DNA of 42,845 nucleotides from an uncultured Bacilli bacterium (GTDB taxonomy: Bacteria > Bacillota_I > Bacilli_A > RF39 > UBA660): positions 1 to 42,845 of the forward strand of contig CALVHX010000006.1 in the NCBI GenBank assembly GCA_944329195.1, read 5' to 3'. Shown piece after piece: positions 1-42,845 of this stretch (positions are counted from its first letter, which is position 1; each line of letters opens with the position of its first letter). The position numbers and the translations under genes were made by a program. Under the pieces are notes generated by a model that saw nothing but the letters and a program-made list of their open reading frames with translations, made no database searches and was not told the origin of the DNA.

Positions 1-105
1 TTATTAGTCAGAAACATTTTAAATAGTAGTGATATATTTGAATCAAAAAATGAGATAATGGGTAATTTATTTATACAGAAACTCATTGTAAAAAATAAGA
101 AATAA
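1..105 (+). CDS. C-terminal end of an unidentified protein (5' partial)
   Basis: Frame 1 is open from the window edge to a TAA at 103-105, giving 34 residues that end in a basic tail (KNKK). I do not recognise the family. The stretch is short and AT-rich, so a chance open frame is possible. It precedes a transposase remnant, so it may also be debris. Confidence 0.25.
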   Translation, partial: LLVRNILNSSDIFESKNEIMGNLFIQKLIVKNKK

Positions 106-204
106 TATATAAGCATAAATACGAGTTTATAAATATTTGCGACAATAGAAATTCTTTTCATTCTAAAATAGGAATGGAGAGGTTTTTATTGCGAAAAAAG
201 GAAA

Positions 205-378
205 ATGAAAGAAGTATTAAAAGTACTACAAGATAATTATGAAATAGAAACAGTACAAGATTTAAGAAAAATTACAAAGGACTTATTTAAAGAAATATTA
301 GAGAAGATAATGAATACAGAAGTCAATACTACCAAAGGTACGTATTCAAAAGGTGGTAAGACAACCACTAAAAGATGA
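205..378 (+). pseudogene. N-terminal remnant of an IS256 (Mutator-like) transposase
   Basis: The frame encodes 57 residues. The segment QDLRKITKDLFKEILEKIM, followed by a basic Gly/Lys/Thr tail (YSKGGKTTTKR), resembles the start of IS256-family transposases, where a leading helix with DLxxxxLKxLFxxxLExMLxxEL precedes the DNA-binding region. The rest of the roughly 400-residue protein, including the DDE catalytic domain, is absent and TGA stops the frame at 376-378. No terminal inverted repeats are evident. A non-transposase peptide cannot be excluded, but the length and position in gene-poor DNA fit a decayed insertion sequence. Confidence 0.45.
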
Positions 379-554
379 CTAGACTTTCAGTTTTATTTTT
401 TAAAATAAACATTCCCTTGTTTTATAGTTGATTGGTGGATTACCTATATTATTTCAAAAGTAGATGTTTATATCTCCTAACTGTTTTTTCTTTTACTGCT
501 CGCGCTTACATAGTAGATAGTTTTATATTTATCTTCGTAATGTTGCATAAGCAT

Positions 555-587
555 AAAAAAATCGAAACAGTGTTTCGGTTTTTTTTC
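555..587 (-). terminator. Terminator downstream of agrD
   Basis: CGAAAC/GTTTCG arms (563-568 and 572-577) close a 3-nt loop. There is an A-run before and a T-run after, so the hairpin can stop transcription on either strand. On the minus strand it lies about 22 nt after the agrD stop and is the natural end of the agrBD transcript. The 379-608 stretch otherwise shows only chance open frames. Confidence 0.7.
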
Positions 588-608
588 CAGAAGTCGTTGT
601 TTTTCTTG

Positions 609-725
609 TTACTTATTAAGCATGCTTTTTGGCATTTTAGGTTCATCGATTAGCCAAAGTACACAAGCTTTTGTACCAAATGAAGCTGAAACTGAACCAA
701 GCCAAGACAATAATGATGCAAACAT
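609..725 (-). CDS. agrD: AgrD-type cyclic (thio)lactone autoinducer pre-peptide
   Basis: A 38-residue frame with a strong Shine-Dalgarno GGAGGG at 731-736, 5 nt before ATG. It has the three-part AgrD plan: an amphipathic N-terminal leader (MFASLLSWLGSVSASFG), a core around Cys21 (TKACVLWLI), and an acidic/proline recognition tail (DEPKMPKSMLNK) like the DEPxMPK-type tail cut off by AgrB. By analogy with staphylococcal AgrD, where the peptide ends just before DE, the signal would be a ring from Cys21 to Ile26, with a few residues of N-terminal tail. The gene follows agrB by 29 nt on the same strand, the usual order. Exact cleavage points are inference. Confidence 0.88.
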   Translation of the reverse strand: MFASLLSWLGSVSASFGTKACVLWLIDEPKMPKSMLNK

Positions 726-754
726 ATATTCCCTCCTTATCTCATATTCTAATT

Positions 755-1357
755 TTAGGTAGCAACGTAATTTTTATAATTAGAATATGGTAATTGAAAC
801 ATCCTATATACTAAAGGATGAATCATCAAGATTGCTTCCAATAACCCCACACATATATAATTAGTAATAGATAAATCTCTAAATAATATAATTAGTATCA
901 AATATACTGTGCCAGAAATAACTGATAAAAACTTGTATATTTTTCTTCTTTTTGCATTGATAAGAGGTCTTTTATGCGTATCAGCAGGAGCATATTTAAT
1001 CAATAAAAGTAAAGATACAACCGCTACTGATATTTTTACGTAAGGAGCAATAACTACATACTTACAAAGAAGCGCACCACCAATGAAAAATAATGATGAA
1101 ATTATTAAACAATGAATACTTTTTTTGGCATGCATTCCGAAAGCAGTTGTACGTATGATATTATAAAAAATCATAAGAAGTAGTATATCCTTGACAATAC
1201 CAAGAACAAAACCAACTGCCAGAATTACTAACATTTTAGTAAAAGTAAGATATAGTCCTTCGAGCCCGTAGGCAATTTCTTCTAGTTTCTCTTCATCTAT
1301 GCTGCTATCTTTATTTTTAATGATTTCCAATGATTTTTTTAAAAATCTCTCTTTCAT
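755..1357 (-). CDS. agrB: AgrB-family accessory gene regulator protease
   Basis: A 200-residue polytopic membrane protein of normal AgrB length. AgrB removes the C-terminal tail of AgrD and closes the thiolactone ring. The catalytic pair is visible as His76 and Cys83 in GMHAKKSIHC, and the AgrB signature YAPADTHKRP lies near residues 136-145. About five hydrophobic segments follow an amphipathic N-terminal helix typical of the family, so the start at 1357 is needed for a full-length protein, yet no Shine-Dalgarno sequence precedes it (see the promoter entry). It is the first gene of a two-gene agrB-agrD transcript. AgrC of the usual HPK10 type and AgrA are not in the window. Confidence 0.93.
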   Translation of the reverse strand: MKERFLKKSLEIIKNKDSSIDEEKLEEIAYGLEGLYLTFTKMLVILAVGFVLGIVKDILLLMIFYNIIRTTAFGMHAKKSIHCLIISSLFFIGGALLCKYVVIAPYVKISVAVVSLLLLIKYAPADTHKRPLINAKRRKIYKFLSVISGTVYLILIILFRDLSITNYICVGLLEAILMIHPLVYRMFQLPYSNYKNYVAT

Positions 1358-1363
1358 GAACTA

Positions 1364-1372
1364 AGTATAGCA
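1364..1372 (-). promoter_or_regulatory. Extended -10 just upstream of agrB (possible leaderless start)
   Basis: On the minus strand TGCTATACT ends 6 nt before the agrB ATG (hexamer complement at 1364-1369). Transcription from it would begin at or next to the A of ATG, giving a leaderless message, which would explain the missing ribosome binding site. No good -35 box is seen at 17 nt; weak TTGTCG and TTGAAA candidates lie at wrong distances. Confidence 0.45.
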
Positions 1373-1508
1373 CCATAAAATACGACAATTTTCAACAATA
1401 TTTTAATAAAGAACAATAATTCAATAAAGATAATTTGAGTTAACAGCTCGTGAACGATCTTTGAATTATAATTACTCAATTTATAGTTTGATAAAAAAGC
1501 AAAGCATC

Positions 1509-1537
1509 TTGTTAGAAATAAAAAAAAGTAGTATAAT
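1509..1537 (+). promoter_or_regulatory. Sigma-A-type promoter of the EIIB-like gene
   Basis: TTGTTA (1509-1514), a 17-nt spacer and TATAAT (1532-1537), followed by GAGGTG and the ATG at 1556. Confidence 0.6.
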
Positions 1538-1555
1538 ATAAATAGAGGTGAATAT

Positions 1556-1870
1556 ATGGAATTATACCAATATATAATAATTGTAGCAGTTTTATTATTA
1601 ATAGCCCTAGCGGTAGTAAAGATAAATAGAAAAGATTTAAAACTAGAATTTAATAAATTAGTTGACTTACTGGGAGGGAAAGATAATATACTAAGTACTG
1701 AGGTTGAGATGTCGAGATTTAAAGTTACATTAAAAGATATAAGTAAAGCTAATAAAGATGGAATTTTAAAACTCGGAGCAAAGGGAGTCGTTGAAATTGA
1801 TGACCAATTGAAGATAATTTTAGGACAAGATGCAAAGAAAATAAAAAAATATATAGATGATTTAAAATAG
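1556..1870 (+). CDS. Membrane-anchored PTS EIIB-like domain without the phospho-cysteine
   Basis: 104 residues. One hydrophobic helix (about residues 5-20) is followed by a domain that reads like the glucose-type EIIB fold: LVDLLGGKDNI, then VEMSRFKVTLKD, then ILKLGAKGVVEIDDQLKIILGQDAKKIKKYIDDL. In true EIIB proteins the middle motif is xxCxTRLRV, with a Cys three residues before the first Arg that carries the phosphate. Here that position is Glu. The domain is therefore unlikely to transfer phosphate and may have a regulatory or structural role. It stands alone, with its own promoter and terminator, between agrB and a histidine kinase. The fold call is motif-based. Confidence 0.7.
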   Translation: MELYQYIIIVAVLLLIALAVVKINRKDLKLEFNKLVDLLGGKDNILSTEVEMSRFKVTLKDISKANKDGILKLGAKGVVEIDDQLKIILGQDAKKIKKYIDDLK

Positions 1871-1874
1871 ACAT

Positions 1875-1899
1875 AAAAGAACAAAAAGTTCTTTTTTTT
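1875..1899 (+). terminator. Terminator of the EIIB-like gene
   Basis: AAAAGAAC, loop AAAAA, GTTCTTTT, continuing into eight T residues, directly after the stop codon. Confidence 0.85.
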
Positions 1900-1961
1900 G
1901 ACATTTTTTGACATTTTTCGACAAACAAAAAGGATATAATGTGGTACATAGAGGTGACAAG

Positions 1962-3200
1962 ATGTCGATGTTTGTAATTGAAAACATATTTTTAAATATA
2001 ATACTAATAATGTTTCCTATATTAATCTACTTTCTTTTATCGTGTTATAAAGATGAAATTAGTAAACAATTCGACGATTTAATATTAAATATATCTTTGG
2101 CAACTTCTCTCTATTTGTGTTTAAAATTTGGCACTATAACAGATGACAATAAAATATTATTATTTTGCAATATACCCATAGTTATAGCATATATGAAGAA
2201 AAAGCCAGTTACTGCTATAGTACTATCCATAGTAAATGTTTTATATTGTTATTTTTCATACGATATAGTTTGCTATAGTACGATACTGAAATACATATCT
2301 TATTTAATAATTTATTTTCTTGCTATTAAGAAAAGAATTAGTATGGGAAGCTTCATCCTTTGTATTGCTGTATTACAAGGATTCTTTCTTTCATTTGAGT
2401 ATTTTTTTCAAGAAGATGTAGATGTATTTAAAGATTTTGTCGAATTATTATTTATAGTGTTTTTATATTATTTAGTAGCTTTTTCAATTGTTTATTTATT
2501 TAAGCTAATAGAAAAAATTAAAACTCTAAATTCATCGATAAAAGACCTTGAAAAAGATAAGAAAATAAAGGATGCTTTATTCAAATTAACTCACGAAATA
2601 AAAAATCCCCTAGCGGTATGTAAGGGATATTTAGATATGATTGATCTTGAAAAGAAAGATAAAGCAATAAAATATATTGATATTATGAAACAAGAAATAA
2701 GTAGAAGCCTAAATATTATGACAGATTTTACTGAATTTAATAAAATTAAAATAGTCAAAGAACAAATAGATTTAAATTTGTTGCTTGATGACTTATATGA
2801 AAGTTTTAAACTAATTCTCAAGGCTAAAAACATCAAGCTAACGTATATAGATAGAGAGGATGAGGATATATACTTTGATGGAGACTACGAAAGAATTAAA
2901 CAAGTTTTAATCAATCTAATCAAAAATAGTATCGAGTCAATAGATGAAAAAGGAGAAATAAAAATATATAGTGATATTTATGAAAAATATATAGATATCG
3001 TAGTAGAAGATAACGGTCAAGGAATGGACGAAGAAACATTAAAGCATTTGACGGAAATGTTTTATACTACTAAAATAGGTGGAAGTGGTTTAGGTGTGGC
3101 CCTATCTAATGAAATCATAAAAGCTCATAGAGGAGAGTTAATCTATAAATCAAAAATAAATGAGGGAACTATAGTTAAGATAAGATTACCAATTAATTAA
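1962..3200 (+). CDS. Membrane sensor histidine kinase, KinB-like
   Basis: 412 residues from ATG 1962, which has GAGGTG 5 nt upstream; an in-frame TTG at 1908 lacks such a site. The first 180 residues form about six membrane helices with almost no extracellular loops. The kinase core follows: His211 in LTHEIKNPLAVCKGYLD (HisKA), N-box VLINLIKNS around Asn322, DNGQGM at 350-355 and GGSGLGVALS at 373-382. The HEIKNP form of the His motif is that of KinB/NtrB-type kinases, not of HPK10 AgrC kinases. No response regulator is adjacent, so it is an orphan, as sporulation phosphorelay kinases are. A role as receptor for the neighbouring AgrD peptide is conceivable but not supported by family type. 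Confidence 0.88.
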   Translation: MSMFVIENIFLNIILIMFPILIYFLLSCYKDEISKQFDDLILNISLATSLYLCLKFGTITDDNKILLFCNIPIVIAYMKKKPVTAIVLSIVNVLYCYFSYDIVCYSTILKYISYLIIYFLAIKKRISMGSFILCIAVLQGFFLSFEYFFQEDVDVFKDFVELLFIVFLYYLVAFSIVYLFKLIEKIKTLNSSIKDLEKDKKIKDALFKLTHEIKNPLAVCKGYLDMIDLEKKDKAIKYIDIMKQEISRSLNIMTDFTEFNKIKIVKEQIDLNLLLDDLYESFKLILKAKNIKLTYIDREDEDIYFDGDYERIKQVLINLIKNSIESIDEKGEIKIYSDIYEKYIDIVVEDNGQGMDEETLKHLTEMFYTTKIGGSGLGVALSNEIIKAHRGELIYKSKINEGTIVKIRLPIN

Positions 3201-3220
3201 TTAATTAATCTTATCTTTTT
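3177..3220 (+). terminator. Terminator overlapping the kinase stop codon
   Basis: AAGATAAGATTA (3177-3188) pairs with TAATCTTATCTT (3206-3217) and is followed by T residues. The left arm is inside the kinase coding sequence. The loop is itself a TTAA/AATT repeat. Confidence 0.75.
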
Positions 3221-3270
3221 AAATTAATAAAAATTTGTTATAATACACATATAGGAGATGACATTAAATA

Positions 3271-3534
3271 ATGGATGACATATTTTTAAAAAATTTACCA
3301 CTTATTGATCTACACGGTTATGATGTAGAATCTGCAAGGGTAGCTACTGATGATTTTATAAATGATAATTTAATACTAAAAAACCCGAAAATTTTAATAA
3401 TTCATGGAAAAGGAAAAGGGCTCGTAAAAAAAGCCGTTCACAGTGAATTATTGATACGTAAAGAAGTGAGAGAGTTTCATGTAGATAACTTTAACGATGG
3501 GCTGACAATTGTCTATCTGAATGTTGACAACTAA
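3271..3534 (+). CDS. Stand-alone Smr-domain protein
   Basis: 87 residues that are essentially one Smr domain, the nuclease module found at the C-terminus of MutS2. Visible signatures are LIDLHGYD (Asp13-Gly16), the HGKGKG loop (45-50) and FNDGLTIVYL near the end. MutS2 Smr domains cut RNA or DNA and act on collided ribosomes or recombination intermediates. Here the MutS and ATPase parts are absent, and the length is that of a free Smr protein, not a fragment. A TATAAT at 3239-3244 and AGGAGATG upstream support independent expression. Confidence 0.85.
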   Translation: MDDIFLKNLPLIDLHGYDVESARVATDDFINDNLILKNPKILIIHGKGKGLVKKAVHSELLIRKEVREFHVDNFNDGLTIVYLNVDN

Positions 3535-3552
3535 TATTATCTATGCTATAAT
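3524..3552 (+). promoter_or_regulatory. Consensus sigma-A promoter
   Basis: TTGACA (3524-3529), a 17-nt spacer, TGC and TATAAT (3547-3552). Both hexamers are perfect and there is an extended -10. The -35 sits inside the end of the Smr gene. It drives the small membrane protein at 3583 and probably the 3737 gene. Confidence 0.85.
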
Positions 3553-3582
3553 AAACCTCAATTTTAGGAAAGGTATACTATA

Positions 3583-3705
3583 ATGCTAGAAGATGAAATT
3601 ATTAGATTGTTAAAGACAATAAAAATAATTATAAAAGGTATTATCTCTATAATAATTTTAATAATAATTTGCTTGCTGTTATCTACATTTAGTAATTTTT
3701 TCTAA
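3583..3705 (+). CDS. Small single-span membrane protein
   Basis: A 40-residue frame (MLEDEIIRLLKTIKIIIKG...) with a charged N-terminus and one long Ile/Leu-rich helix from about residue 13 to 34, ending in STFSNFF. AGGAAAGG lies about 9 nt before ATG and a consensus promoter lies just upstream, so it is probably expressed. No family recognised. It ends 31 nt before the 3737 membrane protein and may form one unit with it. Confidence 0.5.
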   Translation: MLEDEIIRLLKTIKIIIKGIISIIILIIICLLLSTFSNFF

Positions 3706-3736
3706 ATGGTAATTATAACAAAGAGGAGGGTTTAAT

Positions 3737-4903
3737 ATGGAAGAAGAAAGAAGAATAAACTGGCTTAGCCTATTTATAAAAATTATAATTATATTTATTT
3801 TTGTACTAATAGTTATTTGGTTGATTTCAAAAATAATAGGTAAGGAAAAGCCTACAGAAGTATTTACAAATAACTTAGAAAATATGGAAAAAATTGCAGT
3901 AGATTATTTTAAAACTATTGATCTGCCTTTGGAAGAAGGAAAGAGCGAAAAGATAACATTGGAAGAAATGATCGAAAAAGAATTAATAATTTCTTTTAAC
4001 GGTGATTCTGAAAACAAGTGTAATATTCAAGAAAGTTATTCTGAAATTACAAGAAAAGAAGAAAACTATTCAGTAGAAACAACATTAAGTTGTGGAGATG
4101 AAAAAGGCTCTAAAACAACCACGTTCTCTTTTGATGATTGCAAAAATTGCCAAAAAAATGAAGAGAAGGAAGAAGAAACAGAAAATAATGACGATAGTTC
4201 AAGTTGGCCCACTAATGATAGTCAAACTTCAGAAAGTGAAAAAATAGCCTACTATGAATTTATTAAGGAGACTACGAGTTATACAAAGTGGATGAGAGGA
4301 AACATAACAGGAGAAAATATTGAAAACAAATACGAATATTATCCTATCGCATATGATACATATTATTCAATTACATATATTAGTGAAGACAAGTTAAAGA
4401 AAGATAATGAATATACTTATGTTTTGAAACTTAATTCTGTACCTAATAGTAAATACTATTTTATGACTGTAAATGAGTCAGAGTGTCTTTCTTCCGAAGA
4501 AGAAAAGTATTTAAAAGATGAAGATATATCAGTATACAAAGGAAATCAACTAGAAAATTTCACAAGTAAAATTTCCGATTACTCATTAAAAGATGAAAAT
4601 ATTACCTACAAATTATCGCCATATTATCGAAAAGGTAGCTTTTATATTTCAGTTACTGTAAAAGTACATAATACAAAAAATGTTCAGACATATTATGATA
4701 GCAAATTAAAAAGTAATATATATTTAATACCGTTAAAGTTTAATGTTAAATTTGCATCTAATCAAATAACAACAGAAAAACCAAGTGGAGAATATGAAAC
4801 GATCCCTTACTATAGATACGTTACTGTAAGCAGAGAGACTACATGGTCTACTCATGATTATTTGGAAGGATATACTAAAACTGGGAATATTAAATACGAA
4901 TAA
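3737..4903 (+). CDS. Membrane-anchored extracellular protein, unknown function
   Basis: 388 residues with AGAGGAGG before ATG. A cytoplasmic stub (MEEERRINW) leads into one membrane helix (about 11-31), so most of the protein is outside the cell. Residues 45-135 (ENMEKIAVDYF... LTLEEMIEKELI ... YSEITRKEE ... LSCG) have the helix-plus-sheet rhythm of pilin-like globular domains with two Cys. A 40-residue Glu/Asn/Asp/Ser linker follows, then a Tyr-rich, probably beta-rich C-terminal domain (about 185-388) with repeated YY and YxYY motifs. I do not recognise a named family. Its promoter is shared with the 40-residue membrane protein upstream. Confidence 0.75.
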   Translation: MEEERRINWLSLFIKIIIIFIFVLIVIWLISKIIGKEKPTEVFTNNLENMEKIAVDYFKTIDLPLEEGKSEKITLEEMIEKELIISFNGDSENKCNIQESYSEITRKEENYSVETTLSCGDEKGSKTTTFSFDDCKNCQKNEEKEEETENNDDSSSWPTNDSQTSESEKIAYYEFIKETTSYTKWMRGNITGENIENKYEYYPIAYDTYYSITYISEDKLKKDNEYTYVLKLNSVPNSKYYFMTVNESECLSSEEEKYLKDEDISVYKGNQLENFTSKISDYSLKDENITYKLSPYYRKGSFYISVTVKVHNTKNVQTYYDSKLKSNIYLIPLKFNVKFASNQITTEKPSGEYETIPYYRYVTVSRETTWSTHDYLEGYTKTGNIKYE

Positions 4904-4934
4904 AAATTGAACTGTTTAATCACAGTTCTTTTTT
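4903..4934 (+). terminator. Bidirectional terminator between convergent genes
   Basis: GAACTGT (4909-4915), loop TTAATC, ACAGTTC (4922-4928), flanked by an A-run and a T-run. The loop contains the clpP stop codon (complement of 4916-4918), so one hairpin serves both the 3737 gene and clpP. Confidence 0.8.
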
Positions 4935-5500
4935 AATATCATATCGACAATTCCATATTCTAAAGCTTCATCACTATCCATAAAATAATCCCTTTCTGTG
5001 TCTCTATTTATTTTTTCTACATTTTTCCCAGTTACATCGGATAGGATTTGATTTAGCTTCTTCTTAAGCTTTAAAATTCTTTCTGCTGCTATCTTAATTT
5101 CTGTTGCCTGTCCTTGAGCTCCTCCTAAAGGTTGATGAATCATCACTTCGGCATTAGGAAGGATAAATCTTTTGCCTTTTTTACCAGTAGCCAATATAAA
5201 AGCGGCCATTGATGCAGACATACCCACACATATTGTTGAAACATCACTTTTAATAAAATTCATAGTATCATATATAGCCATGCCAGCAGTAATACTTCCT
5301 CCCGGTGAATTAATATAGAGACTAATATCGTTATTATTAAGGCTATCAAGATATAAGAGTTCAGCAATCACTACATTAGCAGTATTATCGGTTATCTCTC
5401 CATTTAAAATAACAATCCTATCCTTTAATAATCTCGAATAAATATCATAAGCTCTTTCTCCCATTTCGTTTTTTTCAATAACAGTTGGAACTAAATTCAT
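4916..5500 (-). CDS. clpP: ATP-dependent Clp protease proteolytic subunit
   Basis: 194 residues from ATG 5500, placed 5 nt after AGGTGA; an in-frame GTG three codons earlier overlaps that site and is rejected. The N-terminus NLVPTVIEK and [16 protein letters not shown] are classic ClpP. The catalytic triad is Ser97 in GMSASMAA, His122 in MIHQPLGG and Asp171 in RDTERDYFM. ClpP forms a 14-subunit barrel fed by ClpX or ClpC and degrades unfolded and regulatory proteins in the cytoplasm. The length is normal. It is monocistronic, and I saw no CtsR-type heptad repeats upstream. Confidence 0.97.
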
Positions 5501-5556
5501 TTTTATCACCTAAAACTATTATAGTATAAATACATCAAACTCATACCTAAAAAAGG

Positions 5557-5586
5557 ATGACAAAAAATGCAAATATGTGATATAAT
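5557..5586 (+). promoter_or_regulatory. Promoter of the TGS-uridine kinase gene
   Basis: ATGACA (5557-5562), an 18-nt spacer and TATAAT (5581-5586) preceded by TGTGA. GGGAGGA follows 5 nt before ATG 5615. Confidence 0.6.
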
Positions 5587-5614
5587 AACTATATAATATA
5601 TAGGGAGGATTTCA

Positions 5615-7270
5615 ATGGAGACTATAATAATTAATTTAAGTGATGGACAAAAGCGAGAATATGTTAAGGGAATAAAATTGAAAGAAGTCATCGAAACATT
5701 GAAGAATAGTTATCCACATGGTGTAATATGTGGAAAATTTAATAATCAAATTGTTAATTATGAAGACACCTTAATAAAAAGTGGCGATTTAACTCTTTAT
5801 GATATAAATACTAAACAAGGAAATAAAATATATGAAAAGGGCTTGATTTATTTATTTGAAGTGTCCGCAATAGAAGTACTCGGAAAAGATACTAAAATAA
5901 CAGTTAAACATTCAATCGATAAGGGCGTTTTTTGCCGTATAGATAAAGAACTTAATAATGAAATTGTCAGTAAAATAAAAAAAGCAATGCAAGAAAAAGT
6001 AAATAAAGGTTTACCATTTACAAAGATAGAGACATCTAGAGTTGAAGCAATAGAATATTTCAAAAGTATAAAAAGAGAAGATAAAGTTCGAACGCTCTTT
6101 TACAATACTGATAAATTTATAACTCTATATAAATTAGATGGAATGTATAACTATATAATAGGAGATTTGCCATATGATACAAGTATATTAAGATATTTTG
6201 ATCTTTCTCTCATTAAAGACAGAGGAATTGTAGTGAGGTTTCCTTCGATATATGATGATGGTAAAATCGTAAAATATACTCATCATAGTAACTATTTTAA
6301 TAGTTTGGAAGAATACTCCAATTGGGGAAATGAACTAAAAATTAATAATTTGGGAGAATTAAATGATTTCATAATTAATAATAATGCTGGAGACATAATT
6401 CAGCTTTCTGAAATTATGCAAGATTATAAGTTACTCAGTATAGCAGAACAAATAGTACTAAATAAGGATGACTACAGAATAATTCTAGTATCTGGTCCAT
6501 CAAGTTCAGGAAAGACTACTACCGCTATGAAACTATCCTTATATTTAAAAAGTTTGGGATTAAATCCTACACATCTTTCTATTGATGACTATTTTCACGA
6601 AAGAGAGGAAACTCCACTTGGAGCAAATGGAAAACCTGATTTCGAATCTTTAACAGCAGTTGACATAAAATTATTTGATAACCAAATAAGTAAGTTATTA
6701 AAAGGTAATAAAGTAACAGTTCCAACATTTAATTTTGTCGAAGGAAAAAAAGAATACAAAAGAATAGTTGAACTTAAAGAAAACGATATTTTAATTATAG
6801 AAGGTTTACATGCACTAAATGAAAGCTTACTTACAAACATTCCAAAAAAGAAAAAATTTGGTATATACATAAGTCCATTGACATATTTAAATATAGATGA
6901 TGATAACAGAATAAGTATGACAGACATTAGATTATTAAGAAGAATAGTACGCGACAATAGAACTAGAGGGTATAGCCCATCAAGAACATTAAATAGTTGG
7001 GCTAGCGTTAGAGAAGGAGAAGAAAAATATGTTTTTCCGTATCAAGACAATGCAAATGTAATATTCAATTCTAGCCTGGCATATGAACTAGGTGTACTAA
7101 AAACATTTGCGGAGCCATTACTATTTACCATAAAAGAAGATGATCCGGAATATTTAACTGCCATTAGATTATTGGATCTACTTCACTATGTTTTACCAAT
7201 ACCAAGTGAAACCGTACCTCAAATATCAATATTAAGAGAATTTATCGGAGGAAGTTATTTTGAAAAATAG
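5615..7270 (+). CDS. TGS/SAD-domain uridine kinase-like nucleoside kinase
   Basis: 551 residues. The N-terminal 60 residues (IIINLSDGQKREYVKGIKL ... SGDLTLYD) look like a TGS domain and the next 150 like the editing-type domain of threonyl-tRNA synthetase. The C-terminal half is a uridine kinase/phosphoribulokinase domain with P-loop GPSSSGKTTT (about 294-303), DDYFHERE and IEGLHAL. This fusion is a known Bacillota nucleoside kinase architecture; its substrate is less certain than plain Udk. The gene is complete. Its last 215 nt lie inside the left copy of a 397-bp direct repeat whose second copy carries an orphan duplicate of this 3' end at 9259-9473. Originally the amidase gene now at 9538 followed directly. 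Confidence 0.88.
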   Translation: METIIINLSDGQKREYVKGIKLKEVIETLKNSYPHGVICGKFNNQIVNYEDTLIKSGDLTLYDINTKQGNKIYEKGLIYLFEVSAIEVLGKDTKITVKHSIDKGVFCRIDKELNNEIVSKIKKAMQEKVNKGLPFTKIETSRVEAIEYFKSIKREDKVRTLFYNTDKFITLYKLDGMYNYIIGDLPYDTSILRYFDLSLIKDRGIVVRFPSIYDDGKIVKYTHHSNYFNSLEEYSNWGNELKINNLGELNDFIINNNAGDIIQLSEIMQDYKLLSIAEQIVLNKDDYRIILVSGPSSSGKTTTAMKLSLYLKSLGLNPTHLSIDDYFHEREETPLGANGKPDFESLTAVDIKLFDNQISKLLKGNKVTVPTFNFVEGKKEYKRIVELKENDILIIEGLHALNESLLTNIPKKKKFGIYISPLTYLNIDDDNRISMTDIRLLRRIVRDNRTRGYSPSRTLNSWASVREGEEKYVFPYQDNANVIFNSSLAYELGVLKTFAEPLLFTIKEDDPEYLTAIRLLDLLHYVLPIPSETVPQISILREFIGGSYFEK

Positions 7271-7452
7271 TATAAAGCAAAGCTATGCTACACATTCTTA
7301 TCAATAAAAAACATATATTTTATTAGGTGTATCTATGAACAAATACAAATCACTAATAATAATATGTTTTTTTCTTTTTACTCTTTGCTTACCAAAAGCA
7401 GTCGCGAACATAAAAAATTTAAACTTATTAGGCAAAACAATAGTCCTCGATG
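7056..7452 (+). repeat. 397-bp direct repeat, left copy (kinase 3' end to amidase 5' end)
   Basis: This stretch matches 9259-9655 with 7 differences in 397 bp (about 98 percent identity) and no gaps. It spans the last 71 codons of the kinase, the 64-nt spacer and the first 39 codons of the amidase. Six differences fall in codons and all are silent (for example CTG/TTG, CTA/TTA, CCG/CCA, AAC/AAT, GTC/GTA, GCG/GCA); one is in the spacer. Confidence 0.97.
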
Positions 7453-7469
7453 TATGTTACCAAAGTTAG
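7335..7469 (+). pseudogene. Truncated 5' copy of the CwlD-like amidase gene
   Basis: The first 39 codons of the amidase, start and signal peptide included, are identical in protein to the intact gene at 9538. They stop just before the zinc-binding motif: after IVLD the frame runs into insert DNA (VCYQS) and ends at TAG 7467-7469. It has the same upstream spacer as the intact copy. It could still be translated into a short secreted peptide but has no catalytic residues. Confidence 0.9.
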
Positions 7470-7543
7470 AATTAACCTAGGTATTTAATGTAATGAGTTG
7501 TAGCAATTGATAATCTATATAATTTAATAATAATTAAAATAAG

Positions 7544-7570
7544 ATACTTTTGAATTAAGTATTTTTATTA
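7544..7570 (+). terminator. Terminator at the left end of the insert
   Basis: ATACTT (7544-7549) and AAGTAT (7557-7562) with a 7-nt loop, followed by TTTTATT. It would insulate the Fic operon from upstream transcription. Confidence 0.5.
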
Positions 7571-7604
7571 TGCCAAAACTAATGATATATTAAGCAAATT
7601 GTGG

Positions 7605-7610
7605 TATAAT
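7605..7610 (+). promoter_or_regulatory. -10 element of the antitoxin-Fic operon
   Basis: TATAAT preceded by TGG (extended -10), 38 nt before the antitoxin ATG. No clear -35 box. No long palindrome for autoregulation was seen. Confidence 0.5.
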
Positions 7611-7648
7611 AGACATATAAAAAAACAAGAGATAAGTGAGTGATTTTA

Positions 7649-7840
7649 ATGAATAATAAAAAGCAAACTGAAAAAGAAATACAAGAAAAAATCAAAAAAG
7701 TTGATGGTGCTATGGCTCAAGAGGGTATGCCATTAACCAAAGAATTAAAGCAAAAACTTTATAATTGTATAATTGGTAAATCTACAACAGAAATAGAACG
7801 TAAGAAAGTTATCGAAAAGTATAGAGGAATTTATGGATAA
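7649..7840 (+). CDS. VbhA-like antitoxin of a Fic module
   Basis: 63 residues from ATG 7649, chosen because AGTGAG lies 8 nt upstream; an in-frame GTG at 7640 overlaps that site. Fic antitoxins of the VbhA type carry an inhibitory helix with (S/T)xxxE(G/N), whose Glu blocks ATP binding by Fic. Here AMAQEG places Glu25-Gly26 correctly but Ala replaces Ser/Thr. A second helical part (KQKLYNCIIGKSTTEIERKKVIEKY) matches the VbhA C-terminal half. The gene overlaps the Fic start by 8 nt, the usual translational coupling. Antitoxin identity rests on motif plus context. Confidence 0.75.
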   Translation: MNNKKQTEKEIQEKIKKVDGAMAQEGMPLTKELKQKLYNCIIGKSTTEIERKKVIEKYRGIYG

Positions 7841-8504
7841 TAAATACAAATATACTTATGAAAGAACTGCTGATTATTGTTATAAAGGAACTGTTGTTTT
7901 AATTAATAAACTAAATATTACAAATGATGAAGATTTATTTAATGCCGAAAGAGAACTTGTATCTTTAAGAATTTATGAATTAAACGAAAAACCATTAAAA
8001 GGTAATTTTGATTTTAAATATTTAAAAGATATTCATAAATATTTATTTCAAGATATTTATAGATGGGCGGGAGATATAAGGAATTGTAATATTGCTAAAC
8101 AAGATTTGTTCTGCTTAACAGAACATATAGAATCATTTGGTAATGATGTATTTAATAAATTAAAAAAAGAAAAATACTTTGTAGATTATGATAATGAAAC
8201 AACACTAGATAAATTAGTAGAATTATTTGCTGATATTAATGCTTTGCATGCCTTTAGAGAAGGCAATGGAAGAAGCCAAAGAATATTTATAGAATCACTT
8301 GCTAGAATAAATGGCATATATTTAGATCTTACAAATGTATCTAAAATGGATATGATAGTTGCTAGTCATGAAAGTATAAATGGAGATTATAAGAAACTAA
8401 AAGATATGTTTAAAAAGAATAGTCACATTATAAGCGAAGAAGAACGATTAGAATATATAAATACTTATTGTTCTAGTGAATTAATAAAGATTATTGAAAA
8501 TTAA
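7833..8504 (+). CDS. Fic-domain adenylyltransferase toxin
   Basis: 223 residues. Fic enzymes transfer AMP from ATP to hydroxyl side chains of target proteins; VbhT-type toxins modify DNA gyrase and topoisomerase IV. The full catalytic motif HAFREGNGRSQR is at 139-150 (HxFxxGNGRxxR), preceded by the family segments HKYLFQDIYRWAGDIR (about 68-83) and DINALHAF. No N-terminal inhibitory helix is evident, consistent with inhibition in trans by the product of the overlapping upstream gene. GAGG precedes ATG. The protein looks intact and active. It lies in the insert between the 397-bp repeats and so was acquired by transfer. Confidence 0.93.
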   Translation: MDNKYKYTYERTADYCYKGTVVLINKLNITNDEDLFNAERELVSLRIYELNEKPLKGNFDFKYLKDIHKYLFQDIYRWAGDIRNCNIAKQDLFCLTEHIESFGNDVFNKLKKEKYFVDYDNETTLDKLVELFADINALHAFREGNGRSQRIFIESLARINGIYLDLTNVSKMDMIVASHESINGDYKKLKDMFKKNSHIISEEERLEYINTYCSSELIKIIEN

Positions 8505-8565
8505 AAGATACTCAACGAGTAAAATGTAACCACCATCAGAGTATCAATTAAATTGAAATATTTTA

Positions 8566-8760
8566 ATGCTACTATCAGGGTCACTAGGAGTTTCACTTAA
8601 TCAGTTATTAGCATTAGGTTTTAGAAAAGATGGTAGATAATTATTAAAAGAAATGTATGAAGTTTTTGCTGATAATGAAGGAAAGCTTGAAGAATTTATG
8701 CTTGATTTAGAAAAAATATATTCTATTGACAAACTAATAATTGCTGGATATAGTAATTAA
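8566..8760 (+). pseudogene. Gene scrap with an internal stop, unknown
   Basis: One reading frame runs from ATG 8566 to TAA 8758-8760 with a single internal TAA at 8638-8640. It reads LLSGSLGVSLNQLLALGF, then KDGR, stop, then LLKEMYEVFADNEGKLEEF and a short tail. Amino-acid composition and codons look genuinely coding on both sides of the stop, so it is probably a decayed gene. I do not recognise it. GATACTC/GAGTATC arms (8507-8513 and 8539-8545) precede it without a T-run. Confidence 0.4.
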
Positions 8761-8893
8761 TTACAAGGTGGTATGGTAAATATTCAATGTAAGACGGACA
8801 ACAGTTTAGTGGTAATATTGAATACCAATGAGAAACTAAAAATAAAATCGAGCGAAATTTAGAAGCCTATTTTATTGTAAATAATGATACTGA

Positions 8894-8992
8894 TTATATA
8901 CTCAAAATCATCAAAAAATATCGTCATATTTAACAATACCACAATTAAAACAAAATTTTATGAATGCAGTAAATGAACTTGCAACATTTTAA
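8894..8992 (+). pseudogene. C-terminal gene scrap, unknown
   Basis: A frame open from 8894 to TAA 8990-8992 reads KISSYLTIPQLKQNFMNAVN and then ELATF. It looks like the end of a helical protein but has no start and no recognised family. The DNA between 8761 and 8893 has stops in all frames and shows nothing else I can support. Confidence 0.25.
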
Positions 8993-8997
8993 AATAT

Positions 8998-9258
8998 TCA
9001 AACTATCGGACAATCATCTTTATTAACATTATAAACATATCTTATATCAACACCATTATAACCCGCAAGTTCCATTAAATCTACCATACTTAAATTTAAT
9101 GTATCAGCAATACCTTTCAAATATAAAACATTTGGCTTTAATCTTTTACCAGCTTCAATACGAGAAACCTCGTCACAATCTATATTCGTTCTACGAGCAA
9201 GTTTTCTTTGAGAAATACCAACTTTTTCTCTTGCCTGAGTAATTGCTTCTCCTATCAG
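8998..9258 (-). pseudogene. XRE-family helix-turn-helix regulator truncated by the right repeat
   Basis: Read on the minus strand, 86 codons end at TGA (complement of 8998-9000). The sequence AITQAREKVGISQRKLARRT, followed by a recognition helix with EVSRIEAGKRLKP and DTLNLSMVDLMELAGY, is a typical HTH_3/XRE domain plus a short tail. The first codons and the start are missing because the 397-bp repeat begins at 9259. It thus marks the right junction of the insertion. XRE regulators are common on mobile elements. Confidence 0.8.
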
Positions 9259-9473
9259 ATGTAATATTCAATTCTAGCTTGGCATATGAACTAGGTGTAT
9301 TAAAAACATTTGCGGAGCCATTACTATTTACCATAAAAGAAGATGATCCAGAATATTTAACTGCCATTAGATTATTGGATCTACTTCACTATGTTTTACC
9401 AATACCAAGTGAAACCGTACCTCAAATATCAATATTAAGAGAATTTATCGGAGGAAGTTATTTTGAAAAATAG
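9259..9473 (+). pseudogene. Duplicate 3' end of the TGS-uridine kinase gene
   Basis: The last 71 codons of the kinase (VIFNSSLAYELGVLKTFAEP onward) are repeated here without start or catalytic domain. The protein sequence is identical to the intact copy; three codons differ silently. Any translation from TTG or similar codons in the preceding XRE debris would be accidental. Confidence 0.93.
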
Positions 9474-9655
9474 TATAAAGCAAAGCTATGCTACACATTC
9501 TTATCAATAAAAAGCATATATTTTATTAGGTGTATCTATGAATAAATACAAATCACTAATAATAATATGTTTTTTTCTTTTTACTCTTTGCTTACCAAAA
9601 GCAGTAGCAAACATAAAAAATTTAAACTTATTAGGCAAAACAATAGTCCTCGATG
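9259..9655 (+). repeat. 397-bp direct repeat, right copy
   Basis: Second copy of 7056-7452. Here the kinase end is a headless fragment, while the amidase continues intact past the end of the repeat at 9655 (CTCGATG, then CAGGCC). Confidence 0.97.
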
Positions 9656-10197
9656 CAGGCCACGGTGGAGTCGATGCCGGTGCTCAGAGCGGATTAATAA
9701 CCGAAAAGAATCTAAACTTAATTCTAGTAAAAAAATTAGAGCAAGAGCTCATATCGCGCGGAGCATCAGTCTATCTAACAAGAGAGGGCGATAATGATCT
9801 ATCTGGGACAACTACTAATCGTAAAAAAAATGATTTATACAACAGAGCAAAATATATAAACGAAATATCTCCCAATATGTATATATCGATACATTTGAAT
9901 TCAACAACTTCATCTAATTGGAAGGGACTTCAAGTATTTTATACCACCAAAAACAAAGAAAACAAAAAAATTGCCACGACGGTTACCAATTATTTAAAAG
10001 AGAATATTGCTAATGTTAGAGAAATAAAAAAAGATAATACGTATTATATGTACAGATTAATAAAATCTCCAGGTGTACTCGTAGAGGCAGGCTTTATATC
10101 TAATCCCAACGACAATTACTTATTGCGTCAGGAAGAATATCAAAATAAACTAGTAAATTTACTAGTGGATTCCATCGAAATTTATTTTCAAAATTAA
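9538..10197 (+). CDS. N-acetylmuramoyl-L-alanine amidase, CwlD-like (Amidase_3)
   Basis: 219 residues with a signal peptide (LIIICFFLFTLCLPKAVA). Amidase_3 zinc enzymes cut the bond between N-acetylmuramic acid and L-alanine in peptidoglycan. Zinc ligands are His42 (DAGHGGVDAGA), Glu56 (ITEKNLN) and His119 (YISIHLNS), with catalytic Glu183 (LVEAGFISNP). The compact form without cell-wall-binding repeats matches CwlD, the spore-cortex muramic-lactam amidase, but a general wall role is possible. The first 118 nt lie in the right 397-bp repeat; a truncated twin is at 7335. AGGTGTATCT precedes ATG. Confidence 0.92.
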   Translation: MNKYKSLIIICFFLFTLCLPKAVANIKNLNLLGKTIVLDAGHGGVDAGAQSGLITEKNLNLILVKKLEQELISRGASVYLTREGDNDLSGTTTNRKKNDLYNRAKYINEISPNMYISIHLNSTTSSNWKGLQVFYTTKNKENKKIATTVTNYLKENIANVREIKKDNTYYMYRLIKSPGVLVEAGFISNPNDNYLLRQEEYQNKLVNLLVDSIEIYFQN

Positions 10198-10251
10198 TAA
10201 AAAAACTTTTAAAAAAATTAAAAATGGTGTATACTCATAATAGGTGATAGG

Positions 10252-10608
10252 ATGGAAAAAGTTTATTTAAAATACGATGAATACACCCCTCCAATCGAAT
10301 GTGATTACGGTTTTATTCCCTCTATGGTTTATTTAGGCTTTTTATATCCAATAAAAAAAAAGAATTATAAAATGTTTTATATAATATTGATGACAGAAGT
10401 GGCAGTATCGACGTTAATAATGTGTTTTATACCCTTTAAGTTAGGAATAATAATAAGTGTATGTATGCTTTTTATAATTAACACTCTATTTGCATTCAAT
10501 TACAATATGATCATAATTGAAGAGTTACTAAAAAAAGGCTATGTACCACTTGATTATAACTCATCACAGCTTCTAATAAAAAAGGGAATTTATTTCAAAT
10601 TACAATAA
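10252..10608 (+). CDS. Small two- or three-span membrane protein (DUF2628-like)
   Basis: 118 residues with ATAGGTGATAGG before ATG. The pattern is a short soluble head (EKVYLKYDEYTPPIECDYGF), an aromatic FIPSMVYLGFLYPIKKKNYK, two hydrophobic helices (about 43-60 and 65-83) and a tail FNYNMIIIEELLKKGYVP. This resembles DUF2628 proteins, small membrane proteins of unknown role, but the match is by eye and weak. It follows the amidase by 54 nt. Confidence 0.6.
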   Translation: MEKVYLKYDEYTPPIECDYGFIPSMVYLGFLYPIKKKNYKMFYIILMTEVAVSTLIMCFIPFKLGIIISVCMLFIINTLFAFNYNMIIIEELLKKGYVPLDYNSSQLLIKKGIYFKLQ

Positions 10609-10652
10609 CTCCCATAAATATTCTTTAAAAATTATACTTTCAGTGATAAAAT

Positions 10653-11639
10653 TTAAAATTTAAAGTACTTAAACTTTAAATTCAGGTTGCAATCTTTTCC
10701 TGTAGCATAATCTAAATTACCAAACAGTTTTTTTAGCTGACTCTCTTCTATCCTTTTAGTATACAACATTTTATCGACATTATGGATAATATTGACAGCC
10801 TTACAAATACTCATATCATAGAGTTCTTCAAAAGAAAAATCATATTTTTCTTTTTTGTTACAAGGATTGTACCATACACTTTTATCTTTATTCAATAAAT
10901 AGTTTTTAGAATTAGGAAGAACAAAAAACGATAGTTCTTCTTTTTTTACTACTTTATCTCTGCAAATAAAGTCCATAATCTTATATATAATCTTTTTAAT
11001 ACCAATCCTATCATAGTTAAATACGTGATAAAATTTTCTCATGTCCATGATGGACTTATAATAAATTGCACTTACATTATTAAAACCATATACATTGCTT
11101 ATTACAGTGTCAATAACATCCCTTAACTCATTATTAAACTTATGTAAATTAAAAATATTTTTATAAACTTTATACTTCCTAGGAGCAATTTTTTCTCTTT
11201 CGCTAATTAGGTAAATGTCAATATAATACTCCATCTCTGCATGTTTTCCATTATACTTATAAGTTTTACTATCCTTTTCGTCATATACACCAGTATTATA
11301 TATTGTATAAGGATGCGTACAACTATCCAAAACAAAATGACAAATTTGCCCATATAAATAAGAAATAACTTGTGCATTATCATAATAATCTTTGTCATTA
11401 ATATACTTAATTATCGAGATAAAATGCTCATTAACCTTACTATGATGCATAGCGGCATTAATTTTAAATATTTCTTTACTTCTTCTCGTCAAATGAAAAT
11501 CATAGAAGAAGTAAGGATCAGGCCCTTGGCCAAACACTTTCATATCTTCGATATTATTTTTAAGTTTAGTTTTTATATTTTCGTCTAGCTTATTATAGAC
11601 ATCTTGAGTAAAATAACTATGTGTCACAGAACTTGGCAT
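10653..11639 (-). CDS. Zinc-dependent phospholipase C-like protein
   Basis: 328 residues from ATG 11639, chosen because GAGGAGGA lies 10 nt upstream; the in-frame TTG eight codons earlier overlaps it. Family PF00882 signatures are PSSVTHSYFTQDV at the N-terminus, VFGQGPDPYFFY, a histidine-rich MHHSK, YLYGQICHFVLDSCTHPYT and HAEMEYYID, which supply the His/Asp/Glu zinc ligands. Unlike secreted clostridial alpha-toxins it has no signal peptide and no C2/PLAT domain, so it may be cytoplasmic and act on something else. The 3' end forms AATTTAAAGT/ACTTTAAATT arms that could terminate the message. Confidence 0.85.
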   Translation of the reverse strand: MPSSVTHSYFTQDVYNKLDENIKTKLKNNIEDMKVFGQGPDPYFFYDFHLTRRSKEIFKINAAMHHSKVNEHFISIIKYINDKDYYDNAQVISYLYGQICHFVLDSCTHPYTIYNTGVYDEKDSKTYKYNGKHAEMEYYIDIYLISEREKIAPRKYKVYKNIFNLHKFNNELRDVIDTVISNVYGFNNVSAIYYKSIMDMRKFYHVFNYDRIGIKKIIYKIMDFICRDKVVKKEELSFFVLPNSKNYLLNKDKSVWYNPCNKKEKYDFSFEELYDMSICKAVNIIHNVDKMLYTKRIEESQLKKLFGNLDYATGKDCNLNLKFKYFKF

Positions 11640-11758
11640 ATTTGTATAGTCCTCCTCAATCAAAATTATATCACAATAATTAATTTTATAAAAGTTATAT
11701 CATTTTTATTAATTTTATGTTATACTATTTAATATAGAATAATAGGAGAGTGCTTGCG

Positions 11759-12685
11759 GTGGAAAAAAAATTTAAAACAATAGATGAACAAATAGAAATA
11801 CTAAAAAACAAAGGACTGATAATAGAAGATGAGAATAACGCCAAATCCATATTATTGAGGGAAAACTATTTCTTTATTATGGGATATCGTCATGTGTTCA
11901 TGACTTCCATTAAGGACAATAAATTTATACCGGGGACAACCTTTGATGAACTATATGCTTTATTTCTTTTTGATAGATATTTTAGAAATATCATTTTTAA
12001 AAATGTTTTGGTTATAGAAAATCAGTTGAAGTCGATTATATCATATCAGCTTTCAAAAAAATACGGATATAGAGAAACCGATTATTTAAAACCCAAAAAT
12101 TTTACCACGGACCATGATAAGACTAGACGTGTTCGTGATCTAATCGATAAAATGAAAAGACAAATAAGAATAAATGCTACTTCGCATAATGCCACCATGC
12201 ACTATATAAGTAATTATGGGTATATACCTCTCTGGGTTCTCGTTAAAGTATTATCTTTTGGTATTGTCTGCGAATTATATACCATACTAAAAAAAGAAGA
12301 CCAAATTGAAGTGGCGGAAATATTTAATACAACGCCCTCTGTTTTAGAAGATATTTTAGTAATATTAGCAAATTATCGAAATCTGTGTGCACACGAAGAC
12401 ATAGTTTTTGAGCATCATACAGAAAGAGTAATTCCAGACAATAAATATCATCAAATGATGAATATCCCTAAAATGGACGGTGAATATATATATGGAAAAA
12501 ACGACATATTTGCCGTGATAATAATATTAAAAATATTGCTAGAAAAGTCATCTTTTAGATTGATGATGAAAGAAATAGAATATGAGATTGAACTATTGGA
12601 TGGTAGAATTGACTCTATCCATATAAATAAAATATTAGATAAGATGGGATTCCCAGAAAATTACATGGATATTATAGAAGGGTGA
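11759..12685 (+). CDS. Abi_2 (AbiD/AbiF)-family abortive infection protein
   Basis: 308 residues from GTG 11759, 8 nt after AGGAGAG; the GTG at 11750 abuts that site. Abi_2 proteins are HEPN-fold putative RNases that block phage growth. Visible features are the opening KFKTIDEQIEILKNKGLII, NYFFIMGYRHVF, FDELYALFLFDRYFRNIIFK, YGYIPLWVLVKVLSFG, and the HEPN motif NYRNLCAHED with Arg207 and His212 (Rx4H). It is intact and of family length. The next gene, htrA, starts only 5 nt after its stop, so the two appear translationally coupled, which is unusual for a defence gene. Confidence 0.88.
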   Translation: MEKKFKTIDEQIEILKNKGLIIEDENNAKSILLRENYFFIMGYRHVFMTSIKDNKFIPGTTFDELYALFLFDRYFRNIIFKNVLVIENQLKSIISYQLSKKYGYRETDYLKPKNFTTDHDKTRRVRDLIDKMKRQIRINATSHNATMHYISNYGYIPLWVLVKVLSFGIVCELYTILKKEDQIEVAEIFNTTPSVLEDILVILANYRNLCAHEDIVFEHHTERVIPDNKYHQMMNIPKMDGEYIYGKNDIFAVIIILKILLEKSSFRLMMKEIEYEIELLDGRIDSIHINKILDKMGFPENYMDIIEG

Positions 12686-12690
12686 TATAA

Positions 12691-13803
12691 GTGAAAAAAA
12701 ATAACAAAATAATTTTACCATTGCTGGTATTTGTAGCTTTCATATCAGGAGCGGCTTGGTCATACTTGGTGTTAAATCAATTAACTGATGGAAAAATAAA
12801 GACATCTAGTAACAATTATGCAGATATTAAAATTAGTGAAAATAGCATTGCTAATGCTGTCGATAAAGTATATGATGCCACAGTTGTTGTTTCTTCCTAC
12901 AAAGGAGATACACCAGTTTCAACTGGTACTGGCTTCATCTATAAACAAGACGGATCAACTTCGTACATTATGACAAATTATCATGTAATATCTGGTGGTG
13001 ATTCCGCAAAAGTAATATTTAGCGACGGGAGTATGGCAGATACAAAAATACTTGGCGGGGAGACATATTCTGATATAGCTGTTCTAACCATTAGTTCTTC
13101 TAATGTAAAACAAGTAGCAACCATAGGAAACATCGAAGACATCAGACTGGGAGACACTGTTTTTGCAGTAGGCGCACCTCTAGGAGATACCTATAGCGGA
13201 ACAGTCACCAAGGGAATACTATCCGGAAAAGACAGATTAGTTGCCGTAAGTTTCAGTGGCAACACCTCTGATTATTATATGAAAGTCATTCAGACAGATA
13301 CAGCATTAAATCCGGGAAATAGTGGAGGTCCATTATGTAATGTCAATGGAGAAGTTATTGGTGTAAATTCTTTAAAACTAACTGAGGAAAGTAGTGCAAC
13401 CAGCACATATAGTGTTGAAGGAATGGGCTTTGCAATACCAATAGAAGATGCTCTTTATTATGCTGGTATAATTGAAAAAGGACAGTCGGTCCAAAGACCA
13501 TACATAGGCATAAGTATGTTAGATATAACGGACAGCTACTATTTGTGGCAATCTGGTGTTACCATACCCCAAGGTGTCACTAGCGGAGTCGCCATACTCG
13601 AAGTAGTATCATCTTCGCCAGCCGAAAAAGCTAAATTACAGAAAGGTGATATTATTATTAAAATAGAAAACGAAGACATTACTTCCGTTGCAGAACTAAG
13701 GTATGAATTATACAAACATTCACCGGGAGATAAAATAACTATTACATATAATAGAAATGGCAAAGAGTATAAAACAGAATTAACTTTAGAAGAAAGTAAT
13801 TAA
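12691..13803 (+). CDS. HtrA/DegP-like S1C serine protease with PDZ domain
   Basis: 370 residues from a GTG start after AGGGTG. One N-terminal membrane helix (6-30) anchors the protein outside the cell. The trypsin-like domain shows His98 (TNYHVI), Asp128 (YSDIAVL) and Ser211 (GNSGGPL); a PDZ domain occupies about 265-365 (RPYIGISM ... AKLQKGDIIIKIENEDI). HtrA proteases remove misfolded secreted proteins and answer envelope stress. The length matches HtrA/YyxA of Bacilli. It is coupled to the upstream Abi_2 gene, with no promoter seen between them, and ends at a clear terminator. Confidence 0.95.
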   Translation: MKKNNKIILPLLVFVAFISGAAWSYLVLNQLTDGKIKTSSNNYADIKISENSIANAVDKVYDATVVVSSYKGDTPVSTGTGFIYKQDGSTSYIMTNYHVISGGDSAKVIFSDGSMADTKILGGETYSDIAVLTISSSNVKQVATIGNIEDIRLGDTVFAVGAPLGDTYSGTVTKGILSGKDRLVAVSFSGNTSDYYMKVIQTDTALNPGNSGGPLCNVNGEVIGVNSLKLTEESSATSTYSVEGMGFAIPIEDALYYAGIIEKGQSVQRPYIGISMLDITDSYYLWQSGVTIPQGVTSGVAILEVVSSSPAEKAKLQKGDIIIKIENEDITSVAELRYELYKHSPGDKITITYNRNGKEYKTELTLEESN

Positions 13804-13811
13804 AATTAAGC

Positions 13812-13844
13812 GAATGATTATAATTATAGTCATTCTTTTATTTT
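13812..13844 (+). terminator. Terminator after htrA
   Basis: GAATGA and TCATTC arms around TTATAATTATAG, then TTTTATTTT. Confidence 0.7.
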
Positions 13845-13928
13845 ATTAATATAAGGAGCCTAAAGCAAAAAAGCTTACTCGATAGGATGAGATACTACTA
13901 GAAAAAAAGAAAAAAAATTTAAAAGCTA

Positions 13929-13958
13929 TTGTAATTTATCATTATTGTTTGATATAAT
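13929..13958 (+). promoter_or_regulatory. Promoter of the t6A operon
   Basis: TTGTAA (13929-13934), an 18-nt spacer and TATAAT (13953-13958). GAGGAGA follows before ATG 13990. Confidence 0.6.
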
Positions 13959-13989
13959 AAAATAGATGTAAAAAGAAAGAGGAGAGAAA

Positions 13990-14442
13990 ATGGAAGAATA
14001 TAAGATAACAACACGTAGTGATAATGAAACTATTGCTATTGCGCAAAATATAGAATCTGAAAAATTTCCAAACATGGTTATTTGTTTAAATGGAGAATTG
14101 GGAAGTGGCAAAACAGTTTTTGCTAAAGGATTTGCCCATTCGATGGGAATAGATGAAATAACTTCCCCAACTTTTACTATAATAAAAGAATACACAGGTG
14201 GTGAACTACCTTTATACCACATGGATGTCTACCGATTAGAGGATAGCAGTGAAGACATTGGTATTAGCGAATATTTTGATAAAGGTGGAGTGACAATTAT
14301 TGAATGGGCAGACACAATAAAAGACATCTTACCTAAAGAAAGATTAGATATAAGGTTTAAAATAACCGGGGAAAATACAAGAGTGATAATTCTTAACCCT
14401 CATGGCGAAAAATATAATAGCATTTGTGAGGCCATAATATGA
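13990..14442 (+). CDS. tsaE: tRNA t6A synthesis ATPase TsaE
   Basis: 150 residues. TsaE is the P-loop ATPase that resets the TsaB-TsaD-TsaE complex during threonylcarbamoylation of A37 in ANN-decoding tRNAs. Walker A is GELGSGKT (35-42), followed by SPTFTII (59-65), HMDVYRLED (77-85) and IIEWAD (103-108), all family signatures. It is the first gene of tsaE-tsaB-rimI-tsaD and overlaps tsaB by 4 nt (ATGA). The length is normal. Confidence 0.96.
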   Translation: MEEYKITTRSDNETIAIAQNIESEKFPNMVICLNGELGSGKTVFAKGFAHSMGIDEITSPTFTIIKEYTGGELPLYHMDVYRLEDSSEDIGISEYFDKGGVTIIEWADTIKDILPKERLDIRFKITGENTRVIILNPHGEKYNSICEAII

Positions 14443-15023
14443 TAAGTTTATTTATAGATACATCTCTTTCTGATGTATCTATTGCCTTAATTAAAGATGA
14501 AAAATTACTTGCTATAATTCATAGAGATATCTCTAACGAACGCTCAATATATGTAGTTAAGTATATTGATGACATTCTAAAAGAAAATCTTATCTCTCCG
14601 AGCGAAGTCAACGAAATTATCGTAGTAAATGGACCTGGATCCTTTACAGGGGTTAGAATAGGAGTAACCATTGCCAAAACGTATGCTTACCTAAAAAAAA
14701 TAAGAATAGTTACGATAACTTCTCTTTTAGCCAGAGTAATAGGGCTAGATAGCAAATACTTAATGTCATTAATAGATGCTAAACATGACAATTATTATAT
14801 CGGTCTCTACGATAAAAACTACAATAAAATATTAGAAAAAATTGGTGGTAAAGAAGAAGTTCAAAAGCTAATAGAAAAGTATAGACCAAAAGTAGTGGAC
14901 AATACAAATAAAGAGTATGATATAGTCGAGATAACTAAATATAGTAAGAAACTAAAATCACAAAATCCCCATAGCGTAATTCCAATGTATTTGAAATTAC
15001 CCGAAGCAATGGAGAAAAAATGA
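14439..15023 (+). CDS. tsaB: tRNA t6A synthesis scaffold TsaB
   Basis: 194 residues with the ASKHA-fold opening SLFIDTSLSDVSIALI and the conserved VVNGPGSFTGVRIGVTIAK (about 64-82). TsaB is an inactive relative of TsaD and holds the TsaD/TsaE complex together. It is slightly shorter than the usual 220-230 residues, with a trimmed C-terminus. It overlaps both neighbours by 4 nt and is clearly co-translated. Confidence 0.95.
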   Translation: MISLFIDTSLSDVSIALIKDEKLLAIIHRDISNERSIYVVKYIDDILKENLISPSEVNEIIVVNGPGSFTGVRIGVTIAKTYAYLKKIRIVTITSLLARVIGLDSKYLMSLIDAKHDNYYIGLYDKNYNKILEKIGGKEEVQKLIEKYRPKVVDNTNKEYDIVEITKYSKKLKSQNPHSVIPMYLKLPEAMEKK

Positions 15024-15373
15024 TTAGAGAAGTAAAAAAAGATGACTTGAGTCCATTTGCCAGACTCATTGAATATATCGAAGAGGAAGCAGTATTGGGG
15101 TTTCTAAAATATTCATTAATTTATGATCGCATTGAAATAGATAACATTTTCGTGGAAGAAGAACATCGAAATAAAAAAATTGGAACTAAAATGATGGGGT
15201 ATTTAATATCGGTGGCTATTGAAAAAAACGTAGAAAACATAACGTTAGAAGTGAGAGTAAGTAATGATATAGCAATAAAACTATATAAGAAGATGGGCTT
15301 TCACGAAGTCGCCTTAAGAAAATTCTATTATGGTGATGAAGATGCCATTCTCATGGAAAAAGAGGTAATGTAA
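15020..15373 (+). CDS. rimI: GNAT N-acetyltransferase, RimI-like
   Basis: 117 residues, shorter than the usual 145-155 of RimI. The acetyl-CoA loop RNKKIGTKM (R/QxxGxG/A type) lies at about 50-58, with ITLEVRVSNDIAIKLYKKMGF beyond it as in RimI. The N-terminal strand region is cut down. Position between tsaB and tsaD is the normal rimI location in Bacillota, where it acetylates the N-terminus of ribosomal protein S18 or other proteins. Assignment is by position and fold. Confidence 0.82.
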   Translation: MIREVKKDDLSPFARLIEYIEEEAVLGFLKYSLIYDRIEIDNIFVEEEHRNKKIGTKMMGYLISVAIEKNVENITLEVRVSNDIAIKLYKKMGFHEVALRKFYYGDEDAILMEKEVM

Positions 15374-16384
15374 ATGAAAGATGTATTAATTCTAGCAATT
15401 GAGTCGAGTTGTGATGAGACAAGCATGAGTATCGTGAAAAATGGAACTACTGAAATAGCGACAGTTACATTAAGTCAAATTGATATTCATAAAAACTTTG
15501 GTGGGGTTGTCCCAGAAATAGCAAGTAGAAGTCACATTGAAAATATTACGATTGTTTTAGAAGAACTACTAAACAAATCTAAAATAAATATAGAAGATAT
15601 AACAGCAGTTGCAGTAACGTATGGACCGGGGCTGATAGGAAGTTTATTAATAGGGGTAGAGTCTGCTAAAACAATAGCGCTTGTAACAGGAAAACCACTC
15701 ATACCTGTTCATCATATAGCAGGGCATATCTATGCCAATAATCTAGAAAAAAGATTGCAATTTCCACTGATTGCCTTAGTAGTAAGTGGCGGGCACACTG
15801 ATCTAATATATATGAAAGAAGACTATAGCTTCAAGAAAATAGGCGGAACACTAGATGATGCCATTGGAGAGTGTTATGATAAAGTGGCCAAAGTATTAAA
15901 AATACCATACCCGGGAGGACCGGAAGTCGACAGATTAGCTCATCTGGGACAAGATAGATATCACCTTCCGTATCCCTTAGATGACAAAAGTTATAACTTC
16001 AGTTTCAGTGGTATAAAATCAGCCGTTATAAATCTTGTCCATAACGAAGAGCAAAGGGGAAATAGCATACACACAGAAGATCTTTGCACCACCTTTCAAA
16101 ATCGTGTGACAACAGTACTTGTCAAAAAAACAATGCGTGCGCTAAAAGAATATAAAGTACCTAACCTCATCGTAGCAGGTGGAGTTTCTGCCAATAGAGG
16201 ATTACGTGAAAAGTTAGATGTAGAATGCAAAAAAGAAAATATCAACTTATCGTTTCCTAAAATGAGTTATTGCACAGATAATGCCACTATGATAGGAGCA
16301 GCGGCATATTATGCATATCAGAAAAATATAGTATCGCCTCTTACCTTAACCGCTAAAGCAACAGATAATCTCTACAATAATTAA
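15374..16384 (+). CDS. tsaD: tRNA N6-adenosine threonylcarbamoyltransferase TsaD
   Basis: 336 residues, normal length. It opens with LILAIESSCDETS, carries the metal-binding HHIAGHIYAN motif at about 113-122, VVSGGHTDL, PYPGGPEVDRLA, SFSGIKSAV and VAGGVSANRGLR. TsaD transfers the threonylcarbamoyl group onto A37 of tRNA. It starts directly after the rimI stop and closes the operon ahead of a strong terminator. Confidence 0.97.
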   Translation: MKDVLILAIESSCDETSMSIVKNGTTEIATVTLSQIDIHKNFGGVVPEIASRSHIENITIVLEELLNKSKINIEDITAVAVTYGPGLIGSLLIGVESAKTIALVTGKPLIPVHHIAGHIYANNLEKRLQFPLIALVVSGGHTDLIYMKEDYSFKKIGGTLDDAIGECYDKVAKVLKIPYPGGPEVDRLAHLGQDRYHLPYPLDDKSYNFSFSGIKSAVINLVHNEEQRGNSIHTEDLCTTFQNRVTTVLVKKTMRALKEYKVPNLIVAGGVSANRGLREKLDVECKKENINLSFPKMSYCTDNATMIGAAAYYAYQKNIVSPLTLTAKATDNLYNN

Positions 16385-16395
16385 AAAATATATTA

Positions 16396-16426
16396 GACTT
16401 TCTTTATTACAAGGAAAGTCTTTTTT
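16396..16426 (+). terminator. Terminator after tsaD
   Basis: GACTTTC and GAAAGTC arms with an 11-nt loop, followed by TTTTTT. Confidence 0.85.
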
Positions 16427-16461
16427 ACATAAAATAAAGCGATTACGAATAGAGGTGGGAA

Positions 16462-16752
16462 ATGGAATTTATTAACAGTAATCGTGAAGTCATAGTAACA
16501 CTCATAAGCATGGTTATAATTTGGGTATTAGGTTTTTTAGCTAAAAGAAGTTCATACATAAACAATAATCTCATAATAATACAAAACATTGTAATAGGTT
16601 TAGTAGTATCAGCATTCTATTATATATTGACAAAAGACTTCAATATGTCGATAACTTTAAGTGGACTATTTGCAGAAACAGGATATAACCTTGTTCATAA
16701 CGTACAAAAACTGATAACTAGTGATAAAACCAAACAAGAAGACAGTCCATAG
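16462..16752 (+). CDS. Holin-like small membrane protein
   Basis: 96 residues with AGAGGTGGG before ATG. Hydrophobic helix at about 9-26, charged turn KRSSYINNN, second helix at about 37-57, then NMSITLSGLFAETGYNLVHNVQKL and a hydrophilic tail. This resembles small phage holins in which IQN.VIGL and LSGL..GGYDL motifs recur, and bacterial homologues sit outside prophages. No other phage gene is near, so a domesticated holin or unrelated membrane protein is possible. It has its own terminator at 16764-16786. Confidence 0.55.
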   Translation: MEFINSNREVIVTLISMVIIWVLGFLAKRSSYINNNLIIIQNIVIGLVVSAFYYILTKDFNMSITLSGLFAETGYNLVHNVQKLITSDKTKQEDSP

Positions 16753-16763
16753 TGAAAAAGAGT

Positions 16764-16786
16764 GAAGAAGGCAAACCTTCTTTTCT
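16764..16786 (+). terminator. Terminator after the holin-like gene
   Basis: AGAAGG, loop CAAA, CCTTCT, then TTTCTT. Confidence 0.65.
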
Positions 16787-16872
16787 TATACATAAAAAAT
16801 GAAACTATTAATCAAACACCTTTACTTATCAAAATATTAATGATAAAATTAATTTAAGAAAGTTGGTGAAGG

Positions 16873-18957
16873 ATGAATTTAACTACTTTGAACAATAACC
16901 AAAAAATAGCGGTCAATCACATAGATGGACCTATGTTAGTTCTTGCCGGAGCAGGGTCAGGTAAGACCAAAGTGCTTACAAATAGAATAGCAAACTTAAT
17001 AGAAAATGGTATAGATTACTCGAATATTCTAGCCATAACTTTTACCAATAAGGCCGCTAAAGAGATGAAAGAAAGAGTAGTAAATTTAATTGGCCGCAAT
17101 GCCTATAACATACAAATATCTACCTTTCATTCATTAGGCCTAAAAATACTAAAAGAATATCACCATTTACTAGGATATGGAAAAAATTTCACCATAATCG
17201 ATAGTGATGATGCCCTTACCATAATAAAAAAAATATTAAAAGAAGAAAAATTATCTAAAGAACATTATAATCCACGAGAGATAAGAAGCAAAATAAGCTC
17301 TGCTAAAAACGCCATGTTAGGGGTAGAAGAATTTTCTAAAGTCGAGTTCGATGATAAGGTAGTAAATGTTTACAAAAAATATCTCACAAAACTAAAATCT
17401 GGCAATTCTGTCGACTTTGATGATTTATTAATATTACCAATAAGACTCTTTAAAAGTTATTCCTACGTTCTAGACGAATATCAAGAAAGATATAAATATA
17501 TTCTCATCGACGAGTATCAAGATACCAATGAAGCCCAGTATATTTTCAGTAAATTATTGGCATCAAAATATAGAAACATTTTCGTCGTTGGAGATAACGA
17601 TCAAGCCATTTATGCTTTCAGAGGAGCCAATTATAAGAATATTCTAAACTTTGAAAAAGACTATCCAGAAGCAAAAGTAATATTATTAGAGGAGAATTAT
17701 CGTTCGACGCAAACAATATTAAATGCTGCGAACTGTGTCATAAAAAACAATAGAGAAAGAAAAGAAAAAAATTTATGGAGTAATAATTCAGTCGGCGATA
17801 AAATAGACTATATAGTAGTATCAAACGAAAAAGAAGAAGCAAAACTAGTAGCGGAAACAGTAAGAGATTTAATAGCAGCTGGAATAAAAGAAGAGGATAT
17901 AGCTATTCTGTATAGAACCAATGCCCAATCGCGAATTATAGAAGAAGAAATGCTTAAGAAAAACATAAAATACCGTGTCATAGGAAGCTTTTATTTTTAT
18001 AACAGAAAAGAAATAAAAGACTTACTATGTTATTTGAGGCTAATTTCCAATCATAAAGACGACGTCAGTTTGTTAAGGATAATAAACACACCAAAAAGAG
18101 GAATAGGAGAAAAAACAATTTCCAATCTATCAGATTTAGCATCATCTTCATCAGTTTCAATTTACGAAGCAATAAGTTCTGGCAAGGAGTTGGAATTTAA
18201 AAAGATAATCGAAGAGCTAACCAAAGCGAGTGAGAGTCTATCCCTTACAGAATTAGTAGACTTAATTTTGGATAAAAGCGGTATAAAAAAAGAACTATCT
18301 AGTTCAAAACAATTAGAAGATGAGATTAGATTAGAAAATTTAAACGAATTTAAATCAATCACTAAAAGCTATGAAGAAGAACATGGGTCAGCCACCCTAT
18401 CGGATTTTCTGGATGAAATATCTTTAGTAAGTGATATGTCCGAGCATCAAGAAGGAAATGACAGAGTTAGTTTAATGACCGTCCATTCCGTCAAAGGATT
18501 AGAATTTGACTATGTCTTTTTAGTAGGTATGGAAGAAGGAGTCTTTCCTCATTATAACGCCATTAATGATGGCTCTGCTTCCGCAATTGAAGAGGAAAGA
18601 AGATTATGTTATGTCGCCATAACGAGAGCTAAGAAGAAACTATACATAACATCAGCAGATTCTAGAATGCTTTTTGGAAATGCTAATCATAATCTTCCAA
18701 GTAGATTTATAGAAGAGATAGATAGACAATATTTAAACATAAAAAATAACAAACCTATTTCTAAAACAATATCCAAAGTAAAGAAAACAATAATAAAAGA
18801 CGCTCAATATCAAGCAGGCGAATTAATTAGACATGATGATTTTGGAGAGGGAGTAATTATAAACGTTGAAAAGTCAATTTTGACAGTGGCCTTCCCTCAT
18901 CCCATAGGAATTAAAAAACTAATGAAAGGGCATCCAAGCATTACCAAATTATCATAA
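16873..18957 (+). CDS. pcrA: ATP-dependent DNA helicase PcrA/UvrD
   Basis: 694 residues. Superfamily 1 helicase that unwinds DNA 3' to 5' in repair and clears RecA and stalled transcription complexes. The Q-motif LNNNQKIAVNH, Walker A AGAGSGKTKVL (about 26-36), AITFTNKAAKEMKERV, ILIDEYQDTN (motif II), GDNDQAIYAFRGA (III), LEENYRSTQTIL (IV), VSLMTVHSVKGLEFDYVFLVG (V, in 20-residue blocks) and VAITRAKKKLY (VI) are all present. The C-terminal linker that binds RNA polymerase in longer PcrA proteins is reduced but still has HDDFGEGVII, a Tudor-like fold. GTTGGTGAAGG precedes ATG. Confidence 0.96.
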   Translation: MNLTTLNNNQKIAVNHIDGPMLVLAGAGSGKTKVLTNRIANLIENGIDYSNILAITFTNKAAKEMKERVVNLIGRNAYNIQISTFHSLGLKILKEYHHLLGYGKNFTIIDSDDALTIIKKILKEEKLSKEHYNPREIRSKISSAKNAMLGVEEFSKVEFDDKVVNVYKKYLTKLKSGNSVDFDDLLILPIRLFKSYSYVLDEYQERYKYILIDEYQDTNEAQYIFSKLLASKYRNIFVVGDNDQAIYAFRGANYKNILNFEKDYPEAKVILLEENYRSTQTILNAANCVIKNNRERKEKNLWSNNSVGDKIDYIVVSNEKEEAKLVAETVRDLIAAGIKEEDIAILYRTNAQSRIIEEEMLKKNIKYRVIGSFYFYNRKEIKDLLCYLRLISNHKDDVSLLRIINTPKRGIGEKTISNLSDLASSSSVSIYEAISSGKELEFKKIIEELTKASESLSLTELVDLILDKSGIKKELSSSKQLEDEIRLENLNEFKSITKSYEEEHGSATLSDFLDEISLVSDMSEHQEGNDRVSLMTVHSVKGLEFDYVFLVGMEEGVFPHYNAINDGSASAIEEERRLCYVAITRAKKKLYITSADSRMLFGNANHNLPSRFIEEIDRQYLNIKNNKPISKTISKVKKTIIKDAQYQAGELIRHDDFGEGVIINVEKSILTVAFPHPIGIKKLMKGHPSITKLS

Positions 18958-18982
18958 CCTAACATAAATAACGAGGTGAAAA

Positions 18983-19933
18983 ATGAAGAAAGTAATTACT
19001 ATTATCTTACTGACCATTTTTCTTACTGTGGAAATATTGATTCTGTATAGCAATAACATAAAATACCAAGAAAAAAATAAAATATTGACAGAAGAAATAG
19101 AAAACATAGGAAGAATTAATGAAGCTAGAGAAGAAAAAAATAAGCTTGAGGAGGAGATAAGAGAATTACTATCTCAAAAAACGGCTAGTTTAGATAACAT
19201 GGAAGAAGTTATAGAAGAGGAAAATCTAGCCAACGCCAATTTAGAAAGTGAAATATTGGATTTAGAAAACAATATTAAATTACTAGAGGGAGACTTCACT
19301 AAATTACAAACAAAATACAACGAACTATTAAAAAAAGAAGAACAAGAAAACACTTTTTACATAACCGGAGTGCCCACGATCAATCAGTACCCAGATTATC
19401 CGACGGGATGTGAATCTGTAGCGTTAACTATTCTATTAAACTACTATGGTGTAGAAGTATCACCTCTCGATATTATAGATAAGTTACCGAAAGGGGAATT
19501 GCCTTACAAAAAAGATGGAATTACTTATGGAGGAAACCCCGAAGAAGAGTTCATCGGGAATCCCCTAACAACAAATTCTTACGGGGTTTATGAAAAACCA
19601 TTAGCAAAGGTGGCAGAGACATATAGAGAAGGAATAAAAATAGGAACTGGCACTAGCTTTGAGCAATTATTAAAGATAGTAAAACAAGGAAAACCCGTTA
19701 TTGCTTGGACTTCGATGAATCTAGCATTGCCATACATATCAGAGTCTTGGACATTCAAAGAAACAGGTGAAAAAATATACTGGAAGGCAGGAGAACACGC
19801 CGTCGTTATAGTAGGGTATACCAAGGACAAGGTAATAATATCAGATCCTATCGGTGGAAAAATAAAGTATCAGTCACGCTTCATTTTTGAAGAAAGATAT
19901 AACTATTTTGGAAAGAAGGCCTTGTATTATTAA
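18983..19933 (+). CDS. Exported C39-like cysteine peptidase with coiled-coil stalk
   Basis: 316 residues. An N-terminal membrane helix (4-22) is followed by about 95 residues of heptad-rich coiled coil (28-122) and a Peptidase_C39_2-type papain fold. Likely catalytic residues are Cys143 (YPTGCESVAL), His272 (AGEHAVVIVGY) and Asp288 (IISDPIGG). The domain sits outside the cell. C39_2 proteins are common, poorly characterised surface or secreted peptidases of Bacillota. The stop overlaps the start of the next coiled-coil membrane gene by 1 nt (TAATG), so the two are co-translated. Confidence 0.85.
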   Translation: MKKVITIILLTIFLTVEILILYSNNIKYQEKNKILTEEIENIGRINEAREEKNKLEEEIRELLSQKTASLDNMEEVIEEENLANANLESEILDLENNIKLLEGDFTKLQTKYNELLKKEEQENTFYITGVPTINQYPDYPTGCESVALTILLNYYGVEVSPLDIIDKLPKGELPYKKDGITYGGNPEEEFIGNPLTTNSYGVYEKPLAKVAETYREGIKIGTGTSFEQLLKIVKQGKPVIAWTSMNLALPYISESWTFKETGEKIYWKAGEHAVVIVGYTKDKVIISDPIGGKIKYQSRFIFEERYNYFGKKALYY

Positions 19934-20238
19934 TGAAGAAGAACATTTTTGATATAATAATTTCTTTTCTTTTAGTAATTCTTTTAATAGTAGCAATAAT
20001 TTTCACTTATCAAAATATTAACTTAAAAAATAAAAATGAATCATTAGAAAGAGAATTAAATAAAACAGAAGAGATAAAAGAAGAAATAAAAAAACTAGAA
20101 GAACTAAAAGACAACTATAACAACATCATAATAAATAATAATCAATTGGAAGAGCACAAAGAAGAATTAAAAAAAGAGATAAGCGTACTAAATAATCAAA
20201 TAAATCAATTAAAGGAGCAAATAGCTAAACTCGAGTAG
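19933..20238 (+). CDS. Membrane-anchored coiled-coil protein
   Basis: 101 residues: a short basic start, one membrane helix (about 6-25), then an uninterrupted Glu/Lys/Asn-rich coiled coil to the end. No catalytic domain. Its layout copies the first 120 residues of the C39 peptidase encoded just upstream, and the TAATG overlap suggests the two are made together. Heterotypic coiled-coil pairing of the two stalks is a fair inference, not shown. A FtsL/DivIC-like divisome role is an alternative. Confidence 0.7.
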   Translation: MKKNIFDIIISFLLVILLIVAIIFTYQNINLKNKNESLERELNKTEEIKEEIKKLEELKDNYNNIIINNNQLEEHKEELKKEISVLNNQINQLKEQIAKLE

Positions 20239-20281
20239 TATCTATTTATTTACATTTGAATATACTATATTGGAGGTAGAT

Positions 20282-20839
20282 ATGGATTATAGCATTTTAG
20301 TAAATAAGGATAATCCTTTACCACGAGCATCAATACCCACAAATTTAGTAGATGCAGAAAGTATGTACAAAGAAAATATCAAAGTAGATAAAAAAGTAAA
20401 AGAAGAATTTGACAAGTTAAAACTACTAGCGGCCCAATATGGATATCAAATTGATATCGAAAGTGGTTACCGCGATTACGACTATCAAGAAAAAATTTAT
20501 AATCGTCTCCTTGAAGAAAAGGGATTTAGCTACGCAATAACTAGAATCGCAGAGCCCGGAAAGTCAGAACATCAAACAGGTTTGGCTATAGACTTTTGTG
20601 TATATGATAATGAGAAATGTTATATAGAACATGAAATAGAAGATTTACCTGTGACGAAATGGGTACACCAAAACGCACACATGTATGGTTTCATTTTAAG
20701 ATATCCGGAAGGTAAAGAAGACATAACTAAATATAGTTACGAACCATGGCATTTAAGGTATGTTGGAAATATTGCCAGTTATATTTACAATAACAATTTA
20801 ACTTTAGAAGAATATAAAGAGAATCAAAATATAAAATGA
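20282..20839 (+). CDS. VanY/DacA-like D-alanyl-D-alanine carboxypeptidase, no signal peptide
   Basis: 185 residues from ATG 20282 with GGAGGT 4 nt upstream; the in-frame TTG at 20270 overlaps that site. Peptidase M15B signatures are SGYRDYDYQ (61-69), SEHQTGLAIDF with zinc ligands His97 and Asp104, and EPWHLRYVG with Glu154 and His157. VanY trims the terminal D-Ala from peptidoglycan stem peptides. No signal peptide or membrane helix is visible, so export is unexplained: either a cytoplasmic peptidase or use of another route. It follows exported wall-related genes and ends in a clear terminator. Confidence 0.9.
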   Translation: MDYSILVNKDNPLPRASIPTNLVDAESMYKENIKVDKKVKEEFDKLKLLAAQYGYQIDIESGYRDYDYQEKIYNRLLEEKGFSYAITRIAEPGKSEHQTGLAIDFCVYDNEKCYIEHEIEDLPVTKWVHQNAHMYGFILRYPEGKEDITKYSYEPWHLRYVGNIASYIYNNNLTLEEYKENQNIK

Positions 20840-20850
20840 TTCTCTTTTTT
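20816..20850 (+). terminator. Terminator after the VanY-like gene
   Basis: AGAGAATC and GATTCTCT arms around a 12-nt AT loop, followed by TTTTT. The left arm lies inside the coding sequence. Confidence 0.8.
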
Positions 20851-20881
20851 CATCTAACTATAGAAAAAAATATTCTAACTA

Positions 20882-20910
20882 TTGACATATAATATAATAA
20901 GTGATAATAT
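20882..20910 (+). promoter_or_regulatory. Promoter of the arsR-metal ATPase operon
   Basis: TTGACA at 20882-20887 with TAATAT at 20905-20910 (17-nt spacer) or GATAAT at 20903-20908 preceded by TG. The operator lies immediately downstream. Confidence 0.6.
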
Positions 20911-20912
20911 TA

Positions 20913-20936
20913 ACATATGAATAAACGTTCATATGT
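20913..20936 (+). promoter_or_regulatory. ArsR/SmtB-type operator
   Basis: A perfect 9-bp inverted repeat ACATATGAA-N6-TTCATATGT between the -10 and the arsR start. It matches the ATGAA...TTCAT core of CadC/CzrA/SmtB operators. Repressor bound here would block the transcription start. Confidence 0.82.
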
Positions 20937-20946
20937 AGGAGGCAGT

Positions 20947-21291
20947 ATGACAGAACATAATAACGTAATAAATAAAAACAAAATAGATGATATTAAAAAT
21001 AAGTTACTAGAGGAAGACACAATAATTGACATTTCAGAACTATTCAAAGTGTTTTCTGACTCGACGAGACTCAAAATAATAGCAGTGCTATTAGAAGGAG
21101 AACTTTGCGTGTGTGATCTAGCATATCTAATAAAGAGTACTCAATCAGCGGTTAGTCATCAGCTTCGCATTTTAAAAAGCGCCAAACTAGTAAAATATCG
21201 TAAAGCCGGAAAAGAGGTATATTATAGTGTTGCAGATGAACATGTAAAAAAAATATTTTTAATAGGAAAGGAACATATTAATGAAATATAG
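20947..21291 (+). CDS. ArsR/SmtB-family metal-sensing repressor
   Basis: 114 residues from ATG 20947, preceded by AGGAGG; an upstream in-frame ATG at 20917 lies inside the operator. The winged helix reads LFKVFSDSTRLKIIAVLLEG, DLAYLIKSTQSAVSHQLRIL (recognition helix) and YRKAGKEVYYSV. ELCVCDL is the metal-binding motif of the CadC/ArsR alpha3N type, with two Cys. Thiophilic metals such as Cd, Pb or Zn would release it from the operator. The stop overlaps the next gene by 11 nt, so repressor and pump are co-translated. Confidence 0.93.
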   Translation: MTEHNNVINKNKIDDIKNKLLEEDTIIDISELFKVFSDSTRLKIIAVLLEGELCVCDLAYLIKSTQSAVSHQLRILKSAKLVKYRKAGKEVYYSVADEHVKKIFLIGKEHINEI

Positions 21292-23314
21292 CTACAATAT
21301 AGAAAATTTAAAGTGCGCCAATTGTGCTAAAAAAGTAGAAGATGCTTTAAATAGAGACGACAATATTACTTCTGCCAAGGTAAACTTTTCTACCGCCAAA
21401 TTATCAGTGCAAACGAAAATGGATGACCCGTTAAAATACATAAGAAAGATAGTAAAAGAAGTAGAGCCAGATGTATTGATAAATGAAGGAAAAGATAAGA
21501 TAAATAACAAGCATAATTACATATATCTTTTGTTAGGAGGTATGATAGGATTAGTAGGAAGTTTAGTAAAGCTACCATATCAATTAGAAATACTACTGAT
21601 AATCGTGGGATACGCTATTCTTCTTTCGAAGACACTAATTATTTCGATAAAACAATTAAAAAAGGGAATTATAAGTGAAAACTTTCTTGTAGTCATATCC
21701 TGCCTTGGAGCATTTGCTCTAGGAAAGACACGCGAAGGCCTAATGGTTATCTTCCTTTACGAACTAGGAAAAGTACTAGAAGATAAAGCGGTAAGTAAAA
21801 GTAGAAAATCAATTTCTGACCTCATGGATATCAAAGAGGATACTACTAATTTGAAAAATGGAGATACAATAACGAAAGTATCTACTGACTCAGTAAAAAA
21901 AGGTAGCATTATCATTGTTAAAGAGGGAGAAAAAATATCATTAGATGGAATTGTCAAAAGTGGAGAAGCATATTTAGATACATCCGCTGTGACAGGTGAA
22001 TCATCTCTTAAATTAGTAAGAAAAGGAGAAAAGGTTATATCTGGTACAATAAACAAAAAAGGTTTATTAGAAATAGAAACAACCGCTTTGTATAAAGACT
22101 CCACAGTAAACAAAATTTTAGAGTTAGTAGAATCCGCTACTGAAAGAAAAGCAAAAACAGAAACAATAGTTTCTAAATACGCTTCTACCTATACTATATC
22201 AGTATTACTAGTAGCAATATTAGTATCTATTCTTCTCCCAATATTTACTAATACATCATACAGCGATAGCATATATAAAGGTTTGACTATTTTGGTAATA
22301 TCTTGTCCGTGTGCCATCGCCATATCTGTACCGCTTTCTTATTTTTCAGGAATAGGAAGATCCTCCAGAGAAGGAATCTTGATTAAGGGAAGCAATTATT
22401 TAGATAACATTAAAGATATTAAAAAAATAATTTTTGATAAGACGGGAACACTGACTACAGGAGAGTTTACAGTAACAAATATAACTATTTTTGATAATAA
22501 ATATAGTGAGGAAGAGATACTATCCCTATTTGCTAAAGGAGAAGCATTTTCCAATCACCCAATTGCCAAAGCTATAATAAAAAAATATAATAAGAAGATC
22601 AAGACTAGTGATGTTAAAGAATTTAAAGAAGAATCCGGAAAAGGGCTTTCATACATATACAATGGTAAAGAAATAAAAATAGGGAACTATAAATACTGTA
22701 ATACAGATGATAAAGATAGAAATAAAATACATCTACAAGTAGATAATAAAGTAGTAGCATCACTACTTATTGAAGATGAAGTAAAAAAAGAAGCCAAAGA
22801 AGTAGTTAGTCAATTGGAAAAAATGAATATTAAAGTTAGTATGTTTACTGGCGATTCAAAAGAAAAAGCTACCAAAATAGCTAAAGTTTTAGGAATAAAA
22901 GACTATAAATATGAAATGCTACCTCAAGACAAATATTATGCACTAGAAGAAATTTTAAAAAACAAAGAAAAAGGTGATATAGTGTCTTTTGTTGGAGACG
23001 GAATTAACGACTCTCCTGTTATAGCACTATCAGATCTAGGAATATCGATGGGAGGAATAGCGGCAGATTCATCTGTTGAGGCTTCCGATATAGTTATAAT
23101 GGATGATAACCTTGGCAAAATAGTAAAAGCTATAGACATATCCAAAAAAACAAATAAGATAATCAAAGAGAATCTCATATTTGCCATATCAGTAAAAATA
23201 TCAGTATTAATATTATCTATAATAGGAATTTCATCAATGTGGCAAGCAGTATTTGCGGATGTTGGCGTAACCATAATTTGCATTTTAAATACACTTCGAT
23301 TGTTAAAAAAGTAA
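21281..23314 (+). CDS. Heavy-metal P1B-type ATPase (Cd/Zn/Pb exporter class)
   Basis: 677 residues. One HMA domain with Cys12 and Cys15 (KCANCAKKVED), six to eight membrane helices, the actuator motif TGES, the CPC ion site at 342-344 (ISCPCAIAISVP), phosphorylated Asp386 (FDKTGTLTTGE), HP in NHPIAKA and the hinge GDGINDSP. CPC with a partner ArsR repressor points to the Zn/Cd/Pb ATPases (CadA/ZntA group) and not copper pumps, whose regulators are CsoR or CopY. It ejects metal from the cytoplasm. A perfect hairpin terminator follows. Confidence 0.93.
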   Translation: MKYSYNIENLKCANCAKKVEDALNRDDNITSAKVNFSTAKLSVQTKMDDPLKYIRKIVKEVEPDVLINEGKDKINNKHNYIYLLLGGMIGLVGSLVKLPYQLEILLIIVGYAILLSKTLIISIKQLKKGIISENFLVVISCLGAFALGKTREGLMVIFLYELGKVLEDKAVSKSRKSISDLMDIKEDTTNLKNGDTITKVSTDSVKKGSIIIVKEGEKISLDGIVKSGEAYLDTSAVTGESSLKLVRKGEKVISGTINKKGLLEIETTALYKDSTVNKILELVESATERKAKTETIVSKYASTYTISVLLVAILVSILLPIFTNTSYSDSIYKGLTILVISCPCAIAISVPLSYFSGIGRSSREGILIKGSNYLDNIKDIKKIIFDKTGTLTTGEFTVTNITIFDNKYSEEEILSLFAKGEAFSNHPIAKAIIKKYNKKIKTSDVKEFKEESGKGLSYIYNGKEIKIGNYKYCNTDDKDRNKIHLQVDNKVVASLLIEDEVKKEAKEVVSQLEKMNIKVSMFTGDSKEKATKIAKVLGIKDYKYEMLPQDKYYALEEILKNKEKGDIVSFVGDGINDSPVIALSDLGISMGGIAADSSVEASDIVIMDDNLGKIVKAIDISKKTNKIIKENLIFAISVKISVLILSIIGISSMWQAVFADVGVTIICILNTLRLLKK

Positions 23315-23315
23315 A

Positions 23316-23342
23316 AACATGTTTTAATAACATGCTTTTTTT
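23316..23342 (+). terminator. Terminator after the metal ATPase gene
   Basis: CATGTT, loop TTAAT, AACATG, then C and seven T residues. The rlmN promoter -10 (GATATAAT) starts directly after it. Confidence 0.85.
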
Positions 23343-23374
23343 GATATAATATAAATAGAGTTTGGAAGTGAATA

Positions 23375-24388
23375 ATGCAAAACATATATGATTTAACATT
23401 AAATGAATTAGAAGAATACTTTGTTTCTATAGATGAAAAGCCATTTAGAGCATCTCAAGTGTACGAAGGACTATATAAAAAAAGATTTAATAATTTTGAA
23501 AAAATGACAAATATTAGTAAAGAGCTGAGAGAAAAATTATCTAAAGAGTTCTCTTTATACAAAATAAAAATACTAATAAAACAGACAGGAGACAATGTAA
23601 ATAAATATTTATTCGAATTAGAAGATGGCAGTAAGATAGAATCTGTTCTCATGTTTCACAACTATGGTATAAGTATTTGCATATCATCTCAAGTTGGATG
23701 TAATATGGCGTGTGCCTTCTGTGAAAGCGGGAGATTAAAGAAAGTACGAAACCTTCTTGCCTACGAAATGGTAGAGCAGTTGCTTTTAATAGAAGAAGAT
23801 ATAAATAAAAGGATAACCCATGTTGTTATAATGGGAATTGGAGAACCATTTGATAATTATGAAAATGTAATGAAATTCATCAAAATAATAAACAGCAATA
23901 AAGGAATAAATATCGGTTCGAGACACATTACAGTTTCAACTTGTGGATTAATACCAGAAATAAGAAGATTTGCTAAAGAAGATGGACAAGTGAATTTAGC
24001 GATAAGCCTTCATGCTCCGAATAACGAAATTAGGAATAAATTAATGAAAATAAATAAAGTATACCGAGTAGAAGACTTGATAGAGGAAGTAAAAGACTAT
24101 ATAAAAAAAACAAATAGAAGAGTTACTTTTGAATATATATTACTAGAGGGCATAAATGATAGCGAAAAAGAAGCCAGAGAGTTAGTTGATCTTCTAAAAG
24201 GTATTAATTGTTACGTCAATCTAATTCCATATAACGAAACGGATAATATCGGATTTAAAAGGACAAAAGAGTGGAAAATTTTAAAGTTTTATGATATACT
24301 TAAGTCAAATAATATTAGTACGACAATCAGAAAAGAATTTGGAGGCAAAGTGTCCGCTGCTTGCGGACAATTAAGAGCCAATAATTAA
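23375..24388 (+). CDS. rlmN: Dual-specificity RNA methyltransferase RlmN
   Basis: 337 residues. Radical-SAM enzyme that methylates C2 of A2503 in 23S rRNA and A37 in tRNA. The iron-sulfur cluster Cys are 109, 113 and 116 (CNMACAFC), the methyl-carrying Cys330 is in SAACGQLR, and MGIGEPFDNYENV and SLHAPNNEIRN are conserved. The residues after the cluster (ESGRLKKVRNL) vary from common RlmN (ATGxxGxxRNL), so a Cfr-like specificity is possible, but position at the head of the prpC-prkC-rsgA-rpe operon supports RlmN. Confidence 0.93.
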   Translation: MQNIYDLTLNELEEYFVSIDEKPFRASQVYEGLYKKRFNNFEKMTNISKELREKLSKEFSLYKIKILIKQTGDNVNKYLFELEDGSKIESVLMFHNYGISICISSQVGCNMACAFCESGRLKKVRNLLAYEMVEQLLLIEEDINKRITHVVIMGIGEPFDNYENVMKFIKIINSNKGINIGSRHITVSTCGLIPEIRRFAKEDGQVNLAISLHAPNNEIRNKLMKINKVYRVEDLIEEVKDYIKKTNRRVTFEYILLEGINDSEKEARELVDLLKGINCYVNLIPYNETDNIGFKRTKEWKILKFYDILKSNNISTTIRKEFGGKVSAACGQLRANN

Positions 24389-24406
24389 GAGGAAGTGAAA
24401 GATAGT

Positions 24407-25147
24407 ATGCAGACATTTTACATGACAGATGCAGGAAAAGTAAGAACACATAACGAAGACAATGTAACAATAATAAGTAATAAGAACAATGAGTTCATTT
24501 TAGCCGTAGCGGATGGTATGGGAGGACATAAGGCTGGAGAAGTTGCTTCCAACATTGCCATCGAGTATCTTACCGAAGAATTTGAAACAATGGAGACTAT
24601 GGGAAAAAAGGAAGATGCTATTGATTGGCTTAGAAATGTGGTCAAAAAGATTAATGAAAAAATATTTTCTTACACAAAGGAAAATCCTGAAAGCAAAGGA
24701 ATGGGCACCACTTTAGTAGTGGCAATCAAAACTAACGATTACATATTGTATGGCAATATTGGGGATTCTTCCGGTTACGTTATAAAAAACGAAAAATTAC
24801 ATAAAGTGACAAAAGATCATACATTAGTAAATTTGCTAGTCTCAACGGGCGAACTAACACCTGAACAAGCAAAATTCCATCCAAGAAAAAATCTATTAAC
24901 TAGAGCACTAGGAGCTAATGATCCAATTGAGATTGATATTTTTGATGTCGACAACACAGTCAGTGGACTATTCTTATGCAGTGACGGGCTTACCAATATG
25001 GTGACAGATGAACAAATTGAAAAAGTATTAAATAGTAGTTCATCTATTGAAGAACAAGTAGAAAAGCTAATTAAAAAAAGTAATATGCGCGGGGGCACTG
25101 ACAACATATCAATCGCTTATCTAAAAAAGGAAAGTGGTGATTTATAA
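24407..25147 (+). CDS. prpC: PP2C-type Ser/Thr protein phosphatase PrpC/Stp
   Basis: 246 residues from ATG 24407, with GAGG about 13 nt upstream; the in-frame GTG at 24395 is only 2 nt from it. PPM metal-binding motifs are VRTHNEDNV, VADGMGGHKAGEVAS, GNIGDSSGYV, LCSDGLTNMV and GGTDNISIA. PrpC reverses phosphorylation by PrkC. The stop overlaps the prkC ATG by 1 nt. The length is normal. Confidence 0.96.
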   Translation: MQTFYMTDAGKVRTHNEDNVTIISNKNNEFILAVADGMGGHKAGEVASNIAIEYLTEEFETMETMGKKEDAIDWLRNVVKKINEKIFSYTKENPESKGMGTTLVVAIKTNDYILYGNIGDSSGYVIKNEKLHKVTKDHTLVNLLVSTGELTPEQAKFHPRKNLLTRALGANDPIEIDIFDVDNTVSGLFLCSDGLTNMVTDEQIEKVLNSSSSIEEQVEKLIKKSNMRGGTDNISIAYLKKESGDL

Positions 25148-26892
25148 TGCTATCAAAAGGGCAAAAAATCAATGAAAGATATGAAATCATCAAGACTATA
25201 GGTGAAGGTGGTATGGCAAATGTTTACCTAGCAAATGATACCATTCTTGAAAGAAAAGTGGCTATTAAAGTGCTTCGTGGCGATTTATCTAACGACGAAA
25301 AATTTATTCGAAGATTTAAAAGAGAAGCGCTTTCTGTATCAAATTTATCACATCCAAATATTGTCGAAGTATATGATGTGGGAGAAGAAGATGGGAACTA
25401 TTATATTGTCATGGAGTATATTGAGGGCAAAACCTTAAAACAGCTTCTCCAAAAAAGAGGAGCACTTACTCTTCCAGAAGTAATAGATATAATGAGCCAG
25501 CTAACTGATGGTTTGGCTCATGCCCACGAAGCATATATTATCCACCGAGATATCAAACCCCAAAATATTATGATTGAAGATAATGGATTGGTTAAGATAA
25601 CTGATTTTGGTATTGCAATGGCCCTAAATTCGACGCAGCTAACACAAACAAATTCTGTCATGGGCTCCGTTCACTACTTACCACCGGAGCAAGCTAATGG
25701 CAAAGGGTCAACTATTAAAAGCGATATATATTCTTTAGGTATTCTAATGTATGAACTTATAACTGGCTCTGTGCCATTTAAAGGAGATACCGCTGTAGAA
25801 ATAGCCCTAAAGCACATGAAGGAAAAAATACCGAGCATTAGAAAGCAAAATCCAACTATACCACAGTCTGTAGAAAATATTGTCTTAAAGGCAACCGCTA
25901 AAAACCCCAAAAACAGATACGATACAGTAAGAGAAATGTATACGGACTTACAAACGGCAATGGAAAGGCAAAACGAAAAAAGATTAGTTTATGAGTATCC
26001 CGAAAATGATTTAGAAGAAACGAAAGTGATCCCTCCAGTGACTAAACATCAGAAGCAGTCAACAGTAGATAAGCCTCTAGAAGCAAAAGAGGAAGAAGAC
26101 GAGGAAATATCATCAAATAAAAATGAAAAAAATAAACTTCCAATAATTCTTGCGGCAGTTTTACTTGTCATCCTAATAACGCTTGCAGGAATATATTTGC
26201 TTATTACTAACAATGATGTAAAGGAAGTAAAAGTTCCGGACGTAACCGGGTTAACTCTTGAAGAAGCCATTGAAAAAATAGAAGAAGAAGGATTAGAATA
26301 CACGACAAAATCAGAAGAAAGTTCTACTGTTGAAGAAGGAAAAGTAATAAGAACTGAACCAAAGGCAGGTTCCACCAAAACTAAAGGAAGTACTATAACA
26401 ATTGTCGAATCGACCGGAGAAAAATATCTGCTACTAGAAGATTACACTGGAAAAAATTATTATGAAATAAAAGCAAAATTAGAGCTTAATGGGATTCAAG
26501 TAGAGATGAAGACAAAAAGTGTGGAAGATGCTTCGGAGTATAAGGACAAAGAAGACCTAATAATTGATCAGGAGCCTAAGTTTAAAGAGAATGAAGAACA
26601 AAAATTATTTGCTAAAGATCATGTAATTCTATATATACCAGAAGTTGACGTATATCCTGATATGGTAGAAGAAAAATGGACTTTATCACAAGTACAAGAT
26701 TTTGCCAAAGAATACAACTTGACACTGGATATCACATATGAGGAGACAGAAGAAATAGAAGAAAACATAATATTATCGCAAAATAGAGAACCGGGAGATC
26801 CAATATATGAAGGTTATACATTAAAGATAACCATATCAAAAAAGCCAGAAGAAGAAGAGCCTGCTGATGATTTGCTACCGGGAACCGAATGA
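25147..26892 (+). CDS. prkC: PASTA-domain Ser/Thr kinase PrkC/Stk
   Basis: 581 residues. The cytoplasmic Hanks kinase domain (1-270) has GEGGMANVYLA, the ATP-binding Lys in VAIKVL, HRDIKPQNIM (about 136-145), DFGIAMA and SDIYSLGILMYEL. A charged linker leads to one membrane helix (about 332-355, ILAAVLLVILITLAGIYLLI) and three PASTA domains outside (KVPDVTGLTLEEA, LLEDYTGKNYYEI, VYPDMVEEKWTLS). PASTA domains sense muropeptides or lipid II, and the kinase controls wall synthesis, growth arrest and germination. It pairs with PrpC upstream. Confidence 0.97.
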   Translation: MLSKGQKINERYEIIKTIGEGGMANVYLANDTILERKVAIKVLRGDLSNDEKFIRRFKREALSVSNLSHPNIVEVYDVGEEDGNYYIVMEYIEGKTLKQLLQKRGALTLPEVIDIMSQLTDGLAHAHEAYIIHRDIKPQNIMIEDNGLVKITDFGIAMALNSTQLTQTNSVMGSVHYLPPEQANGKGSTIKSDIYSLGILMYELITGSVPFKGDTAVEIALKHMKEKIPSIRKQNPTIPQSVENIVLKATAKNPKNRYDTVREMYTDLQTAMERQNEKRLVYEYPENDLEETKVIPPVTKHQKQSTVDKPLEAKEEEDEEISSNKNEKNKLPIILAAVLLVILITLAGIYLLITNNDVKEVKVPDVTGLTLEEAIEKIEEEGLEYTTKSEESSTVEEGKVIRTEPKAGSTKTKGSTITIVESTGEKYLLLEDYTGKNYYEIKAKLELNGIQVEMKTKSVEDASEYKDKEDLIIDQEPKFKENEEQKLFAKDHVILYIPEVDVYPDMVEEKWTLSQVQDFAKEYNLTLDITYEETEEIEENIILSQNREPGDPIYEGYTLKITISKKPEEEEPADDLLPGTE

Positions 26893-26907
26893 TAAAGAGG
26901 AAAACAG

Positions 26908-27741
26908 ATGGAAGGAATCATAATAAAAAATGAGAGTAATAATTACACAGTACGTACCAAAAATGGAGTGCATATATGTAAGCCACGAGGAAAATTTAGA
27001 TTTGAAAATGTAACTCCTCTAGTAGGTGATAAAGTTTTAATAGACACCGTAAATGATTATATTATTGAGATAACCCCAAGAAGAAATGCTCTAATTAGAC
27101 CATCAATTGCTAATGTTGATATAGCATTAATTGTAACAGCGGTCAAAGAACCAAAACTAGACTATAACCTATTAGATAAACTTTTGACAATAGTATCGTA
27201 TAACAATATAGAACCCATAATTTGCCTAACAAAAATAGACCTATTGGAAAAAGATGAAGAAAATAAGATAAAAAAAACAATGTCCTACTATCAAAAAATA
27301 GGATACAAGGTAATAACAAACCAAGACTTGAAAAAATTAAAAAACATCCTAAAAAACAAAATAACAGTCTTTGCAGGTCAGTCAGGAGCAGGTAAATCAT
27401 CTCTTTTAAACAAATTAGATAAAAATTTAAACTTACAGACAAATGAGATATCAAAGTCATTAGGAAGAGGTAGACATACGACTAGATGTATCACTTTATA
27501 TGATATTAATGGTGGATTAGTTGCGGATACTCCCGGTTTTTCAATGGTTGATTTTCACGGGATGGAAAAGATAGATATCAGAGATAATATGAAAGAAATG
27601 TTTGATAATTTAGAAAAATGCAAGTATCGCGATTGTATGCATCTCAAGGAGGAAGGCTGTTGCATAAAAAAAATGGTTGAAAATAAAGAAATATTAGAAT
27701 CAAGATATAACAATTACAAAGCCTTTATAGGGGGAAAATAA
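26908..27741 (+). CDS. rsgA: Ribosome small-subunit GTPase RsgA
   Basis: 277 residues. Circularly permuted GTPase that checks late 30S assembly. The order is OB-fold, then G4 (CLTKIDLL), then G1 (GQSGAGKSSLLNKL, from about residue 157), G2/switch (GRHTTR) and G3 (DTPGFS), with a C-terminal zinc motif CKYRDCMHLKEEGC. It is slightly short of the usual 290-300 residues. Sixteen nt after prkC; rpe follows 1 nt after the stop. Confidence 0.96.
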   Translation: MEGIIIKNESNNYTVRTKNGVHICKPRGKFRFENVTPLVGDKVLIDTVNDYIIEITPRRNALIRPSIANVDIALIVTAVKEPKLDYNLLDKLLTIVSYNNIEPIICLTKIDLLEKDEENKIKKTMSYYQKIGYKVITNQDLKKLKNILKNKITVFAGQSGAGKSSLLNKLDKNLNLQTNEISKSLGRGRHTTRCITLYDINGGLVADTPGFSMVDFHGMEKIDIRDNMKEMFDNLEKCKYRDCMHLKEEGCCIKKMVENKEILESRYNNYKAFIGGK

Positions 27742-27742
27742 A

Positions 27743-28369
27743 ATGGAAATATCTGTATCAATTTTAAACTCAGAAGACAAGAAAAAGATAATAAAAGAGC
27801 TAAATAATTCAACTATAAATTATTACCATTTAGATATAATGGACGGAAATTTTGTTTCTCAAAAAGCTTTATCCCTTGAAGAAATATCAGAAATTATTCC
27901 CATTTCCAATAAAGAACTGGATGTTCACTTAATGGTGAGCAATCCAACCAAATACATCGAATATCTTGGGAAAATAAAACTAGTTACATATATAACCATT
28001 CATTTGGAGATAGATAAAGAAATCTTAAATTTAATAAAAAAAATAAAGTCGTACCATAAAAAAGTAGGAATATCAATTAAACCAAATACTGATATTAATC
28101 TTTTAAAACCATATCTAAAATATATCGATTTAATTCTTGTTATGACTGTCGAACCTGGCCTAGGAGGCCAAGCTTTTCTAGAAAACAGTCCAAGTAGATT
28201 GCATCAAATCAAACAGCTAATTACTGGCTATGACATACAATTAGAAGTCGATGGAGGAATTAACAATCAAACAATAAAGTTAGTTCAAGAAGCCGATATA
28301 GCGGTTGTTGGTTCATATATTACCACTTCCGATAATCCGATTATGCAAATAAGTAAGTTATCTGCATAA
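27743..28369 (+). CDS. rpe: Ribulose-phosphate 3-epimerase
   Basis: 208 residues. TIM-barrel enzyme that interconverts ribulose 5-phosphate and xylulose 5-phosphate in the pentose phosphate pathway. Motifs HLDIMDGNFV (metal His, catalytic Asp), LDVHLMVSNP, MTVEPGLGGQAF and LEVDGGINNQT carry the metal and phosphate ligands. It is the last gene of the rlmN-prpC-prkC-rsgA-rpe run; thiN, common next in Bacilli, is absent. Confidence 0.95.
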   Translation: MEISVSILNSEDKKKIIKELNNSTINYYHLDIMDGNFVSQKALSLEEISEIIPISNKELDVHLMVSNPTKYIEYLGKIKLVTYITIHLEIDKEILNLIKKIKSYHKKVGISIKPNTDINLLKPYLKYIDLILVMTVEPGLGGQAFLENSPSRLHQIKQLITGYDIQLEVDGGINNQTIKLVQEADIAVVGSYITTSDNPIMQISKLSA

Positions 28370-28411
28370 TAATGCTCACTTATCTTATAATAATAAAAGA
28401 AAGGAGCATTA
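28370..28411 (+). promoter_or_regulatory. Inverted repeat that includes the ribosome binding site of the next small gene
   Basis: TAATGCTC (28370-28377) and GAGCATTA (28404-28411) are perfect 8-bp arms 26 nt apart. The right arm contains the GGAG that would serve the ATG at 28417, so pairing could hide the site. A TATAAT lies within the loop, in which case a transcript starting there would lack the left arm. Confidence 0.4.
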
Positions 28412-28416
28412 ATACC

Positions 28417-28542
28417 ATGGAAAATAATAAACAAAAATTAGAAAATGAAATACTGGAAGAAGAATATAAGTTGGGGAAAGAGTATTATAGTAAGTTATTA
28501 GAAAAAGCAAAAGAAGAAAATAATAACCAGAAACTATTATAG
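28417..28542 (+). CDS. Small charged helical protein, unknown
   Basis: 41 residues (MENNKQKLENEILEEEYKLG ...), almost entirely Glu/Lys/Asn/Leu and predicted to be one long helix. AAGGAG precedes the ATG by 10 nt and a strong terminator follows, so it looks like a real gene. It occupies the place where spoVM lies in Bacillus but has no resemblance to that amphipathic 26-residue peptide. No family recognised. Confidence 0.5.
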   Translation: MENNKQKLENEILEEEYKLGKEYYSKLLEKAKEENNNQKLL

Positions 28543-28558
28543 TAAATATAAAAAGTAA

Positions 28559-28595
28559 AGTCTGATTAAAATATGATTTAATCAGACTCTTTTAC
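28559..28595 (+). terminator. Strong terminator after the 41-codon gene
   Basis: AGTCTGATTAAA and TTTAATCAGACT, 12-bp perfect arms with a 6-nt loop, then CTTTT. It may also act for rpmB transcription arriving from the right. Confidence 0.85.
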
Positions 28596-28611
28596 TATCT
28601 TTAAATAAATA

Positions 28612-28788
28612 TTATGCTACTTCGTTATTTTTCTTTAGTCCTCTTGCTTCTCTAACACTAGTCTTAATCTTACTTCCATCTTTAAGTGTTACAGTCGTAA
28701 AATTAACTTTCTGTTTGTCCTTAGATATCTTCAAACAATTAGGTCTATTATTTACAGATCTTGTTTTCTTACTTGTTACTTTTTCCAT
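28612..28788 (-). CDS. rpmB: Ribosomal protein bL28
   Basis: 58 residues with GGAGGG 7 nt before ATG. The C-terminal two-thirds (NCLKISKDKQKVNFTTVTLK, then SKIKTSVREARGLKKNNEV) follow the bL28 pattern NLQKVR...GKxKKVYVSARALKSGKV, and KKTRSVNNR replaces the usual zinc-binding or GKKTxxGNxRSH start. The N-terminal CxxTGKK Cys is lacking. Location on the opposite strand just past rsgA-rpe is the same as in Bacillus. The protein is a constituent of the 50S subunit. Confidence 0.85.
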   Translation of the reverse strand: MEKVTSKKTRSVNNRPNCLKISKDKQKVNFTTVTLKDGSKIKTSVREARGLKKNNEVA

Positions 28789-28818
28789 CGTCTTTCCCTC
28801 CTCATCAGTTCGTAATTA

Positions 28819-28847
28819 ACTTTACCATAAAAATCGCTCTAAGTCAA
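28819..28847 (-). promoter_or_regulatory. rpmB promoter
   Basis: On the minus strand TTGACT, a 17-nt spacer ending in TGG, then TAAAGT: near-consensus sigma-A promoter with extended -10, 31 nt upstream of the rpmB ATG. Confidence 0.7.
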
Positions 28848-28938
28848 TAGGATTATTTTGTTCAATTTTAAATCATAAAAAAATAGTCTTAATATGCTAC
28901 AAAATATATTGTATTTAGTAATATTAGAACACAAAAAA

Positions 28939-29646
28939 TTAATTATCTTCTATATAATTTCCTCGTTTAATAAATTCTTTCAAGATTTTAGTAATAGCTC
29001 TCTTCTCTATCCTTGACACATAACTCCTAGATATACCAAGTTCTTTGGCAATCTCTTTCTGTGTAATTTCATTATTTCCATCTAGGCCGTACCTTTTACA
29101 TAACACTTCCTTTTCTCTTTTATTAAGAACTTTCATATATTCTTTTAATAATTTAATATTATCATTTTTATGTATTTCTTCAGCAAAATCAGGATCTGCT
29201 GTCTTAAGCACATCCAAGATAGTAACCTCATTTCCCTCTTTATCATAACTAATGCCATCGTAAATACTGACATTTTTAGAATTCTTTTTATCTGCTCGAA
29301 AATACATTAATATTTCATTTTCGGCACACTTTGCAATATATGTAGTAAGTCTTACATTTTTTTGGGGAGAAAAACTATCGATACCCTTTATAAGACCTAT
29401 AGTTCCAATGCCTATTAAGTCGTCGATATCGTTTGTATTAGATTCAAACTTTTTAACAATATGCGCCACTAATCGCAGATTTCTTTCTATTAGAACATTT
29501 CTTGCCTCTTTATCACCATTTAACATTTTTTCAATATAAATTTCTTCCTCCTCTTTTGAAAGAGGATTAGGAAAAACATTGTTAGAATACGCACCAGTAA
29601 AAAAAGCAAAATTATCAATAATAAAATTAAAAAAATTAAATAACAT
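28939..29646 (-). CDS. sigK: Sporulation sigma factor SigK-like (pro-sigma-K)
   Basis: 235 residues from the second of two adjacent ATG codons, the better spaced from AGGAGG. An N-terminal hydrophobic stretch (LFNFFNFIIDNFAFFTGAYS) followed by NNVFPNPLSKEEE is laid out like the pro-peptide and start of Bacillus pro-sigma-K. Region 2 reads ARNVLIERNLRLVAHIVKKF, DDLIGIGTIGLIKGIDSF and NEILMYFR; region 4 ends KEIAKELGISRSYVSRIEKR. Sigma-K drives late mother-cell genes for spore coat and lysis. The gene is uninterrupted (no skin element). Sigma-E is the main alternative. Confidence 0.88.
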   Translation of the reverse strand: MLFNFFNFIIDNFAFFTGAYSNNVFPNPLSKEEEEIYIEKMLNGDKEARNVLIERNLRLVAHIVKKFESNTNDIDDLIGIGTIGLIKGIDSFSPQKNVRLTTYIAKCAENEILMYFRADKKNSKNVSIYDGISYDKEGNEVTILDVLKTADPDFAEEIHKNDNIKLLKEYMKVLNKREKEVLCKRYGLDGNNEITQKEIAKELGISRSYVSRIEKRAITKILKEFIKRGNYIEDN

Positions 29647-29761
29647 CATACCTCCTAATAAATAATATAATAAAAATAATCTAATTATGATTAAATATAT
29701 ATGATAAAAAATCGTCTTTTATTTGACTAAAAAATATAGTATAATTAAATCGAGGTGTAAT

Positions 29762-30283
29762 ATGAACTATTTTTTCCCAGATATTTATCAAAAGAGTATA
29801 TATACAATAAATTACGACAAGTTAAAAGAAAATGGTATAAAGTGTCTTCTTTTCGATTTAGACAATACATGTGTGCCATATGTAGAAAAAACACCTACAA
29901 GAAAGCTTGTAGACTTATTTGATAAATTAACTAATATGGGTTTAAAAGTTATTATTTTTTCCAATTCACCTAAAAAAAGATTAGAACCATTCAAAAAAAA
30001 GTTGAATGTCGATTGCTGTGCTAACGCCAAAAAACCGAGAAAAAATAAATTTTTAGTAATTTTAAAAACGTTTAATTATGATTTGTCAGAAGTTGCAATA
30101 ATTGGCGATCAACTAATGACCGATATATATGGTGGTAATAAAGTCGGAATAACGACCATATTAGTCAATCCTATGTCCGATACAGACATGCCACTTACTA
30201 AAATTTACCGTTTTATTGAGAAAAAAAAGATAACAAAAATGACAAAGCAAGGAATATTTAAAGTAGGAAGATATTATGATTAA
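29762..30283 (+). CDS. yqeG: YqeG-family HAD phosphatase
   Basis: 173 residues from ATG 29762 with GAGGTG upstream. HAD motif I is FDLDNTCVPY (Asp32, Asp34), motif II IIFSNS, and motifs III/IV KPRKNKF and IIGDQLMTDIYGGNKVGI. YqeG proteins are HAD IIIA phosphatases found next to the ribosome-assembly GTPase YqeH, as here, where the genes overlap by 8 nt. The substrate is not firmly known. Confidence 0.93.
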   Translation: MNYFFPDIYQKSIYTINYDKLKENGIKCLLFDLDNTCVPYVEKTPTRKLVDLFDKLTNMGLKVIIFSNSPKKRLEPFKKKLNVDCCANAKKPRKNKFLVILKTFNYDLSEVAIIGDQLMTDIYGGNKVGITTILVNPMSDTDMPLTKIYRFIEKKKITKMTKQGIFKVGRYYD

Positions 30284-31250
30284 AAAGTGTCTAGGGTGTG
30301 GAGCCTCTATTCAAGTAGAACATGAAAAGAACAAAGAAAATATGAATAACATAGAAAGATCATTATGTGAAAGATGTTTTAAATTAAAAAATTATGGAGA
30401 ATATAAAAATACAAATTTAACAAATGAGGATTATCAAAAAATATTAGACAAAATACCTAAAGATGCACTTGTAATTTATGTGACATCTCTACTAAATATT
30501 AATTTAAAATACATAAATAGATTTGATAATGTTATAATTGTCTTAACTAAAAAAGACCTATTACCAAAATCAGTAAAAGATTACAAACTAATAAATTATG
30601 TATCGAAAGTGACCGATAAATATCTTGATATTGAGATAATAAGTTCAATAAAAAATTATAATTTAGATAGCTTATTTTCAAAATTAAAAAAATATGGCAG
30701 AGGAAAAGAAATATATTTTGTAGGAATGACAAATTCTGGTAAGTCGACTCTAATAAACAAATTAATAAAAAATTATTCTAATGAAAAAAAAGAGATAACG
30801 ACAAGCATGTATCCTTCAACTACTCTAGGTAAAATAGAAGTATGCATTGATAACTTAAAAATAATAGATACCCCAGGATTATTAAGTAGCGGAAGTATTT
30901 TAAATACTTTGAACATACAAGACATAAAAAGAGTAACTCCAACCAAAGAAATAAAGCCTAGAAGCTATCAGCTTAAAAATACAGGCTCTCTACTTATAGA
31001 TGATATAATTAGACTTAATTATTATAATGATAACAACATAACAATATATCTAGCAAATAGTTTAAAAATAACAAGGATTAGTCTAGGCAATCAAAAGTTA
31101 AAAGATAGCAAAAAAACAACATTTAATTTAGAAAAAAATAAGGATATAGTTATTGAAGACTTATGTTTCATAAAATTCACTAATGAATGTAAAATAGAAA
31201 TCTATGCTCCATCTTCGGTAAATATTTACGTAAGAGATAATTTAATATGA
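30276..31250 (+). CDS. yqeH: Ribosome-biogenesis GTPase YqeH
   Basis: 324 residues, slightly short for YqeH (about 365). Zinc finger Cys5/Cys8 and Cys31/Cys34 (CLGCG, CERCF), then a circularly permuted GTPase: G4 VLTKKDLLPK, G5 near IISSIKN, G1 [15 protein letters not shown]3 IIDTPGLL. A C-terminal TRAP-like RNA-binding domain follows. YqeH is needed for 30S assembly. It is translated with yqeG. Confidence 0.95.
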   Translation: MIKKCLGCGASIQVEHEKNKENMNNIERSLCERCFKLKNYGEYKNTNLTNEDYQKILDKIPKDALVIYVTSLLNINLKYINRFDNVIIVLTKKDLLPKSVKDYKLINYVSKVTDKYLDIEIISSIKNYNLDSLFSKLKKYGRGKEIYFVGMTNSGKSTLINKLIKNYSNEKKEITTSMYPSTTLGKIEVCIDNLKIIDTPGLLSSGSILNTLNIQDIKRVTPTKEIKPRSYQLKNTGSLLIDDIIRLNYYNDNNITIYLANSLKITRISLGNQKLKDSKKTTFNLEKNKDIVIEDLCFIKFTNECKIEIYAPSSVNIYVRDNLI

Positions 31251-31266
31251 AAAAGTAATATTACTA

Positions 31267-31295
31267 TTTACATTTTTATCATTTTATATTATAAT
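31267..31295 (+). promoter_or_regulatory. Promoter of the 31323 gene
   Basis: TTTACA (31267-31272), 17-nt spacer, TATAAT (31290-31295), then GAGGAGG before ATG 31323. Confidence 0.65.
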
Positions 31296-31322
31296 TTAAC
31301 TAGAATAAGAGGAGGCATATGT

Positions 31323-31793
31323 ATGAATTATCTTACTAAAGAAGAATTAGAAAAATTGGCATCTAAATTAACTGACAATCCTACAATTGGAACCATAGAA
31401 GCATTCGTAGAAGAACATAAAGGTAAGGACCAAAATTTAGGAGAAGGAGCTCCCTTTCTACAATCTACGCAACCTTTAAATCCAACATCTTCTATAAATG
31501 AAATCCCAGCAGTTCAACAAGTTCCAAGTGATGGGCAAGGTGCGCAAGTGGCTTTCAATGGGAACATATTTAATCCAAGCGTAGAACATGGAAAACCAGA
31601 TTTAATGGAGACAACCAACAACTTTAAATTGGATATAGGTTCTGCACCTAATAACTCTATTCCAAGTGGCAATCCATTCTTTGGACAGCCAAGCCCAAAT
31701 ACAAATACAGGAAATACAATTCCTATTGGCAACCCTCAAGCAACAATATTAGGTGAAATGCAAAATCCAAGTAGTTATTCGAGAGCAGCTTAA
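31323..31793 (+). CDS. Asn/Pro/Ser-rich low-complexity protein, unknown
   Basis: 156 residues. A short helical head (MNYLTKEELEKLASKLTDNP ...) is followed by about 110 residues of disordered sequence rich in Asn, Pro, Ser, Gly and Gln (GNPFFGQPSPNTNTGNT) and a YSRAA end. No signal peptide and no membrane helix. It has its own good promoter, a strong ribosome binding site and a terminator, so it is probably well expressed. I do not recognise it. A similar head-plus-disordered-tail layout is seen in the 34269 gene nearby, without clear sequence identity. Confidence 0.65.
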   Translation: MNYLTKEELEKLASKLTDNPTIGTIEAFVEEHKGKDQNLGEGAPFLQSTQPLNPTSSINEIPAVQQVPSDGQGAQVAFNGNIFNPSVEHGKPDLMETTNNFKLDIGSAPNNSIPSGNPFFGQPSPNTNTGNTIPIGNPQATILGEMQNPSSYSRAA

Positions 31794-31812
31794 TTTGCAA
31801 AACCAAATAACT

Positions 31813-31843
31813 AGTAAGTAATAAGAAAGTTACTCACTTTTTT
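31813..31843 (+). terminator. Terminator after the 31323 gene
   Basis: AGTAAGTAA and TTACTCACT arms with one mismatch, followed by TTTTTT. Confidence 0.6.
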
Positions 31844-31883
31844 AATAGATCAACTATTGATATCACTCTATACAAATTATTCT

Positions 31884-31912
31884 TTGCACACTTGAAAGAA
31901 TTATGCTATAAT
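31884..31912 (+). promoter_or_regulatory. Promoter of the 31938 gene
   Basis: TTGCAC (31884-31889), 17-nt spacer ending in TGC, TATAAT (31907-31912). Same extended -10 style as the promoter at 3524. Confidence 0.7.
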
Positions 31913-31937
31913 AATGCGCTAGGAAAGTGGCATTCAA

Positions 31938-32360
31938 ATGTCAAATAATATAGAAGACATAAAAAGCAGTTTATTTAGGACAATAAATCATGTTGCTTCA
32001 GAAGCACCACAAATGTTAGATGAAATAGTTACTAATACTGTTTTAATCTGGATTATTCAAGAATTTGATGATAAGATGAAAGAATTAATTGGCAGATTAT
32101 CTAAGCTTGAGAACTCAATGTTGTATGCTTTCGGTGAACAGTTCGATTATTGTGTAAATCTGTATTGTTATTACTGTAGAGAGCTTCGTTGGCTATATTA
32201 CAGATACTTATTATTTGAAGAGTTGGTACAATCCAGAAAAATTCAAATCAAGATGCAGACAGACTTACAACTTGTTGAAGAAATTATAGCAAAGCCAAAG
32301 GATCAATTAGAAAGAAAACTAATGGGCCTTAAAAAAATCACGGAAAAAGATATGTATTAG
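31938..32360 (+). CDS. Helical aromatic-rich protein, unknown
   Basis: 140 residues, predicted all-helical, with a striking middle part rich in Tyr and Cys (FGEQFDYCVNLYCYYCRELR, then WLYYRYLLF). No signal peptide. AGGAAAGTGG lies upstream, though the best Shine-Dalgarno core is 10 nt or more from ATG. Own promoter and a hairpin terminator. No family recognised; the Cys cluster (YCxxxYCYYC) could bind metal but lacks a known spacing. Confidence 0.65.
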   Translation: MSNNIEDIKSSLFRTINHVASEAPQMLDEIVTNTVLIWIIQEFDDKMKELIGRLSKLENSMLYAFGEQFDYCVNLYCYYCRELRWLYYRYLLFEELVQSRKIQIKMQTDLQLVEEIIAKPKDQLERKLMGLKKITEKDMY

Positions 32361-32363
32361 AAC

Positions 32364-32404
32364 AAGAGAACTAATCTAATGAAATTACAAGTTCTCTTTT
32401 TATT
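32364..32404 (+). terminator. Terminator after the 31938 gene
   Basis: AAGAGAACT (32364-32372) and AGTTCTCTT (32390-32398), then TTTATTT. Confidence 0.75.
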
Positions 32405-32509
32405 TATAGCTCAATATATAAATTTAAACATTCATTATATAAAAGCGAATTAATTTATAGGTAGCAACATTAATCATATGACATTACATATTTTATCACT
32501 TTAAAGCAA

Positions 32510-32538
32510 TTGACATCTCTAGATAAATAATATATAAT
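32510..32538 (+). promoter_or_regulatory. Promoter of mrnC-rlmB-sigma operon
   Basis: TTGACA (32510-32515), 17-nt spacer, TATAAT (32533-32538): both hexamers consensus. GAGGTAATT then ATG 32560. Confidence 0.85.
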
Positions 32539-32559
32539 AACAAAAGAATTGAGGTAATT

Positions 32560-32931
32560 ATGAATACAAAAAGCATAAATATACAAGCTTTAGCCTTCAT
32601 AGGTGATGCTGTTCTTTCCTTGTATATTAGAGAAGAATTGTTAAAAAAAGGAATTGTTAAAGCCAATATTTTACAAAAAAAGACTACCGAATATGTATCT
32701 GCCAAAGGAGAAGTAAAAATTCTAAATCATCTCATTACTAGCGGCATCTTAACAGAAGAAGAAATAGAAATAATTAGAAGGGGAAGAAATAATAAAAAGG
32801 ACAGCCATCCAAAAAACACTGATATCATAACGTATAAATGGTCGACTGGTTTTGAAGCGCTACTTGGGTATTTGTACCTAAATAATATAGTCCGGTTAAA
32901 GGAAATCCTCAAAGAAATAGAGGTGGAATAA
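32560..32931 (+). CDS. mrnC: Mini-ribonuclease 3 MrnC
   Basis: 123 residues: the RNase III catalytic domain only, without a double-stranded RNA-binding domain, as expected of Mini-III. The catalytic Asp lies in AFIGDAVLSLYIRE (Asp16) and the Glu in TGFEALLGYLYL near residue 104. It matures the ends of 23S rRNA. RRGRNNKKDSHPKN is the family's conserved basic loop. It overlaps rlmB by 1 nt (TAATG). Confidence 0.95.
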   Translation: MNTKSINIQALAFIGDAVLSLYIREELLKKGIVKANILQKKTTEYVSAKGEVKILNHLITSGILTEEEIEIIRRGRNNKKDSHPKNTDIITYKWSTGFEALLGYLYLNNIVRLKEILKEIEVE

Positions 32932-33635
32932 TGCAAATATATGGAAAAAATGTCGCTCTTGAAAAATTGGAAAGTGATAGCAAGATAGAAAAAGCATATA
33001 TTAGTAGAAAATTAAGCGATGAACAAATAATAAATCTACTTAAAAAGAGAAATATTAAAACTATAATTTTAAATAACAGTGAATTAGATAAAATGTGCAA
33101 GGGCCTTCATCAGGGAATAATATTAGAAGTAGAAGATTTTAAAACACATACTTTTGAAGAAGTAATACCAAAAATAAAAAAAGAATATCCACTAATTGTT
33201 ATATTAGATCACCTCGAAGATCCCCACAACTTCGGAGCCATTATAAGAAGCAGTGAAGCATTTGGAGTAGATGCAATTATCATACCAAATGACCGTTCTG
33301 TTGGAATAACAAGTACTGTTGTTAAAACATCCGTTGGTGCCATCGAAAACATAAAAATAATAAAAGTAACAAATATAAATAGCACCATTAATAAGTTGAA
33401 AGAATACGGTTATTGGATAGTTGGAACAGATATGCAAGGAATTGATTACACTACAATAGATTACAAGACTAAAATAGCAATTGTCATAGGTAATGAAGGG
33501 AAAGGATTAAGTAGATTGGTTCGTGAAAACTGTGATTATATAGCAAAAATACCAATGAAGGGAGCAATAAATAGTTTAAATGCATCTGTCGCTGCAGGTA
33601 TATTTTTATCGGAAATAACAAGAAATAGGGGGTAA
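32931..33635 (+). CDS. rlmB: 23S rRNA (guanosine-2'-O)-methyltransferase RlmB / TrmH family
   Basis: 234 residues. An N-terminal L30e-like substrate-binding domain (about 1-75) and a C-terminal SPOUT methyltransferase domain with LDHLEDPHNFGAIIRSSEAF, the knotted IVIGNEGKGLSRLVRENCD and IPMKGAINSLNASVAAGIFL. RlmB methylates G2251 of 23S rRNA; some Bacillota homologues act on other sites, so the exact target is inferred from position in the mrnC-rlmB-sigH block. Confidence 0.93.
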   Translation: MQIYGKNVALEKLESDSKIEKAYISRKLSDEQIINLLKKRNIKTIILNNSELDKMCKGLHQGIILEVEDFKTHTFEEVIPKIKKEYPLIVILDHLEDPHNFGAIIRSSEAFGVDAIIIPNDRSVGITSTVVKTSVGAIENIKIIKVTNINSTINKLKEYGYWIVGTDMQGIDYTTIDYKTKIAIVIGNEGKGLSRLVRENCDYIAKIPMKGAINSLNASVAAGIFLSEITRNRG

Positions 33636-33637
33636 TT

Positions 33638-34204
33638 ATGGAAAATGATTATGAATTAGTATATTTAGCAAAAGAAAATGATGAGATAGCCATCGAAATA
33701 TTGTATAAAAAATATCACACATTTATACAAAAAACTGTTAAAAAGTATTCTAGATATAATCGCGATAATGAAGAAGATTTTTTAAATGAGGCTAATCTTT
33801 CTTTTTATAATGCAATAAAAACATATAAAGATGATAATGCCTTTGTTACCTATTTAAATAGGTGTTTAAAAAGTAGCCTTCTAAATTATTACAAAAAAAT
33901 AAATAGAAAGAAAAATAAATTCTTAAATGAGGCCATATACACTACAGAAAATGATGAAAATAATAATATCGTAATTGGCGATAATAAATATAACCCAGAA
34001 GTAATATTAATTGAGGAAGAAAAATGTAGTCATCTAAAAAAAAGTATTATAGAAAAATTATCATGGAAGGAAGAACTAGTATTCCAATTAAAAATTCAAA
34101 ACTATTCTGCTAAAGAAATAGCGGAAATTACGGATAATAATCTTAAAACTGTCTATAATATACTTAAGAGAATAAAAGACAAAATTGTCAAATTAATGTC
34201 ATAA
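33638..34204 (+). CDS. Sigma-70 family factor in the sigH position
   Basis: 188 residues. Region 2 (LVYLAKENDEIAIEILYKKY, then YSRYNRDNEEDFLNEANLSF and ALKTYKD-like NAIKTYKDDNAFVTYLNRCL) and region 4 (WKEELVFQLKIQNYSAKEIA, LKTVYNILKRIKDKI) are visible, so it is a compact two-domain sigma factor. In Bacillus sigH follows mrnC-rlmB-yacP; here yacP is missing and this gene follows directly. Sigma-H starts sporulation and competence. The sequence is divergent, so orthology rests on position. It begins 2 nt after rlmB. Confidence 0.8.
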   Translation: MENDYELVYLAKENDEIAIEILYKKYHTFIQKTVKKYSRYNRDNEEDFLNEANLSFYNAIKTYKDDNAFVTYLNRCLKSSLLNYYKKINRKKNKFLNEAIYTTENDENNNIVIGDNKYNPEVILIEEEKCSHLKKSIIEKLSWKEELVFQLKIQNYSAKEIAEITDNNLKTVYNILKRIKDKIVKLMS

Positions 34205-34268
34205 GATAATAGAGTATTTACTTTTTATAATCTTTATTATATACTATACCTAGATAAGGAGGAGCCTT

Positions 34269-34568
34269 ATGATATCAGAAGAATTAAAAATTAAGATTAT
34301 TTATGCTGTTATTAGAGCTGACTCGAAAGAAGAAATTATAGGAAGTATGCAATCATTATTAGGAATAGGAGACAACAAGACAACCGAAGGACTAACTACT
34401 ACTAGTCATGCAGATAACTTTGAAGGTATATATGAGCCGGAGCATATAAGCCAAGTCGAGGAAGACCTTGCCCAAACTGGATTTAGCATGGGTGCCACAG
34501 AGCCTATGTATACTAGTGAAATCCCTATCCCTAATCCATATGGAGGAAGTAGAAGGTTAATTAAATAA
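34269..34568 (+). CDS. Small protein with disordered acidic tail, unknown
   Basis: 99 residues with a very strong AAGGAGGAG before ATG. A helical head (ISEELKIKIIYAVIRADSKE ...) is followed by a flexible Thr/Glu/Pro-rich tail that ends SRRLIK. No membrane helix, no signal peptide. Its own promoter candidate (TTTACT ... TATACT) and a terminator frame it. Not recognised. Its layout resembles the 31323 gene. Confidence 0.6.
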   Translation: MISEELKIKIIYAVIRADSKEEIIGSMQSLLGIGDNKTTEGLTTTSHADNFEGIYEPEHISQVEEDLAQTGFSMGATEPMYTSEIPIPNPYGGSRRLIK

Positions 34569-34581
34569 GTGAGTTTAAAGC

Positions 34582-34604
34582 AATGCTATCAAAAGCATTT
34601 TTTT
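34582..34604 (+). terminator. Terminator before uvrA
   Basis: AATGCT and AGCATT arms around ATCAAA, then seven T residues. The uvrA promoter (TTGCTC-18-TATAAT, 34606-34635) starts right behind it. Confidence 0.75.
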
Positions 34605-34666
34605 ATTGCTCAATAATGTGAAATTATGATATAATATCAAAGACGTGTACGGAAGGTGATATAAAT

Positions 34667-37489
34667 ATGGATAAAATAATAATAAAAGGAGCTAGAGAAA
34701 ATAATTTAAAGAATATAAATATAGAAATCCCTAAAAACAAATTAGTTGTCATGACAGGAGTATCGGGAAGCGGAAAATCATCACTTGCTTTTGATACTAT
34801 ATATGCAGAGGGACAGAGAAGGTATGTCGAAAGTTTGTCTGCTTATGCAAGACAATTTCTAGATAACACAGGAAAGCCAGATGTAGATACCATAGAAGGA
34901 TTATCGCCAAGCATATCGATCGATCAAAAGACAACCAATAAAAATCCGCGAAGTACTGTCGGTACAGTGACCGAAATATATGACTATTTAAGGTTACTAT
35001 TTGCAAGAGTAGGAGTGCCATATTGTCCAAATCATAATATACCGATAACATCGCAGTCGATAGAAGAAATGACAAACAGAGTTTTAGACTTAAAAGAAGA
35101 CACTAAAATAATGGTTATGGCTCCAGTTATCAAAGGAGAGAAAGGAACACAAAAAGAACTTTTCGAGAAATTAAGAAAAGAGGGATTTGTAAGAGTAAAA
35201 GTAGATAACGAACTAAAAGATTTAGCGGCAGATATAGAATTAGAAAAGAATAAAAAACACAGTATTTCTGTTATCATAGACAGATTAGTAATCAAAGATG
35301 GAATAAGAAGTAGACTATATTCATCATTAGAAACAGCGTCTAATCTAGGAAAGGGTAAGGTAATAATAGATGTCATAGGAGGAGAAGAAATACTTTTGTC
35401 TGAAGATTATGCTTGCCCATACTGTGATTATTCCCTAGAAGAGTTAGAGCCACGCATATTTTCATTCAATGCTCCTTATGGATCATGTGACAATTGTAAA
35501 GGCTTAGGAGTTACATATAAAATAGATATAGATCTAGTTATACCAGACAAGACAAAGTCTATTTTAGAAGGAGCTATTAAGCCCATAAACCTAGAGGAAG
35601 AATCGAGCATAACATATACTGAACTTACTACAGTAGCAGAGTTTTATAATATTGACTTATCAAAATCAATAAAAGATTTGACAAAGGAAGAACTAAATAT
35701 TATACTTTATGGTTCCAAAGATCCAATCACATTTAACTATAAATCTAAAAATGGAAACACTAGAAAAACAACAAACTATTATGAAGGAATCATTACCAAT
35801 TTAGAAAGAAGATACATTGAAACAAAAAGCACATGGATAAGAGATTGGATTGAAACATACATGACAGAAACAGAATGTCAAAAGTGTCATGGCTCTAGAT
35901 TGAAAGCATCTGTTTTAAATGTTCTCATAAACAAAAAAAATATTTATGAAATAACATGCATGTCGATAGAGGAATTAAAAGAGTTCATATCAAATTTAAA
36001 ATTAACAAAAGAACAGCAAGAAATATCCGAAATAGTAGTTAAGGAAATACTATCTAGATTAAATTTTCTAAATAATGTAGGTTTAGGATATTTAACATTG
36101 GCAAGAGAAGCTGGAACTTTGTCAGGTGGAGAAAGTCAGAGAATAAGACTTGCCACACAAATAGGGTCGAGACTAACAGGAGTACTATATGTTTTAGATG
36201 AACCAAGTATTGGCCTTCACCAAAGAGATAACCAAAAACTAATAAATTCACTATTAGAAATGAGAGATTTAGGTAATTCCCTAATAGTCGTCGAACATGA
36301 CACTGATACAATGCTTTCAGCAGATTACTTAATAGATATAGGACCAGGTGCTGGTGAAGCTGGAGGATATGTAGTAGCGGAAGGCACTCCAGAAGAAGTA
36401 ATGAACAACGAAAAAAGTATTACTGGTAGATATTTAAAAGGATTAGAAAAAATAGATATACCTAAAACAAGAAGAAAAGGAAATAAAAAGTATCTTGAAA
36501 TAAAAGGAGCCAAAGAAAATAATTTAAAAAATATAAATGTTAAAATACCACTAGGGACAATGACTTTGATCACAGGAGTATCAGGCTCTGGTAAATCAAC
36601 TCTTATAAATGAAATATTATATAAATCACTTGCTTCTTACGTTTACGGTTCAAAATTAAAGCCTGGAAAGCATAAAGAAATAAAAGGATTAGATAATGTA
36701 GACAAAGTCGTTCAGATAACACAAGCACCAATAGGAAGAACTCCAAGGAGCAATCCAGCTACTTACACTGGTGTATTTGATGATATAAGGGAGATCTTTG
36801 CAGAGACAAAAGAATCAAAAATAAGGGGATATGACAAAGGAAGGTTCAGTTTTAACGTTAAAGGAGGCAGATGTGAAGCTTGCTGGGGTGATGGTGTAAA
36901 AAAAATAGAGATGCACTTTTTGCCAGATGTATATGTTCCATGTGAAGTATGTGGTGGAACAAGATATAATAGGGAGACACTAGAAATAAAATACAAAGAA
37001 AAAAGCATTTTTGATGTATTAAATTTAAGAGTAGATGAAGCAATGAAATTTTTTGAGAACCATCCGAAGGTCTTAAATAAGTTACAAGTATTACATGATG
37101 TCGGTCTAGGTTATGTAAAATTAGGGCAACCCGCTCCTACATTATCGGGAGGTGAAGCAGCCAGAGTAAAACTAGCTAAAGAGCTTCAGAAGAAGCCTAC
37201 TGGAAAAACTGTTTTTATCTTAGATGAGCCAACAACAGGTCTTCATCAAGATGATATCAAAAAACTGCTAGTTATTTTAGAAAGAATCGTCGATAACGGT
37301 GATACTGTTATTATTATCGAACACAATTTGGATGTCATTAAAATAGCCGATTACATAATAGATTTAGGTCCAGAAGGAGGTAGTGGTGGAGGAACTATCG
37401 TAGCTACTGGTACCCCTGAAGAAGTATCTAAAGTAAAAGAGTCTTATACTGGACAGTTCTTAAAAGATATATTAAAGAATAATAAATAA
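34667..37489 (+). CDS. uvrA: Excinuclease ABC subunit A
   Basis: 940 residues, full length. Two ABC ATPase modules recognise DNA damage in nucleotide excision repair. First Walker A is [14 protein letters not shown], zinc finger [10 protein letters not shown]...CDNCKGLG, first signature [12 protein letters not shown], Walker [13 protein letters not shown]. The second half has [13 protein letters not shown], the UvrA zinc motif CEACWGDG...[18 protein letters not shown] and [12 protein letters not shown]. uvrB, often adjacent, is not in the window. The gene is monocistronic, with its own promoter and a strong terminator that belongs to the hairpin group described at 37523. Confidence 0.98.
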
Positions 37490-37496
37490 TTAAATG

Positions 37497-37528
37497 CCTC
37501 ATTAACCTAGAGTTTAATGAGGTTTTTT
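37497..37528 (+). terminator. uvrA terminator (8-nt loop hairpin)
   Basis: CCTCATTAA and TTAATGAGG, loop CCTAGAGT, followed by six T residues. The T-run is at once the left arm of the next hairpin. Confidence 0.9.
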
Positions 37529-37579
37529 GAAGCCTATAGTCTTCAAAAAATAATTTTAAAGTCTAAAGCCTTTAAAATT
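37523..37579. repeat. Two back-to-back hairpins with 8-nt loops (left group)
   Basis: First: TTTTTTGAAG, loop CCTATAGT, CTTCAAAAAA (37523-37550). Second: AATTTTAAAG, loop TCTAAAGC, CTTTAAAATT (37552-37579). Both have perfect 10-bp stems. Read on the minus strand the first loop is ACTATAGG, matching the loops of the right group at 38067-38120. Confidence 0.85.
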
Positions 37580-37696
37580 AAAACACCATTTCATTTGTAA
37601 AAAGATAAATAGATGTACAAAATAATACTAGCATCAAAATATTCGTATAACATATTGAAAAAAACGTAAAGAGAAGAAAACGAAAGTGTAAACTGA

Positions 37697-38054
37697 TACA
37701 CCGATAATAATGATGATGGTCATGGGCATGAGCATTGGAATAAAGCTGACGACTATAATAGTAGAAAAATGCGGATTTCAGTAGAAATGAAAGTAATCCA
37801 CATAGTAACCTATCAACTGGAGAAGTTCAAGTTATAGTGATTACCATTTGACAGCAGCTTGTGTGAAACACTATTATAAAATAGCTCCAATAATTGTAGA
37901 GAAAATAGATAAAGATAATATAGTTGATTATTGTGTAAAACAAATAGAAAATGAAAATTATACTGATAATTGTAAAAGATATGAAGACAGTATACTAGTG
38001 TTTAAGAGAACTTACACCAATGATAAATCTAAAAAAGAGTATTATGATAAATAG
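37697..38054 (+). pseudogene. Broken CFI-box-CTERM-type gene
   Basis: Two frames preserve parts of one protein. In 37697-37837 an open frame reads DDGHGHEHWNKADDYNSRK, a His/Asp-rich stretch, and ends in a stop. In 37848-38054 another frame reads TAACV followed by KHYYKIAPIIVEKIDKDNIV and ends YYDK. The pairing of a T(A/T)ACV box with (E/K)YYKIAPxIVxxI is the C-terminal CFI-box pattern of Bacillota proteins, but the middle DDCxELxxLRxFRD segment is deleted. Function unknown even in intact relatives. It lies between two hairpin groups. Confidence 0.55.
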
Positions 38055-38066
38055 ATTAAAAACCAT

Positions 38067-38120
38067 TAAATTAGAGACCTTAGGCTCTAATTTACTTCTT
38101 AAGACTAAAGGCTTAAGAAG
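38067..38120. repeat. Two back-to-back hairpins with 8-nt loops (right group)
   Basis: First: TAAATTAGAG, loop ACCTTAGG, CTCTAATTTA (38067-38094). Second: CTTCTTAAG, loop ACTAAAGG, CTTAAGAAG (38095-38120). Perfect stems of 10 and 9 bp, no T-run after them, and loops of the same type as the left group in opposite orientation. Confidence 0.85.
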
Positions 38121-38131
38121 AATAATAAAAT

Positions 38132-38164
38132 AAAGATAATTCCAAATAAAGAATTATCTTTTTA
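38132..38164 (+). terminator. Bidirectional terminator between the CFI-box remnant and herA
   Basis: AAAGATAATTC, loop CAAATAAA (8 nt), GAATTATCTTT, with A-rich left and T-rich right flanks. It lies 14 nt beyond the minus-strand herA stop. Confidence 0.8.
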
Positions 38165-38177
38165 TAATATATACCAA

Positions 38178-39938
38178 TTAATTATGTAAATACCAAGTCT
38201 TATTAATATCACAACTTTGACTTAGAGGTTCAGGATTAGGCCTATCTAAAATAGCAATAGTAGGCATCTTGAAAGCCGTCCCAAACATGATACAAGTACC
38301 TGGATGTAGCGTTTTAATTTTATTAGTCAATGTAATATCAGCACTTGATATAATATCTTTAATAAACTGCAAATCTTTAGGATGAAACATTTTAAATACC
38401 AGGAAATTACTACATTGCGATATTGTAGTCTCCGAAAGTTCAGAAGGCCTTTGAGAAACAATTCCTAAAAGTAATCCATATTTTCTGCCTTCTTTGGTAA
38501 TTCTTTCGAAAATATTATACCCTAAGATATCGACATCACTATCATTCTGTACGTAGCGGTGCGCTTCTTCTAAAACAATGTGAAAGGGCATTGTAGCTCT
38601 TTGATTTAAAGAGACAATATAATCAAAGAATAGCTTTGAATAAATTTTCACTATGTTCTTTGCAAATCTATCATCGACATAATTAATATTAAAGTTGACA
38701 ATCTGTGCCTTTCTACCGTTAGGACAAGTAAGTAGTAAATTAATATATCCTTCTCTATTAATATATCCATCATAATCAAAATATCTAGCATAATCACTAT
38801 TCATAAGATTATTAAATCTAACTTTGAGTACATTAGCAAGTTCAAAAGCAGCATCGCTATTTAAAGTACCTTCTGAAATTAAAGCAAATTCTAGAGCAGT
38901 AGAAAAATCTTTCATTGTATACATGTACTCACCATTTGGTAAAGAAAGCTCAAAGTTAGTAAGACATAAACTCTCTAAATATTCAATGACAAGTTCAACA
39001 TCAGAAAACTCACCACTTTGCTCGACAAACAAGCACTGCCTGATTGTTCTAGTCCATCCTCCCTTTTCAAGTTTAACTTCTAAATTGAGATTAGCAGTAT
39101 TAAACTTTGTAAGTATCGACACAAACTTATTCCTAATTAAGCTAGGAGCCTTACCAGAAAAAAGCACATCGAGCAAACATCTGGCTATTATATCATTCTT
39201 CTGATTAATAACCTCTTCTTCTTTACGAGAAAAGTAGCTAACTAGTTTAAGAGCCTTTTCGATGACAGGAATTTGTTCTTTAGAAGTGGCGTTCATAAGA
39301 AGACATAAATCATCAACACCAAGAAGCCAGAAAGGATAACTTAAAATTTCAAACTCTGCACTATTTAAATCAGTTGTATACACTTTGTAGTTAATATTTT
39401 CATTAACTTCGTGTATCCTAGAAAAAGCTCTTTGATACTCACCGTAAGCATCAAATAGAAAAATATTAGAATAGAAGGGTAAAGTTTTACACTGATAAAA
39501 AATACCTTGAAGAATTTTAGCAACCGAATAAGATTTACCACTTCCAGAGTTACCTAAAATAGCAAAATGATTAGAAAAGAAATTTCCAACATCAAGTTTA
39601 ATGTCGTAATCAGGATAAATATACGATTTTCCAAGCTTTATTGTATTTGGCGAATCATTATTTAAGACAATGTCCAAAATACTATTGTCAATTAAATAGC
39701 ACCCCGCTTTAAAAGATGGTTTTGAAATATCTCCAAATAAAAATTTACTATCTTTAATTTCTCCAACTAGTGAAACTTGCATTATTCCATTTCCAATAGC
39801 TATAACCTCACCTATATTAATAACGTTTCCATCTCTAAAGACAACATTCTTACTGATAAGTCCATCATAATCATAAATATTAACTTGCAACTGTACCGAC
39901 ACAATATTATCATTAATAGCAATAATTTTCCCCAACAT
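38178..39938 (-). CDS. HerA-like hexameric DNA-translocating ATPase
   Basis: 586 residues with AGGTGA before ATG. An N-terminal HAS-barrel-like beta domain (1-115) precedes a DUF87/HerA RecA-fold ATPase: Walker A GNSGSGKSYSVA (129-140), FLFDAYGEY, Walker B with FHIVLEEAHRYV near residue 460, and the arginine-finger region GIVSQRPSEL. HerA normally works with NurA nuclease in DNA end resection, or with Sir2/DUF4297-type effectors in phage defence. None of these partners is within the window, so this is an orphan. The upstream gene on this strand has its own terminator. Confidence 0.9.
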   Translation of the reverse strand: MLGKIIAINDNIVSVQLQVNIYDYDGLISKNVVFRDGNVINIGEVIAIGNGIMQVSLVGEIKDSKFLFGDISKPSFKAGCYLIDNSILDIVLNNDSPNTIKLGKSYIYPDYDIKLDVGNFFSNHFAILGNSGSGKSYSVAKILQGIFYQCKTLPFYSNIFLFDAYGEYQRAFSRIHEVNENINYKVYTTDLNSAEFEILSYPFWLLGVDDLCLLMNATSKEQIPVIEKALKLVSYFSRKEEEVINQKNDIIARCLLDVLFSGKAPSLIRNKFVSILTKFNTANLNLEVKLEKGGWTRTIRQCLFVEQSGEFSDVELVIEYLESLCLTNFELSLPNGEYMYTMKDFSTALEFALISEGTLNSDAAFELANVLKVRFNNLMNSDYARYFDYDGYINREGYINLLLTCPNGRKAQIVNFNINYVDDRFAKNIVKIYSKLFFDYIVSLNQRATMPFHIVLEEAHRYVQNDSDVDILGYNIFERITKEGRKYGLLLGIVSQRPSELSETTISQCSNFLVFKMFHPKDLQFIKDIISSADITLTNKIKTLHPGTCIMFGTAFKMPTIAILDRPNPEPLSQSCDINKTWYLHN

Positions 39939-40088
39939 ATTCTATTTCACCTATCATAAGTATAACAAAAAAACATAAAAAAGTATATATAAAAAATGAA
40001 GTTTCCATGGCAACCGTGCTTTAGAGAAACTTAAATCGTGGATATTACTCTAATGATATATGCACTTCTATGGTATATAATAAAATAA

Positions 40089-40123
40089 AAACTATAGATA
40101 GTCCTTAAGTTTATCTATAGTTT
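40089..40123 (-). terminator. Terminator of the 40092 gene
   Basis: AAACTATAGATA and TATCTATAGTTT, 12-bp perfect arms, 11-nt loop, with T-rich tracts on both strands (A-run at 40082-40091 on the plus strand). It separates this gene from herA. Confidence 0.8.
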
Positions 40124-40529
40124 TTTCTTGAAACTTTAAAAACTCCTTAGCAAGTTCCAATTCATTATAGCTAACTTCATCTTTATATTGTTTAATCTTC
40201 TTTTCCATATCTATACTACCCATTGAAATCCCCTTAATGAGTAAATCCGCAATTGCACTATCGCTATTGTCACTTTTCACTTCTTTACTAATTCCCATTT
40301 TAGTCATCATTTTTACAAAAAAACTTACATCGGATATTTCAGAATCATTTCTTTTCAAAAATTTTTTAGTTTTACTCTTCCACTTTTCATATTCTTTTAA
40401 AATTTCTTCAATATATTTTTTAATCTTATTATCTCTTTCCTTCAAATCACTAAGTAGCTTTGTAAGTGTATAAGAAGCCATTTCAGCATCCTGATATATA
40501 TGAAGAGCAAGTTCTTTATTTTCGTTCAT
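40092..40529 (-). CDS. Four-helix, ferritin-like-fold protein of unknown function
   Basis: 145 residues, all helical. The pattern IYQDAEMASYTLTKLLSDLK, then KKYIEEILKEYEKW, FFVKMMTKMGISKEV, ADLLIKGISMGSIDMEKKIK and a final ELELAKEFLKFQEKTIDKLK matches an uncharacterised protein widespread in Bacillota with AEMxIQGxxMGxxDM in helix 4. The helix layout suggests a ferritin-like bundle but metal ligands are not obvious. Shine-Dalgarno GGGAGAA. Monocistronic, ended by its own terminator. Confidence 0.7.
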   Translation of the reverse strand: MNENKELALHIYQDAEMASYTLTKLLSDLKERDNKIKKYIEEILKEYEKWKSKTKKFLKRNDSEISDVSFFVKMMTKMGISKEVKSDNSDSAIADLLIKGISMGSIDMEKKIKQYKDEVSYNELELAKEFLKFQEKTIDKLKDYL

Positions 40530-40901
40530 AAAGTTTTCTCCCTTCTGTTATATTATGGATAAAAATTAAAAAAATATAATTAATATTTTCAAAGACTAAT
40601 AAATATTGGATTCATACAAGTACATTACTTCAAGCTTATCATAATTACTTATATTACAAAGTTAATATAATAATATTTAAATTTTTAAATATAAAATTTA
40701 GTTTGCTCTGCAGTCGTGCTACAAGATTCAGAGCACTGTATCTTTTAACACGAGAAGAATATTAGTAAATAAAAAATAATATTTGACAAAAATAATCTAT
40801 AAATAGTTGATTTAAATTCTATTTTGCTTTATGATATTTATGTCAAAAGGTTAAATTATAAATAAAAAAACTGAATGATATGATAGAGAAAGAGGTATTA
40901 T
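40530..40901. other. 372-nt divergent intergenic region
   Basis: No gene seen. It holds the promoters of the two divergent neighbours. Two TTTGACA-like elements in opposite orientation (TTTGACA near 40782 and TGTCAAA near 40847) could be -35 boxes or arms of an operator about 60 nt apart. GTGCT and GAGCAC segments near 40710-40737 can pair across about 20 nt. Nothing stronger. Confidence 0.35.
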
Positions 40902-41853
40902 ATGAAAAAAGAAGAAATAACATTAAAGAATACAAAAGCTGAAATATTAGAAGCATTAAATCAAGCTTTAGAAAGAGAAAAAAGTATTAGTAAAACAAAA
41001 TCCAACCCAGAACAAGAAGCAAAGGAAATTAAGGTAAAGAAAGCAATAGACGATTCAAGAAAAAATGTGGAACAAAATATTTTTTCACAAGAATTAATAA
41101 ATAAATTTAAAGATTTAGAACTTGCTATAGCTTCTGAAGAAGAAAAGTTGAAAAACTTATATGGCATAGAAAATGAGTTAAATAATCTTACCTTAGTAAT
41201 AAATGCTGGAAAAGATTTAATAGCAGAAATTGAGAACAATAAAAGGGTAGAGACAGAAAATCTAAATGCTAGTATAAAGGAGTTGGAGGAAGAATATAAA
41301 AAGAAAACTGAAGAATTGCAAAAAGAGTATTGGTGCAAAATCTAGAAATTTAAAAATAGAACGTGATAGAGAGATCGAAGAGTATAATTACAAAACAAAA
41401 AGAGAAAGAGAGATTAGTAACAATAAGTGGGAGGATGAAAAGAAAACAAGAGAAGCAAGTTTAAAAGCACAAGAACTGGAAGCTAAAAGTCTATTAGAAG
41501 AAGCTAAAGAAAAATCAAATAGCATGAAAGATTTAGAAAAACAAGTAAACGAGATTCCAAATCTTTTAGCTAGTGAATACGAAAAGGGAAGAAAGGAAGC
41601 AATAGCCGAACTTGAAAAAGAAAACAAATATTCCACAGAATTATTGAAGAAAGATTATCAAAGCACAATTGATAGACAGAATGACAAAATTACAGCCTTA
41701 AAAGAGGAGTTAGAGAAAGTAAACAACTTAAATCTAGCATTACAAGAAAAGATGGACAAAGCGTATATTGAAATAAAAGAATTAGCAACCAAGACCGTAG
41801 AAGCTACAGGTGGAGTTAAAATTATTGGCAATAATCAAGGTGACAATAAATAA
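40902..41853 (+). pseudogene. Coiled-coil protein gene split by a +1 frameshift
   Basis: Two frames form one 317-codon protein interrupted near 41330. The first (40902-41345) starts MKKEEITLKNTKAEILEALN after AGAGG and runs as a long coiled coil to KEYWCKI, stop. Removing one T at about 41330 restores tat-ggt-gca-aaa and continues RNLKIERDREIEEYNYKTKR to the end at 41853, TKTVEATGGVKIIGNN. The total 952 nt is 3n+1, as expected for one inserted base. Coiled-coil proteins with this beginning and this TVEATGGVKI ending form a Bacillota family of unknown function. Either a recent inactivation or a sequence error. Confidence 0.75.
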
Positions 41854-41967
41854 ATTAGAATTTATACTTTTGTAGTCACTGGTAAAATAGTGTTAAAAAT
41901 GATAAACAGACATTATTAGTGACAAGTTGATTTGGTCATCATAAAGTATTTGCGAAGGTGATTATAT

Positions 41968-42277
41968 ATGAATGATAACGAAAATAGAGCTTCTAAAAAA
42001 GTAGTTATAGACCCTGGACATGGGGGGAACAGATTCCGGAGCTATCGGAAATAATTTGTTGGAAAAAGATTATAATCTTCTTATATCAAAGTATATGTTT
42101 GAAAGATTCGAAGAGTTAGGAATTCCTGTAGCAATAACAAGGGATGATAGTATAACATTATCACCAACAGAACGAGTAAATAATATATTATCAAAATTTG
42201 GCGACAGTAGTGATGTCATAGTTATATCTAATCGTGTAAATTCTGGAGGACAGGTAAGAAAAATGAATTATAACTGA
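41968..42277 (+). pseudogene. N-acetylmuramoyl-L-alanine amidase gene, frameshifted and truncated
   Basis: AAGGTG precedes ATG 41968. The frame gives KKVVIDPGHGGN and then fails: a run of six G at 42022-42027 replaces the five needed for GHGGTDSGA, and the +1 frame continues SGAIGNNLLEKDYNLLISKY, TRDDSITLSPTERV and VIVISNRVNSGG. After that, where relatives have a GGGEGAEVIYALRNN segment, the text jumps to QVRK and stops at 42277. So there is one frameshift plus a deletion of the second catalytic half. The intact Amidase_3 enzyme of the window is at 9538. Confidence 0.8.
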
Positions 42278-42396
42278 TTTTAATTATAAATCAACGAAAA
42301 TGTGATAAAAAAGTTTAAAGAAAACATAAAAAAGTGATTAAACACCGAATATTTTCCTCAAAAGTGTGATATAATGTTATCAGGGGAGATGATATT

Positions 42397-42845
42397 ATGC
42401 AAAGATTTATTACCGAAAAACTCATCATTTGGAAGAATAGTAAAGATAGGAAACCTTTGATCTTAAAGGGAGCAAGACAAGTTGGTAAGACATATATATT
42501 AAAAGAATTTGGTGCAAATAATTATGATAATGTAGCCTATTTTAACTTTGATCATGATGATGGACTAGCTGAATTATTTTTAAATACTAAAGATCCTAAA
42601 AGAATTATTGAGCAATTATCTTTAGCAAATGGTAAAAAAATAAATCCTAATACGACATTAATTATCTTTGATGAGATACAAGAATGTCCAAATGCATTAA
42701 ATTCACTAAAATACTTTTGCGAAGAAGCAAGTGAGTATCATGTTGCTTGTGCTGGTTCGCTTCTTGGGATAAGACTTTCAAAAACATCTTTTCCTGTTGG
42801 TAAAGTAGATTTCTTAAATTTATATCCAATGACTTTTAGTGAATT
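42397..42845 (+). CDS. AAA ATPase with DUF4143-type architecture (3' partial)
   Basis: 149 codons to the window edge. GGGGAGATGAT precedes ATG and TATAAT lies at 42370-42375. LILKGARQVGKTYILKEF is the Walker A region (25-32), LIIFDEIQECPNA the Walker B region, and CAGSLLG sensor 1, as in the ATP-binding proteins that carry a C-terminal DUF4143 nuclease-like domain. That domain is beyond the window. Such proteins are very common accessory genes of unsettled role, sometimes suspected of toxin or defence activity. Confidence 0.88.
   Translation, partial: MQRFITEKLIIWKNSKDRKPLILKGARQVGKTYILKEFGANNYDNVAYFNFDHDDGLAELFLNTKDPKRIIEQLSLANGKKINPNTTLIIFDEIQECPNALNSLKYFCEEASEYHVACAGSLLGIRLSKTSFPVGKVDFLNLYPMTFSE

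Follow-up and report, generated by a model that had tools for sequence, protein, structure and literature searches.

At the edge of a 42,845-nucleotide stretch of DNA from an uncultured Bacilli bacterium, referred to here as the window, an agrB gene stands beside a very short agrD reading frame, which raises the question of whether this cassette emits a quorum-sensing signal without a receiver or forms part of a larger agr system. Drawing on gene identities, gene order in relatives, an agrC fragment inside the window and a ring spacing that is constant in the family, all of which are read from sequence, we conclude with a probability of roughly 0.9 that an ordinary and complete agr quorum-sensing locus, belonging to an uncultured Bacilli lineage with small genomes, has here been cut in two by a contig break.

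The agrBD cassette and its predicted signal

The agrB gene (755–1357, minus strand) encodes a 200-residue membrane cysteine endopeptidase for AgrD processing, which matched the Pfam AgrB family (PF04647) with E=1e-36 in a profile search. The protein carries His76 and Cys83, a pair that is invariant in 133 of 133 homologues; no sequence match to AgrB was found among solved structures. The neighboring agrD (609–725, minus strand; MFASLLSWLGSVSASFGTKACVLWLIDEPKMPKSMLNK) spans 38 codons, comprises a leader, a Cys-containing core and an acidic tail, and scored 23.5 bits against the NCBIfam AgrD profile (TIGR04223), above the curated cut-off of 19. Its reading frame is kept across the genus, being intact in all five other members examined (61–89% identity), and comparison of the window with its three nearest relatives showed more synonymous than nonsynonymous codon changes, with third positions varying most, indicating that the frame is under selection rather than a product of chance. 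The preliminary description of this DNA, which had proposed an agrBD cassette with a 38-codon agrD and had counted loss of the frame in related strains as evidence against it, is borne out by the two profile matches, and the feared loss was not seen.

The ring predicted from this precursor is CVLWLI (Cys21–Ile26), followed by the C-terminal tail DEPKMPKSMLNK. We aligned 134 family AgrDs by the acidic pair at the start of the tail; at each locus, the closest small frame that followed agrB and contained a tail-like motif had been taken, and three non-AgrD frames were discarded by eye, so that the survey is biased toward AgrDs with such a tail. Counting back from the acidic tail, the ring nucleophile stands at the sixth residue in the window and altogether in 123 of the 134 proteins (106 with Cys, 12 with Thr, 5 with Ser); spacings of seven (9 AgrDs) and five (2 AgrDs) were also found, all with Cys. 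The five residues after the nucleophile position are on average 92% hydrophobic. Ring sequences are almost never shared, with 132 distinct ones among the 134 AgrDs, which implies species-specific signals; CVLWLI is unique to the window in this set, in line with the earlier claim of a new core sequence.

The cleavage site is a prediction, and the constant spacing between nucleophile and tail favors, without proving, Ile26 rather than Leu25 as the end of the ring, in agreement with the Cys21–Ile26 ring that had previously been the first choice. A working agr system with the standard five-residue ring, CVLWL, and Ile26 in the cleaved tail would follow the staphylococcal rule (PMC12312760) and be compatible with the variability of position 26 in the genus (I, A, S or F). 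We nevertheless consider this version unlikely because in those 123 AgrDs the distance from the nucleophile to the acidic tail is exactly six residues whatever the sequence between, and six-residue rings have already been predicted for another agr group (PMC10301443).

Receptor and regulator on two contigs

The absence of an agrA-type regulator or HPK10 kinase nearby had led to the suggestion that the receiver must be elsewhere or different. Both statements proved wrong, and the locus was described as receiver-less because the contig ends inside agrC. Position 1 of the window is base 1 of contig C6 and falls within that gene: bases 1–105 (plus strand), which had been overlooked, encode the C-terminus of AgrC, that is, its last 34 codons (LLVRNILNSSDIFESKNEIMGNLFIQKLIVKNKK) followed by the stop, with the remainder lying past the contig end. 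This segment resembles the AgrC C-termini of the related loci L074, L054 and L076, with 75% identity over 32 residues to the closest relative, L074. The genome search for agrC and agrA that the preliminary description had proposed was informative. With the L074 AgrC as the query, it produced a single match, at C6:1-99 (E=1.6e-8; 73% identity; residues 402–434 of 443), and at the end of contig C15 we found agrA, a LytTR response regulator gene with both Response_reg and LytTR domains above the cut-offs, and, after it, the initial ~20 codons of agrC. The latter consist of a new frame, MSEIISSFVSCTIFLISLY, opened by the last bases of C15 and resembling the start of the L074 AgrC.

A genome of the same genus (G140, locus L054) has a single contig on which the genes of the C15 end are succeeded by agrA, agrC, agrD and agrB and then by the genes of the C6 start. 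Synteny with this contig covers the last ~6 kb of C15 and also holds for the start of C6, the C15-end genes being 68–89% identical to their counterparts, and C15 and C6 are therefore neighbors separated by a gap inside agrC. Thus, agrB and agrD are flanked by agrC and agrA, which run convergently to them, in a single locus split by the assembly gap. AgrC, a kinase of the HPK10 (GHKL) type, is represented in this genome by both of its ends and at full length in relatives, where HATPase_c_5 scored above the cut-off and six hydrophobic segments are present; as the middle ~390 codons are absent from the assembly, an intact AgrC is predicted here from those relatives.

The distance from the agrC stop to agrD (106–608) is ~500 bp, compared with ~50 bp in relatives, so the locus has been rearranged at this point. 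The ~450 bp of extra DNA includes a 57-codon frame (205–378) that matched no Pfam or NCBIfam family at the cut-off and has no convincing second copy in the same genome. Terminator-like hairpins follow agrC (153–182, plus strand) and agrD (563–577, minus strand, at the end of the agrBD operon), both recognized by consensus only in a pattern scan that found 3 such elements against 0.3 expected.

The extra DNA with its unassigned frame, and the position of the contig breaks inside agrC, would also suit a decaying locus in which agrC is disrupted and agrBD produces a signal without a receiver. This scenario appears distinctly improbable, given that both ends of agrC are in frame and that the nearest relative, L074, has two tandem agrC copies encoding proteins 74% identical to each other, a kind of repeat that can break a short-read assembly. 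A similar tandem repeat could explain the contig break in our genome.

On the other side of agrBD, positions 1962–3200 of the window encode a polytopic HisKA/HATPase kinase that is conserved in the genus beside agrBD and is an orphan, having no response regulator next to it; given that the genome encodes a Spo0A-like regulator (C2:27487-27828), this kinase may be of the sporulation type. The notion that agrBD lacks an AgrC of its own and signals through this kinase to Spo0A is the least credible of all, and we rejected the kinase as the agr receiver once agrC and agrA were found: although it has no regulator gene next to it, is divergent from agrBD in six genus members and shares the genome with a Spo0A-like protein, a dedicated agrC/agrA pair is present on the opposite side of agrBD, other genera possess agrBD–agrAC without this kinase nearby, and the operon of the kinase is equipped with a conserved promoter-like site of its own. 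Reading the locus as a complete agr system interrupted by a contig break removes the false claim of a receiver-less agr.

Distribution in the family and Thr and Ser cores

With agrB present in 195 of the 291 genomes of the family, agr signaling is the norm in these uncultured Bacilli with ~1 Mb genomes. Our literature search found no report of agr in this family and no paper combining RF39 and agr, the RF39 papers that were found making no mention of agr. Convergent agrC and agrA occur in nearly every relative from L054 to L085 with enough flanking DNA; in L077, L074 and L079, the sequence ends before agrC and/or agrA. In most other genera, agr adjoins Csp-like, HPF-like and SecA-like genes (assigned by eye from L056, not by profile search), and in this genus, an EIIB-like gene and the orphan kinase.

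Several features of these neighborhoods deserve mention in their own right. The EIIB-like gene of the window (1556–1870) encodes a membrane-anchored, stand-alone PTS EIIB-like domain, with the motif EVEMSRF, EAEMSRF or EVDMSRF in six species; judged against the canonical motif, the position of the phospho-accepting Cys is, we presume, acidic. Two tandem agrC-like genes are found at one agr locus in L074:10799-13723, L083:4569-7247 and L084:2215-5092, a possible receptor duplication, and those of L083 and L084 sit beside a single agrA. In L057:7662-8973, agrC is divided between frames of 309 and 113 aa and may encode a frameshifted receptor.

Although the window itself encodes a Cys-core peptide, Thr replaces the ring Cys, with the spacing of six residues unchanged, in L026, L032, L042, L102, L116, L119, L133, L141, L172, L180, L191 and L192, and Ser-core AgrDs occur in L051, L117, L143, L149 and L155. 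The AgrB proteins beside the Thr-core AgrDs have the His/Cys pair intact, and agrC and agrA lie alongside at L057 and L059, both Thr loci, and at the Ser locus L068. Among nine Thr/Ser AgrDs scanned, six passed the AgrD cut-off, two fell just below it (18.2 and 16.6 bits) and one was unmatched; the Cys-core AgrD of L074 scored 18.9 bits on the same profile. On the AgrB tree, a quick reconstruction with one very long branch and many weak forks, a minimum of seven changes is needed to account for Thr versus Cys and of three for Ser versus Cys.

The odds appear even to us that the AIP rings of the family are six residues long and that their nucleophile has changed from Cys to Thr in some AgrDs (12 of 134) and to Ser in others (5 of 134), with the His/Cys pair of AgrB unchanged. 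If real, signals closed by a Thr lactone would represent a chemistry for which we found no description in agr systems: a search of one literature collection, where absence is not proof, returned no description of Thr-closed AIPs. Together, the Thr and Ser cores would amount to a testable shift in ring chemistry. The locus in the window is an ordinary example of a kind already known, and the Thr versions in its relatives, not its own peptide, are the unusual lead and the more interesting point.

Proposed mechanism and comparison with known agr systems

In the mechanism that we propose, where the chemistry, ring end, export, receptor pairing and autoinduction are all predicted, AgrB would cleave AgrD before Asp27 and close a thiolactone between Cys21 and Ile26, yielding the ring C-V-L-W-L-I. 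The peptide would be exported, with its N-terminal leader trimmed, and recognized by AgrC, the HPK10 kinase encoded convergently, which would phosphorylate the LytTR regulator AgrA. AgrA would then activate agrBD, possibly via a box upstream of agrB (1438–1455, minus strand; GTTCACGAGCTGTTAACT) that could be an AgrA (LytTR-type) operator. This GTT-N8-GTTAACT block recurs in five of the six genus members, and the sixth has a sequence close to it; the same genome has two copies, no more than for a reversed-pattern control, and a family-wide search for LytTR operators gave only a weak 11-bp spacing signal, with no clear counterpart of the genus box.

The agr systems of the Clostridium acetobutylicum type, with predicted six-membered rings and separate agrBD and agrCA operons (PMC10301443), share with the locus described here both the separate units and the predicted six-residue thiolactone ring, but come from another lineage, whereas agrA and agrC of the window's locus run convergently towards agrD. 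The agrBDCA system of Staphylococcus aureus has the same four proteins, the AgrB His/Cys pair and the leader, core and acidic tail of AgrD; it is organized as one operon and follows the staphylococcal pattern of five-residue AIP rings (PMC12312760), whereas our locus has agrBD and agrAC as convergent units and a spacing that points to six residues. Ser lactones are found in S. pseudintermedius and Enterococcus faecalis (PMC12312760), and the fsr/GBAP system of the latter resembles our locus in its non-standard ring size and resembles some relatives within the window's family in having an oxygen nucleophile as well. GBAP itself, however, is a nine-residue Ser lactone, whereas the predicted ring of the window is closed by Cys and has six residues.
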